A DNA stretch of 64,000 nucleotides from Porodaedalea pini (Eukaryota > Basidiomycota > Agaricomycetes > Hymenochaetales > Hymenochaetaceae), in NCBI GenBank assembly GCA_002794775.1, contig NBAY01000021.1, positions 496,001-560,000 of the forward strand. Direction: 5' to 3'. Positions 1-64,000 of this stretch are shown here, piece after piece (position 1 is the stretch's first letter; each line of letters starts with the position of its first letter). Both the position numbers and the translations under genes were made by a program. The notes under the pieces are model-generated. The model did no database searches. It saw only the letters and a list, made by a program, of their open reading frames with translations, and was not told the origin of the DNA.

Positions 1-3000
1 TCCCAGAGCCAAGCTCGTGCGGCTCGGTGATCGATGGCCGATACATATCTTCATCCTTCAGTGGACGAAGGGGACTCTTTGCTTCATCCATTCCAAGTGA
101 GACAAGTGCAGCACGCGTCACTTGATACTCGTTAGCCCATTTCCGCTTCTTGTCTCCGGCTTGCTTCCGTGCCACCGCAGTCCATGTATTGCTTTTGTTT
201 CCAAACCTGTATTTGCCGTGCTGACTCTCTAAATAGCTTTGTTCACGAAGGGCCGACTTCAATCCATGGAGAGCATCATACGCTTCGCCTTCTCGTAATC
301 TATATTCTATCTCTGCAAGTTCGTCCAGCTGGAAAGTAACACGGTCAGTTTTTGAAAAAGAGGAAGGAAGCCATATTTTTTCTTCAATGCCATCTATCTT
401 GTGCTCTTCCACAAAATCTCGCAGAGTGGGCATGAACAACATTTGCCGAGAGCAAAAAATCTTCTTATCACGTTCGTAGCCAGTGAGAGAGGGCGGGCCT
501 CCTTTCTTCGACATCAATTCACGTCTGTACAATAGAAGTTAGTTATAAAAATGAAAACCTCACTGAACTTCTCACTGCCGAAACTGAAGGGTCATACCAA
601 AGCTTATGAAAATAGCAAGCTTACCTCTCGCCTTTGCGAGATGCCCATTCCCATGCTGGAGAGCCTCGCTCTCAAGTACCTTGGCTTGTGAAGGATCTAG
701 CAGATAAACTCAGCAAACTCTTTTGGAAGCACAAGCACTGGTTCCGACGCTGGGAAGAGGCTAAAGCTCAACAGCCACACATCCTTGCAATGAATGGGAA
801 ACCAAACTTACAAGAAAGCTTAGGCCGATAGACACTATCCCATTCACCTTTTTCATCCTTGTAAGGTGTCGTGTCCATGCTCTCCCACTTCTTGATGAGC
901 TTTTCCCCATAGATGCGTCGCATACTTGCATCTGACGAATCAAAGCTAAGCTTTACTTTTTTGTAGGTCTCCTGCGCTTTTGTGTAGCGCTTAGCAAGCG
1001 TCCGAGCTAAGTTAGAAAAGCCTTTATTATTGTTATATAAGACATGAAATTGTGCAAAACATACCCATAAATTCCAACTTCGTCCAGTTCCATGCACCGA
1101 TAATGTCATCCAGTGTATCACAACAATGACCCGGTCCCATTTGTTTTGTACTCCCAGCAACTTGATTGGCTTCTGACCACCAGTGTTCGACTTCTTTGCC
1201 ATCGGTACGACCAACACCATTAGTGTAATTGAATGAAAAGCCGTACTGGCATGACTCGATGTGTCCAAAAAGATGTAACTTGCCAACGAGAATCTTCATA
1301 TCGCGGATCATATCGACAGCCTCGGGGAAACATTCTTCGAATCGCTTTACGAGTTTAATGGAGTACTGGCAGCCAATATCATACGAAAGAAGGAACCGTT
1401 TAATATGGTCCTTGCCCTTTAGCGCACCTGCAAGCACGTAGTCCACATTAATGTGCCTGTTAAACCAACTTCAATGTTATCTACAAGACTATGACGGTCA
1501 TACCAACACACCTTTCGCCGTATTGTAGGTTCACCGCATCTTTGGGTTCTCCGAGTCCATGCCGACATAGAACCATAACAAGGCCACTTGCATTCTGGCC
1601 ATGATGCTTCAGCATATTTGCGTTCTCGATGGCTTGAAATTTCGAACAAGTAGATTTCTATTGTTTTATAAGAATTAAATCTTTGAATACTTCGTGGCAT
1701 ACATACCTCTTCCGTGAACGCCTTATACTTATTAATATGAGCATCAAGATCCTCTTGTTTTCTGACGTATCCATGTCCATCCCACATTGCCCTCTCGCAA
1801 AGGTTATTCTTCTTGTTCAGACCGATGAGGTGAAAGTTCGCATCCACTGACATATTTTTCTGATTTTTGTAGCTTTCCAGAATGACGTCTATAAAGATAA
1901 TTATTTGTATGAGTAACATATCACTTACTGCAAGCTAAGTTCCCAGTCAGCATTGAAGCCTGGAATCGGACATGCCAGACAAACAACCGTGAACGATCCA
2001 CACGGTCGAGAGAGCAATGTATCTTCAACTCAGTGAAGCTGACCACTCCTTCGCTCGGCGAGTAGAAATCGCCAGTAATGCGCTATACGAATGAATTGTT
2101 GAGAAGGAACCTAGATGATAAATTTCATTCGAAGACCAAAGAATACGAAGTGAATAAACATACCTTTACTTCGGAAGGGAGAAAGTTATTAGTTTTCTTT
2201 CGAAGGCCGATCATATAGTCATAAGCAGATTTCTTTGACACAGTAGTATGCGTATGGAAATCTCGAAGCGCATTGAATGTAAAGGCTACTTTGGGCAGCT
2301 TGACAGACGCAGGAAATAGACCGTATCTTATCAATTGTAGGACACTTTTGAGCCTCTCTGCACATGCACAGTACACAACTCGGCATTTGTGAAGACCGTT
2401 CACATTGCCTACTGAAAGATCATAGGCCTCAGACGTCGTCGACGGGCATTTGTGACTGCTATGGCCCAGGTGAATCTTGAGACCAAGTAAACTGAGATCT
2501 ACGCGCTCAAAATACGAGCCTGTCCATCGCTCCGCCCAATGGAAAGGACAATAAACATGTTGTTCTAATAGACACGTATCGCAGACGACATTGACCCGCA
2601 CGCAGTCGAAGCAACGATATAAACACATCTTAGCTGGCCTGTTGCATTCGCATGGCGTAGCAACCTTGGAATCGTACTCCATTTCCATAATAAGATCTTG
2701 AATCTTGCTTTTATACTCTGCGAAATCCGACAATAGGTTTTCTGCGGATTGCGGCTGGTTATGTATCAGTAGGCATCCAAATAAAACAACCTCTTTTCTC
2801 ACCATGAACTCTGAGTCTTCGTCTTCACTAGTACTATCTTGACCCTCACGATCATCCCATTCTAATTTTTCCTTGTGATTTGTCTCGAATAGAATCAGGT
2901 GAATGCGTTATGAAAAAGGTTGATGGCCACTCACTGCTATTGACTCATCGTCTGACGACATATAAAGCTCTTGTTTGGCTGTACTCCGTGTCTCATCGTC

Positions 3001-3241
3001 CCCCGAAAGCCTTATCTGTGTTGATAGCTAATCAGTCGCCTGCTCAGCAAAAAAAAAAAAAACTCGCCTGCTTTCTACCATCGCACGCCGCTGAGACGGA
3101 GACCCTTGGATCCTCTGCTAGATCACTGACAGGCGCTTCGTCATCGCTGTTGCTGTCGCTGCTGTAACTGCTCTCGCTACTGTCAGTGTAATGCTCGTGG
3201 ACAGTAAGCAGATTTTTTTGCGGCAGGCGAATTGGAGACAT
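1..3241 (-). CDS. KDZ-superfamily transposase with cysteine cluster (partial)
   Basis: Cut-and-paste DNA transposase of the Kyakuja-Dileera-Zisupton type, incomplete because it runs off the left edge. The likely start is the ATG at 3241, giving an acidic Ser/Asp N-terminus (3044-3241), followed after introns by an acidic stretch near 2810-2860. A cysteine cluster follows at about 2520-2660 (CECNRPAKMC, CVRVNVVCDTC, then CPFHW), like the CxC2 modules known on KDZ transposases. The core at 1033-1919 contains DANFHL, RHGLGEP, YGERC, SYDIGCQ, GVGRTDGKEVEHWW and MGPGHCCDTLDD, which I take as the KDZ catalytic region. The C-terminal domain (RLREGEAYDALHGL, then KKRKWANEY) is open at 1-510. Exons lie in three frames with short introns. 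Splicing between 520 and 830 is unclear, so a frameshift there is possible. The reading of the family is confident; activity is unknown. Confidence 0.85.
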
Positions 3242-3465
3242 GGTAGAGTTCTAGACAAGACTGAGAGACAACGGTCAGAAGAAATACCTAGTAGTTGTTC
3301 TTTTTTTCTTTCGTGTGATCAGGCCAAGGCCGAAGCATCATATAAATTAACAATAACTTATCATTCTACAATGATTGTCTAAAGTCTACGAAAAATGAAG
3401 AGCTGATGTGTTTTATTAGCGAACCATTTAGCGTTAGACATGTAGGACAACTTACTCCTTCAACC

Positions 3466-6241
3466 CTAAAATGGCTCGACCAGCGTAACATCAGAACTAA
3501 GTTCGTCCCAAAGCTTCTTTTTGTCCCCCGGAATGCAGACAGTGACTTTCTTCGGCCCACCTCTCACTCGCGGCAGGGCCACAACTTGAAGAATTCTACC
3601 GACATGTTCTTCGAGGAGGGCTCTGATCTGTATAACAAGCTCGCCTTTCTTAGTAGGCAGACGTCTGATTAAGTCAGAAACAGGGAAAAGCGAAGCCGAA
3701 AAGCCATGTCCAGTGTCCAAGTTGACATTGACGCGACACCGATCGTGCGATATGACGCATTCTGCATGATCGCCGTACATGTTGCCGATGACAATTGTCC
3801 CGCATCTCTCTTTGGACCAGACCTTGACGTGGATCTTGTATGTAGATAATTTTGCTTGAACAGGAGGCAAAAATATCCACATGCCTAGTCCCGAGAAATC
3901 TACTACTTCATTAGCACAAGTTTGAATTGAATACAATGCATCATTACCTGTTACACGTGCCAATGTACGAGAATCATGCGTATTGTACAGCTGCACAGTC
4001 CAGGCGGTCGAACTTGAGGGTGTCGATGAAGGTGATGAAGGCGGTGGAGTCGACGGACATGGAATCTGCGTTTTGTCATTTGACTCATTGAACCGCTTCA
4101 GGTATTCCTGTCGCTCTGCTAAGGTTAGCAGATGCTGAGGATCTAAACATGAGATGCGGTCGCTAGAGCCACAATCAATAAATCAACACAAAAAAAAAAA
4201 AAAAGAGAAGTTTACAGAGACGCACATGGATATCAAATTTTTTAGCGGGAACGTATCGACGTTGTCGAAGTTCCCATACGAGACTTGCGCAGTGTTCATC
4301 GTGCTGTCGACGCTCAAGACATAGCCGTGAAAACCTTTCGCATACTTCGCCTTACCATCCTGACCCCGAATGAGCACATTCGTCCTGACATACGGGTTAC
4401 GCCCCTCTCGTTCATAGGCGAGGACAGACCTCTGTTTGTCCTTCGCGTCATCCACAAGTGAGCATTCTATGACGGAGCTCAGAGGGAGTAGTAGCTTAAT
4501 ACAAATAAGTGAACTGTGTCTATGTATATTCTCATGCTTACCATCTTTCTGACACGGGCGAACACACACACGTGCACTGTATCCTTTTCGACGGACATTA
4601 CGAAAGCCCTGTCGCCCTTGTGCGGCCCTTCCAAGACCATGACGCTGACTCCATAACATAAACCTTGAGTCCCCGACTTGCGCATAATGGAGCTATTCGC
4701 CGAGTCATTTGACTCGACCCAGCTCGGCCTAATCATGAGCTATTGAGAAATATAAGTTTGTACACATACACATTCTATATTTATGAAACGTACGAAGTCC
4801 TCGTTTTCGTCGATATGAAGCGATAGCATTTTTTTTTCGATCGCCACTATGATGCCAACCGCGTCCTTGCGCAGTCCCGCTTTCACAGTGACGTTGTCTC
4901 TGACCTCAAGGATCCTCCGAATGACGTTTCGCGGCACGGTGATATCTTGAAGGAGTGGTTCCGTCTTTTGAAGCTCTTCTACTTTATGATGAGCAATCAA
5001 GTACTGAAGCTCAGCCGCCGCGATTTCGTCGTCTGACATCCTGACTACGATGCTGTCTATGCGACAGACCTGACCGAGTACGACAGAATCGTCGTTGAGT
5101 GAAGAAACAATTCCAGCCATGTTCTGAAATTGACCAGAAACAATGACGACGGTATCCGCACGGCGTACATAATATTCGACGCCCTGAAGTTCTCCCAAGT
5201 CCGTATGCGAAAAAAGAAAGACATCATGCAGAGATGGCGAAGCTCTCTGCACAGAATGCAGCCCATTAACACGAAGAATGTGAAGATAGTCCATGTAGTC
5301 CTTGTTCTGAAATTTGAAATGATTGTCCGACAAAACACGAATACATTCTCCTGGAAATTCTGCAGCCAGCCGCTCCGGTGTGGCGAGCTTACGCTCAGCG
5401 TGTTGAATACGGCTCTCGCCCTTTCTCAGTATACGCAGGACGACTGCCAACTTCATAGCGTCGCCTTCCAAGACTTCACGCACCACGGCGAGATCGCCTC
5501 AATAAGTGCCTCGACGCACAAACACCCAGTTCCCGACTTCAAATTTAACGGAGTATACTCCATCGCGGCAGTCGAATACCATATTTATCTCGTCTGCTGG
5601 GACATAGCTGAGCAAGCGTGGCGGAAGCACAGTTCCATGAGCAGCATAACAGTCATGCACAATCTTCGCGTTGGGTGTCCAAACGTAGATACGGCAAGGA
5701 AGCGCCTTCACAGCGAAGACTAAGCAGTTCGTGGGAAGCCAGTCCTGCATCACGACAGCAAGAGTGTTTTCTTTGTCGGGCTTCGAATTCTGATTAGAAT
5801 AGAGTTTTTAGATGAGAATAAAGTACGCACAGCAGTGCAGATCATCAACAGCTTGTGCTTCGAATCGTTGACGCTAGCTTCAGAAGGGAAGTGTGTGGGC
5901 CTTAATGTGGATTGAAGCGCTGGATGTATGTTCTTCGAAGAATCGTATGGGGCGGGACCAGTGCGTGCATGCTTCCTGAATCTCTCTGCAATACCTTCTA
6001 GATCTTCCACAGTTCCCGAGTCTCATGGAATTTGAGACGATGAGGCCAACGTAGCAGTCGAGGGGATGTCATCATCAATGAAAAATATATCTAGCCAAAG
6101 CATCGTGAGTTATCATACCGCATAAGTGTATACATATGTACCTTCATCGTCCTCGAACATACTGTCCTCATCATCATCAAAATCCATTGCCTCCCTGTCG
6201 AGGAACGATTCCACGAGCATACGCATATCACTTTTGGCCAT
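3466..6241 (-). pseudogene. Spt5-like NGN/KOW protein with two in-frame TGA codons
   Basis: Resembles the Spt5-like proteins expanded in mushrooms. Spt5 itself is a transcription elongation factor that clamps RNA polymerase II, but this paralogue's role is unknown. Start chosen at ATG 6241 (MAKSDMRMLV, then an acidic DFDDDEDSMFEDDE run), with a first intron beginning GTACAT. After it come DLEGIAERF, an intron at about 5779-5821, then an NGN-like part and KOW motifs: GNWVFVRRGTY...GDLAVV (~5500), ADTVVIVSGQFQNMAGIV (~5110), YGVSVMVLEGPHKGDRAFV (~4620), TNVLIRGQDGKAKYAKGFHG (~4340) and a final one near 3600. It stops at 3466. Two TGA codons (5499-5501 and 6023-6025) lie in otherwise continuous frame, the first inside a KOW motif at a position usually basic. 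Both fit CGA to TGA changes. Unless they are read through or spliced out, the gene is dead. It lies 225 bp upstream of the KDZ gene on the same strand. Confidence 0.72.
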
Positions 6242-6845
6242 CTAAATTACTCTTTTTTTCAATTTCCTGATTACTCCTTGCAAGTGCGAGTTCACCTTCT
6301 CAAAGTGGTTGGTTTGGTTTCCGCGGAGCTCTTGCAATATTTTCATCTAGTCTACTCATCTAACACTGCACAATTTACTACCTACTGACAAGTAATCTAT
6401 GACAACAATGAATCAAGAAACTAAGGGAATGGATTGCCGAGAATGCAGGCCTGGAAAGACACACAATCTGCTTGACGATCTCGCTCGAGCGTGCTATGGC
6501 GAAGGCGTAGATGGATCCTCTTGTGGATTCTGAGCTCGAAGGTGGTGTGATCTGTGGGTTACGGGACGTGCTCACTGAAAGACAGATGAAGAATAAACAA
6601 AAATTCTGCTTGCCGTCACAGACCCAAGCCCTCAATGCATCGTAATCGATTGAGCACGTCGGTCTGCTAGAAAGAAGGGTCAGATATTGGAACGGCATGC
6701 ATGGACAGCTCACTCACCTGACCCAATTGTGCCGTGGTCTTGTGCAGAAAGCAGATCAAGGACAAAGAATGCAGAGAGACAAGGGCACGAAAAGATATGG
6801 AGCCACAGGGAGAGAACGGCGGACAATAACGAGGTCGACGGGCGG

Positions 6846-7097
6846 CCAGGGCAACGGTGATGATGGAGAGTCAGAAAGGCGTGTCCTGGAGTCGGCCGAG
6901 TGCTTTTGTTCGTGCCGATTGTGGGAAACACTTTCCTATCGGAAGCATTTTAAATCAGACTATAGACATGTGATGCATTGTTAAGCTTTAATGATGTATA
7001 GTTCAAGGTAAGCAGTTCCCACAATCCACGCGAACAAAAGCACTCGGCTGACTCCGGGACACGCCTTTCTGACTCTCCATCATCACCGTTGCCCAGG
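6846..7097. repeat. Inverted repeat, ~82-bp arms
   Basis: The left arm (about 6846-6927) and right arm (about 7016-7097) are inverted copies. The left reads GCAACGGTGATGATGGAGAG and the reverse complement of the right gives the same. I count about five mismatches, and the loop is about 88 bp. It could be a MITE or foldback element, or a small-RNA precursor. No target duplication was found. The rest of 6242-7934 holds short ORFs only and no gene I can support. Confidence 0.85.
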
Positions 7098-7460
7098 CCC
7101 AGTGGCCGCACGCTGACCAGTGCCTCTCCCCCTCCCTCTCCATGTATTACGGAACATGTAGATACATTAATTATACCTTACAGTTGTGAATTGAAAAAGA
7201 CACGACGAGAATGCTGCTGGCGAAGTAGGGATCACATTCCAAGTAGATTCGTTGAAGGGGCTGTCTTCGGCATACTTAAGTTAGAGGGACCTTGAAGACG
7301 TTCGTGTCGTTGGCTCAGCAATGAGCATCACTGATTAGCGTCTGCATGTTGAAGTACGTTCAGTTGCTTTTGCTCGAGAGAACTAACATCTTCTGCTTCA
7401 GATCAGCTGTATGCCTTTGCGGCCGGCAAACCTCGAAGTACCGAAAGCATCCAATGAGAA

Positions 7461-7532
7461 GAAACGTAGTGGCATGTCGCTGAGGCCTCAATGTGGTTGG
7501 TTTGAGGCCTCAGCGACATGCCGCTACGTTTC
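7461..7532. repeat. Short hairpin, 31-bp arms, 10-nt loop
   Basis: Arms 7461-7491 and 7502-7532 pair with one mismatch (GTAGTGGC against GTAGCGGC). The loop is TGTGGTTGGT. No U-run follows that would mark a bacterial-type terminator, and this is a eukaryote, so it may be a MITE remnant or a folded RNA. Confidence 0.9.
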
Positions 7533-7934
7533 ACACAAAAGAAGTCCAAGTGGTCTTGTAGGTGTGTAGCATACGCCTTTTAAAAATGTGAGCATCTCGC
7601 TGACGACAAAATGCTTCTCTCTTTTGCAAACATGCTGATCTATCCTACTATGTCGCTCCCGTCTCCCAACACTGATATTCGTATCTCACGAATTCTATGA
7701 GCTCACCTGCCTCCCAGACAGGAAATTGGGCTTGCATTCGCAGCTAAGGTCCAAGCCCACCGCAAGCGTGGCTGCAAGAACACGCACGAGATCCATTTAT
7801 GCGAAGGAGAAACAAACAGACTGAATGTAGGTGTACTCTACCTGCACGTATGTGGTCTCTACTCTACAATCAGTGCCGTGTCTTATTCTACACAGTGCAA
7901 AGCGCGAGGCCAGCTTCATCTCGAATGATTTAAC

Positions 7935-8657
7935 GTGCAAATGAATGACATTACGAAAGTCGTGTGCATCAAGGAATTCCTAGCATTGGATCCTCCCGTG
8001 ATCATTGGCAAGAAGGAGCGCGAAGCGAATACAAAGCTTTTGAAGGACCTAATTCCCACTGCGTTCCATCGCAAGACAGATGACATATTGGCAAGGAGAG
8101 CATCAGAGGTGTATCAATCCCCTCTTCACTCCGACTCTGACTCCGACTCCGACTCCGTATCCAACTTCGAAATCAGTACTCCTCAAAGCGGCCATCTCTC
8201 AAAGTCGTCTCTGGCGTATAAGGTGTCGAAGGGCGCGATTGTGGCGCATGCCCGCCCCCAGTCTTCTCCGCTCTGTAAATACGCTGCAGAAGTGGAAATG
8301 CCAAAGATGAAGGGGAAGACAGCAGCAATGCGCCCGAAGGTAACTCCCCACCCTGTAAAACGTACAACCACTATGAAATCGGAGCTTGGTAGCTCTTCCC
8401 CGCCGACTCCGCAAACTTTCCTTCAAGAGTTCAATGTGGCAATGAAGAGCAACCCTCAGCTCAAGCCCACCGCCTCGACGTCAAACAGTAACGCGGCAGC
8501 AGGACTATCCAAGATTCCGATCATCTATGTTAGCTCTTCCGACAACGAAGACGAAACGCTCTCATCCAGCCCTCTGGCGAAGAAGCACAAACATTCAGTC
8601 GCAATGGACAAAGAAACGGACGAGACGGTCATGAAGAAGGAACGCCTCGGGGAGTAG
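7935..8657 (+). CDS. Hypothetical Ser/Lys-rich protein
   Basis: Uninterrupted 240-codon ORF. I do not recognise the family. It starts MQMNDITKVVCIKEFLALDP, with an in-frame GTG/ATG context that does not decide the true start, so an upstream exon is possible. An Asp-Ser repeat (DSDSDSDSDS, 8131-8156) comes from a GACTCC microsatellite. A second acidic patch, VSSSDNEDE, precedes a basic PLAKKHKH run that could serve as a nuclear signal. Composition (Ser, Pro, Lys) suggests a disordered nuclear protein, which is inference only. It lies upstream of another + strand gene after a gap of about 460 bp (8658-9119) in which I see only A+T-rich spacer. Confidence 0.5.
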   Translation: MQMNDITKVVCIKEFLALDPPVIIGKKEREANTKLLKDLIPTAFHRKTDDILARRASEVYQSPLHSDSDSDSDSVSNFEISTPQSGHLSKSSLAYKVSKGAIVAHARPQSSPLCKYAAEVEMPKMKGKTAAMRPKVTPHPVKRTTTMKSELGSSSPPTPQTFLQEFNVAMKSNPQLKPTASTSNSNAAAGLSKIPIIYVSSSDNEDETLSSSPLAKKHKHSVAMDKETDETVMKKERLGE

Positions 8658-9119
8658 AACACATGTAGAATATACATATATGACTTGTGTACGGCGCCTG
8701 GAGCACCATAAAGACTTGTAATACTCTCCTCTTTTCGTCTGTCTTTTTCCGTGATATAGGCTTCTCGAAGCCCACAATTGTTCACTGTCTATACTTTATT
8801 TATTGCAGAAGAACGCTTTAGCTACGTACAAGCTAAGCTCAAGCAAGACCAATTGGTTCGTCAGGCTGGCGCTCTATTAATTGTTTGCTTAGACTTATAA
8901 CATAGCAGATTACTGTGGCCGCCATGAAACAAAGCGCCTCCATAAGCTGGCCAGTGCGCTTGGATCGCACCAAGGCCGAATAATTGTGGTCAGCTATGTG
9001 GTTGTCGAACAAAGCATTAAATGTGAGATGCAGGCCACCATTCTATAAATATTGAGACGTCGTCGGCTGACCACCTCTTCACCCATTATTCGCATTGCCC
9101 ATACTCCACGAGTGTCTCG

Positions 9120-11087
9120 ATGTCCACAAAACCGAAGCTGAAGCAGACGAGGCTTCCCATCAAGCAGGCGAAGGAAGCGCAGGACGAATCAGATACTAAT
9201 GATGCTGCTTCAGTTGAGCTGTTCAATCCCGAGCTCGACGAGAAGAATGGCAAACGTGAGCCTTTTACTGAAGCTCAGAAGATGTGGTTGAGCTCGAAGC
9301 TCCCGCATTTTTATTCGCTTCCACATCAGCAGCCCCACCACCCGTGAGTTAAAGCATACAAGGACGAGGTCACGAATGAGTATGTTAAGGAGTTCAAATT
9401 TACAGGAGACCTGAATAAACACAGAAGTGTATGTTTTAAATCACTAATGCTTCGTTTCATAAAGCTGATGATAATACAGAGAGTGAGACGATGAATCTCC
9501 AATCAGAAACGTGTTGACTGTCCGAGCTTAGCGAACAGAAGAATGTCAGACAAGGACTCAAATATACTCGTGAACTTCTTCGACAGAGACCGAACTATTA
9601 CCAGTAGAGCTTTGTTTCTTCGTGAAAACAAAGCATTGATCAAAGAGCGTACCGATGCGAAAGTCTTGGCTCTCGAGCCTGGAAAGACCAAGCGAGGACT
9701 GTCGTCCACCGTTCAGAAGGAGGCGTACGACGCTCTATCAGAAAAAAAGAAGGCCGAGTACGACAATTGGGCGGCTGCAGAGAATGCAGAAGCAAAGGTT
9801 TCTAGCGATGGTGGCATTGATGACACCACTGTAGAAGAGTATGTTAGTTCTGCTTCAATTGTTTTGTATCTCCTCTGAATTGGACTTGTTTAGGAACCAG
9901 CGAAAAGCCTCCAGTGTGTTGCAACGGCTCCTGAGTGGCTTGAGTGGTCATGGAAATGGTTATTCAGTTGGAGACGCTGTATTTCACCTTCAGTTCGCCT
10001 TTCGAAGTCCAAGTGGTGAAGTTATCATAGACAAGTATGTTTAAATTTTAAATTACTGCCGATTACAACTGCTGACGGCGACTGCAGGATCCATACCGGC
10101 TTTGAAGGGAAATTCTTCTACGATAATCGAGCTTACAAAAAAGGCAAAGTCACCAAGTCTTGGGAGTCTTTCGTGTCCGAATTATTCGGTCAATGTGCGT
10201 GTTTAATCATAAAATTGAAATGCGCTTTACTCAAATAAACCTATCTTATAGCTGGAACAAAGTCATGGCCTGTCTCACAGGAGCATGATCCATCTTCTGA
10301 CGAGACCAAATTACAACAGGAAGAAGGATTCACAATTGATTCTTCACCGCCGGCTGAGGCAGACTACCAGACCGCACTTCCCAATCTTCACACCAAAGCA
10401 GCTTCATGTTCACTTCATTCTGATGTTATCGAAATTCTCGACCCAGCGCCTACCCACGAACTTGCACGGCCCATGGAAACTATACCATCAGCTGTATCTG
10501 ATGCCTCGACATCAGTCATGACAGATCGCGGCTCAGAGGTAGCAGAAGCACTTGGTCTGTCCATGCCAGCAAATGTAATTTATCCTTCAATATCTTCGGC
10601 CTCACTTCCCCTTGACGGTTCAGTACAGCCTGAGCATGGTACCACAAGCCCTTTGGCTGTATGCGTGGAATCTGCAGAATTCGGTGAATCTCGCTTTCCA
10701 ACTGCCGCCATGCAATCAGTCGGTCTCACTACCACTCCTACCCATCATGTCACCAGTCCAGCATCGACTCTGAAGCTGCACTGTGTTGCTGAACTGCCAG
10801 AGTCAATTGCCCTCACGGGCCAAATCACCGAAGTTCCACAAACTTTGAAGAAGCGTTGCGTTGAATCAAGCAACAATTACCAGGAACGTGGTCAACAGAG
10901 GTCAAAGAAGCAACGCACCGAAGACATGACTGCAGCCAGTACTCAGCGTAAAAGTACACACAAGATCAAGCAGCTGTAAGTTTTATTTTCCATTTAAAAT
11001 CATGACAACGGAGCTGATCTTTTTAAAAGGCAGCGTATGAATCTCGATTTTCCAGACTCAGCGAAGAACAAGAAGTACAGAAAATAG
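9120..11087 (+). CDS. Unnamed multi-exon protein, Agaricomycete-expanded type
   Basis: A gene of five or more exons with short introns. Start at ATG 9120 (MSTKPKLKQTRLPIKQAK). The middle (9543-9839) has the pattern RALFLRENKALIKERTDAK followed by VQKEAYDALSEKKKAEYDNW, which resembles a class of uncharacterised mushroom proteins with an HMG-like 'YDALSEEKKAEYDNWA' segment. Later exons read YSVGDAVFHLQF and IHTGFEGKFFYDNRAYKKGK. The Ser/Thr/Pro-rich C-terminus (10285-10979) ends in a basic RGQQRSKKQRTED patch. The last intron (GTAAGT at 10976 to AG at 11029) joins in frame to a short final exon ending at TAG 11085-11087. Function unknown. Exon phase near 9345-9420 is uncertain. Confidence 0.55.
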
Positions 11088-11528
11088 ACACTGCTATCTA
11101 GACTTTGAACGATTCATTTGGTGGTCTCGTCATTTCCTTCCCTTTTGATCTTTGCGCATGAACCGATCGACTGGATTGATGGTACAGCACTCCAATGTGC
11201 GCCTTGTATGTAAGTACTTTTTTGATCTGTTCGTAAATGATCTCATCGCAACACAGGTCTTTCTGTGAGTTATATTAGTTTCATTTTTTTTTGCTGATGT
11301 CGTTCCCCTCTGATCTGTTCCGTTCACTTTTTATCTTCATCTCACCCCCTTTTTAATCTCTTCTTTACATTACTGTTTTGCCCCAGAACCGTTCATAGAT
11401 AGCGTAGTAGTTTACATTACTGTACAGTAGTTGGTAGTTAGCGTAATATAATAGTTAGAACGGATCTTCTCTAGATCCATTCTGACTACTTATTGGTCAC
11501 TGTCTGAACCAAGTTCCTGTGATGCCTG
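11088..11528. other. Intergenic spacer
   Basis: Pyrimidine-rich, A+T-rich spacer with no supportable gene. It leads into the long hairpin at 11529. Confidence 0.5.
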
Positions 11529-11749
11529 AAAAAAGGCACGGTTCTCAGGAGCAGAAATATGTAAAATAGGGAGCAATAAATTGACTGTGTAGGTGGGTGG
11601 AGATCAAACAAGTACAGCTGGTCTGTTCTCTCACACATTTCCACTGAGAGAACAGACCAGCTGCACTTGTTTGATCTCCACCCACCTACACAGTCAATTT
11701 ATTGCTCCCTATTTTACATATTTCTGCTCCTGAGAACCGTGCCTTTTTT
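11529..11749. repeat. Nearly perfect long hairpin, ~105-bp arms, 11-nt loop
   Basis: Arms 11529-11633 and 11645-11749 are reverse complements. By eye I find a single substitution (AAGTACAGC against AAGTGCAGC). The loop is CACATTTCCAC. The outer ends are A/T runs (AAAAAAGG and CCTTTTTTTT). Such a perfect foldback is either very young, gene-converted, or kept for its RNA fold. No coding sequence was recognised in it, and 11750-12404 also holds no gene I can support. Confidence 0.95.
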
Positions 11750-12404
11750 TTGAGTACTTAATGAGCAGGTACTGTGCAGAATTTACAGAGAAAATAGGCA
11801 TTCATTCTAATTTTTTGACATTTTGGCTCTGACGCGGCTCACTTCACGTGACATGCACGTGTCGCAGGACTTATGAAAATGGCTGTAAGACACCAAGGTT
11901 CGGCAACGCAGTGGATCGCTGTACAGAGTGATATGTTTGCTCGGTGGTCTTTTATCCCGCATGCCACGTATCTCACTTCGATGCCTGCATCGGTGAGGCC
12001 AAGTCTAAATACTATGCTCCTTAACCTAGCCAGTGAGTACGATTAAATGGTGTCAGATCGATGAAGTGTTTTATCCTTTCAAAAATTTACATCACAGTAC
12101 TTGTTCGTTTTGTGATAGACGTGCGTCTAGCTTCAGGCCCTCAGATCCTCGCTGCGAGGCTTTAAGGTTGGAGATGGTTGATTTTGGTGCTTTTTCAAGG
12201 AGTCACGATAGCGCCCATGTATTCTGAAAAGTAATAATGGCTTACCGGTGTTCAATGATTGAATCGATCTAGGACAAGTATAACTACCCCACTCAGCTTA
12301 GATACGAGTTTAAGAGACTCAGTGTAGGCTTGTCTCATTGTAGTACATGTGATGTCTGATGACCTCTTCTTTGTTTCCATATTTCAAGTCCAAAGTATCT
12401 ATTT

Positions 12405-13972
12405 CTAAAGGCTCATGACGCGTACGTAGTCGAGAAGCATTCCAAAATAGATGATAAATCCCAGGCGGTATGCATGATCCTTGAAATTCACTAGAGGAAA
12501 GTTAGCGTAATCGAACGTCGCAGCCGTTATGAAATGGGTCACGTACTCCAGCAACTCGTACTCGAATCCACGTCCAAGGTGGCGAATTGCCAGAAAAAAA
12601 ACAAAGCTGTCCCTCCGACACAGATGATGAAATATGGAGCGCCTTGCCCGTTCGCTACTCCAGAAGCGTAAAGGGAGCTGACAAATCCAACCGAAAAGCA
12701 TTTCACAGCAGGGACCGTGTAGTCGCCAAAGAGAACTGCCGTCGACCAGATGCCTACCTTAATATCGTCCTTTCTGTCTTGACAGCCGTAAATCGTATCT
12801 ATGCTTAAGTCAATTAATTGACTGGAATTAGACAGAAGAGAGGACGAACCGTACGTCATAGTCCAGCTTGCTAAATACCTCAGCATTGAGATAGCTCGAG
12901 CATGTACGTTCAAGGCTTACCACCAAAGACCAAATAGCATGTATATCACGGTGCGAGGCGCGGAAACGGCTGAGAGAGGTGCTCCGACAGAAACCCAAGA
13001 GATGGGGAATCCGAAGTTAATCGCGAGTCCCAACCATGCTTGAGGCCAATAGGTTACCCTTTTCATTAGCGGATATAAACTCAGCCTTGATACAAAACCT
13101 CAGATGAGACACGCAATATATCCAAGGCAAACCTCGTACATTGGGATCATCTGAGCTATCGCAGTCCAGCACCTGACAGTGTGCTGATATTAGATTTTAC
13201 AATGCCACTCAGTGACAATGTTACTCACGTCGTTTTATTGTACGTGGCGAAAAATACAATACCAATTGCGAACTGCAGCGAAAGGAACACCGAAGCTGAA
13301 AATACAGATATTCTACCAGACGGTAACGGTCTTGATTTGGTGCGTTCTGAGACATAATAACATATAAGAATGATTCGTGGTCGGCATTGGCGTTCACGCA
13401 CCGACTGAGGCGTCCAATTCGCGATCGAATATGTCGTTGACTGTGCACGCAGAGCTTCTCATAATGAAAGAGCCAAACAAGCATTTAATCGCAAGCCCTG
13501 CGTACTCGGTGTAAGGCGTCTGTTTGTTGTAAGCAGCCATTGTCAAGCCCCATGCTATAGAATCCATGTAGCTTTTTAGCAGTCTTCAGTTTGGATGAGT
13601 CGAACAATTACCGAAAGGCCACATGAATAGAAACCATCCTGCCGGCTGTGGGATGCGATGTCAAGCAGGTTATTAGTAGGTCAAATCAGCTTGACCTGTC
13701 TGGGCTCACTTTGTGGATGCGCATCAGCTCAACGTATGGACTAGCCATGTCTATTAGTTCTTGCGTCGGATAGTACTTGCGGGGTAATTGGGCTTTACAG
13801 AAGATGCTTCAAAAGAGAGTCAGTAGGGTTGGTCACTTACGTACTAGATAGTAAGGCGCATCTTTGATGTGGCGAAGCCATCTAGATACAAGCAAATGAG
13901 CGTTGAAGCCAAGGCTTAATTAAAATTGTAAAAACACAACATTAGAACTCACGCTCGCTTGATTCTATGTCT
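12405..13972 (-). CDS. UbiA-family prenyltransferase, COQ2-like
   Basis: Integral membrane aromatic prenyltransferase, closest in motif to mitochondrial 4-hydroxybenzoate polyprenyltransferase (ubiquinone pathway). A meroterpenoid-type paralogue is possible. Exons on the minus strand give PYVELMRIHKPAGW and FMWPFG, then the first Asp-rich motif NDIFDRELD (about 13415-13440), then a second one, DTIYGCQDRKDD (about 12757-12805), followed by STAVLFGD and hydrophobic helices (QGAPYFIICVGGTALFFFW). It ends at 12405. About seven short introns are needed. The first exon (MRHRIKRA) is short and lacks an obvious mitochondrial presequence, so the true N-terminus may be missing. The splice phase around 13800 did not close cleanly by eye. 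Confidence 0.72.
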
Positions 13973-14722
13973 CATCCCGCAGACACACCGTCTGGATGCC
14001 GTGCTCCGTACCCGTCGGAGTTAGCTATATTTAGACATAGAGATGGCGACGGAGATAGAGATACTCTCCCGAGGGCAGACCTCAGCGGAGGTATTCAGGA
14101 GCCGTGTGCCTCGACTTCCCCGATAATTAGTTGCAGGATAAAATCCTAGTGACTGGAACACTACGTGGCCCCCACGAAGCTGCTGTCCGTTCCTCGCGTC
14201 AGCAATGACATCAGGGTTTCTCACCTCTCTCTCACTAGTCGGTGAATTGCTCTTCGGGACCAGTCTCGACACTCCCACAGGTGCGCAGGCTTGTCTGATT
14301 TCTTCTCGCGCGTAGAAAAGTGCATCAGATCGAAAGGAACGATGGGTTTAGGTAATATAAGTACATACGATATTTGGGTTATAATTGTAAGGCAACCGGC
14401 ATTTTGAAATGCAAGGAAGAGCGAAGTTTGATATAGCGTCGAGCAAGGACCCCAGGAGATCTGTCCGGCAATATGATACATGTTGGAGAAACGGAGGAGT
14501 GCGACGGCCGCGAACATCAAAACATTGGCGTCTCAGAGCTCCGAGATACAGAAGTATTGTCACTCGCGCGTACGTAACTCAAATCTGCGCACTTGTAGTC
14601 ATAAATGGAAGAACGGCGGCAGAGGCTCGTTCGATCAAGACTTGCAGCTCGTGTTCTTCAGCGGCACGTCTAGTTCCTGAATTTACTTCCCGCCTTAAGC
14701 TTCTCCTTAAAATACCCCACCA
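13973..14722. other. Spacer between divergent genes, one unassigned hydrophobic ORF
   Basis: Contains a minus-strand ORF (14221-14520) with hydrophobic stretches such as LYQTSLFLAFQNAGCLTIIT. I cannot assign it to a family, and it may be an exon of a membrane protein or chance. The region would also hold the promoters of the flanking genes. Confidence 0.3.
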
Positions 14723-16056
14723 ATGACATCTCTCGACCAACTGCATAGGCTCTGGGAGATTGTCACCTTTCGACGCGTCGAAGAAAGGTTTGAATCTGTT
14801 TTTCGTGGGAGACTTGTGCGCTCGGGAGTCTACAGACTCACTGATGACGAGAGATGGTGGAGAGACCATGCTGCGTCACTAAGGGAGAGTGGTTACAGGC
14901 TTCGCCCGCGTTTTCGTCCTCGGTGGAAACCGATTTGGCTGGGCGACGACAGCTATCAAATCTCAGAAGATGGCATTAAACACACAGTGAGTCGTGAACT
15001 CATGGAGTTCCCAAAACGCAGGAGGCAAGGACTGATCGTATCTTCTAGATTGTGAAAGTCATAGATGTCCGTCGTATTAGTGATGGGAGAGTTGTTGCTA
15101 TCAAGCAAATTAGACGCCGTGATAAGGAACTTGAGATTGCAAGGATGCTCTCACCTTCCGAAGATAGAAACAAAACTAGTCCGTCGAACCGCTGCGTTCC
15201 CATTCTCGACTCTTTCGTAGATCTAAACGACCCAGAGGTCGAATACATAGTTATGCCTTTACTTCGGCGATTCAATGATCCGGAGTTCTATGCGGTCAAT
15301 GAAGTTGTCGATTTTGTTTTTCAAGCCTTGGAGGTATTTACATATTTACACTATAGCCATTTCCTTCCCTCTGACAGTTCTAATCTGTGTCTTAGGGTCT
15401 TACTTTCATGCATAGCCATGGCATTGCTCATGGGTCAGTTGCATGATGTATCCAAGTTGATTATTTCTGACGTCCCGGCAGAAACTGCTCGGAGGCGAAT
15501 ATGATGATGGATGGTACCCCGCTCTATCCGAGAGGATTTCATCCATCGGCACAGGATAAAGACGTGACTGGTCTGAAACCCGTGATGCATCTTCAACGCA
15601 GCGATGTGGACCATGTCAATTATTTTTTCGTCGACTTCAGTGACGCCTTTGTAAACGGCAGCACTCGAGATGACGGCTCAGAGTATCAGACTACGAACAT
15701 AGATGATCATTTCTCTGCGGATATTTTTTGTCTAGGTCAGACACTTCGAGTGGCATTTGCTGAGGTAGTCCATGCTTGTCTGTTAACTTCACAATTTCCC
15801 AAGCGCTGAATATCTTCAGAAATACAGCAATGTTGATTTCATATTGCTTCTTATTGAAGACATGACGCAGGAGGACTCAAACTGTCGCCCAACCTCCGCA
15901 CATGCGTTACTTCGATTCCGAGAGACAGCCGCGCGACTACAAGCCCCCACTCGGCGGCTGGTTAAAATCGAGGAGCATCTAGCATCGACAATATCTCGTG
16001 ACTGTGCTTATGCTGTACGAAGGGTGACTAGTTCTCCGCGTGCATTTATCAGGTGA
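14723..16056 (+). CDS. FunK-like protein kinase domain gene, predicted pseudokinase
   Basis: Belongs to the mushroom kinase group with a WWRD...GYRLRPRFRP N-terminus (14723-14985). The first intron (GTGAGT at 14986 to AG at 15049) is in frame. The nucleotide-binding lysine is kept in VVAIKQI (~15095), and the hinge reads YIVMPLLRRF. The catalytic loop, usually HRD, reads AHGNC across an intron (15434-15481), so the Arg and the catalytic Asp are replaced by Gly and Asn. The metal-binding motif reads VDFSD instead of DFG (~15631). The C-lobe continues with DDHFSADIFCLGQTLR and MTQEDSNCRPTSAHALLRF. The exon joint near 15333/15396 is one base out of phase, so the copy may also be frameshifted. 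Likely catalytically dead. The stop is TGA at 16054-16056, or a further intron starts there. Confidence 0.68.
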
Positions 16057-16728
16057 GTTTGTTAGTTCCTGCGGTCTTCATGTAGACCTCATGCCTGTAA
16101 ACCAGAAATCATGTATAAGAGTTGTCTCCGTTTTCCTGACAGCGGCCATTCAAGACTCTTTACATAGAAAAATCTCAGTCCGAGCTCGAAGAGCGCGTTT
16201 GCAGCACGAGATGACATTCTCCGATAGAGCGAATGGCATACTTTAGGTTGACATGCGGCTAGCCAGCTGAAAGAGCGTGATAGGAGCCTCAGAGCGGGAA
16301 GGAGGTGGTTGTGTAGGCCTTAAGGGTAAAAGTCGTTAAGACGATATTTGAAGTCGGGCAGATACTTGTCGACAGGGTCATCCCTACACGAAAATACGCG
16401 TTAAAATGTGAAATCATTAGATTAAACCGAAGTATAGCACGCACCAAGACAAGGCGCCTTTTTTCTCAAGAAAGAAACCTTATAAGGCTGTAAATAGCTT
16501 GGACACTGAAGCTATACGGTAGATGGAGTGACTCGTCGTCTTCGGAGAGCTGGATTTGCTGGCTCTCGTTACGCCGAAGTTCTTCTCCAAAAGTGACCAC
16601 GGAGAAGGACAGGCTCACCTCTAGAGAAACACTTTGTTAGAAACTGATCAAGCCTTTCAGAGGCATCATTTATGAGGGAATGATCGGGTGAAGGTGGTGT
16701 CTTGAGGAACATTTTCGCATCTTGCAGG
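16057..16728. other. Intergenic spacer, no gene seen
   Basis: No supportable coding region. It ends where the family A LTR begins. Confidence 0.4.
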
Positions 16729-17571
16729 TGTAGCGATTAACCATCGCCTACGCACCGGCCGAGTCTTTCTCCCCTCACTTACACTACTCCTTTGTATCCC
16801 TTTACCGGCTGCCGAACTTTACCATTTATTCATTCATAATCGGCGGCCGACTCTTCATTATAATTCTTGGTATGGACACAATCGGACGGAGGGATGTCGC
16901 ACGAACTCGATCAGCACATGGACGACCGACTCTCGTGGGGACAGGTGGAAGGAATTAGGCAAGTAGGACAAGGACATGGGATACAGGTGTGCAGTGGTGG
17001 GAGATGAAAGAGCAGGTTGGGCACTCCAACATCACTCCACGATGATCGGCTGCGTGATGTGTGCAGGCCGATCGACGACTCACTTTCACATCCATTCACA
17101 CAGACTCGGCCCAGTCTTGCATCGCTTTCTCTGCTTCAGTTTAGTATAAATTTGCAGTAGTTTGTAGAGGGACAGAGACAGAGATAGGGAGAGATAGAGG
17201 AGCAACAGTACAGAGACAGACAGTCCCCTCTCCACCTCTAGACCGCAATCTACTACATGCATTACTACGCACTACTCGCCCGACTCTCATTCTGAAAACA
17301 GTATACACCGACTCTGTCACCGACTCTCAGAACTCTGTCACCCAATCACCGAACGTCCTCGGCTGCTGCCACAAGTGCCGATTCTACCCACCCAAGTCTT
17401 GGTCCAACCGGAATCCCGCAGGTATCTGTATCACCGAGTCTTCATATCTTGAACCTCGCTCTACTTAGGTTGTCCCTCTTGGTATACCAAGTCACCACAG
17501 TTCCCCTTGGGTCGATCACAAGCCATAGCCCGAATCGCCCTTCAGATTAGAAGAGTCTGCACCCCTACACA
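16729..17571 (+). mobile_element. Solo LTR, Gypsy family A
   Basis: About 840 bp, starting TGTAGCGATTAACC and ending CTACACA. It aligns end to end with the LTR at 51099-51937. No internal retrotransposon sequence or clean 5-bp target duplication is seen at either side (GCAGG against GGGCC), so flanks may have been rearranged. This copy keeps many CpG sites that the 51-kb copy has lost. Confidence 0.85.
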
Positions 17572-18740
17572 GGGCCCTCTGGGCTGGAAGAAGTATATTG
17601 AGCTCGGAAAGTCCATATGCCAGCATGGTATCCACCAACGAATATGGAGAACAGTCCCATGAGACAGGACTGTGCAGAGAACAGCATGATGCACCAGATT
17701 GAGGGACACAATGATGGATGCTAGAGAAGAGCATGTTATGAATGTGCATAACTCTGTTCGACACTGGACACGATGGTCATTATATTTTCTGCCATATCCA
17801 AGCAGCACATCAACAAATGATGCTCCTAAGAATAACAAGGATATGAGAGATAAGTATCACAATGGTATGCAATGAGGGATGTCAGACTGTAGAGCATCAA
17901 GAGGCCTCAGACGTAACGAGATGTAAGTACTCACTTCAGGTAGCCTGAAGTGGACTTCCAATGCATCCGTGAAAATTGCTTTAACCGTCCATAGTGGCAG
18001 ACATTCTTCAACAGCTGGTCCTACATCATGCTCCAAGCATGTGCTGTGTTTGACAAGGCCATCGGTGGGCCAGGATGGCCAGTTCTGGGCATTCTGGGCA
18101 TTCTGTGCATTCCATGCATTGTGCTTGTTGTGCTCATTCTGCCTGCCCTGACCAGGTGAATGTCTCCTACTGTCAAACACTTTGTTGTGGTAAGTCCTTC
18201 ATCTGTTTTTGTACATCAGGAGCCAGAGCTAACAGTTCTCATTGCAAGATGGTGATGTTTGAGTCAAGAGAGCGATTGAGGACTTTCTGCATGATCGCAG
18301 TGTCATTGACTGGGGACATGTAGTGGTACTATGGCTGTGTGGATGACATCTTGGGTGCATCAGCAGGCTGCAGCTTTGCTGGGTGGGTCGAGGACTCTGG
18401 CTTCACTGTGGGGACTGGAGCTGCCTTGGGTTCCATTCTAGGGGGTGCAGTCAGTTTAGGGGGGACTTGAACACCATCAAACTTAGCTTTTTGTGCCACA
18501 CTGGTCCTCTTCCTTGCTTCTCCTAACAATACCTCAAGCCTCTCTACCTCATATTTGTCTTCCAGGATCTCTTCAATCATTGCTGAGGCCACAAGAGTGG
18601 GTTCGGGGAATGTAGTTTTGGAGTCGGCAACTTCAACTAAGTTGACTGTATGTGCAACTTGATCTTTTCCTAGGAACCCACCGATTCATTCCATGATTGT
18701 TTGTCCAGGAACTGTGCTTGGGACAAAGCTTCCATTGTGT
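17572..18740. mobile_element. Degenerate retroelement-like sequence
   Basis: No intact gene. A minus ORF at 18329-18592 (RKRTSVAQKAKFDGVQVPPK, then Pro/Ala-rich) resembles the linker part of Gypsy polyproteins. At about 18087-18125 a tandem GGGCATTCT/GTGCATTCC unit looks like a CpG-decayed version of the GGGCGTTCC repeat in the family D gag at 62940. Identity is tentative. Confidence 0.4.
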
Positions 18741-19185
18741 TAGGCGGGGGTCTGGGGGACAGCTCAGACTGGGCAGGCCTCAGCTGACTGTTGTCTGGGA
18801 CATGCTATACTCAAGCGGGGACTCGGGACATGCTGTACTCAGGCTAGGTCGTCATGGAGGTAAGAGGATTAATACAATATACTTTACTACAGGAGGGGGC
18901 ACAGTCTCACCTAGGTCATCACAGAGGTAAGAGGAAAAGCAGAACAGGTGTTCAAATGTGATTCCTCTTCCTTATAAACACAGTGCCTGTGAGACCATAT
19001 TATCTAAGTACTATATAGTTTATGTAATGGAATGAATGAAGGTGTTAGGTGTGAGAAAGTGAGCATGTGGAAAGGAGTGTGGGAAGTGATTGAAAAGATA
19101 ATTAAATATAATGAAAAGGGGCAATTAAAAGAATGGAAAATGGAAAATGGAAAATCAAGAAAAGGGAAAAGTTTGAGTCCTAACA
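18741..19185 (-). repeat. 3' LTR of family B, truncated
   Basis: Begins (minus strand) TGTTAGGACTCAAAC at 19185 and matches the 5' LTR until about 18741, where the match stops. The last part of the LTR is missing. Confidence 0.85.
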
Positions 19186-19578
19186 TTACCCCCCCCTCAA
19201 GGTTGGGCATCCCAACCAACCATGATTGTGGTCATGTGGCTTGGTGTTGACATAGATTGGACAGAGTCGTTGGCGAGGAATGTCGAGTTTTAGAGGGGTG
19301 CCGGGATGTTTTCAATAGAACTCAGTGATCGCCTCCTTCGCATTCTTGCCAAAGTCTGTCTCAGGCTGCCAAGTCGGTTCATTGTACCCAACCCACTTGA
19401 TGAGGTATTGTAATTTTCCTTGGTGCAGGCATGAGTCTAGAATCTCCTCGATCTCATACTCCTCCTCATTGTCAACAATGTTGGGCGATGATGGTGGTGG
19501 TTGCTTCTGGCTTTCAAAGGACGGTTCGATGGTGGGTTTCAGCAGGGCCTCATTGAAGACAGGGTGGACCTTTTTCCA

Positions 19579-20676
19579 TCACTTCAGGAGTTTGAGCTTG
19601 TATGCGCTCGCTCCTACCTTGTCTATGATTTCGAAGGGGCCGTACCACTTGTCGTCAAGTTTCTTTGTTGGCAAGTCAGTGCTGATGTTATGCCCATTGA
19701 AGAAGACCTTGTCACCGGCCTTGTACTCCTCCAACACTCCTGCTGTCTGGTCATGGTAACATTTCATGTCTTCAGCCACCTTGATCAGGTTGTCCCTTGC
19801 AATGCGATGAGTCTCCTTGATGTGCTTCGCAAATTCTTCCACTGACATGTTGGCAGAGGAGGTTTGTGTTGTGTCAAAGCTCATTGGGTGATGTCCTGTG
19901 TTCACGAAGAAGGGGGACATCTTTGTTGCCAAGTGTTTCTGGTTGTTGTACATGAACTCTGCAAGTGGGAGCCAGTCCTTCCAGTCCGATTGCCAATGGT
20001 TAATGAAGAGTCGCAGGTACTGTTCAAGTTCCTGGTTGACACATTCCATTTGACCATCCATCTGTGGGTGGTATGCCATTGATGGGTTACCTTCAATGTG
20101 CAGGAGTTTGTACAGCTCCTTTATCATTGAAGCATCAAACTGTGTGCCTTGGTCGTGGATGATCTTCTTTGGTAGACCATGTAAACGAAAGATGTGATCC
20201 TGGTACAACTGCACCATGCCTTCCACTGACAGTTTTGTCATTGTCAGGATCATGTGCATCTGCTTGGAGAACCTGTCCACAAAGACGCAGATGGCATTGT
20301 TCCCTTTCAAGTCTGGGAGCTCTCCGATGAGGCTGACTATGATGATTTCCCAAGGACCTTCAGGGACTGCATTCGGATGAAGCGGTCTCAACCTTGACAT
20401 TCTCAAGGCCTTTGTTCACTGACATCGGTCACATTCTCAAATGTATGCTCTCATGTCTGAGAACATCAATGCCCACCAGAAGTCCCGCCTGATCAGTTCT
20501 ACCTTCTTTGACGCTCCCAGATGTCCAGCCAGTACTGAGTCATGACACTCCTGCAATACTGCCTCCTTCATTGTCAATAGCACATACATCTTGCCCTTCA
20601 TCTGCCACAACCCATCGAGCCTTGTCATACCTGTCAGCCTCTCTGACTCATCCTGCACCCTCTGCGCTTCACCCAC
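19579..20676 (-). pseudogene. Family B integrase region
   Basis: DDE integrase of a Gypsy pol. The zinc-binding part (HDSVLAGHLGASKK...RDFWWALM) lies at 20437-20676. The core at 19579-20406 shows the first Asp in CVFVDRFSK, the second in IIHDQGTQFDAS, and the Glu in MDGQMECVNQELEQ. The C-terminal part reads AGDKVFFNGHNI and KWYGPFEIIDKVG, a GPY-like module. The two parts are separated by a stop and an in-frame discrepancy at about 20410-20440. Enzyme activity is unlikely. Confidence 0.85.
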
Positions 20677-20703
20677 TCATTCCACCACTTCATTGTGCGA
20701 TGT

Positions 20704-22055
20704 CTATACCACCCCATGGTTCAGCCACTTCTCTTTGATGAACACAACACCATCATTGTCATCCTTGCCCTGATCATAGCCTGCCTTGCACAACAGTAGG
20801 TCTGCCTTGCCCATCATCTTCCCCGACTTGTGTTCAAGGTGGAAGTTGAATTCCTCGAGTTCGGTCTGCCAGCAAGCCTGATGATAGCTCAGCCTCTGCA
20901 CTGACTTGAAGTAGGTGAGGTTAGCATGGTCAGACCAAATCTCGATCTTATGGCAAGCACTGAGGAGGTATTGTCATCACTCCTTAAGTGCCAAAACAAT
21001 CATGAGCATCTCCTTGTCATAGATCTTGTAGTTTCATTCTGCTGGCTGGAGCACTTCTGACCTGTAGGTGATCACCCTCCACTTCCCTTCCTGCTTCTGC
21101 AACAAATGCCACCAAGTGCAAAGTTTGACGAGTCTGCTTTGATGTGGAAAGGGCCTTTGTCATTGGTGATGGCCAGGACTGGAGGTGAGTAGAGACATTG
21201 TCTCAGCTCCTCGAACACTTCCTGCTGTTTGGTCTCCCATACCCAGTCCTTCTTGCCCATTAGCAACATCAACAGTTGGACTAACTTGCTGTAGTCTTTG
21301 ATGAACCATCACAGCTAGTTGCCCATGCTGAGGAACTGTTGCAACTCCTTAATGTTTTGTGGAACGGGCCAGTTTGCAATCGCCTCCATCTTTGTTGGGT
21401 CAGCCTTGTTCTTGCCATTGCTGATGATGTGACCAAGGTATTTTATGACCTTGACATCAAATTCACATTTTTCCGGCTTTAGATACAGGCCATTCTCTTG
21501 AAGTATCTGAAGTATGCATCTCAACGTTTTGATGTGCTCCTCAATGGTTTCTGAGAGAATCAGGATGTCATCGAGGTAAATGATGATCAGGTTTGCATAG
21601 ATCAGGTCCTTGAAGATGTGGTTGACAAATGCCTGGAATGTCACCAGTGCATTGCAAAGACCAAAGAACATGACTATTGGCTCGAAGAGACCCATGTTAG
21701 TGTGGAACACTGCCTTCCATTTGTCACCCTCATAGATCCTGATGTTGTAGTACCCCCAGCAAAGGTCAAGCTTGGTGATGAACTTTGCTTTCTTGACTTT
21801 GTCAACAAGCTCATCAATGAGGGGGAGGGGGTACTTATTCTTGATTGTACCATCATTGAGCTTATGGTAGTCCTAAATCAGGTGTAGCAATTTGTCAGCC
21901 TTCTTAATGAAGAAGAAGGGCAACACCATGGGTGATATCGACTGTCGGATACAACCTGACTTCAGGTTCTCATCAAGGAAGTCCTTGAGTGACTGTTGCT
22001 CTGTTGGCATGAGTGGGTAGATCTTACAATCACTAGGCTTGAAGTCAGGCTTCAA
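20704..22055 (-). pseudogene. Family B reverse transcriptase and RNase H
   Basis: The reverse transcriptase runs 22055 to 21315, with [10 protein letters not shown], a TAG stop in LI*DYHKLN where the family has Gln, then KLDLCWGYYNIRI, MFFGLCNALVTFQ and the catalytic YLDDILILSE kept intact. RNase H follows (21272 to about 20704: GPFHIKADSSNFALGGI, then LEEFNFHLEHKSGKMMGKADLLL). Several stops split it into pieces, so the pol gene is dead although the RT active site is still readable. Confidence 0.85.
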
Positions 22056-22277
22056 ATTGATGATGTGGTTCCAGGGTCAGTGTTCCAGTAACTTTTCAAA
22101 TCTCTTTTCCAAGAAGACGTCAGCATAGTCATTGAGATATGCGGGCCAGGACAGTTTGTCCATTCGCACTTCTCATATCCTCCTCATCTCCACCACCTCA
22201 CTCTCCTTCATTGTACATTTGGTTGGACAATGGGTGAATTCAATCGAACCCGACAACCAGTCGATCTCAGGGTTATG

Positions 22278-22739
22278 TCATCGAAGCCAGTCATAACCCA
22301 GGAATATGTTCAAAGATGCGAGTGACGTCACTGCAAGCACAATCCTTTCCTTATGGTGTCCGATGACTAGTTTGACATCAATGTACTCCTTGATCAAGCT
22401 GGCTTCATTATGTGTGCCATCAGCATTGAGCACTGTGAGGGGACAAATGTAGTGTTTCATTTCCAAGCCATACCATTCAACAAATCCTACATTGATACAT
22501 GACCCAGTGCACCCTGAATCCACAAGGGCATGCGCATCCACCTCTCTCACTTCACCTGCTACGCTGTGGCTGATGTTCAAGAGGAGGTCCAGCTGGTGTC
22601 TGCCAGTTCCCCTCATGAACAGTTGCTTGTACTCACCATTCTCATTCACACCGGTGGGGACTTTGTAATCGGAAAAGTCATTGATGTTGTTTGCATCTAG
22701 GTATTGTACAGACAGTTGACTATATTTTATTGAGTCCAT
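22278..22739 (-). pseudogene. Family B aspartic protease domain
   Basis: Retropepsin-like domain with the active-site context ALVDSGCTGSCIN, where D-S-G is the catalytic triad, followed by hydrophobic strands and LNIFLGYDWL. It lies between gag and reverse transcriptase, as expected for Gypsy pol order. Confidence 0.8.
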
Positions 22740-22780
22740 ATTTGAAGTCTCTTGTTCTTCTCGGTCAGTCGCCCCGATGG

Positions 22781-23642
22781 CTACGCCTGACCACTCACAA
22801 AATCCTGTGAGTTGACGACCTCTTCATCATCGCCTTCCTCCTCCACATAGTCCTCCACCATTGACCTCCAAGTGTCTATGACTTCCTCAAAGGCCAATTC
22901 CTTCATTGCACCCAGCTCATCAGTGAGGAGGTGACACTCACCTGGCACCATCATCTGCAGCATGTGCTGCACGATTGTCTTCCCCTGTGGGCACTTGTCT
23001 TTAAAGTGGCCCAGCTCGCTACAGATCCAGCATGCCCATCATTGTTGTGCCTTATTCATTGAGATGTCCATCGGCTGGCCAGCACCTCCAAAAGTGACAC
23101 CAGTTGCATTGCACTTGTCGATGTGCAGGGCCACAAATGGATGGCAAGCAGGCAGTGCCTACGGTTGTTGTGGGTGTGGAGGGGGTGGCAATGTGCAACC
23201 TCGCTGGATGGCATGGATCTGTTGCTCACCGCGATCAATCTCGATGGCCTTCTTCTTCCAGTCATCGTACGTTGTCAGGACCGGCATTGACCTCAACACC
23301 CCATGAACTACCTTGATGTTCATTGCCCGTTTTAGGCAGTCACAGATGATGACATCATCCATTAGGCCTGTCATTGTGATGACCACATCGAGCTTCTGAA
23401 AGAACTCATCAGCTGTGAGATCCTTCTAGACCTTAGTTCAGAACTCCACCAGTGCTTTCTCCTTTTGGTTCAGATCATTGAACGAGGCATCAAGTCGTTC
23501 CTGGAACCTGGTCTAGCTATCCGTAAAAGTCACAATGCCATTTGTCATGAACTCCTTGATGTAGTTTTGTGCCATATCTATGCATTCTGCCCTTGAGGTA
23601 GGAGAGGGTGAGGTAGATCTTGCTTGACAATGAGAGGTACCT
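22781..23642 (-). pseudogene. Family B gag, C-terminal half
   Basis: Minus-strand coding for IICDCLKRAMNIKVVHGVLR and WKKKAIEIDRGEQQI, matching the intact gag at 60780-60920. A CCHC zinc knuckle (CWICSELGHFKDKCP) is readable near 22985-23040. Stops and small gaps break the frame. The fragment ends at 23642 where the inserted element starts. Confidence 0.8.
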
Positions 23643-23654
23643 CATCAGGAAAAT

Positions 23655-23960
23655 GGCAAACACTATACGCTGTTATATGCTACTATATAGCATTTATAGT
23701 AGTCCATAGTTGTTTAGTAGTTAATGGTAACCCCCCCTCTATATAGTAACCCCCCTCTATATAGGACTATATAGTACCATAGTGCCATAGCTGTATGTTA
23801 CATAGCACAGAATAGGCCATAGAGGGATATCACATAGTGTGGATAGACCACAGTGGTATAGTATTATAGCACGGAATAGCACATAGGGTCAAATAGGCCA
23901 TAATTTCTTAGAGACATATAGTGGCCTATATTGATATAAAGGAGTCTATAGCCAGGTGAC
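23655..23960. repeat. TA-rich subterminal array, left
   Basis: Degenerate repeats of CTATATAG/ACTATA type just inside the left inverted end, including two copies of a CCCCCCTCTATATAG block (~23731 and ~23752). It mirrors a similar array at the right end. Confidence 0.75.
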
Positions 23961-24463
23961 TAGGCAGTGTCATACTTGCTAGGGCATCTCAGGACCTCAC
24001 ACTTTTATTCAGATAGCGGGCAGATTGCAAAAATCATATATTATAGTATATAAATTACATTGGATCTACATCCCTAATGGTGTAGCCATGAACTTCTGAC
24101 TGCCGGCTTATCTCCCTGACTTCCTCATCAGACTTGCTCCATGATGATGCACATTAGATATGCACCTGCATCTGCTATGTTCCTTGATGTTGATGTTACC
24201 CACTTCCTCTTCACACCATGGAAGGACTGCGACACATTTACTGTTGAGTGTCAGCACGACATCGTCCCATTTGGTCACGACATGCAGGCCAGACATGTAC
24301 AGTGCCTTCATGCCCTCGAACATCTCCCATTGGATAGTCTCGAGAAGTGCAGGTATGGCAGTCTCCAGTTCTGTGACTGCTATTAGAGCTTGAACACCTG
24401 GATCATGTCACACAGAGAGTGTTTGCTTCTGGATATCGACTGGACCAAATTCAAGGTGAAGTA

Positions 24464-26852
24464 CAGTCGAACCTCTCATTAAGAATAGGCCTTGGTGGAC
24501 AAGTCAGTCTATTCTTATTGAAAGGTAATTCTTAACGAGAATTCTTACATAAAGTGCACGTGATGTATTCACCCACACGCGTGGGTGCGTACATTCACAT
24601 TATATACAGGCCTGTTAGTAGAGTAAAAATCAAACTATGTTTCTTTATGGAAAAATGAATGAAGGTCAGACTGTCCCATTGATCTATTAATGCATCTCTG
24701 AAGGTCCCGACAAAGTTTCGGAAGGAGGACTCGAGCTTGAGCATACTCTGGCCCTGCTTCACTTTGAAAGAGTTGATCAAGCCAGGTAAGGGCATTACAA
24801 GCCTCAGGAAGGCCCATGAGTGGTTCTGGTTCTGGTCTAGGTGCCTCTAGTTCTGGTATATGCTCACCAGAAGCCTCGCGTGATCTGATTTCCACCTGCT
24901 GAAGAATTTCAGCATCTGTCCATTCTGCTTCTGTAACATCCTCCACATCAATATTGAGAAGCTCCTCAACAGTCAGCACATTTTTTGATGCAATTGCCTG
25001 GACAGAAAGCTCTTTGAGAGCACCCGCTAACTTGGTAACAGCCTGGTTGATCCCAGAATCACCATTAATGGCTGGATCAATCGGTCCTGAAGAAGCGTTA
25101 AGAATTCCAGCATGTTTCCAGCAGTTTGAAACAGTTTCGGACGTGATTTTTGCCCAAGCCTGATTGACCAGGTTCATGGCTTGGAGCTGGTCAATATGAT
25201 AAATATTTTGTTCTCCATTTTCATAGCGATTGAGGGCCAGGAGAATGTATAAGCAGCGATATTGAGCTTTAAATGCACGAATAATTCCGGCATCCATAGG
25301 CTGGATATGGGAAGTCATGTTCGGATCAAGAAAGATGACCTCAATGTTTGTGAGTATCAAGGTATCAAAGGTGTGTGATGGCACATTATCAATTGTAAGA
25401 CAGACATTGCGGTTCTGCTGATGCATTTCCTTATCCAGATCCTCGAGAAACCTTCAAATTTAAGTTAGACATGAAAAATCCATTAATAAATTTTGAAATG
25501 CTCACAGCTCGAAAATAATTCCTGTCATCCATGCCTTCTTATTGTAGTAATACATGAATCCCAAATCGTATCCATCCTTCTTATTGAAGCATCGAGGCCA
25601 CCGGGCATGACTAATAACTAAAGGTTCTCGGATATCTGAACCATCTGCATTTGCAATAAATCCAAGTGATATCCGTGTTTTGTCCCCTTTCCCACCAGAC
25701 ATCTGTTGAGTAGCCAGTGATTTATCTGGTGGCATCCAATAGAACAGTCCAGTTTTGTCAAAATTGTACACATCTCGCCGGCTGAAGGAAGCAAGTTTGA
25801 CCTTGAGCCGCTCCCTTGCTGCTTCAACTGCTTCTGGAGCAACAGAGGCTGCTTCCCCATGGAGTTTATACTCCCGGATTCCATTTCGGTCCTTAAACGA
25901 TGTAACCCAACCATTTGATAGACTTAACTGCTCGTCTAGGGGTATTCTGAGCATATCTGCAAATTGTTTCGCCTTGACCCGAAGTACTTCTGCGGAAATC
26001 TTGAGACAGTCCTGAGATGTCCGGACAAATAAAACAAGCATTTCTTCAAGTTTTGGAAACTTGACAGCTTTGGCAATGCCAGTCCGTTTGTAGAAAATTT
26101 GGTTGGGATTGCTCTCGACAGATGACCAGATTTTTTGTTGTTCATTCCTCCATTTCCAAACCATAGACTGATTGATTTTGGGAAAGCGACTCCTGAAATG
26201 ATCCACAACCTCCTCATCTTTGAGATTTTGGCCTGGACCTGAAATGAATTCGAGAACCTCGAGCTTGTCACCAGTAGTGTAACGGACCTGCTTCTGAACT
26301 GAGTGGATTACTGCTGTGCTGGACCACTTGCCAAGCATTCTAGGCTTTGGAACCCTGCTGGCAGAAGGCTTCTCAGGCACTTCTTTGATGGACACCGTGG
26401 GTGTGGGAGTCACTGGTGTTAGGGTGGGAGTGGCGGCAACGGATGGCAGTGGAGTGTTGAGATCAATGGGAGAAGCACTGCGGGAATGGGTAAAGCTGAT
26501 TTCACTAGCTTCTTTGAGTGATCCATCGGGGTTCTGTGCACAGCCAAGCTCTGTAGACATTCTGAAGTGGGTAGAAGAGTGTCGAGGAGCTGTCTAGCAG
26601 GGAGGAAAATGTGCTACCCTTTTTTTGCGTGTCCTCCATGGCTTGATTATGTGCAACTTTCACGTGACTAAGTGACCTCTCAATAAGAATTTTCCCTTAT
26701 GTTTTCGTACAAATTCTTATTCTTATTTCTTAATGAGAATTTATTCTTATTGGACCCTGAATTTACTGTCTACAGACTTGGTGGACTGAAATTTCTATTC
26801 TTAACCAGAGGAAATTCTTATCGACAGTAATTCTTAATGAGAGGTTCGACTG
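24464..26852 (-). mobile_element. pogo/Tigger-like DNA transposon with perfect TIRs
   Basis: Terminal inverted repeats of 23 bp are identical at 24464-24486 (CAGTCGAACCTCTCATTAAG...) and 26830-26852, flanked on both sides by TA (24462-24463 and 26853-26854), the target duplication expected for Tc1-mariner/pogo elements. Total 2389 bp with one transposase gene. It lies in an intron of the ProRS fragment. Perfect TIRs and an open transposase suggest a recent insertion. Confidence 0.95.
24635..26560 (-). CDS. pogo-like transposase (CENP-B HTH + DDE_1)
   Basis: Cut-and-paste transposase. Exon 1 runs from ATG 26560 to about 25501, and exon 2 from about 25444 to 24635. The 56-nt intron (GTGAGC to GAAG) joins in frame as ELFLEDLDKEM. 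The Ser/Thr/Pro N-terminus is followed by a helix-turn-helix (LKDEEVVDHFRSRFPKIN, MVWKWRNE), a second CENP-B-like HTH (KQFADMLRIP, LSNGWVTSFKDRNGI), and the catalytic core: first Asp in VYNFDKTGLFYWM, second in CLTIDNVPSH, third in HIQPMDAGIIRAFK. The C-terminal tail is acidic (IDVEDVTEAEWTDAE). About 617 residues, a normal length. No frameshift is seen, so it may be functional. Confidence 0.92.
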
Positions 26853-28447
26853 TAGCACACTCTGGACAAAAAGCCATTTGTAAGACCATAGGCAAACCGA
26901 GGAATAAGGAATGATTGTATTTTCACACCTCCTGTTCCCAGTCGTTGAACTTGTAGCCAGGAGTGTAGCCGTCCCGTACATCCGTCTTTACGCAGATACC
27001 GGCTTTCCTGAGCGTCTTCGCGAACTCCTCACAGCGGTCGCATAACTCCTGCTTATTAGTGCGTGCGGTGATACCGCAGGGGACAATGATTGCTTGGACG
27101 CTCACAACGCGTGGTGGGACAACAAGACCCTGGTTGTCGCCGTGAATCATAACTGTGACCCCGACCGTGCGCGTGCTTGGGCCCCACGAGTTCTGCCATA
27201 CAAATAATTTGCCACCGTTCGGACCCATACCCTACGGATCGTCCGGGTCTTCGACCACAATGTTGAACATCTCTGGCCGTGAGAAGTTTTGGCCAAGGCA
27301 GTGCGACATCGCAGCTTGGATGCCACGACCAGTCGTCGAAATGAAGCCTTCCACGGGAGTCATGTACAGTCCACCGGGAACTTCTTCTCGGACTTGAAGC
27401 CGGGGATGACGGCTACAGCAATTAGTTCCTCGTACACGCGACGATATAAGTCGAGAACTTCCCATACATCAGCATCGGCCTCCTTTGTGAGATGCGCACT
27501 GTGGCCTTCCTGCCATAGGAATTCGCGCATACGGAGGAACGGCTGGGGCTCTTGAACTCCCAGTGCACAACACGGTTCCACTGATTGAGCTTGAGGGATA
27601 GATCCCAGTAGTTCTTGTTCCATTAGGCGTAGTAGGGAGGGCTCCTCAAGCTCGGAGCTCCCTCTGAAGACGCATGTCAATAGTTAGAAATCAAAAAATT
27701 TGGACACCTACGCCCTGTCACCCATGCCACTTCCGGAGAAAGGCCCTCAAAGTGGTCCTTATCATGCTCGAGCACCTTTTTAGACACGAACATTGGGAAG
27801 GAGCCATTCTCTACACTCACCCATCTCCTTGATTCTTGCGTTGAAACGTTCTGTTGGCAAGTAAGAACCTGAGATGCAGATGCTTGTTTCTTCAAAATAT
27901 CTTGTACTGCTTCCCAGATGCAGTGCGGCCAGTGATTAGGACTGTAGCATCCACTAACGCTGTAGTAGTCTAACGTATCGGCCTTGATCAACGCCTATGA
28001 TACTTATCAGCACTAAGTGAGGGATTACAGAACAATCAGCACACGTACATATACGATACCGGAAAGTCGACCTCTTTCTTCATGCCAAACGCAGCCTTCA
28101 CGGCGCCGTCGTTTCTCCCTTCCTCTTTCGCTGCCTTTTCCTGGACGGCAATTGCAGACGTGGGCGGAGCAGGCGCCGCAGCATCGGTCTTGAGTATCGC
28201 GAAGTCTACTTCGTGAAGCTTGACCTCCCCGGTTCCGAGAACGCGCAAGTATGAGGCAATGTCGGTTCCAGAGAGGAAGACAGTAGGATGGGAGGCGAGC
28301 GCACGTACGGCGAAGGGGGAAGTCGATGATGCGAGCGATGCACCAAGGACCGTGACAACCTTCGGGAACGTGTTGGCATCGGTTTCGACGAGGAAGCGAC
28401 ATTCGCAGTGAACGGGTTGGTAGCAGCGCTGAGACGGTGCACACTCA

Positions 28448-30335
28448 AACAGGTCGGCAACGAGTTTGGCATCAGCCTCCTTCGCCTCAATAGCAGACAT
28501 GACAAGCTTCTCGACGAGAAGATGTCGATGCTCCGAGGGAAGTGCAGAGAAATACTCTTCTGCATCGTTGAGATCGCGGATAGCGAAGAATTCCTTGCGG
28601 TCCTGGTCAGTCTTCTTTTCCGCTTGCTCCTTCGACATCGACAATTTTCCCATAGTCCTTCTCGAGAATCTCGCCCTCCTCGCCCTCCTCGCTGTCGTGA
28701 GTCTCAGCGGGACTATTCTCCGACTTCTCCTGCATGGGCTTCGAACGCGGAAGCAGGTTGGGTCTGGGACGCTGAGCAGGTTGGGCAGGTTCCACAGGTG
28801 CGTTGTGGGTCAAGTCGACGCTCGTTATACGGCTTGACGGGCGACTTGGACGAGACGAGGATGCAGTAGGAGCATCATTAGCGGCCTCAGCGGCCTGCAG
28901 CATTTGGAACATGTTCGTGTTCGAACTTGTCCTTGAAAGGCTCGCACTGTCGCGCTTGCTGTCTCCCTTCTTCGTGAAGACGCTAGTCGGTCCGAAGTTC
29001 ATGGTGCCACTGCCCTTTTGAATCTTGCCAGAGTTCGTCAGATCACCCGCCTCGCTTGCAGGCCTCGAAGGACCAGAAGAGACAGCCCATCCGTCGGGAC
29101 CGACTTGAACATTTCCGTCACGATCATGGCCACGGCGTGAACCACCGCGAGACATGGCTGGCCGCGCTAAGTTATGTTGCTCCTGTTGTGCCTTCTCTTT
29201 CGCGGCCTGTATATTGGTAAGCACAAGTGAAATCGAGTAACAAAGCAAGAGCACGTACCGCCTCATGAATCAGAGCGATTGTCGACGGAGCAGCGACCAA
29301 GTTGCGGGTAGTCCATTTCCTTTCCCGCAATTCAATCTCATCCTGTCCAAGAAAGTCAGCTCAACGAAAGGCTAGGAAACAGAGGGTACACACTTGTAAC
29401 ATGAACTGCATACAAGACGACACGTTGCTGCTCTTCGCAAGCTCCTTCATCCGATTGAAATAGACGTCCATGTGTCCGCGAGCCTTAGAGGTATCGAGCG
29501 CCTGACCAACAGTTGCCAGGAGTTTACATAAACTTTCGATCTCTTCCTCCTCGGGATTGTCGACGTTGCTGAGCCAGCTTCTTGATACATGATACGTTCC
29601 GTGAGCATCTGAAGCTTGAAGAGCTCCTCGATGAACTTGACGAGTCCGAGATCTTGACGCTTGGCCTTCTAAGCAGCGTAGTATTCGTCCGAGTACAGCG
29701 CACTCTCGCCAGCCCCCTTGTTTTCTTCCTTTTCGTTGGCATCTTTAACAGCCTGATCCTCTGTCGCCTTCACGAGAGCCGCTGACGCCATCGACTCCTT
29801 CTGCGTCCAGCCGCGCTCGAAGTCTTCCTGACAGCGATTCAGAAGGTACTTACGGAAAAGCAGACCACCTGTAATCGGCTTGCCCTCAGCATTGCGGATA
29901 CCATCATCCTGCACGTTCAGACTAAGCTGCTCCTTCATCTTACGGCACAAGCGAGCATATATCTCACTCCAGGCCGCCTCATCCGTCGTCTTCTCGAACA
30001 CAAGCCGAATGACCTGAATGAATGTACGCCCATCCTTCTCACTCTCACTCTTGTTTGCCCACGCAATGATCTGGTTTGAGATGGACTCAAACTTCTCCAT
30101 AGTGAGCTTGTTGAGTAGCAAACGGACTTTCTTGTCCACAATCTCGGGTGAGTCTGTGTCAATTGAGGCCCCACGCCTGGACGTGCTGCCCGCGACCCAG
30201 CGGTTCGCAGACTGCTCGAGCGGCGCGACGTGTTCGAAGGAGGAAGCAGCATTCGCGTTGAACTGATTGGCAGAAGCGCTGATACGATTCGACTCGTCGC
30301 GTGTTGAGCCGCCACGTTTCCTACGCGTACCCTGG
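28448..30335 (-). pseudogene. eIF4G fragment, copy 1 (MIF4G to MA3)
   Basis: Piece of the translation initiation scaffold eIF4G, which binds eIF4A, eIF3 and the cap-binding protein. The MIF4G domain begins near 30160 ([60 protein letters not shown]) and runs to DEYYAA, where a TAG stop lies at about 29669. Frameshifted exons continue ([14 protein letters not shown]), then the Ser/Arg linker (MSRGGSRRGHDR, GPDGWAVSSGPSRPA, TSSNTNMFQMLQAAEAA) and the MA3 start (QDRKEFFAIRDLNDAEEYFS, EAKEADAKLVADLF). There it changes in frame into ProRS at about 28447. About 90% identical by eye to copy 2 at 45873-47512. Confidence 0.88.
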
Positions 30336-30416
30336 AAAATAGAAAGCATCAAGTAGGAGGGAAGCAGAAATTGGCGTACTCGAAGACAGCGCCAACAAGC
30401 CCTTTCCTTTCCTCTT

Positions 30417-31190
30417 CTAGCTTTCCGTCTTCTTGTGGCATTGCTCGTCTGTAAACTTGCGCCCCGTCTTCATCTTGCCGTGGTTATGCTTGCGCATCGT
30501 GACCTCGCACCGCACGCGTGTCTCGACACGCGAGGGATCTTGCACAGTGTCGCTGGTGAGCACTTTCACGAGATTTGCGAGGCGGGCTTTAGACGCGTCA
30601 GACGGAGCAAGACCCATGCGGATGCGGTCGCGCTTGTCCTGCAGTTCTGCCTGCCGGCGCTGCTTGCACATCTTCTGCCCCCTCTTCGTAGCATGAGCGG
30701 CTTAATCTTCGTCTTGTCCTTGTCACCCAGAGCAGGGATCTTTCTTTATGGGGTGTTGCACGTAGATGTTGATGGGAGGGTCGAGAGTATGGATATTGAG
30801 CACAGATATTGAGCGCGGATATTCCTGCATTCAAATCATCATAGGAGTCGTTGGGTAAAAAGGCCATGCTTCACCACTCTGCATTCGGAGCTTCACGCTA
30901 CATATAGAGTCAGAACACATTAATCGGCCATATACAATGACTCACCCTGATGATGTTTTCCGCGGTCTGAAACTCTCCATTCAGACCCGTCTTCCGAGCG
31001 CCTTCGGCAGTACACTGCTTGAGAGTTTCCAGCTGAGCGTCCTGACGATATTGGTTTGCAATCTGGACATACTTCCCCTTCTGGTTGAAGCGGAACAATC
31101 GTAAAGTATTCTCCTTCAAACGCGCCAGGGTGCTGTTGTTGATGGATGGTGTGAAGTTGGCAGTGGCACGCGTCAAAACCAACACACATG
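30417..31190 (-). pseudogene. Prp3 (U4/U6 snRNP) fragment
   Basis: Part of spliceosomal Prp3. Readable pieces: FRFNQKGKYVQIANQYRQDA (~31080), ARKTGLNGEFQTAENIIR (~30960), LPNDSYDDLNAGI (~30840), then QAELQDKRDRIRMGLAPSD (~30630), LVKVLTSDTVQDPSRVETRV and a frameshifted ERKGLVGAVFE-like end near 30390. It lacks the N-terminus and the C-terminal DUF1115 part. A GTACGC donor after the last Prp3 codons and the TTCCAG acceptor of the following eIF4G exon could form a hybrid intron, but the phase does not match. Confidence 0.8.
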
Positions 31191-31198
31191 TGATTGAG

Positions 31199-31251
31199 TT
31201 CCCACGCTCTTGCTCGTGGATGGGTGCCCATCACGAGCAAGAGCGTGGGAA
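31199..31251. repeat. Hairpin, 20-bp perfect arms
   Basis: TTCCCACGCTCTTGCTCGTG at 31199-31218 and its reverse complement at 31232-31251. The loop (GATGGGTGCCCAT) can pair further. It lies directly upstream of the Prp3 fragment. 31252-31600 holds no gene I can support. Confidence 0.92.
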
Positions 31252-31609
31252 ATTGGACTTGTGAATTTTGACACGTCTCACTGACTCTCAGATCCTTACT
31301 CACCACCTTTTACTTTTACCTGCTTAATGAACCCTTCATCCCAAAGTATTTCTTCAACAACCAGTGTGTCAAGATTGGTGGGTAAAAGAGTAGAGACAAT
31401 TTAAATCTATATAAATAAATGTTTGAATGAGAGTGATGCAATGCAAACTTAGGACTCCGATATAGGAGCAGCCAAAAACAGTCTCCCAACCATAGTTATT
31501 ATTTTATGCAGATATTTTTCTGATTGATGAATACAGATTCTAAATGCTAGTCATCATTCAGTTGTGACCTCAGGTTGGTTTTCATCCATGGTGCTATTAA
31601 GATTCTCTA

Positions 31610-31898
31610 CTCAGCATCATTGTAGATATATACTATATAATACTATTACAGCTATATCTGACTATGGATACTATTAACTATATGCTATATAACTTTATGT
31701 GACTATGGATACTATAAGCTATATTCTATATAACTTTATGTGACTATGAGAGCCTATGAACTATATAAAACTATCTGAACTATATAAAACTATATGCACT
31801 ATATAGCACTCTATCACTATGTACCATGCAACTATACATGACTATGACATGCTATAAACTGCTATGTGACTATATTGCACTATAACTAACTATGGGTT
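31610..31898. repeat. TA-rich subterminal array, right
   Basis: Degenerate repeats of a TATATAACTTTATGTGACTATGG-like unit (seen at ~31688 and ~31726) and many ACTATA words, just inside the right inverted end. Counterpart of the array at 23655. Confidence 0.75.
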
Positions 31899-31916
31899 TT
31901 TGCCATTTTCCTGATG

Positions 31917-32150
31917 CTTGTAGGATTCGCCGAGATGAAGAGAGTGACTTCGCGTCTGAAGTCAAGGTAATCATTGCCACCAGCAAATTTGCATGGTCAG
32001 GCAATGTCTATAACAGGAGCCAGGGCATTGCCTTGACCCACCAGGACATTAGCTGCTTGATGGGTGAAGGCCGCTGTGACTATCACTGTGATCTGTTCCT
32101 GTTGCTGTTATGTGAATCCCATTGACATTGCTGGTATGGGCATGCACAAC
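31917..32150 (-). pseudogene. Family B gag, N-terminal part
   Basis: The reverse complement matches the start of the intact gag at 60270-60480 (the QQQQRELAALIAAAF and FAGGDNYLNFKREVLLF coding region) with many substitutions. It abuts the inserted element at 31916. Confidence 0.75.
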
Positions 32151-32654
32151 AGGCATTGAGGGGGAGTCGGTGGAGATGAGTCTCTATGGGGCATATGATA
32201 GCCTCCTGGTTCACAAGGTAGGATGACTGACAATGTCAAAACTGTTGGGGATGATGGTGCACAAGGAGGTCGAGGTGCCCACCAAACTTGCTGACCTTGT
32301 TTGTTAGTCGAATACCAAGAGTGTCTAGTGTCACTCCACCAGATGTTATAGGTGACGTGTTCCCTATCATCTGCTACATATGAGCATCATTCATCATCAT
32401 AATGGGAAGAAGAGAGGAGAGCCCATTCTTGTTCCTCTGTTAGATCTATCTTGACTAAGACAGTGGGGGAACAGGGATAGGCTGAGCATTTGGATGAATG
32501 TTATGCTGATGGAGAATGGGTTCATCAGTAAATTTGATGATTAAATGGAAGGAGGTGACTGAGATAGTAATTGACAATGATGTCGATGACTATACACGAT
32601 GTGATACCCACATCCAAGTCAGATGGCTCCTCCACCAAAGGGGGATATGGAGAG

Positions 32655-33298
32655 CCAGGGTTGGAAGATGTCGGTTGGAAAGTTTACATAATACACAAAC
32701 ATCCGAAAATGTCTGGGCAGGGTTGAGGGTTGTTGTTTAGGGGGTTTACACATCAAGTCCATTGAGGGGAGTGCTCCTCTAGACCAAGTGAAGGCAAGTC
32801 AACAGCGATGACGTCTGCTAGGGATGAGCCTGGATGGGGTTCTGCTTTTATGTTAGGTGGGAGTCTGGGAGACAGCTCAGACTGGGCAGGCCTCAGCTGA
32901 CTGTTGTCTGGGATGTGCTATACTCAAGCAGGGACTCGGGACACACTGTACTCAGGCTAGGTCATCATGGAGGTAAGAGGATTAATACAATATACTTTAC
33001 TACAGGAGGGGGCACAGTCTCACCTAGGTCATCACAGAGGTAAGAGGAAAAGCAGAACAGGTGTTCAAATGCGATTCCTCTTCCTTATAAACACAGTGCC
33101 TGTGAGACCATATTATCTAAGTACTATATAGTTTATGTAATGGAATGAATGAAGGTGTTAGGTGTGAGAAAGTGAGCATGTGGAAAGGAGTGTGGGAAGT
33201 GATTGAAAAGATGATTAAATATAATGAAAAGGGGCAATTAAAAGAAAGGAAAATGGAAAATGGAAAATCAAGAAAAGGGAAAAGTTTGAGTCCTAACA
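32655..33298 (-). repeat. 5' LTR of family B
   Basis: Starts (minus strand) TGTTAGGACTC at 33298. The end is approximate, placed before the CTTTGGTGGAG stretch that may be the primer-binding site. It matches 18741-19185 almost base for base and 59119-59750 more distantly. Confidence 0.8.
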
Positions 33299-33359
33299 CA
33301 TTGGCTAGGGTGACTCACCCTTCTGCATTGTGTGCACACTTGCCATTCTGGATATATTC

Positions 33360-34740
33360 AAGGACTTTTGGGCAAGATCAAATGAAATGACTTAGCTCTC
33401 TACAGAATGTACATCCTGGATTCTGTGGCTGCAAAGGTACAGGTGCTGCTGGTGACATTGAGACTGGTGCATTGCTTCTAGTCATACCTGATCCTCATCC
33501 CATGGTGTCGAGCTGGACTTAGAAACTCTTGAGTGTTTCCATGACTGTGCTGAGATCGACCTCCTCCTTTTTGACAGTAGTCGAGCTGCTGGAAGTCAAG
33601 GTACACAACACTTGAGTTGTCGAGCCACTGAATGATGCTCCTCTGAGGATGAAGTCAGCATGCTGGACAATAGTTTTGATTTTGTAAGGGTCACCTTCTT
33701 CATGATCAGACTCCTTGATCTCCAAGCACTGAAGAAGCACTGTATGTAAGTTGCTGGTGATTCCTCTTGGGAACGCATGCTGAGATTCTAGCTTGGTGAG
33801 CTTATCTTTTGCAATAAGATAGTCAGATTGAACTATGAAATCTCACTTATACTGTCCCAGATCTTCGTAAGAGCGGATCCCTTGTTCAGCTTGGTCGACA
33901 ACCATTTGCTTGAACTTGGCATGGGAGTAGTGTCATCCCACTCCAAGGCTGGGGTATAGTCTGATGATTGCTTTCTTGATGTCATCCCATATGATCAGGT
34001 TGGCTTTGAACTCATCCAAGGTTTCCCAGAGTTCAGCAACTTTTGCTGAGGCATAGTACCTGGTGTATTTTGCTTTTGATCCATCATCTTATGTGAGATC
34101 ATCAGCAAGGAACTCGATATCCTCAAAGTAATGGGGTAGGTCCCTGGCATTGGAACTGTCAAAGTGTGGAGCATCACACTACCCATGTTGTGGTGCTTTT
34201 GTTGACATAGGTGGCTGATAGATAGTGTGGAGGGACAAGCATAGGATCTGAGGAGTTAACAATGAGGTTAGTTGTTGGTGAGTGGCAAGAGTTCCAGATG
34301 CTAAAGGTACTGCTAGTGGAATGGATGGATCAGATGGAATGGACAGATTGACTGGGGAAGAGAATACTGTGGCCAAACTGGATGAGGGAAACTGTAGATG
34401 TGATAGATGAAGAGTAGGGTTTCCTGGCGGCAAGGTGGACTGCTGGAAATTGGTTGGGAATTGGGATTCTGAGGTAGACTGCAGGACTGATGGTTCTGCT
34501 GATGTCAGAGGTAGATTCAAACTGAGAAACAAGAACAGGGATGAGATTGTAGGCAGGAATGATAACAGGAAATTTGATGAGTCTTCTGATACCGAGGCTT
34601 GGACTGCTGAAGATGGAGGTGAAGGGGAGTGATCATCGAGATCCTCTGACCTGTGTGGATCAGATGATAAGATGTGGTCAATGGTTTCTTCTTCACCTGA
34701 GTATGTTGATTGAATCTGTGCTTCTTTGGCTTCACATTAC
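33360..34740 (-). pseudogene. Gag remnant of a further Gypsy family
   Basis: The minus strand reads a Pro/Ser-rich N-terminus (34179-34532) followed, past a TAG, by DAPHFDSSNARDLPHYFEDI, KYTRYYASAKVAELWETLDE, IKKAIIRLYPSL and LGQYK*DFIVQSDYLIAKDKL, then HAFPRGITSNLHTVLLQCLE and PYKIKTIVQHADFILRG. This is the standard capsid layout of mushroom Gypsy gag. Several stops (including TAG and TGA) make it dead. 34741-37189 upstream holds only degenerate repeat-like sequence, with a run of CAGACTC/AGACTCGG words at 36880-37030 and no gene I can support. Confidence 0.7.
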
Positions 34741-37189
34741 AGCCTGGCTAAAATCCACTTATTTGGTGAGTGACCTGAACATGACACGATTGAAAACCCC
34801 TTGCAGTGGGCTCCACTTGATAATACTGAGTTCCAATTGTTAGTAAGAAGGAATCAGATGATTGAGTTCGAGGGAGATGTGTCTAGTGTATCAATACCCT
34901 CATTCTGATTGAGTTCTGTGGGTTCTGGATTGAAGGGTTTGAGTTGTGTGTGTTCCAGTGTGTCAGGGGCAACAGAATCGGTGGAGCATACTAGTAGGGA
35001 AGCATTTGAAGCTTAGCACCAGTGGAGCACTCAAGATGTATGGGGGATCATCAGTGGCTGTGTCAGAAGACACAGAGATGCACTAACAATAGTGCAACTT
35101 CTCAGAGCAGGATTGTCTTTGGAACAGACGGCTGGTCCCTGTGCTCAACAGGATGTCGTCAGGGACACTGGATAGTGAGATGAGATACAGAATGAAATCA
35201 GAAGATAAGAGATGAGAAGTGGGTGAGATCTAGGTGATGAGAATGAAATGGAACAAGGCAAAGACAGAATGGACAGAATGAGTGCAATGAGCACAACATG
35301 AATAAGATGAAGTTGAGGTGAGCAATTTGAGTCACTAAGGCACCAGAGCATACCTAGGGACTGTCCTGAGAGATATCACACAAAGTTAGGCATCAAAACT
35401 TGGGGGTGGAATTGCTGTTCTATCTACAACATTCGGTGCTCTATAGATACTAAACAAGTGTCCTGCATAAACATGAAAGGTGAAATAAAATAAGACGAGT
35501 CCTCTATTGTCCTACCACTGAGCCACTCAAGTGTTCCTTTGAGCAGCTCCACGATCTGGATGACTGAAAGGCAGGGACGGCACATGTTGACTTGGCATAG
35601 CATCAGTGAGCTTTGGGATCCTTTGTATGGGGCCAGAATGACCAATGCTGGGCCGCTGCATATTCATTAGACAAAGGCAAATAAATGAACCTTTGGCAGG
35701 GTCAAGTAGACACCTGCACAGATAAGTGCACCAGAGTTGGTCTGAGTTGCTGATGTGTGTGATCCAGTCATTGTGTGCATTCTGTGTTTGGGTAATCACC
35801 ACTGATCTGGGTATACCACTTAGCTTGGTTGCTGAGTCAAGGCTCTTCGACTTTGTGATGTACATTGCATGCATTCTGCTCATTCTGTGCCCAATGAACT
35901 GGTTGGTGTTACAGTGGGTGCTGGTACCCACTACCCCAAATGTAGGGAACAAGGGTCAGGACACAAATCCATGACTACAAGGCCAGCACAATGTTTCAGG
36001 GGCCAAATGTCCAGGTGATTAAAGTGCATCATAAGATGCCAAGGGACTGGGTGGATGGATACATGCTCTCACTAGGAAGAATCTGTCCCCTTGACTTGGA
36101 CATGGGGTGATGAGACTGTATCTTAGCAGGGCTAAGCATGTGTTTTGGGGCCAATAGATTATGACTTGGTAGCTCCCAATGTGTATTTTGGAAAGATGCC
36201 CATAGACTGAAAATGCCAGTTCCCCTTTGGACTAGATTTCTTCTGTGTGACCAGACCAAGTCCGAACCAGTAACCCAGGACACTCCCAAATGAGCTTAGA
36301 CAACTAACAACCCACTTCAGACTGGTCCCCCTCATCCACATCATGCTCAGACATCTCTCAGGCAGTGTGTGCTACTCTCAGTTGGCTATTAGTCTGATGC
36401 AGAGACCTTCAGAGTATTCCTCTCTGTACTTAGTGTGCCTCTGGGCTATTTCTGTGTATCAGACTGTCTGTTTCCCCTCTTGCTTGAAAGAGACACTTGC
36501 ACTTGCCTGAGGTGATGGAAGGCACCTAGGTAGTGCCAACACTTGAGCCCACAAGACAGACAGGACAAAACAATCTTTGTTGCTGTCAGATAGACTGAGG
36601 CAACAAAAGCATCAGAAAGGGTTCAAATAGAAAGGATTATATAATATGAACTATACAGTACCAGTCCAAAAGGAATCCATTGAGAATTACTCTTGGAATA
36701 CATAAATTGGCATGTGTATGCCAAAGGATCACTTGACTCAGTGCAAGTGCATATGAGCATTGGACGAGTTCATATTAGCTTCAGATGGGTCAGGGAGTGA
36801 AGGGAATATGCAAAGGATATGAATAGAATGTAATATGTCATGCTCTGAAGGTCCGGAGGCTATGCTGCCACCAAGTCTTGGGCTCAGACTCAGTCTTTGT
36901 GCTCAGACTCGGTCTTCAGGATCAGACTCGGTATGGTCACAAAACTCAGCACTTGGGCTCAGACTTGGCATGATCATGAGACTTGGCACTCAGACTCAGA
37001 CTCAGTATGGTTGGGGTGTAGACTCAGTGTCATGGTGTAGACCCGATACTCTGAGTCATGACACAATGTCCAGACAGACTTGGTATCATGTCGGATGTGG
37101 TAAGAATGCTCTGGCAGGCTTACAGGTGACTGGGGTTCTGCCTGTGGCATACTTCACTCACAGTGTGCACTGCTGCTTATTATTAGGTT

Positions 37190-37788
37190 AAAGGTTTACA
37201 TAATACATGAATGTCTGAGAATGTCTGGGCAGGGTTGAGGGTTGTCATTTAGGGGGTTTACACACCAAGCCCTGCAAAGGGGATATCATTCCCCTAGGCT
37301 GAGTGAAAGCAAGGTGGTGGTGATGATGACACCAACAATGGGCTTGATGGAGGTTCTGCTTTTATGTTAGGTAGACTCCTGGGCAGGATCTCAAGAGAGG
37401 TGACCTCAGCTAATGTCGATGCTGGGAACATGCTGTAACTCGAGCAGGGACTCAGGATGCATCTTACTCAGGTCTAAGTCATTATGGAGGTAAAGGATTA
37501 ATACATTGTACTCTACTACATGAGGAGGGGTTGGGCTCACCTAAGTCATTGCAGAGGTAAAGGAAAAGCAGAACAAGGTGTTCATGCAAATTCCCCAACC
37601 TCTTATGTGATGACCTGTGAGACCATATTATCTAAAATGTTGTAAGTGTTGAATGCATTGTGGATGATGTAAATGTGAGAATGATTGGAAAGGTGGTTAA
37701 GAAAATAAAAAATGAGAAGGATTGAATAAAATAAAAGAAATGGTAAAATGAAAAAATAAGATATCCAGGAAAAGTTTGAATCCTAACA
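37190..37788 (-). mobile_element. Solo LTR, family B-like
   Basis: Minus-strand start TGTTAGGATTC at 37788. It keeps the same order of blocks as the family B LTRs (GCAGAACAAGGTG, GAGGTAAAGG, GGGTTTACAC) with more substitutions. No internal retrotransposon sequence is attached. 37789-38921 is spacer with a Met/Gly-rich ORF (38202-38474) that I do not recognise. Confidence 0.8.
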
Positions 37789-38921
37789 TAATGGTATGCC
37801 AGGGCAGGTCCCCAATTTCTCAACTGCTGGCAGTGAGATGCAGGTGTGTTTTTCTGCTATTCATGGTAGCATGCCTTGATATCTGATCATTTCTTGTTGA
37901 TCATAAAGCATAATTCCATGTACCTGTCACTACTAAGCCTTGCCTTTGCACACTCACACAGCTCAGCATTCCTAGCAACCCTTCAACCTCCTCAGGGGGC
38001 CCACTTTCTGCACTAACACCTTCCTCTTCATCTTCCTTGTCCTCATGTCTCTTTCTCCCTGGTCCATTCTCTTCACCAACCAGCCAATTGCCTAGCAGAC
38101 AATTTCAAGTACCAGATCAGCACACAGTGCCACATGGGCTGCCTGAGTCACCAGAGCTGCCAGTTGCTGGCAAGTGGGAGGACTATAGCTTGTCAGCATA
38201 GGTGATGCAGATGCTGTGTGACACTGACAAATCTGCCACACATTCCTTACATGGTCAGAACCAGGAGACACAGAGTCACAATGTATTCAGTGAAATCAAC
38301 ATTGGTATGGACATGGAGCTGTCACTGTGGATGGGCTTTGGTTCAATGGGGTTGATGAGTCCCATGGGTATGATGGGAAGTAGCATGGATGAGACGGGGC
38401 CAGATGGTTCGCATATGGACACATATGCAATGTGCTTCCAGTTCAAAGACCTACTCAATCCATCACAGTTATAAGCCTGCATCTCATCTCACCTGCAGAC
38501 ACCATCTTATTAGAAGATTTGATATATATAAATGTCAATCAACATTGATCACCATAGATCATTACATAATACAGTGAACATTGTCACTTCAGCAGAAGTT
38601 CAGGACTGCAGAGGTAATTAGATGAAGACAGCCACTTAAGCTAGAACCAGCAGATCATCCAGATATTGGAGGATATTGTGAAATATGTCAAGCAGCATAC
38701 AGGACAGGATGGTACATATACCAAAAGATCATTGAATGCATACATGCAGCTGACATAGTCAGAAACAATATAAATATTGTTATTACACATAAATGAATAC
38801 CTGGGAAATGGCAGCCAAACACAGCCATTATGTTTATGAGGGACAAGACAATTTATGAACACAGTTATAATATTTATTCTCATGATCTAAATGAATATCT
38901 GGCGCATACAGGCATACAAGT

Positions 38922-39103
38922 AACTTGAGGTAGTGGGCCATTAGGATGGCAAGCTACGATTACTGTTTACTGAATACTAAATAATTCACTAATGAGAATA
39001 ATATTTTAGTATAATTTGCAAGCTTTAGTCCTCTCATATAAAATGAAAGACACAGAAAACAGTAATCGTAGCTTGCCATCCTAATGACCCACTACCTCAA
39101 GTT
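38922..39103. repeat. Inverted repeat, ~47-bp arms, at the end of the CNOT1 fragment
   Basis: Arms about 38922-38968 and 39057-39103 pair with one mismatch. The sequence read from the outside is ACTTGAGGTAGTGGG... and reads CAGTAATCGTAGCTTGCC at the inner edge. CNOT1 homology stops exactly where the right arm begins (last codons SNFE, then LEVVGH from the arm), so the arm looks like the border of the captured block. Confidence 0.9.
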
Positions 39104-39104
39104 C

Positions 39105-41468
39105 AAAGTTGCTCAGCACAAGGTTGTTTATGATGAGAGGAATCTTATCGGACGTCTCTTTGGGCGGGGTCTCAAAGTCTGCCTCGTCCAAGATGTCTGG
39201 CTTGATGGACGTGAAGGCTGGCTGAGTCAAGGCCGATGAGAACGCCTGCAGCTGCGCTGCTCCTCCTGCACTAACGGGTTCCGTGGGGGCTGCGAGAGCT
39301 CGACAAACCGTCTCAATAATGTCTGGTCGCTGCTCGGCGAGATGGGGAATATTTAGAAGTGCTTCGCACTGGAGCTTCCACTCTGGTAGGCGTGATTTGA
39401 AGAGTATCAGCGCTTGCACACCAAATTTAAAGGTTGGTGTTGGGGGGGGCACTGGAGGGAGTCGATAACGTAGCGGATGGGCAATGTCGAGGGGGATATA
39501 GTCGACTAGTTGTTGCTGTATGATAGATCCGAATAGGTAGCCTGTCATCGCGAGTTCGCGCGGCGGATAGAACGTCTGGAAGAATTTATATTCGTCGAAG
39601 AGGAAGTGGAGCATGCAAGAGAAGATTTCGTGGTCATGGGGGTTCTTAGATTCCTTCGTGCGCTGTAGCATGATGATGACTTGGTCGATCGTGATCTGTT
39701 CGTCGTACATCTGCTTGAAGATACCGTCGACCTCTGCTTCAATGTCAGAGGAATAGCTGACGACAGTGAACCCAGGCTCTGAATTTTCTGCACTAGGATT
39801 CAGAATCATCAGCCGAGGGTGGATCCGCAGGCAAGCATTTCGTGTCTCCATGCAATATTCTGTGTCTTGCTCATCCATAATGTTTGAACTACGAAGGGAA
39901 GGTTTGAAATATCAGATGGGAGCTTTTGTCAATGTGAAAGGAAAGAAACGAACTAGGTGCGAAGGGAACGCAAGAAGATGGCGATCGTTGAGGGGCTGAG
40001 TGCCATCGTCCTATTCTCCGCCTGTGGGTCAATCGTCCAGGCAAGTTTCTCGTTTTGCATCTTGAGCTCTAAGAACACGATAATACTGTGCCGATACATT
40101 GTCCTGTAGCCACTTATCGAGGTTTAGATACGAGCGTCGAGATGCAAGACCAGCGACGTCAAGCGCGAAGACGAAAGGCCGTACTTCAAGCAGCGAATCA
40201 AGGATCTTCAGGTCCTGCGCGACATCTAAGATGCACGTGGTGTTCATCAGGTTCCCGTCGTAGAACTCGCGCAGGGCCGTCGTAAGATACGTCGGCTCGA
40301 TCTGCCAGATACGCATGAAGACGAGCTGGTGGTTCGGATGACCACCGAGGAACATTAAAAGCAGCTGTCGTGTATACTCAATCTGCAATGCATTGCACGG
40401 TTTCTGGGAACATAATGAAGATAAGCCACTCATGAAGCAGAAGTAACGATTAGTGACTAGTTACTCACAGGAGCCTGAAACAATCCCATATGCACAATGT
40501 CCGCACTTATCCGGACGGCATTGTCCAACATCTCCCGTACACAGCTTCTGACATTCTCATTATCCGAATCTCCCAGCCTGACCAAAACTTCAAATAAATC
40601 CAGCGAGTTCCACGTATGACTCTGCACATTAGCAGCCAACGTTTTGATCCTAGGGCTTGCGGCTGCAACGTCGTCAACAGTCACTACGCGCCGACCGGGC
40701 AGGCTGACGAAGTTGACTGTGTCACTAGGTAAACAGAGTAGAGCGTCGAGGAGGCGGAGTTGATAGAGAGAATTGTTCCAGTGTGACCAAAATCCGGCAA
40801 CAGCAGGTTTGTCTGCATCGCGGGGAGAATTGACGAGGATAGCAACAAGGAGCTTGAGCGCATTGGTATGACACCTTGCCGATCAGGCCAATCGAAGACC
40901 TCGATGACTTTGCTCCAGTCAAGCTTTGCCCTCTGTATACAAAGTGAGTAGATGCTACAGCACGTACAAGAAGCAAAAAGAGGCTCACAAAGCTACTTAT
41001 CGCGCTCACAAGCGCACCGACATCACACAGTTGGGCACCCTCAACCGTAAGGCGTCTGAGAGTCGTGAAGATGTCAACGATTTGCTCGTCCGTCGGAGGG
41101 CTCTGATCGGTCATCCCGAACCTTGCAAGCAAACCTTTTACGACATTCACATCGCTCGTGATTTCTGGATCAAATTGGTTTAAGGCCTGGACAAGAGATG
41201 TCTGCGGTGGGAGGCTGCAAAAATCACCGACATTTTGATGAGCTTTCATGCTAGCAGAATGGGATAAAACGTACCTGAGATTCTGGAACAACTGCGCCAG
41301 AATCGGTGCAACCATCTCAACACCAAATTTTGTCTGCGCAGCAGCAACAAGTGCTTGGCGCTGCGTTGCATCGAGAAGCGGTGCATCCTGCGGCGGGTCA
41401 GACAGTAAAATTTGCAGCAGTTTTCCCGCCTGTGCGGGTGACAAATCGGCATGGTCAAAGCACGGATG
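39105..41468 (-). pseudogene. CNOT1/Not1 fragment
   Basis: Internal part of the scaffold of the CCR4-NOT deadenylase complex. Readable order: HPCFDHADLSPAQAGKLLQI (41468), DEQIVDIFTTLRRLTVEGAQ, LYQLRLLDALLCLPSDTVNF, VTVDDVAAASPRIKTLAANV, SHTWNSLDLFEVLVRLGD, NHQLVFMRIWQIEPTYLTTA, ILDVAQDLKILDSLLEVRPF and ASRRSYLNLDKWLQDN (~40130). Then, after a gap, SEPGFTVVSYSSDIEAEVDG, HEIFSCMLHFLFDEYKFFQ and ELAMTGYLFGSIIQQQLVDY (~39530), to IINNLVLSNFE. The N- and C-terminal thirds are absent. Introns are kept. It is fused at the 5' side to Prp8 through a hybrid intron. Frame breaks near 40020 and elsewhere. Confidence 0.88.
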
Positions 41469-41517
41469 CTGGCACAGCGCGACCACGACAGGAATTATTA
41501 GGACTGAAATGGCTTAC

Positions 41518-44500
41518 CGGTTCGGTAGTCAAGTTACCTTCGAACGTCTTGTGGCTGACATAACAAACATGAGTATGGTCTAATAAAAGAAAGACGTGAA
41601 GACTGACTTCGTGACGCGGTAGACATTGGTATCGTCAACGAACCCTACACAAAAGGGCATGATAAATGCAATGCCATTCGCAGACAGAATGAACGGACGC
41701 ACAAATGATCTGATTTGAGAAGAGCTCGGAATAGTTTGGACTGTTCAAGTAAGGTTCCGTTGGCTCGGATGAGTAAAGCTGTAGACCCTTCCGAATACGC
41801 TCGCGCAAGACGTGGCAAGCAGGATTGGCTTTCATTATCTTGATCATAGCTTGCTGGATCAAGGGCTTCATACTCGGGAACCAGTTACCATACGCAGACC
41901 ATAAGTTGTACGCCAAATCCATGCCGATCATAACACCCGTGGGCGAAGGATAGATACTCATCGAGTCCGATACCTGGAAGAGGTTAAGGGGGACAAAGAA
42001 AATCACATAATTGTTGTGAAACTCACATAGTCCAGGAACTTCGCACGGGTGTATCGTTCAATGTCGTAAGAGTCGAAATCGCCCCAACGAAGCTGAACAT
42101 CAATCCAGTGCTTGTTACTCGTCGTTCCATCCAAACATCTTTGTTCTGAGCAACATTTAGAGCAGTCGCAAAGAACAAGCATATTAAGACTCACGGCAGT
42201 AGCTAGTGACGGTCGGGAAATGTTCCACTGGACATAAATATTTAGCAAAGCACAAAAGTGTGAGAAACCAGGCGCGACAACGTTACCTTGTATGCAGAGA
42301 ACAGCAATATGTCCGCACATGAGCTATAAAGAAGGACTTTGAGAAATAGTTCCGTTGCTAAGTGAATCTGACTCACGAGTTCGTCTTGTAACTCTTACGA
42401 GGATCGATCGTCTCCTTCTGGACTGTCTCAATCTGCAAAGGCTCAAGCTCCTGATCGAAGACCTGACATAAGTCCATGATGACGCTTTTGTGGATCTTCT
42501 GCCACAAGTGGGCACGGAAGATCTGAATGAGAGATCTTCAGGGTCGGGACCTTTCCGTGCATGAAAATACCGCGGTCAAATCCAACTGCACTTGGAAACC
42601 GACATAGACGTTCGCACGATTGATAGTCGGACTCCACCAAAGTGTGAATCGACGGTTGAGAATTTGATTAAGACCAGATCGTTGAGCATTTGTCAACTTC
42701 TTGTATCTCATCGACTCTTCAAGTCCAGACAGAGGACCTGGCGGATACGGTTGTTAAACTGTTGAACACCTATGAAATTCTTCAGTGTTACATATTCCAT
42801 GGAAGCTTTAAAACTCTTACCTTCGTCGGAAACGCGGAGGAAGGCTTGTGCAGTACGCTTCTTCGACTGCTCGTTGGTCAAGTTCCACACCCCGTCCTTG
42901 AGCGACAACTGCCCTCCACTCATCGTCCGGATCTTCGGCAGAATTCGCACCTCGAAGCCGCTCATCGAGAAGAGTAGCTGAGGGTCGTTTTTGGAGTAGA
43001 CACTAACAAACGTGTCCTCCCATTCAATCGTCGTCAAAGAAAGAGGCAGGCTCTGCTTCACGTTCCAGAACACAGCTCGACCTAGATTGACGTTGTGCTT
43101 GATCAGGCGCATACGGCAATCCCGCGGCCAACATCTCTTGTTGTTCTACCCAATAGCGTTGTTGTTTGTTGGATCCGGATTCGCGTTGAGGTAACGTTGT
43201 ATAAGGTCGCGTGATTCCTCGGCGGTGAAGCGGAATAAAATATACAAACGATCAGCACAACGAGAATAGAGACGGACTGGATGGCGTGTCTCGGTCGCAG
43301 AATCACGGTACTGCAGGAAATTGTTGGGCAGTTGTGGGGGACCCGCCATTTCACTTGCGCGTTACAAGCCGAGGATGAGAAGATCAAGGACAGGACCATA
43401 GTATTGGAAGACAAGGGCAGAGAACTGCAGACCGCGGATCATCCCGTATATGTTCGTATGTGCCATATCTTTGTAGGCGAGGACACAGTTATTCTTCGCT
43501 GTGATATAGTCCGCAAGATTATGGTCGAGAATAAGACGAAGCAGACGGTCGAGAAGGGTCAGGTCAATCTTTTCGTAGACCTTCGACAGTACGGTCTCCA
43601 TCATCACTACGCATTCGCCCTCGCTCGTCTCCCAGATGTCCGTTAAGTTATTGATACCCTGACACCACTTGTACACCAGAAGGGGAGGAGGTTCAGTGTC
43701 CGCAAGCTTGATCCACGCCGGGAATAACCCGCGCTTATCAGCCTCAAAGAATAAGAATTGGTCAAGATATGCGAGCTTGTCATATGTGTCGAAGAACTCA
43801 ATGCCTGCCTCTTTGAAGGCTCGCTGAGTGAGCAAGAGACGCTTGATCCTAGACAGACCTGCACGCGAATCAATTAGCTACACCCTACGACCAATTAGAA
43901 AAAGAACATACATTCGTGTGGATTGTCATACGCCTGCTCAATGAGAGCAAGCTCCTCACGCTGAGATTGGTTAAGACGACCTTTGACGCTGTACGCCTCT
44001 TTCAACTTCGTGTCATGCATGTACAAAAGGGGACTGTATGGAAACATCAGTGAGAGCTTCTGAAAGACGTAGTTGGTTGAATCTTACGGGAATGGGATGG
44101 GAGCAAATTTCCGACTCTCAAGCCAGTGGACCGTCGATGTGTAGATAGCAACGGCCTCCTCAGTGCTAATGTAAGGACCATCTTTGAGGTAACCATGCTG
44201 ACACTCCTGCTCAGCTTTCAAGTACAGTCGAGTAAGACGCCTTATGTTCTTCTTGACCACAGCCTTGTCGACAGTCGCACCATGCCTGATACGCTCGCGA
44301 TTGTAGTGCGCAACCGAGCACCACCAGTCTGCCTTGCTCTTGATGTACCGCAGGATGATGTTCTCGATCGCAGTCGGCATGCCTGGGACCCTTCATGGAA
44401 CTGTAGAATAACGCTTAGTACGCAAAGTCCAGATTCATCCAAACGACGTACTGTTTGCCTCCCAGCAGCGCTACGCTTCCGACAAGTCCTGCAAGATAGT

Positions 44501-45680
44501 CTTCGCCTTGTTCTGCTTGATCGACTCCGGTATCATATCGAGAATGTTGTGCATCACGGCAGTGCGTAATTCCAAGTCATAGTGCGATTCGACACGCTGC
44601 TTCGTGACCATCTTTGCGATGCCCTTGCTGTTGTGACCCTCGAACTGACGCGCGAGCAAGTTTGTGAGCCAGTGCTCAAGCAGTGGTACAATTCCACGCA
44701 TGAAGAGCCACACTCGCCAACCTGGAGCACAAAACACACAGCCTGGGCCCTTACCAACAGGTCCCATATTGAAGCGATAGTAGATTAGATGCTTGAGATC
44801 TTTGTACATCCGGACCTGACGCATAAGTTTATACTTGTAACGGTACATGCCAGTGAAAGCGCCGGTATGCGCGAAGATATACTGCAATGCATCCGCCAGT
44901 TGGAAGGCATCCACATTGCTAAGCCGGAATTGGACGTGCGCATCGACAACGAGCTTCGTGAGGTGAATAATTTCACGGCACAAATGGAATGCATTTCCAA
45001 AGCGAGACTTTTTGCGTTCCTCCGGCTTCAGATTCATGTTGTAATCGAGATGAAGGTCATTCAAGTTCTAGAAGGATTGGAAGTCAGAATGATATAACGC
45101 AGCTTTCCCAACGATCATACCTTGCGACGGACGAGCAAGTTCAGCATGTTGTATCCTTGCCTGCACACTTGCAAACCAGCCTCCACCCAGTCCAGTTTTG
45201 TGGTCTGGAAAAATTTCGTCGCCTTCAACTGATGGAACAGGTTCTTTTTCGTCATCGGCTCCTCCGGCCTCGTCTTCAGCTCGTTGAGAACAAAGCACTT
45301 AAGTAGCTTCTGGTACGACACACGAACCTTTACAGGATGGTTCAGTGGGCAGTGCTCCAAGTACCAGTTCTTCACCGATGGTACATCTTGTGCGCGGCGC
45401 ATGTGTCCCGAGCGGCGACTGTAAGGCGCCAGCGCCCACCATAATGCAATACCGTCCACAGTGCTCTCATTCTCCAAATCCTTATCCGAGAGGAATGGCT
45501 CAACCTCATCTGGTAGCTCGAATTCATCCTCGTCCGCGCCGTTGGGTCCGAAGATTTCGTCCTCATGAGAAACGAGAGGCGGATTCTTTGGTTGGAAACC
45601 ACGAGAGGAGACAGGGGTTGCAAGGTTGAACAGACAGAAAGGAAAGCGGATGAAGGAACAAAATCGCGGCAACAAAAATA
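41518..45680 (-). pseudogene. Prp8 fragment with a large internal deletion
   Basis: N-terminal two thirds of the spliceosome core protein Prp8. Starts near [20 protein letters not shown] (~45500), then [102 protein letters not shown] and [20 protein letters not shown]. At RIRQVL (~42725) it jumps to [20 protein letters not shown], so some hundreds of residues of the RT/linker region are lost. It continues through [40 protein letters not shown] and [20 protein letters not shown] to KTFEGNLTTEP at 41518. The Jab1/MPN C-terminus is absent. Native Prp8 is about 2300-2400 residues. It has several frameshifts, but introns are retained. Confidence 0.9.
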
Positions 45681-45872
45681 ATAAATGAGGAACAACGAAG
45701 TAATGTGTTTTTTTTTTAATTAGTCAGAGAAGCCAGAAGGGGCACGACGAGGGTAAAGAGGTTATGAAGGCGCAGGAAAACAGGCAGAGGGTAGGGAGGT
45801 GAGAATGGAATGACAATGACGAGAAGAGGAGATAAATTGCCTGATGAGTAAATATAAAGTCACAAACAAATT

Positions 45873-47512
45873 CTAAGCTAAAAAAGCAAGAAGCTTGTCG
45901 CTGTCCATTGACTTGCTTGCTACATGCGTCCGTCGTTCCTCATCTAGCTTCGCGCCCTATATCATCGTCGCCATAAGACTGAAAGCCTTAGACGCATCAA
46001 TTGCGATGCCGTCGAGAAGTTCCGGGACAGGCATGAAGCCCTCCTCGAAGGATGCGGGAGAACAGAGATCCCGTGATAGAGCACGCGAAAACAGGTCGGC
46101 AACGGATTTGGCATCAGCCTCCTTCGCCTCGATAACAGACATGACAAGATTCTCGATGAGAATATGTCGATGCTCCGAGGGAAGGCAGAGAAATACTCTT
46201 CCGCCTCGTCGCGATCGCGGATAGTGAAGAACTCCTTGCGGTCTTGGTCAATCTTCTTTTCCGCCTGCTCCTTCGACATCGACAGTTTCCCAGAGTCCTT
46301 CTCGAGGATCTCGCCCTCCTCGCCCTCCTCACCATTCTAAGCCTCAGCGGGACTATCCTCCGACTTCTCCTGTACGGGCTTCGAACGTAGAAGCAGGTTG
46401 AGTCTGGGACGCTGAGCAGGCTGGGCAGGTTCCACAGGTGCGTTGTGGGTCAAGTCGACACTCGTTGTACGGCTTGACAGGCGGCTTGGACGAGACGAGG
46501 ATGCAGTAAGAGCCTCGTTAGCGGCCTCAGCAGTCTGCAGCATCTGGAACATGTTCGTGTTCGAACTTGTCCTTCTCCATTCTTCGTGAAGACGCTAGCT
46601 GGCCCGAAGTTCATGGCGCCACTACCCTTCTGAATCTTGCCGAAGTTCGTCAGATCGCTCACCTTGTTGGCAGGCCTCGAAGGACCAGAGGCAACGGCCC
46701 ATCCGTCGGGACCTACTTGAGCCTTGCCGTCACGGTCATGGCCACGGCGTAAACCACCACGAGACATGGCTGAGCACGCCAAGTTATGTTACTCCTGTTG
46801 CGCCTTCTCTTTCGCAGCCTATATATTTCGTAAGCACAAGTGAAATTGAGTAACAAAGCAAGAGCGCGTACCGCGTCATGAATCTGAGCGATTGAGCAGC
46901 GACTAAGTTGCGGGTAGTTCATTTCCTTTCCCGCAATTCAATCTCATCCTGTCCAAGAAAGTCAGCTCAACGAAAGGCTATGAAGCAGAAGGCACGCACC
47001 TGTAACATGAGCTACATACGAGACGACACGTTGCTGCTCTTTGCAAGCTCCTTCGTGCGACTGAAGTAGACGTTCATGTGTCCGCGAGCCTTAGAGGTAT
47101 CGAGCGCCTGACCAACAGTTGTGGGGAGTTTATATAAGCTTTCGATCTCTTGATGCATTCAAGCATGATACGTTCCGTAAGCATCTGAAGCTTGAAGAGC
47201 TCGCCGATGAACTTGACGAATCCGAGGCCTTGACGCTTGGCCTTCTGAGCAGCGTAGTATTTGTCCGAATACAGCGCACTCTCGCCAGCCTCCTTGTTTT
47301 CCTCTTTTCATTGGAATCCTTAAGAGCCTGATCCTCTGTCGCCTTCACGAGAGCCGCTGCCGCTGTCGACTCCTTCTGCGTCCGGCCGCGCCCGAAGCCT
47401 TCCTGACAGCGATTCAGAAGGTAGTTACAGAAACGCAGTCCACCTGTAATCGACTTGCCGTCAGCATTGCGGATACCATCATCCTGCACGTTCGGGCTGA
47501 TCTGCTCCATCA
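45873..47512 (-). pseudogene. eIF4G fragment, copy 2 (MIF4G to natural C-terminus)
   Basis: Same eIF4G region as copy 1 but starting later ([19 protein letters not shown] at 47512) and reaching the natural end: MA3 domain with DRKEFFTIRDRDEAEEYFS (~46250), EAKEADAKSVADLF, SPASFEEGFMPVPELLDGIA and, after a TAG at ~45957, SKSMDSDKLLAFLA with stop at 45873-45875. The linker (GPDGWAVASGPSRPA, NMFQMLQTAEAANEA) is shorter than in copy 1 by the KKGDSKRDS segment. Several stops and frameshifts. It is joined in frame to Rpb1 at its 5' side. 45690-45872 appears to be the original 3' UTR. Confidence 0.88.
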
Positions 47513-48665
47513 GGTCACCCAGTGAGTTTCGTACAGTCCCGTCGTAGTAGACAGCCACGTCTTCGAGTGCCTTTACAAGTCGACGTTGAATGTAACCAGA
47601 CTCGGCCATCTTGGACAGCATTGGCCTCTGGGCTGAAGTCATCCTTCGTAAAGTGAGGTAGTGTGCAATGTCTGAAGCCAAACGGGACTCACTTCCCTTC
47701 AACGGACTGCTGACCAACACAGACGGACATCTGCGAGATGTTAATGAACGAACCCTTCGAACGCGCCACAACCATCTGTTCGACATTGTTGTCCTCCTTC
47801 AGGTTCTTCTGTGCGGATTGACCGGAGTGGTCACGCGCCAAGTTGAGATCGCGTTCGACTCGACTCTCGAACGACTCGCGAATAGTCATACCCGGTGCAG
47901 CTTTCAGACAGTCGTTAGATGCATCTTCAATGGCCTGCACGACATTCTGCTTTCGCATCTTGATCTGCTCCATGATGTACACCATTGTCTTCTTATCCGC
48001 GACTGTATCACCAATGCCTATACTGAATCCATTGTGGAACAGCCAGTAATTAACAATCTGCTGGAGACCAGTGAACAGCGTATGAGTCGCTTCGGGACCT
48101 TTTTCGCGGAAGACGACATGGATAAGACCGCCTTGCGACGCTCCAGCCGTCTTTTTCTCCACGATACCAAAGATGATCTCGCCGTTTTCAATGAGCATGC
48201 CATCGTCGAAAACGGGGCTCGAAGATTTCGGATCAGGCGAGCGATATATGTTTATTCCGCGAGGAATCGTCATGCTAAGAATTTGTTTGCCCGTCCATAA
48301 TGGCTTCGGCTTTAAGATTGCCGGCGTCGGAATTGTGCTCCCCAGTCCGGCACTCCAGAGCAGGATGTTTTGCACCTGCACCAAGTCGAGGAAGCTATCC
48401 CGCAGAGTGAATTTCCGGAACCGCACGACGTGTCCTGTACGATGCCCATAACAGTTTGGTTCGCCTGCGGCGAGATGATCTGCTTCACAACCCATGCAAT
48501 TGACTGAGCTCGGCTCTCGTCTCTTCGCTCTGAGGAATGCTAGACGGAGCTGAGAAAGAGATGTAAGGCTAATCTTAAAAGTGACATACTGCATGTTCAT
48601 CTCATTCGCCATCGAAATCGGCGTTATACGGTGGAGTGACGGAAAGATTTAGACGAAAGGCTAAA
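47513..48665 (-). pseudogene. RNA polymerase II Rpb1 fragment
   Basis: Starts at an intron acceptor with [17 protein letters not shown] (~48640). One extra A turns the catalytic NADFDGD motif into NADFDGE-stop. Downstream frames read [114 protein letters not shown] (~47700). Then a deletion brings in [20 protein letters not shown] and [10 protein letters not shown], where eIF4G begins. At least three frameshifts. The CTD and N-terminus are absent. Confidence 0.9.
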
Positions 48666-48714
48666 ATACACTAATCAGCGACCATACAATGAGTTAAAGG
48701 TGGATAAACACGTA

Positions 48715-49790
48715 CTAGAGTAAGGCATAAGTCGCACGCGATGCCTCGCTGGAGAAAGCTTCTTCTCATCTGCAGGGGACGTCTTCGTCGCTGTCTTCTT
48801 CCCTCCAGCTGTTCCCGCAGATGCAGTTGATCGAATTAAATTCGCCGACGGTAACTTTTGAATGACGGACGTCTTGTTCGCTGTTGTTTTCGTAGATACT
48901 GTAGTAATGGGCGACACCTTCCATGTGCGCGACGCTGCGCTTACCGTACTAATTGGCGCCGCACTCGTTTCAGAGACGCGACGCGGCCGTCCTTTCGGTA
49001 GCGCAGGCGCCGGCGTTTGCGGAGATCTTGAGGTTCCGGTGCTGCGCATCGAGGTCGTTGACGTGGTCGAGACTTTCCTCGACCGAGTAACAGAATCCCA
49101 CGGAGTCATATTTTCACGAGGCATCTTGAATGTAGACTCGCGTGTTGAAGCCCCGCTCCTGCTGCTGGACATTGACACATTCGAGAGCAAGGATGTCGGT
49201 CGCGACGATGGATGAGGTGGACGAAGAGTACCTTGCTGGCCTGCAGTGGCGGCATTTCTATGGATGGTCGATGCATGTGAACGAGTAAATGAAACAGAAG
49301 CGGCGACAGATTTTGGTCTTTGCACGGAGACGACGCTTGGGAGTTTTACACTCGTAACACTCGCGGTGTCTCCCGTGTCTTTCCCAGTTGTGCGTGGAGA
49401 GCGAGAAGCTACACCGGGCTGTCGAGAAACCACGGAAGGTGACGCGGTAGAGCGCGCAAGGGACGAGGTCGAGCCTTTTAGTCGCGGGCTTTCTTGTTCG
49501 TCACCCTCCCCGTCCACGTCCATACCTGAAGTACACGAGACCGCACTCGGTGCCCTATGGACGCTTGGACTCGTGCTACGCGGGGTGGACGGCGCAAACT
49601 TCGAGTCTGGCCGGCTCTTCTTACGCTCACGCTCCGTTGCAGTCGTAAGGCGCGATGACGTTCGGCTAGTCGTCGACGCAACGCTGCGCGCTACGCTCCG
49701 GACAGATGCGCTAGATGAGGTGACAGCTGCATTCCTCCGAGCAAGGTTCTTGTTCAGCACGCTCGTACGAAGCGAATGCGATGTGCTCAT
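48715..49790 (-). pseudogene. Ser/Thr/Arg-rich low-complexity fragment
   Basis: Long open frame (about 371 codons as read from ATG 49790, the last ones intronic) dominated by Ser, Thr, Arg and Pro, with no domain I recognise. It ends at a GTACGT donor near 48714 after ARHRVRLMPYSS. Its ATG overlaps the TGA of the upstream BTB-like frame (ATGA at 49787-49790), so the two may once have been one frame broken by a small indel. It could be part of the BTB-like gene or a separate captured piece. Confidence 0.4.
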
Positions 49791-50280
49791 GCTATCGCAC
49801 TCAGTAGTGTCTTCAACCCTGATGCCGCAGAAGACGACAATGCAGCAGATAAGATGGAAGATGCAGATACCAGAGACGGCTTTGTTGTCATCGGCATGCT
49901 GCTTTGCGTTGCTTCGATGGAGCCAAACAACTGTACAGGCCGCGACTCCGATTTAGCAAGAGGTGGGGAAGGCGCCGGCGAGGAGGAGAACAAGAAATAG
50001 CGCGAGCATAAACGATAGCTAGCATTTGTTAGTCTCAAGGACAGGTGGTAGGTTCTGTGCTCGTGCTCACCTTTATGTCCCCAAACCTCCGAGTCCGCGT
50101 TGCTGCCTTCGTCCATCGCGTCCTCATCCAGTAGATCCCAGACGTCGTCTGAGAAGCGATCCTTCGCACGATGAAAGAGTGATTGAAGGTCCTCTTGCCA
50201 TGCTGTCGTCGACCTCTTCGTTGCCTCGGGCAGTGCGGGTGGGCAGGCAGGCAGCTGTGACAGGACGGCTACCATGAGAA
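49787..50280 (-). pseudogene. BTB-like protein fragment
   Basis: Readable as AWQEDLQSLFHRAKDRFSDDV, then EVWGHK, an intron (GTGAGC at ~50070 to TAG at ~50013) and AIVYARA, the pattern of the BTB/POZ start in a mushroom protein group. Directly afterwards the frame slips: the expected continuation appears in another frame as RYFLFSSSPAPSPPL. A short deletion therefore removed the middle of the motif. Family assignment rests on memory of this motif only. Confidence 0.4.
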
Positions 50281-50323
50281 GCAGTGATGTAGTATGATTA
50301 AGAAAAAAGCAGAGAAAGCCCAA

Positions 50324-51098
50324 GAGAAAAGTGAAGAAGATGATTCAGCTCAAGTGTGTCTCCCGCTGAGGATCGCATGAGGGAGCGAAACGAGTGTGTT
50401 TGCTGCAGCAAAACAGACTCGTCGACGACCGCAAGGGTGGAGATCACATGTTGGCACTGTCGTCAACTCTGCTTTCGACCGATTTTTAATTCAACCAGGT
50501 CACTTTATTTTACAAAAAATACATAGACAGACAGAGAATTGTCTGAAATTTTTTTACATGGCTCAAGATTGCGATTTGGATGTTTGAATAAAATTAAATA
50601 TGCCAATGAAGAAAGTGAGCACTGTACAGCCACAAAAGCAGTGAATGACTTCATCGCCACCACTCAATTTAGCAGAAAAGGGGTCCAAAATTAACATATT
50701 TGGTATGCCATCAGCTTATAAAAGCTGACAAAAACCCAAATCGGGCTCCCTAACTTTGCCCACAACAAAAGACGATACTTCGTAAACTCAGTAATCGTAA
50801 TGCTACCAGATAAACCACATGTGATGATCTGCAAGAATGTCACAATGGAGATCGACGTGCCAGTTAGAAAGGATGCAAACTTAATGATCAAGAACTTTAC
50901 GGAAAGTACATTACATGAGATAGCTAAGATTATACAAGACGCTCATCCCAGAGGAGCAAGTGTTATTGAACAGCATGAAACAGCTTACGCTATTGAAACT
51001 AAGATTAAGGCCATGATCAGTGAACTTAGAATACTGATACCACTGGACAAAGGTTTCCTTTGGAAGGAAACCTATTATCACGGAATAACACCGACCAC
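50324..51098 (+). other. Spacer with a truncated unassigned ORF
   Basis: A + strand ORF from about 50800 (MLPDKPHVMICKNVTMEIDV, KIIQDAHPRGASVIEQHE) is cut at 51099 by the family A LTR. The family is not recognised. Just before it, CAGTAATCGTAATGCTACC (50791) partly repeats the inner edge of the inverted repeat at 39060 (CAGTAATCGTAGCTTGCC), so this may be the end of a related element. Confidence 0.35.
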
Positions 51099-51937
51099 TG
51101 TAGCGATTAACCATCACCTACACACCAGCCAAGTCTTTCTCCCCTCACTTACACTACTCCTTTGACTCCCTTTACCGGCCACCAAACATTACCATTGATA
51201 CATTCACAATCGGTGGCCGACTCTTTATTATAATTCTTGGTATGGACACAATCGGATGGACAGATGTCATATGAACTCAATCAGCACATGGACGACTGAC
51301 TCTCGTGGGCACAGGTGGAAGGATTTAGGTGAGTTGGACAAGGACGTGGGATACAGTTGTGCAGTGGTGGGAGACAAGAGAGCAGGTTGTGCACTATAGC
51401 ATCACTCCACGATGATCAGCTGCATGATGTGCACAGGCTGATTGTTGACTCACCTTCACATCTGTTCACACAGACTCAGCCGAGTCTTGCACCGCTTTCT
51501 CTGCTTCAGTTTAGTATAAATTCACAGTAGTTTGTAGATGGAATGGCAGATAGATATAGGGAGAAACAGAGGAGCAACAGTACAGAGACAGACAGTCCCC
51601 TCTCTGGACCACAATCTACTACATGCATTACTACACACTACTTGCCTGACTCTCACTCTGAAAACAGTATACATCAACTCTGTCACCGACTCTCAGAACT
51701 CTGTCACCCAATCACTGAATGCCCTCAGCCACTGTCATAAGTGCCAATTCTACCCACCCGAGTCTTGGTCCAACCAGAATCCCACACATATCTGTATTGC
51801 CAAGTCTTCATATCTCAAACCTTGCTCTACTTAGGTTGTCCCTCTCGGTATACCAAGTCACTGCAGTCCCCTTTGGGTCGATCACGAGCTGTAGCCTGAA
51901 CCGCCCTTTGGATTAGAAGAGTCTGCACCACTACACA
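51099..51937 (+). repeat. 5' LTR of family A
   Basis: TGTAGCGATTAACC to CTACACA, 839 bp. Same family as the solo LTR at 16729 but with many CG to CA/TG changes, for example ACCTACACACCAGCCAAG where the other copy has GCCTACGCACCGGCCGAG. Confidence 0.9.
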
Positions 51938-52532
51938 TTGAAGCCCACCGCAAGGGGGACAAGGTGCCTCACATAAGTATCAGGTCAATGTCTGAAGCTC
52001 CTCGGCACCCTACATGCATACAGGCAAAGGTTCAGGAAGAACTGAGCAACCCACCACCACCACCCAGAGGACGAGACTGAGGAAGACCAAGAGGATGCCC
52101 ACTGACCACAGCCACCCCTCAGATCTTACATGCTCCCAGAGAAGCATCCTTGTCACCTTTTTGCCGATCTGGAACCACCAACCCAGAAAACACACTTCAG
52201 GACACCAAGCAACAACAGCCACCCTCAGTAACCAAACTGAACTCACACAAGAACAAGGACAACCAGTTGAACCTAGAAGGATCCTACCTGATCTCATCAA
52301 AACCCCGATATCACTTCATATCCCAGGAAGCTTCATAACTGGCAACAGGTTGCATTTCAGCATTGCCAGTACACCACTCAGTCGGCAAATACAAAGACCC
52401 AGGGGAACACCTGAAAGTGAGGAAAAGAACCCAGGCCTCGAAGGATACAGGAGTCCAACAAAGGAACAAAGTCGCTCCAGATCCGAAGAAGTGGTCAGGA
52501 GACTAGTATTGCCAGAACCATGAGAATCAGCA

Positions 52533-54518
52533 ATGCTGTATCAAAACCAATCACTCGGATCATTGTCACCCAGAAGACCAGGGTCATCACTTAATTGGGG
52601 CAGACAAGCCATCAGAAGACAGCTTGACAAACCTCTGATTCAAACAGGAGGACCAATAGAAGTACCAACAGAACAAAACTCCAAACCTGAGAATCCTACC
52701 CCTGACCAAGAAGAACAATCAACTCTGGAATCACCACAAGTTCAGTCTGAGACATCAGAGGAAGAACTAGTCCCACCACCACCACCACCAACTCCCAAAG
52801 GAATGGTACCTATTGTGATATTGAGAATTGTGGACCCATACCCAAAAACTTGCCCTTCTACTCCAGAACAGCCGAGAAGGACACCAACTCCACCCTCACG
52901 TGTACCCACACCAGCTCCACCGACTCTCCATATCATGGCGCCACCAATAGTCAGAGCAGTCATGGCTAATTCTACCACACAAGGATTGAGCCAAGGACCT
53001 TCACAAGCCCCACCAACAGTACCATCAATACAACTCATACCCAACGTAGCCAATCCTCTCCTAGACCTCACCAAGTCCAGAAATCTCCTGATAACCAGAC
53101 CAAATCCTCCAGTTCCAGGAGCAACAATGCCAAACAGACACGACAAATGAGCACCAGCAATGAACACCAATGTAGAACCAGAAGGGGTTCTACAATTCTT
53201 TGAAGAGGTTAACATCTTAGGATCAAATGCAGGAATCACCAATCTACAGAAAATCAATTGGGCACGTTACTATGCACCGGTATGTGAGGAATTACTATGG
53301 TCGACTCTCCCACAGGCATGACAAAACAATTTTGTGTCATTCAAAACAGCTGCCCTGGGCTTCTATCCGGTGGCAACAATAAGATACACTTATGGAGATC
53401 TAATCAATTTTGTCACTGAGAATTCCAACAAGGTTTTGATGAGCACGGCTGCCCTGGGAGAATACTATCAAAGCTTTATGCATATTACATCATATCTGGT
53501 TCAAGAAGGAGTCATTTCAGATCTAGATCAAAAGCAGTTCTATCAAGAAGGTCTAAACCAGCTCACCAATCAGCATCTCAAACAACAGCTTTGGTTGGTT
53601 GACTTTTGACACCCAGCCAGCATTCCTTGGGACATACCAGTACTATACAATGAACTTGACTGACTTATAGCAGGAGGAGTCCTAGTAACTGGTCCTGGTG
53701 TGCAGCAAGGATATGCAGTACCACAGTATGGAACATTTGGGATACCCGCAGTGCCTCCATATTTTACTCAGCAACACGTTGCCACAGCATCTGGACCATA
53801 TGCACTGACCACCATCAAACAAGAGGACTCAGAACTGAGCCTGCTCACATGCATGGTATTGGACTTACAAGCAGAGATATGAGATCTCTGGGGCAAAAGG
53901 AAGGAGGATTATCAAAGGTGAGACTATGAGGATCGGTATGCTCGAGATCGGCCATATGCCCCTAATGAACCACAAGAGTACCAGTGACCTGACAATTACG
54001 GACGACCACACGAAGAATACAGGGTACCACTGAGAGGCCCACCTCCAGTCAGAAATATGCAGGTAAGGAATACAGGACCCCAAACATGTGCAATGTGCCA
54101 CAGCACCACACACCTATTCAGGGACTGTACAATCAGGGACACGTTGCTGAACTGGTGACTATTAGCCTTGGATGTGCAAGGATTCGTTGTGATGCCAGGA
54201 GGAACACAACTACCACCAGGACCTCAAGGCTCTTCTCTACTGGATCAAATGAACTTGTACTACCGGGACCACCCGAACGAAGTCCCTCCAGGTATGATTA
54301 TTCCTTTTGATATGACAGTGCTACAAGACCTGCCACCACACCAAATGGCAAACTTGTTTGATACATACTATCCCACCATATCAGGACCAAGTATGTATAC
54401 AACAACCCAGCCATGTAAGGAGGAAGCCCATATTGAAGAAATTCAGGATGAATACATAGGGGAAGGAAGGAAGGTTCGGTTCGACAATATGGACAAGTCT
54501 CATGATCAGCAGAGATGA
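52533..54518 (+). pseudogene. Family A gag
   Basis: Pro/Gln/Thr-rich N-terminal part (52533-53150) followed by capsid-like coding (53160-53880: EYYQSFMHITSYLVQEGVIS, FYQEGLNQL) and a CCHC zinc knuckle CAMCHSTTHLFRDC near 54089-54130. Internal TGA codons break the frame at several points, for example around 53150, 53610 and 53880. Confidence 0.75.
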
Positions 54519-54662
54519 TCGGCAAGACTGGCAAATATAGGAAAAGCCAACTCTCCCTCACCTAAGCGCACAACAAAACCGACAAAAGAATGAGAGGGAT
54601 GCGAACCAGCTACGGACTCGGGCATACTGGAAACTAAAACAGACAAAGAAAGGAGAAAAGAA

Positions 54663-56045
54663 TTGGCTGATCCCAGAGCAATCAAAGAATTGGTACCCGA
54701 CTCTATTCCATTGAGCGAGCCTACACAAGTACATGTAGCACCACCACGGGTAACAACGGAACTGAAGCCTGGACATCCCAACCCAGTGGTAGACATATGG
54801 AGGCCACAGTTCAAATACAACACACCAGCTAATGACCCCACAATGGTCAATGCAGTGTTTTGCCAATTCTTGGACTCCACAATATCAATATCAGGTCGAG
54901 AATTGTTGGCAACCTTGCCAGAGGTCAGACAAAAATGCAAGGACATGATGACAGTGAAGCGAAGTCCAATAAGCCATGACAAAGAAGGCACAGCAATGTA
55001 TTCGGCAGGACCCAGACCAGGCTCACCGGTTGAATCACAGGAAAATGAACCGATCGCACCAGCAAGCATTCTAATCTGAGTCATTGATGTATGGTTAGAC
55101 AGAAAGATTGAGGTCGAAGGACTGCTTGACACAGGAGCTTCATTTATAGGGCTTTCTTGGGATGTATGGAAACACCTAGGATCACTGACTCTAAATAATG
55201 AATGAATCATTATTGAGACAGCAGACACATCTAGGACTCAATTGCTCAGACTAATACCATGACTCAGGATAGGACTCAGAGGGTTCTCAGTACTCGTACA
55301 AGCACAAGTTGTACACCTGGCACCATTCAATATCTTACTCAGCCGACCATTCCTCACACACTGCAAGGCTCAGTTGGTGGACATAGACATTGACGACCAG
55401 GTACTGGAACTAGTCCACCCAGTAATGGAGGAAGATATAATGGTTCCCACTCGAGAATGCACATGACGAAAACAACCAGCCAAAAAGGATGAGGATTTTT
55501 GATAGTCGATGAATCAGTACCAAATCAACGAGACGAACCAGAGGCGCAACCATGCTATACCACAGATACCCCAGAGCCAAACGCAGTACATATTTCTTTT
55601 GACAGACAGTCTATCGAGATCACCATAATGGAAAAGAAAGGCACAAATTCAAAACAAAATACGGAAAACAACAAACCCCAAACAAATGATGCAACAGGAC
55701 TATTCTCTATTAATCACCCATATGATAATGAATCTCTAATTCCTCAAACAAGCCAAACTCACCAAACAACTCAACCTTTCTACAAATACAAGAAGGTCAC
55801 CAATCATATAAAGCTAGTATCAACCACACTCCCCAAAGAATACTGAATCACCAGGACATAGCACCCTGATCCTTTAAAGGACCTTCCAGAATTACTGACC
55901 CATCCTCCACCATTCTCACCTGGGAAATGACTCCCCCAGGAACGATACAACAAAATGGACATAGATTCAGCCAGATTCCTACTCCCTGAAGAAAAGGATC
56001 TCATGTGGTGGGTCATCCGTACACAGGAAATGGCATTCACATGGG
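54663..56045 (+). pseudogene. Family A protease region
   Basis: The linker (LIPNVAN-like P/T-rich, 54663-55079) leads to a retropepsin-like site, VEGLLDTGASFIGLSWDVW, at about 55108-55165. It is interrupted by stops at 55077, 55203 and 55260. Confidence 0.7.
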
Positions 56046-57460
56046 ATGAAACAGAAAAAGGGTGCACTCGACTATGACTACTTCGCTCCGGTTCTTATCC
56101 CAATGATTGAACATATTCCATGGGTACTGAAGAATACCCCCATCCCACCAGGGATATTCGACAGGGTTGTTGCAATCATCAAAGACAAAATCATGTCTGG
56201 TGTATATGAACCATCAAACTCATTGTACCGATCCAGGTGGTTCTGTGTAGTAAAGAAGGATGGAAAGTCACTGAGAATAGTCCACAATCTTCAACCACTA
56301 AACACAGTCACAATACAAGATCCATTGGTACCATATCCAACAGAACACATCACTGAGTCTTTTGGGGGCTGATCCTGTTATACAACCTTGGACTTATTCA
56401 TAGCGTTCAACCAAAGGAAACTCACCATACGAAGTAGGGACATAATGACATTCCAGATGCCACTAGGAGCATTTTGACTCACATCAATTCCCATGGGGTA
56501 TACAAACTCCCAGCAAATCATGCATGCCAATGTCACATTCATCCTGAAGGACAAAATCCCAGATGTGGTGTTCCCATACATTGACAATGTACCCATAAAG
56601 GGGCCAGCCACACGATACGAGTTACAGGATGGATCATATGAGACCATCCTGGAAAATTCAGGAATCTGCCGATTCATATGGGAACACCTAAATGACATCA
56701 ACCAAGTCCTCCAAAGATTCAAAGTAGTTGGAGCAACTCTGTCCGGGAAAAAGTTGGTACTCACCACACCCGAAGCTGTGATAGTCAGCCACACCTGCAA
56801 CTACTCAGGACAAGTCCCAGATGAAGTACAAGTCCAAAAAGTCATTGACTGGCCTCCTTGTGAAGATATTACTGATGTTCACTCATTCCTCAGAACTGCC
56901 GGAGTTCTCAGGCATTTTATCAATGACTTTGCTCGATTGGCATATGATATGAACTGACTCACCAGAAAAGACATCCCCTTCTCATTCAGAAAACTCAAAC
57001 AGTGATCAATGGACCAACTTAAGAAGGCAGTCACCGAGTCTGGAGCCATCAGGCTAATCGACTACAAATGTGGGAGACTGGTCCACCTTTGTGTATATTC
57101 ATCAATTCAAGGATATGGAGCAATTCTCTTACAGATTGGAGAAAACAGAGAATGATTCCCAGCCCGTTTTATGTCTGCAACATGGAACGAAAGAGAGTAG
57201 AACTACTCACAGCCAAAAGTAGAACTGTTCAGGCTCATGAGGGCCCTCCACAATGCACAAATCTATCTAATAGGACTGGACCACTTCTACATTGAAGTCA
57301 ATGCAAAGTACATTAAAGGCATGATCAACAACCCAGATATCCAGCCAAATGCAACAATCAACTGGTGGATTGCTGGAATCTTACTGTTCCACTTCATGAT
57401 TATCCATGTACCAGGCACTCGGCATACAGGCCCAGACAGACTCAGTTGGTGAAAGTGAGC
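56046..57460 (+). pseudogene. Family A reverse transcriptase and RNase H
   Basis: RT blocks: SLYRSRWFCVVKKDGKSLRI, VHNLQPLNTVTIQDPL, CYTTLDLFIAFNQRKL, MPLGAF-stop-LTSIPMGYTN. The catalytic box reads YIDN (56577-56588) where YIDD is needed, a G to A change. TGA codons at 56370-56372, 56475-56477 and 56955-56957 lie where related elements have Arg, fitting CGA to TGA. RNase H follows (HNAQIYLIGLDHFYIEVNAK, then WWIAGILLFHFMIIHVPGTRHTGPDRLSW). Confidence 0.85.
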
Positions 57461-59015
57461 AGACACTGACCCTCCAGATGATGAAAACTATGAAGAATGG
57501 ATTGACAATCAGTATGCTTTCATATTCATAGCATACACTGGAGACATTCCTCCTGCTGCAGACCCTCCCACCATTCCTCAGACAGCTGCAGCAGAATTGG
57601 CCGATCAAGAGTTGATAAAAATCAAGGAGTTTCTCAGTGACCCAAAGAAACCAGAAGACATGTCAGACAACAAATTTTGCCACTTTGTAATGAAGGCAAC
57701 TCGGTTTTTCATTGCAAATGGACAACTTTGGAGGAAACGATACTCGGGACCACACCAACTTGTACTCACATGAGATCGCTGATTCTCAGTCATGCAGTCA
57801 GCACATGATGACCTGGGACACAAAGGATTCTTCTCAGTATAACTATGAATCCACAATCAATTTTGGTGGCCCATGATGAGTTCCGACATACATTGGTTCC
57901 TGAAGACGTGTCACTTGTGCCAGACTCGGCAATTCACTCATGTACAAATTCTGCTGAACATCCCAACACCAGTGCCACTATTCACCAGGGTACACATAGA
58001 TGTGATGCTCATGCCCAAATCAGGGGGATTCAGGTATATCATCCAGGCAAGAGACTCGCTCACAGGCTACCTGGAATTCTGACTCTTATGTGCTGACAAC
58101 TCGAGATCGATCGCCAACTTCATCTTCCAGGACATCATATGTCAATGGGGTTATGTACACGAGATCATTTCAGACAATGGTCCATCATTTGATGGCAAAG
58201 TAATCAGGATGTTGGCAAGATACAGAGTACACAATATCTGAATCTCCCCCTATAACTCAAGAGCAAACGGAATCATAGAGCAGTGCCACAGGGACCTTAG
58301 GGAAACACTGATGAAACTTGCCAGGAATGACAAAACTCGATGGTCACAACATGCATACCATGCCATATGGGCAGAGAGGATCATGATTCAGAAAGCAACA
58401 GGATATTTGCCATACTACATGGTCCATGGAGTCCAGCCAATCCTTCCATTCAACTTGGCCAAACAAACATACATGTCACCAGTATATACATTGAAGGTAT
58501 CCCAGTCAGAACTACTCGTGGCACAAGCAAGGGCACTCCAGCAATGACCAGAAGACTTGAAACAAGTACACTCGGCAGTCATGTGTGCTCACTTCAAATC
58601 AATCCAGAAATTTGAAAAACACTACCAAAACATGATCTGAGACTACAACTTTGGGCCTGGAGCCCTGGTTCTGGTTCGAAACTCACGAATTGACACAGAA
58701 CTAAGCCGGAAGGCCAAACCCAAATACCTCAGACCAATGGTAGTTGTTTGCCAAACAACTGGAGGATCATACATTCTTGCAGAACTCACAGGCACAGTCT
58801 TGGCACTAGGATACGCAGCCTTCAGAGTTATCCTGTACCACCGCCAAGCAAACATATCAACCCCAGTCACCCAGATAGTGGAGCAAACCAACTCAGAACT
58901 TGACAATCTCACCAACAAACATTCAAAAATCGAAGGGGAGGAGCTCAGTGCTGAGGATCAGCCACAACCAACAGAAATCCTTGACACCGACTCTGGAACC
59001 AAATCCGAATCATGA
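57461..59015 (+). pseudogene. Family A integrase
   Basis: Zinc-binding part and core readable in pieces: CHLCQTRQF (~57915), RVHIDVMLMPKSGGFRYIIQ with the first Asp (~57995), ISDNGPSFDGK with the second Asp (~58167), NGIIEQCHRDLRETL with the Glu (~58270). The C-terminal part is GPGALVLVRNSRID and KYLRPMVVVCQTTGGSYILA (~58650-58790), then an acidic tail to 59015. Interrupted by TGA codons. Confidence 0.82.
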
Positions 59016-59118
59016 TACCCCTTATTCTCTTTGATATTTGTACTCATTCCATTTCCTTTCACACACTAAACCCCTACTCTCAAACTTTGAAACTGCGAAA
59101 TCCATGAAAAATAGTACT

Positions 59119-59750
59119 TGTCAGAACTCGAACTTTCCCTTTTCTTTTATTTTCCCTTTTACCATTTCCTTTCTTTGAATCGCCCTTTTTTTGTTATATT
59201 TAATCATCTTTCCAATCATTTCCCACGATTCCTTCACATGACCGTCATTCATTCTATTCCGTCTGCCCATATGACATTAGGTAATATAGTCCCACAGTCG
59301 TCGCTATATAAGGTCTCAGGAATTGCATGAACTCCTTGTTCTGCTTTTCCTCTTACCTCCGCGATGACCTAGGTGAGACTCGTCCCCCTTGTATTAGTTT
59401 AGTCTTGTATTAATCCTCTTACCTCCGTGACGACCTAGCCTGAGTAAGCGTGTCCCAAGTCTACACTTGAGTATAGCACGTCCCAGACAACAGTCAGCCA
59501 AGGCCTGCCCAGTCCGAGTCATCTCCCAGACTCCCACCTAACATAAAAGCAGAACCACACCCAGGCTCATCCCCAGTGTACGTCGTCGCTGCCGACTCGC
59601 CTTCACTAGGTCTAGAGGAGTGCTCCCCTCAAAGGACTTGACGTGTAAACCCCCTGAACGACAAACCCTCAACCCTGCCCGGACGTTTTCGGACATTTGT
59701 GTATTACATAAACACTTCAACCGACTTTTCCCGACCCTGGCTCTCTGAAT
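59119..59750 (+). repeat. 5' LTR of family B (second copy)
   Basis: Matches the reverse complement of 32655-33298 block by block. The end is uncertain by some tens of bases. Confidence 0.78.
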
Positions 59751-60011
59751 TAGCCTCTGGTGGAGCACGCACCTGACGTGGACGTGGGCAACCAGACGAG
59801 TACAAACCTCAACGGCAATCTCATTTGTGATCTCGCTCGGCTCCTACCGTCTCGTCATCAACTTTGCCGACGAACCCATTCAACGTTGGCATAACCCCGG
59901 ATCAAACGCACAGCCCATCCCTGTTCCCCCTCTGGTCTAGTCAAGATAGATCTCACAGAGGAACAACAGCGGGCCCTACCCTCATCCTCATGGTTTGACC
60001 CAGACCGCGCT

Positions 60012-61018
60012 TTGTACGTTGCAACTGACAGCAAGCACGTCACCCACAACATCTGGTGGAGCGACGTCAGACACGCTTGGTACTCGACTAATGAACAAGC
60101 TCAACGAGTTCGGTGGGCGCCTCGAACCCCTCACGCACCATCGTCCCCTACCGTCTCGACATCGTCAGTCATCCTTCCCAGCGAACCAGGAAGCTATCGT
60201 ACACCCCATAGAGATTCATCACCGCCAACACCTCCCAAACACCTATCCCACACGCCAGCACCAACAATGTCGATGTCTACGGGTTTCACTCAGCAACAAC
60301 AACGGGAGCTTGCAGCATTAATCGCTGCGGCCTTTACTCAGCAAGCGGTGAATGTCCCCGCTGTGCAAGCCGGGAATGCCCCGCCCCCCAACATTGATGT
60401 CGCCTGGCCACACGAATTCGCTGGCGGTGACAATTACCTCAATTTCAAGCGTGAAGTCCTTCTCTTCATCTCGGCAAACCCGATGAGATACCCCTCATCG
60501 TCGAGCAAGATCTATGTCACACTCTCCTATCTCAAGGGTGGCAACGCATTGAAGTGGGTGCAAAACTATGTCCAGGAATTCACAACAAGCGGGGTCGTGA
60601 GTTTCACAGATAGCTGGACCAGGTTCCAGGAACGACTGGATGCCTCGTTCGATGATCCAAACAGAAAGGAGAAGGCCCTGAAAGAATTCCGAGAAAAATT
60701 TCAGAAGGACCTCTCGGCCAACGAGTTCTTCCAGAAGCTCGATGTGATCATCAAGGTGGCAGACCTGAAGGACGACAGCATAATCTGTGATTGCCTGAAA
60801 TGTGCGATGAACATTGAGGTGGTCCACGGAGTGTTAAGGTCGACCCCGGTCCCGACGACATACGATGCCTGGAAGAAAAAGGCCATAGAGATCGATTGTG
60901 GTGAACAGCAGATTCGGGCCATCCAGCAAGGCCGCACGCTACCCCTCCAGTGCCCTCTGCAGCAGCAGGCACCACCCACTCAACAACTGTTCATGCCACC
61001 GCACTCTGACAAGCGCGA
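60012..61018 (+). CDS. Family B gag (open, 3' truncated)
   Basis: Capsid protein of a Ty3/Gypsy element. The likely start is the ATG near 60267 (MSMSTGFTQQQQRELAALIA), since upstream in-frame codons 60012-60266 lie in the leader. Core: DVAWPHEFAGGDNYLNFKRE, KIYVTLSYLKGGNALKWVQN, FQERLDASFDDPNRKEKALK, FFQKLDVIIKVADLKDDSII and WKKKAIEIDCGEQQIRAIQQ. No stop within the family B part. Codons after 61018 belong to the family D LTR, which supplies a chance stop at 61229. Confidence 0.85.
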
Positions 61019-62015
61019 TGTGGAGATCCCGATGCCGCTGGCCTCGGAATCGGCTCTATTAGGTTCGACTCGACTCAGGACAGTCTTACAAGTATCCCCG
61101 ACGCATTTCAGGACACTTTCAGTGTTTGGCAGTATTAACTCGACGCATACAGCTTGGTTCTGCACCGGTGAGCCACCGAAGTCCGTTTTGGGTCACATCT
61201 GGTATTGTTCCGAGCCTCCCGAAGCTTAATTACTCATGTTCTTGAGTTACGGCTCCGAGTTCCGGCTATTTGGTGTTGTTTGGCTAGAGCCTCCGGTCTG
61301 TCTTTGTGTCCTTTGTACACCGCTCAGAGGCTCAACCCTCTGTTGGTTATTTAAACACTCATGTAAATGTCTCAAAAAAACAAGTTTAGTTCCCCTGAGT
61401 CAGTCCCAGTCTTTGGTTCTCATCGCCGTCGCCGTTCAGTGTCATTCCGTCCATTCCGTCCGTTCCGTCTCGAGTCCCGTTTTCGGCCAAATCTTGCTTT
61501 CGCTATATCGCCCTCAGTTCTTATCCGTTTCCCGAGCTCTCTTCAGATTCTTAACCTCGTCTAAAATCGCTTTCGAACACTGTCTTTTCTTGCACGAATC
61601 CGAGCCCGCGTCGTAGAGCTACGAAAATAGCTTTTGGTTCCGGGAGTTCCGTGCGTTCCGCCAGCCGCAACCAGTGCAACTGCTATATCTCCGTCAATTC
61701 TGCATCGTGTCTCGAGGTCTTTTCAGATTCAGAATCGTCTCGACGAATAGTATCGATTCCTGTCTTCACTGGCGAGTTTCCGAGCCCGGGTTGTCAAGAT
61801 CGTAGTTGCTCTTTGTTCTCCGACCGCATTTAGGCACGTTTTGCCGGTCTTCCTTTGTACTCACGTCCTCGAGTCGACACCTAGCCCCGAGTATTCTATT
61901 ACACTTCCCCACACTTCCTGACACAATCCCCTCCATCAGACACATTAGAGTGAACCCCCAGTGGCCGAACTCAACCAGGTCCGAGTCTGCCAGTAGACCG
62001 TACCATCACCTTTCA
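61019..62015 (+). repeat. 5' LTR of family D
   Basis: Start set by the loss of family B gag homology at 61019, end by the primer-binding site at 62018. It contains a run of TTCCGTCC/GTTCCG words (61443-61475) that recur in the gag. Confidence 0.7.
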
Positions 62016-62017
62016 AA

Positions 62018-62035
62018 TTGGAGCCCACCGCGAGG
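62018..62035 (+). promoter_or_regulatory. Primer-binding site, family D
   Basis: TTGGAGCCCACCGCGAGG follows the LTR after two bases. TGGAGCCC at its start would pair with a tRNA 3' end (...GGGCTCCA). The same site, with CpG to CpA changes, follows the family A LTR at 51938. The tRNA is not identified. Confidence 0.6.
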
Positions 62036-62103
62036 GGGTTTCTGTCTTTGTGTTGGGAGTGTTCCCCTTTGTTTTCTTTCAGCTTTGGTCCATCAGATTC
62101 AGT

Positions 62104-64000
62104 ATGCCTCGATCTTGTCTTCGTGGCACTCGTGGTGCCAGCCCGATGCCGCTTTCGGGTGCAGACAATGCACCTTTCTTCGATGGCTCGAACCCTCGTC
62201 TCATAGGTCGGTTCTTGGAGGATGTTGGGCTTCTCTGTGACGAGGCTCAGCTCTCAGAGGCTGACAGAGTTTATTGGACCATTTACTACGCTTCCTTGGA
62301 TATTGCCGATCAGTGGAGTTTGTTCCCAGAGGCCATGGCACGTTCGCCGACATGGTCTAGCTTTGAGACGGCAGTTCTATTCTTATATCCCGAGTACCCT
62401 GACAACACTCATCGCTATCTACGTGCAGATCTTCAGGAGTTGGTCCAGAGGTCATCCGCCAGTCCCATGAACACTGTGGAGCAGCTGTATGAGTATTTCC
62501 GGTCATTCCTTCGCATTTTTCGGTACCTCGAAGCCCACGATCGTATAACGGATATGGAGGCAAAGAGGCTCTTTGTCCAGGGCATCCCAGCATCGCTTCG
62601 AGCTCACGTTTTCGATCGGTTTGAGATTTTATTCAGTGACAGACTCGCCGATGACGTTTTCAGTATTGAGGAGGTTATGGAGGCTGCCGATTTTATTTTA
62701 AACCGAGTTTCTGCGCGCCGTTTACACTCGGTCGAGGAGCTGGGTCCAGCACGTTCCGAACGGTACCCTCACCACGCGTCTCAGATCTCTGGTTCTGGTT
62801 TTACAGATTTTACAAGTACACCAACATCTCAGTTATCTACTTCAAGCGTCCCCCTGCGTTCCCCAGTGATTCCCTTTGTTTCTCCGGCTGCCCAAGTGTC
62901 AGAAACGAAGATACGATCCGTTGCGTCCGTTCCGGGCGTTCCGGGCGTTCCGGGCGTTCCGTGCGTTCCGTGCGTTCCGTCCATTCCGACAGCAGACTCG
63001 ACACCGACGCGTACAACTCATTCCGGCCGCGTTTTTGGTTGTTTCTTTTGCAGTTCCCTCGAGCATTTCATCAAGGATTGTCCAGTGGTTTTGGAGTACT
63101 CTCGGACCCGTCGCTGCATGCGAAATTCGGCAGGGCAGGTTGTTCTTCCGAGTGGATTATTTGTTCCATCGAGTTTCGGTGGCCATGACTTACAAGAGAG
63201 GTTCGATGCATTCTATGACGCATATCCGGAGCTTCGGATGGCTCCGTCGAGTTCCTCGAGTGCCCCTGACATCCCTCCGAAGGTTACGGACACTCGGAGT
63301 GCCGATCATTTCTCACATTCAGCTTCTGTCAGGCACATCACTTCCGGTGCTTCTATCTCAAGTGTACAGCCTCTTACCCCGCGTTCTTCGACTTCTCCGC
63401 GCTTCTCGAAGCCTCCGGCTACATTCAATTCGATTCCTCGGTCCTCGAGCTCGCCGATCGACTCTTCAAAGGGTAGTTTCGGCCACGAAATGAATTTTCA
63501 GTACAGAAATGCACCGGGAAGGCATTTTAAGGCAGATTCTTCGACACCCAGCCTATTTAATTCAAGTTCTCATGTCTGCCCGGTGTACGCGTCGGATTTC
63601 GACAGTTCAGAGGTCCCTCTATCGTGTTCCGACGTTTCGGACCCGGCCTTAGTGCCGGATTCGAATTCTATGCGTTTTAGCAGCCCCGACATTGCAGATT
63701 CAACTTTGCAGGCTTTCTCTCCGAGTTTTTCAGATATTTATAGCATTTCGAAGCCGTTCCGCGAGTTCCGTGCGTTCCGTCCGACGCAACGAACGGAACG
63801 ACGTTCCCACGCTCAAATCAACTCCGCAACCATCGGTTTTGGTTCAGAATTGGCGTCTCAGCATATGGTTTCGACTCCAGTCACTTTTCAGAGTGGTTTC
63901 TCGTCGAGCAGCTCAGCAAATTCGATCTCTTGTGTTTCCATGCCCTCAGAAGCGTCGTTCGACTCATCAGATGATTCTGTCTCGGATTCAGACACCTCGG
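62104..64000 (+). CDS. Family D gag (open to window end)
   Basis: Uninterrupted frame of 632 codons from ATG 62104, partial at the 3' side. I read it codon by codon without a stop. N-terminal capsid: DNAPFFDGSNPRLIGRFLED, DRVYWTIYYASLDIADQW, VEQLYEYFRSFLRIFRYLEA and AKRLFVQGIPASLRAHVF. Then a Val-Pro-Gly/Cys tandem repeat (VPGVPGVPGVPCVPCVPSIP, about 62935-62995), a CCHC zinc knuckle CFFCSSLEHFIKDC (~63040-63081), and a long Ser/Pro-rich tail. Codons are CpG-rich (TCG, CCG, TTC CGT). Probably functional as capsid protein. Pol would lie beyond the window. Confidence 0.88.
   Translation, partial: MPRSCLRGTRGASPMPLSGADNAPFFDGSNPRLIGRFLEDVGLLCDEAQLSEADRVYWTIYYASLDIADQWSLFPEAMARSPTWSSFETAVLFLYPEYPDNTHRYLRADLQELVQRSSASPMNTVEQLYEYFRSFLRIFRYLEAHDRITDMEAKRLFVQGIPASLRAHVFDRFEILFSDRLADDVFSIEEVMEAADFILNRVSARRLHSVEELGPARSERYPHHASQISGSGFTDFTSTPTSQLSTSSVPLRSPVIPFVSPAAQVSETKIRSVASVPGVPGVPGVPCVPCVPSIPTADSTPTRTTHSGRVFGCFFCSSLEHFIKDCPVVLEYSRTRRCMRNSAGQVVLPSGLFVPSSFGGHDLQERFDAFYDAYPELRMAPSSSSSAPDIPPKVTDTRSADHFSHSASVRHITSGASISSVQPLTPRSSTSPRFSKPPATFNSIPRSSSSPIDSSKGSFGHEMNFQYRNAPGRHFKADSSTPSLFNSSSHVCPVYASDFDSSEVPLSCSDVSDPALVPDSNSMRFSSPDIADSTLQAFSPSFSDIYSISKPFREFRAFRPTQRTERRSHAQINSATIGFGSELASQHMVSTPVTFQSGFSSSSSANSISCVSMPSEASFDSSDDSVSDSDTS
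62935..62995 (+). repeat. Nine-base GTTCCGGGC tandem repeat in gag
   Basis: Six to seven units of GTTCCGGGC/GTTCCGTGC coding Val-Pro-Gly/Cys. Related GTTCCG words appear again at 63752-63785 (CCGTTCCGCGAGTTCCGTGC) and in the LTR. Confidence 0.85.

Follow-up and report, generated by a model that had tools for sequence, protein, structure and literature searches.

The window, a stretch of 64,000 nucleotides from the fungus Porodaedalea pini, contains a Gypsy-type gag gene that is interrupted by a block of 8274 bp (23643-31916). Pieces of three housekeeping genes, those for Prp3, eIF4G and ProRS, are found in this block, all on the minus strand. How did they come to lie together in the middle of a gag gene? 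The most probable answer, to which a probability of roughly four in five is assigned, is that a non-autonomous cut-and-paste transposon makes up the block. It would be of the PlavakaB type, which belongs to the CMCT group and is related to CACTA/EnSpm, and it would have taken up the pieces from the host's genes between its ends and then spread with them, as one chimera, to several places.

Insertion site and ends

The block is one transposon insertion within the gag gene. The features of the site and of the ends are:

22278..23642, minus strand, host Gypsy-type gag/protease, downstream half (flank comparison)
23641..23642, target-site duplication CT, left copy
23643..23660, plus strand, left terminal inverted repeat CATCAGGAAAATGGCAAA (arm comparison and genome end matches)
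23661..23972, left subterminal TATAG-rich array (CTATA/TATAG density)
31597..31898, right subterminal TATAG-rich array (CTATA/TATAG density)
31899..31916, minus strand, right terminal inverted repeat (arm comparison and genome end matches)
31917..31918, target-site duplication CT, right copy, directly outside the right end
31917..32386, minus strand, host Gypsy-type gag, upstream half (flank comparison)

The inverted arms (23643-23663 and 31896-31916) are 21 nt long and 95% identical, with the first 18 nt perfect, and they bear out both the block limits and the 18-bp inverted ends of the preliminary description. At up to three mismatches the end 18-mer is present at two places only in the window, both of them block ends; the mean expected by chance is 0.09, and two matches were also obtained in 1 of 100 shuffles. 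The TA-rich arrays noticed earlier inside each end are confirmed by the density of CTATA/TATAG, which is 4.8 per 100 bp in the left terminal 330 bp and 5.0 in the right terminal 320 bp versus 0.06 in the interior of the element (nested element excluded). The left array is probably a transposase binding region.

When the flanks are rejoined with one CT, the junction is spanned by alignments to related stretches in 12 loci or parts of the window, which are 11 distinct places, with 67-80% identity. The 13 alignments involve L013, L029, L030, L033, L034, L036 (two), L039, L048, L051, L055, L056 and the window's own right part; two of the handles, L013 and L034, denote one place, and the alignment to L048 has a 3-base gap adjoining the junction. 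It follows that the block went in as one insertion and duplicated 2 bp of its target, and the earlier statement that the gag gene reads continuously once the block is removed is correct. The same description had reported no clear target duplication, and this has to be revised: CT stands on both sides of the block, and the homologous sites in L029 and L030, which serve as the empty site, hold a single CT.

A transposon within the transposon

The length of 8.3 kb is due to a second transposon inside the block:

24464..26852, minus strand, nested pogo/Tc5-like transposon with HTH_Tnp_Tc5 and DDE_1 (Pfam and inverted arms)
24462..24463 and 26853..26854, TA duplication of the nested transposon

This 2.39-kb transposon encodes its own transposase and has 25-bp perfect inverted arms, TA duplication included. 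None of the element's five other short copies, described below and 5.75-5.93 kb long, contains it; without it the window copy is 5.88 kb. What was first described as a single 8.3-kb element is thus one insertion, but it consists of a 5.88-kb element and the nested transposon. The nested DDE_1 gene was considered as the mover of the whole block and was ruled out by its own inverted arms and TA duplication and by its lack in the five other short copies. According to Pfam searches the block encodes no transposase besides that of the nested transposon, so the earlier claim that there is no transposase holds for the element itself and not for the block.

Gene pieces in the block

The cargo is arranged as follows:

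24108..24407, minus strand, C-terminal piece of ProRS beyond the nested transposon, PF09180 below the curated cut-off (Pfam)
26870..28035, minus strand, ProRS piece, part of the catalytic core and the anticodon-binding domain (Pfam, PDB sequence matches)
28036..30333, minus strand, eIF4G piece, MIF4G domain and downstream region (Pfam, alignment)
29258-29207, minus strand, intron-like GT..AG stretch in the eIF4G piece
30430..31117, minus strand, Prp3 piece, PRP3 domain positions about 11-220 (Pfam, genome matches)
30945-30898, minus strand, intron-like GT..AG stretch in the Prp3 piece

PRP3 (PF08572), MIF4G (PF02854) and HGTP_anticodon (PF03129) score above the Pfam cut-offs, and PF00587, like PF09180, falls below. 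The identity of the ProRS piece also follows from a PDB sequence match (best E 2.8e-31). The part at 28036-28809 had no match in the PDB sequence search; the eIF4G piece as such matches P0002, an eIF4G-like protein of an Agaricomycete (Phellopilus), at 70% over 257 residues. The single orientation of the three pieces and the retention of introns, both noted before, agree with these results. The reading frames are broken, with a frame shift at about 29580 in the eIF4G piece and stops in many PRP3 copies.

The three pieces were probably captured at the DNA level and not as transcripts, because intron-like GT..AG stretches have been kept and the one in the Prp3 piece falls within a single 84% alignment to a candidate donor locus on contig C113.

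The element family in the genome

The preliminary description had left open whether 23643 and 31916 are unrelated breakpoints and whether the block is single-copy. A search of the 53.3-Mb genome shows other copies that share both breakpoints. There are 29 exact matches to the end 18-mer, and a sister version of the end that differs at two bases has 23 matches. At up to two mismatches the 18-mer was found 29 times forward and 28 times reverse, versus 3 and 1 for the same sequence backwards. Stretches cut out around the genome matches of the two end versions gave 43 end loci, 14 of the left type (CACTATA next) and 29 of the right type (mostly AACYCATA or AATCCCATA next). The copy counts that follow are lower bounds: the left 378 bp extend to the terminus at no fewer than 18 places, and for the right 657 bp at least 25 matches extend to the terminus and at least 11 others end within about 41 bases.

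Twelve end pairs were recovered, each consisting of two ends that face each other in the stretches examined; many ends are unpaired. Matching 2-bp duplications flank 11 of the 12 pairs, or 10 of 11 if C24 and C71 are counted as one, where the chance of a match is 1/16 per pair. The pair on C23 (38 kb) has no matching duplication and is counted against, though both of its ends are of the left type and belong to a palindromic copy; for both reasons it was rejected as a simple insertion. The long pairs on C138 (18.85 kb) and C31 (25.7 kb, all but 6.7 kb of it covered) were considered as autonomous elements. Both were ruled out, as nested Gypsy-type elements, recognized from polyprotein frames labelled by eye, lie inside them, in both cases within the non-autonomous types already known.

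Two types of cargo are found between these ends:

Type A, Prp3-eIF4G-ProRS, complete: the window copy, C45, C24=C71, C135, C25
Type A, partly seen: C31, C79, a second place on C45
Type B, same left and right end types with ProRS and other scraps: C19, C61, C69, C138

ProRS next to the left end is common to both types. The C2 (just above the cut-off) and fungal protein kinase pieces of type B were named in L026, and the other copies were assigned by DNA likeness. The fungal kinase piece and the relatives of the eIF4G piece also point to an Agaricomycete genome. The Prp3 piece is present in nine element places, two of which are one duplicated insertion. Internal duplications were seen in L028.

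Candidate donors of the gene pieces

The Prp3 piece has 14 matches in the genome. Ten fall in the nine element places (C31 twice), one is on C113, and three of 49-50 bp lie near right ends of the element's type. The match at C113:57348-58025 is 84% over 688 bp, and its PRP3 domain (10-220, two stops read through) scores 259 bits versus at most 109 elsewhere; C113 is the best candidate for the Prp3 donor. For ProRS the best candidate among places without element-type ends nearby is C57:63013-64225, which matches the full query length at 86%.

The origin of the eIF4G piece may be less direct. PF12152 was found in two open frames on C33 (894 and 911 aa), which are probable eIF4G genes. The piece has 287 candidate places, 40 of which were scored. 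Nine of these extend past the Prp3 junction, and 31 end at query positions 2294-2298. The latter are 91-94% identical to the piece, and since they fall outside the 12 end pairs, a second amplified repeat carries the same eIF4G piece, together with shuffled ProRS blocks at C12. The eIF4G piece may thus derive from another amplified element and not directly from a gene, and because this repeat has the same piece, cargo may have moved between repeat families.

Has the element captured these pieces at all? The cargo could instead be a mosaic that arose by nesting and recombination of gene-fragment repeats that were already amplified. The eIF4G and ProRS pieces do occur at many places without the element's ends, and ProRS and eIF4G blocks are shuffled at the C12 locus. 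However, the Prp3 piece is restricted to places of the element family and one likely donor, with the 49-50-bp extras near right ends, and ProRS adjoins the left end in both type A and type B. The mosaic is considered rather unlikely; it overlaps with capture by a PlavakaB-type element, and the probabilities given to the two do not sum to 1. A wider proposal is genome-wide exon shuffling, where one ProRS-eIF4G cassette was passed among two or more families of amplified repeats, of which one lacks the element's ends, and more pieces (Prp3, C2, kinase, RNase P p30) were added. Likeness to essential genes would then benefit the carriers, as homology-based silencing would be costly for the host. 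This proposal is speculative and improbable.

Age and decay

Six short copies with the same cargo have pairwise identities of 90.8-99.9%, and the window copy is 92.5-97.7% identical to the other five. The window and C45 copies are 97.7% identical, and the independent C71 and C135 copies 99.4%. The differences between the window and C45 copies are 129 transitions and 8 transversions. At sites where two outgroup copies agree, transitions affect 14.1% of CpG, 1.9% of other C/G and 0.34% of A/T sites. Two other pairs that were tested have a CpG excess too (1.8 vs 0.4 and 0.3; 32.7 vs 3.7 and 2.4). Such CpG-biased transitions are consistent with what is expected from CpG methylation and deamination, and the cargo would have decayed by them after its capture.

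The likely source of transposase

A Plavaka transposase is the likely mover of the element. Profile searches of the genome gave 64 matches to PF18759 (Plavaka transposase) and three to DUF6830, the latter at:

C25:199389, minus strand, PF18759 at C25:200445-201432, right end at C25:174035, 25.4 kb away
C135:54438, minus strand, PF18759 at C135:61737-61865, right end at C135:53340, 1.1 kb away
C77:50541, minus strand, PF18759 at C77:51498-53913, right end at C77:36896, 13.6 kb away

The transposase is suggested by the fact that each of the three DUF6830 matches has a PF18759 match beside it on the same strand and points to a right end of the element's type; on C25 and C77 the stretches between, of 25.4 and 13.6 kb, were covered for their first 1.5 kb. 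DUF6830 belongs to Plavaka proteins in general; in this genome the association rests on the three co-locations. On C135 (L062) the DUF6830 frame lies about 1.1 kb inside the right end, and this end, with its counterpart on C40, matches the right end of the window copy at 79-80% over about 290 bp. C40 is a near-duplicate of the C135 locus (1.5-kb flank, 98.6%) with PF18759 at C40:286313-287306, and the profile search of the genome gave no DUF6830 match there. At the end on C40 (L054), CTATA/TATAG occurs 6.1 times per 100 bp over the first 330 bp, and 0.6 times beyond them. A candidate autonomous partner is thus present in the genome.

At C3:1855504, C17:26031 and C87:8121, PF18759 matches are found 3.6-4.2 kb inside the sister end CATCAGGAAAAAGG, each pointing away from that end; CATCAGG-ended Plavaka elements therefore do seem to occur in the genome. 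It speaks against a Plavaka mover that, of the 14 PF18759 matches scoring over 160 bits, 12 lack any end like those of the window copy within 30 kb, so that most Plavaka copies in the genome belong to other families.

Classification and mechanism

PlavakaB elements, members of the CMCT group in Agaricomycotina, are described in a 2025 fungal transposon survey as having 5'-CATCA..TGATG-3' ends and duplications of 2 or 3 bp (PMC12730594). The element has these ends and, in 11 of the 12 facing pairs, a duplication of 2 bp. It is also a non-autonomous element with terminal inverted repeats and target duplications around pieces of host genes, and one chimera has been inserted at five sites among six copies, as expected of Pack-TYPE elements. 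It is proposed that it is a gene-capturing "Pack-TYPE" PlavakaB-like element. The idea of a fungal non-autonomous element that captures gene pieces was already part of the preliminary description and still stands on the evidence of the sequence; its superfamily, which was left unassigned, can now be suggested from the ends and the 2-bp duplication.

Other superfamilies of cut-and-paste elements could in principle have captured the pieces. MULEs and Pack-MULEs make target duplications of 9-11 bp, and the inverted ends together with the 2-bp duplication rule them out. A hAT element with histone H3 is described in fungi (PMC6710886) and some Harbinger relatives (PIF/Harbinger/ISL2EU) are described with 2-bp duplications (PMC12730594), but a hAT duplication is given as 8 bp, or 5-8 bp in variants (PMC12730594). 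The CATCA..TGATG ends fit PlavakaB, and the right end is common to the Plavaka/DUF6830 loci, which makes such an origin very unlikely. Helitrons lack inverted ends and target duplications, and the perfect inverted ends and the duplications at 11 of 12 end pairs rule out a Helitron or other rolling-circle element almost entirely, although Helitrons mobilise gene fragments and those of basidiomycetes are reported to carry extra genes (PMC4289320).

The flanks of the six short copies identify five independent sites: 14 of the 15 copy pairs have unrelated flanks (21-30% over 200 bp), and the exception, C24 and C71, where both flanks are alike (94% and 99% over 200 bp), is one insertion within a duplicated stretch. 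Duplicated stretches such as this one and that of C40/C135 might point to segmental duplication or an assembly artefact instead of transposition, which the unrelated flanks and the empty site of the window copy rule out for the five sites compared and leave hardly credible overall.

If the element is of the PlavakaB type, a Plavaka transposase would bind the TATAG-rich subterminal arrays and move the element in trans. Host DNA may have come in through template switching while the gap left by excision was repaired; the shuffled blocks at C12, the palindromic copy on C23 and the duplications inside L028 speak slightly for this route. The somewhat less probable route is that two neighbouring copies moved as one unit with a gene between them, a model of capture proposed for Pack-TYPE elements (PMC8903248).

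Relation to known systems

Gene-carrying elements are well known in plants and little described in fungi, and it is documented for plants that new gene structures arise when transposons with terminal inverted repeats shuffle gene pieces. A chimera of three genes, carried in multiple copies by a Plavaka-like element, would extend this shuffling to fungi and to another lineage, and a genome of 53 Mb allows donors, intermediates and copies to be lined up. It is also a warning for annotation, as what looks like a gene for Prp3, eIF4G, ProRS, a kinase or RNase P in a genome of this kind can be the cargo of a transposon. In open-licence full texts no report of Plavaka elements with gene fragments was found, though one may exist elsewhere, and the titles and abstracts of open-licence texts gave no related report of gene fragment capture by CACTA elements in basidiomycetes.

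Fungal precedents for captured genes in DNA transposons are known, namely hAT with histone H3 (PMC6710886) and PlavakaB with TET/JBP (PMC12730594). The element resembles PlavakaB in its ends, its 2-bp duplication and the related right end by PF18759/DUF6830 coding sequence. However, the gene-bearing families described in the survey carry a TET/JBP dioxygenase (PMC12730594), whereas here the element lacks a transposase and its cargo consists of broken pieces from three housekeeping genes; in the survey 'gene fragment' is absent and 'non-autonomous' occurs once, on TET/JBP genes. Pack-TYPE elements, of which Pack-CACTA is one kind, are likewise described as non-autonomous elements with terminal inverted repeats and coding DNA from at least one host locus (PMC8903248). 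They are described there as found in plants, and 'fung' is absent from the main text, while the host here is a fungus and the lineage is Plavaka. The hAT element of Dothideomycetes is similar in that a fungal DNA transposon took up a housekeeping gene and amplified it, after which transitions mutated the gene, but it belongs to another superfamily and took up a single gene as a transcript (PMC6710886); here three genes were probably taken up as DNA with intron-like stretches, and the decay is CpG-biased. The Helitrons of Pleurotus ostreatus are also basidiomycete DNA transposons with extra genes, but they move by a rolling-circle mechanism (PMC4289320).

Gene fragments inside and outside the family

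The eIF4G piece has also multiplied apart from the transposon family. In the whole assembly, 31 of the 40 copies scored end at the Prp3 junction, the eIF4G/Prp3 border of the cargo, and are 91-94% like the copy in the window. All 31 lie outside the facing pairs of family ends found here, and they are a second amplified family.

C12, C14, C15, C17, C18, C19, C21, C66, C90, C114 and other contigs: junction-ending eIF4G copies

Two loci cut out around family ends, L048 and L061, are 99.7% identical over the inner 1.1-1.5 kb examined and sit at different sites. Directly inside the right end of L061 there is an RNase P p30 fragment, and matches to Plavaka and DUF6830 also occur on both contigs; the fragment would be cargo of a candidate autonomous element. 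A long Hsp70 fragment lies about 1.3 kb inward from a left-type end of C25; it may be outside the element because the family likeness at that end stops after 102 bp.

L040 6849-8180 (C25): Hsp70 fragment, open frame of 444 aa

Three other loci in the assembly have stop-free Plavaka transposase domains spread over two adjoining frames and may be active families.

C36:380170-381176, C7:496396-497402 and C3:1263729-1264735: Plavaka transposase domains

Interrupted and nested copies

One family copy on C23 is broken by a block of about 28 kb. RPB1 and Prp8 pieces, from a reading of its outer parts, and an eIF4G N-terminal domain match (C23:463989) lie within it. Taken together with C23:440997, the neighboring palindromic copy has left-type ends at both sides.

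L031 1072-9991 (C23, about 441571-469783): interrupting block
L032 84-9520 (C23:469783-479219): palindromic, type-B-like copy

The window element also carries a nested transposon that may be intact. Its transposase lies in two long frames, one of 363 aa and the other of 272 aa, with a possible short intron between them.

24462-26854 (window): nested pogo/Tc5-like transposon

Perfect hairpin arms of 20 nt (31199-31251) sit in the stretch that separates the Prp3 piece from the right array.

The end flanks of C24/C71, C40/C135 and C30/C53 are near-identical (97-99.6% over 1.5 kb) and show that the assembly holds duplicated stretches or unmerged haplotypes.
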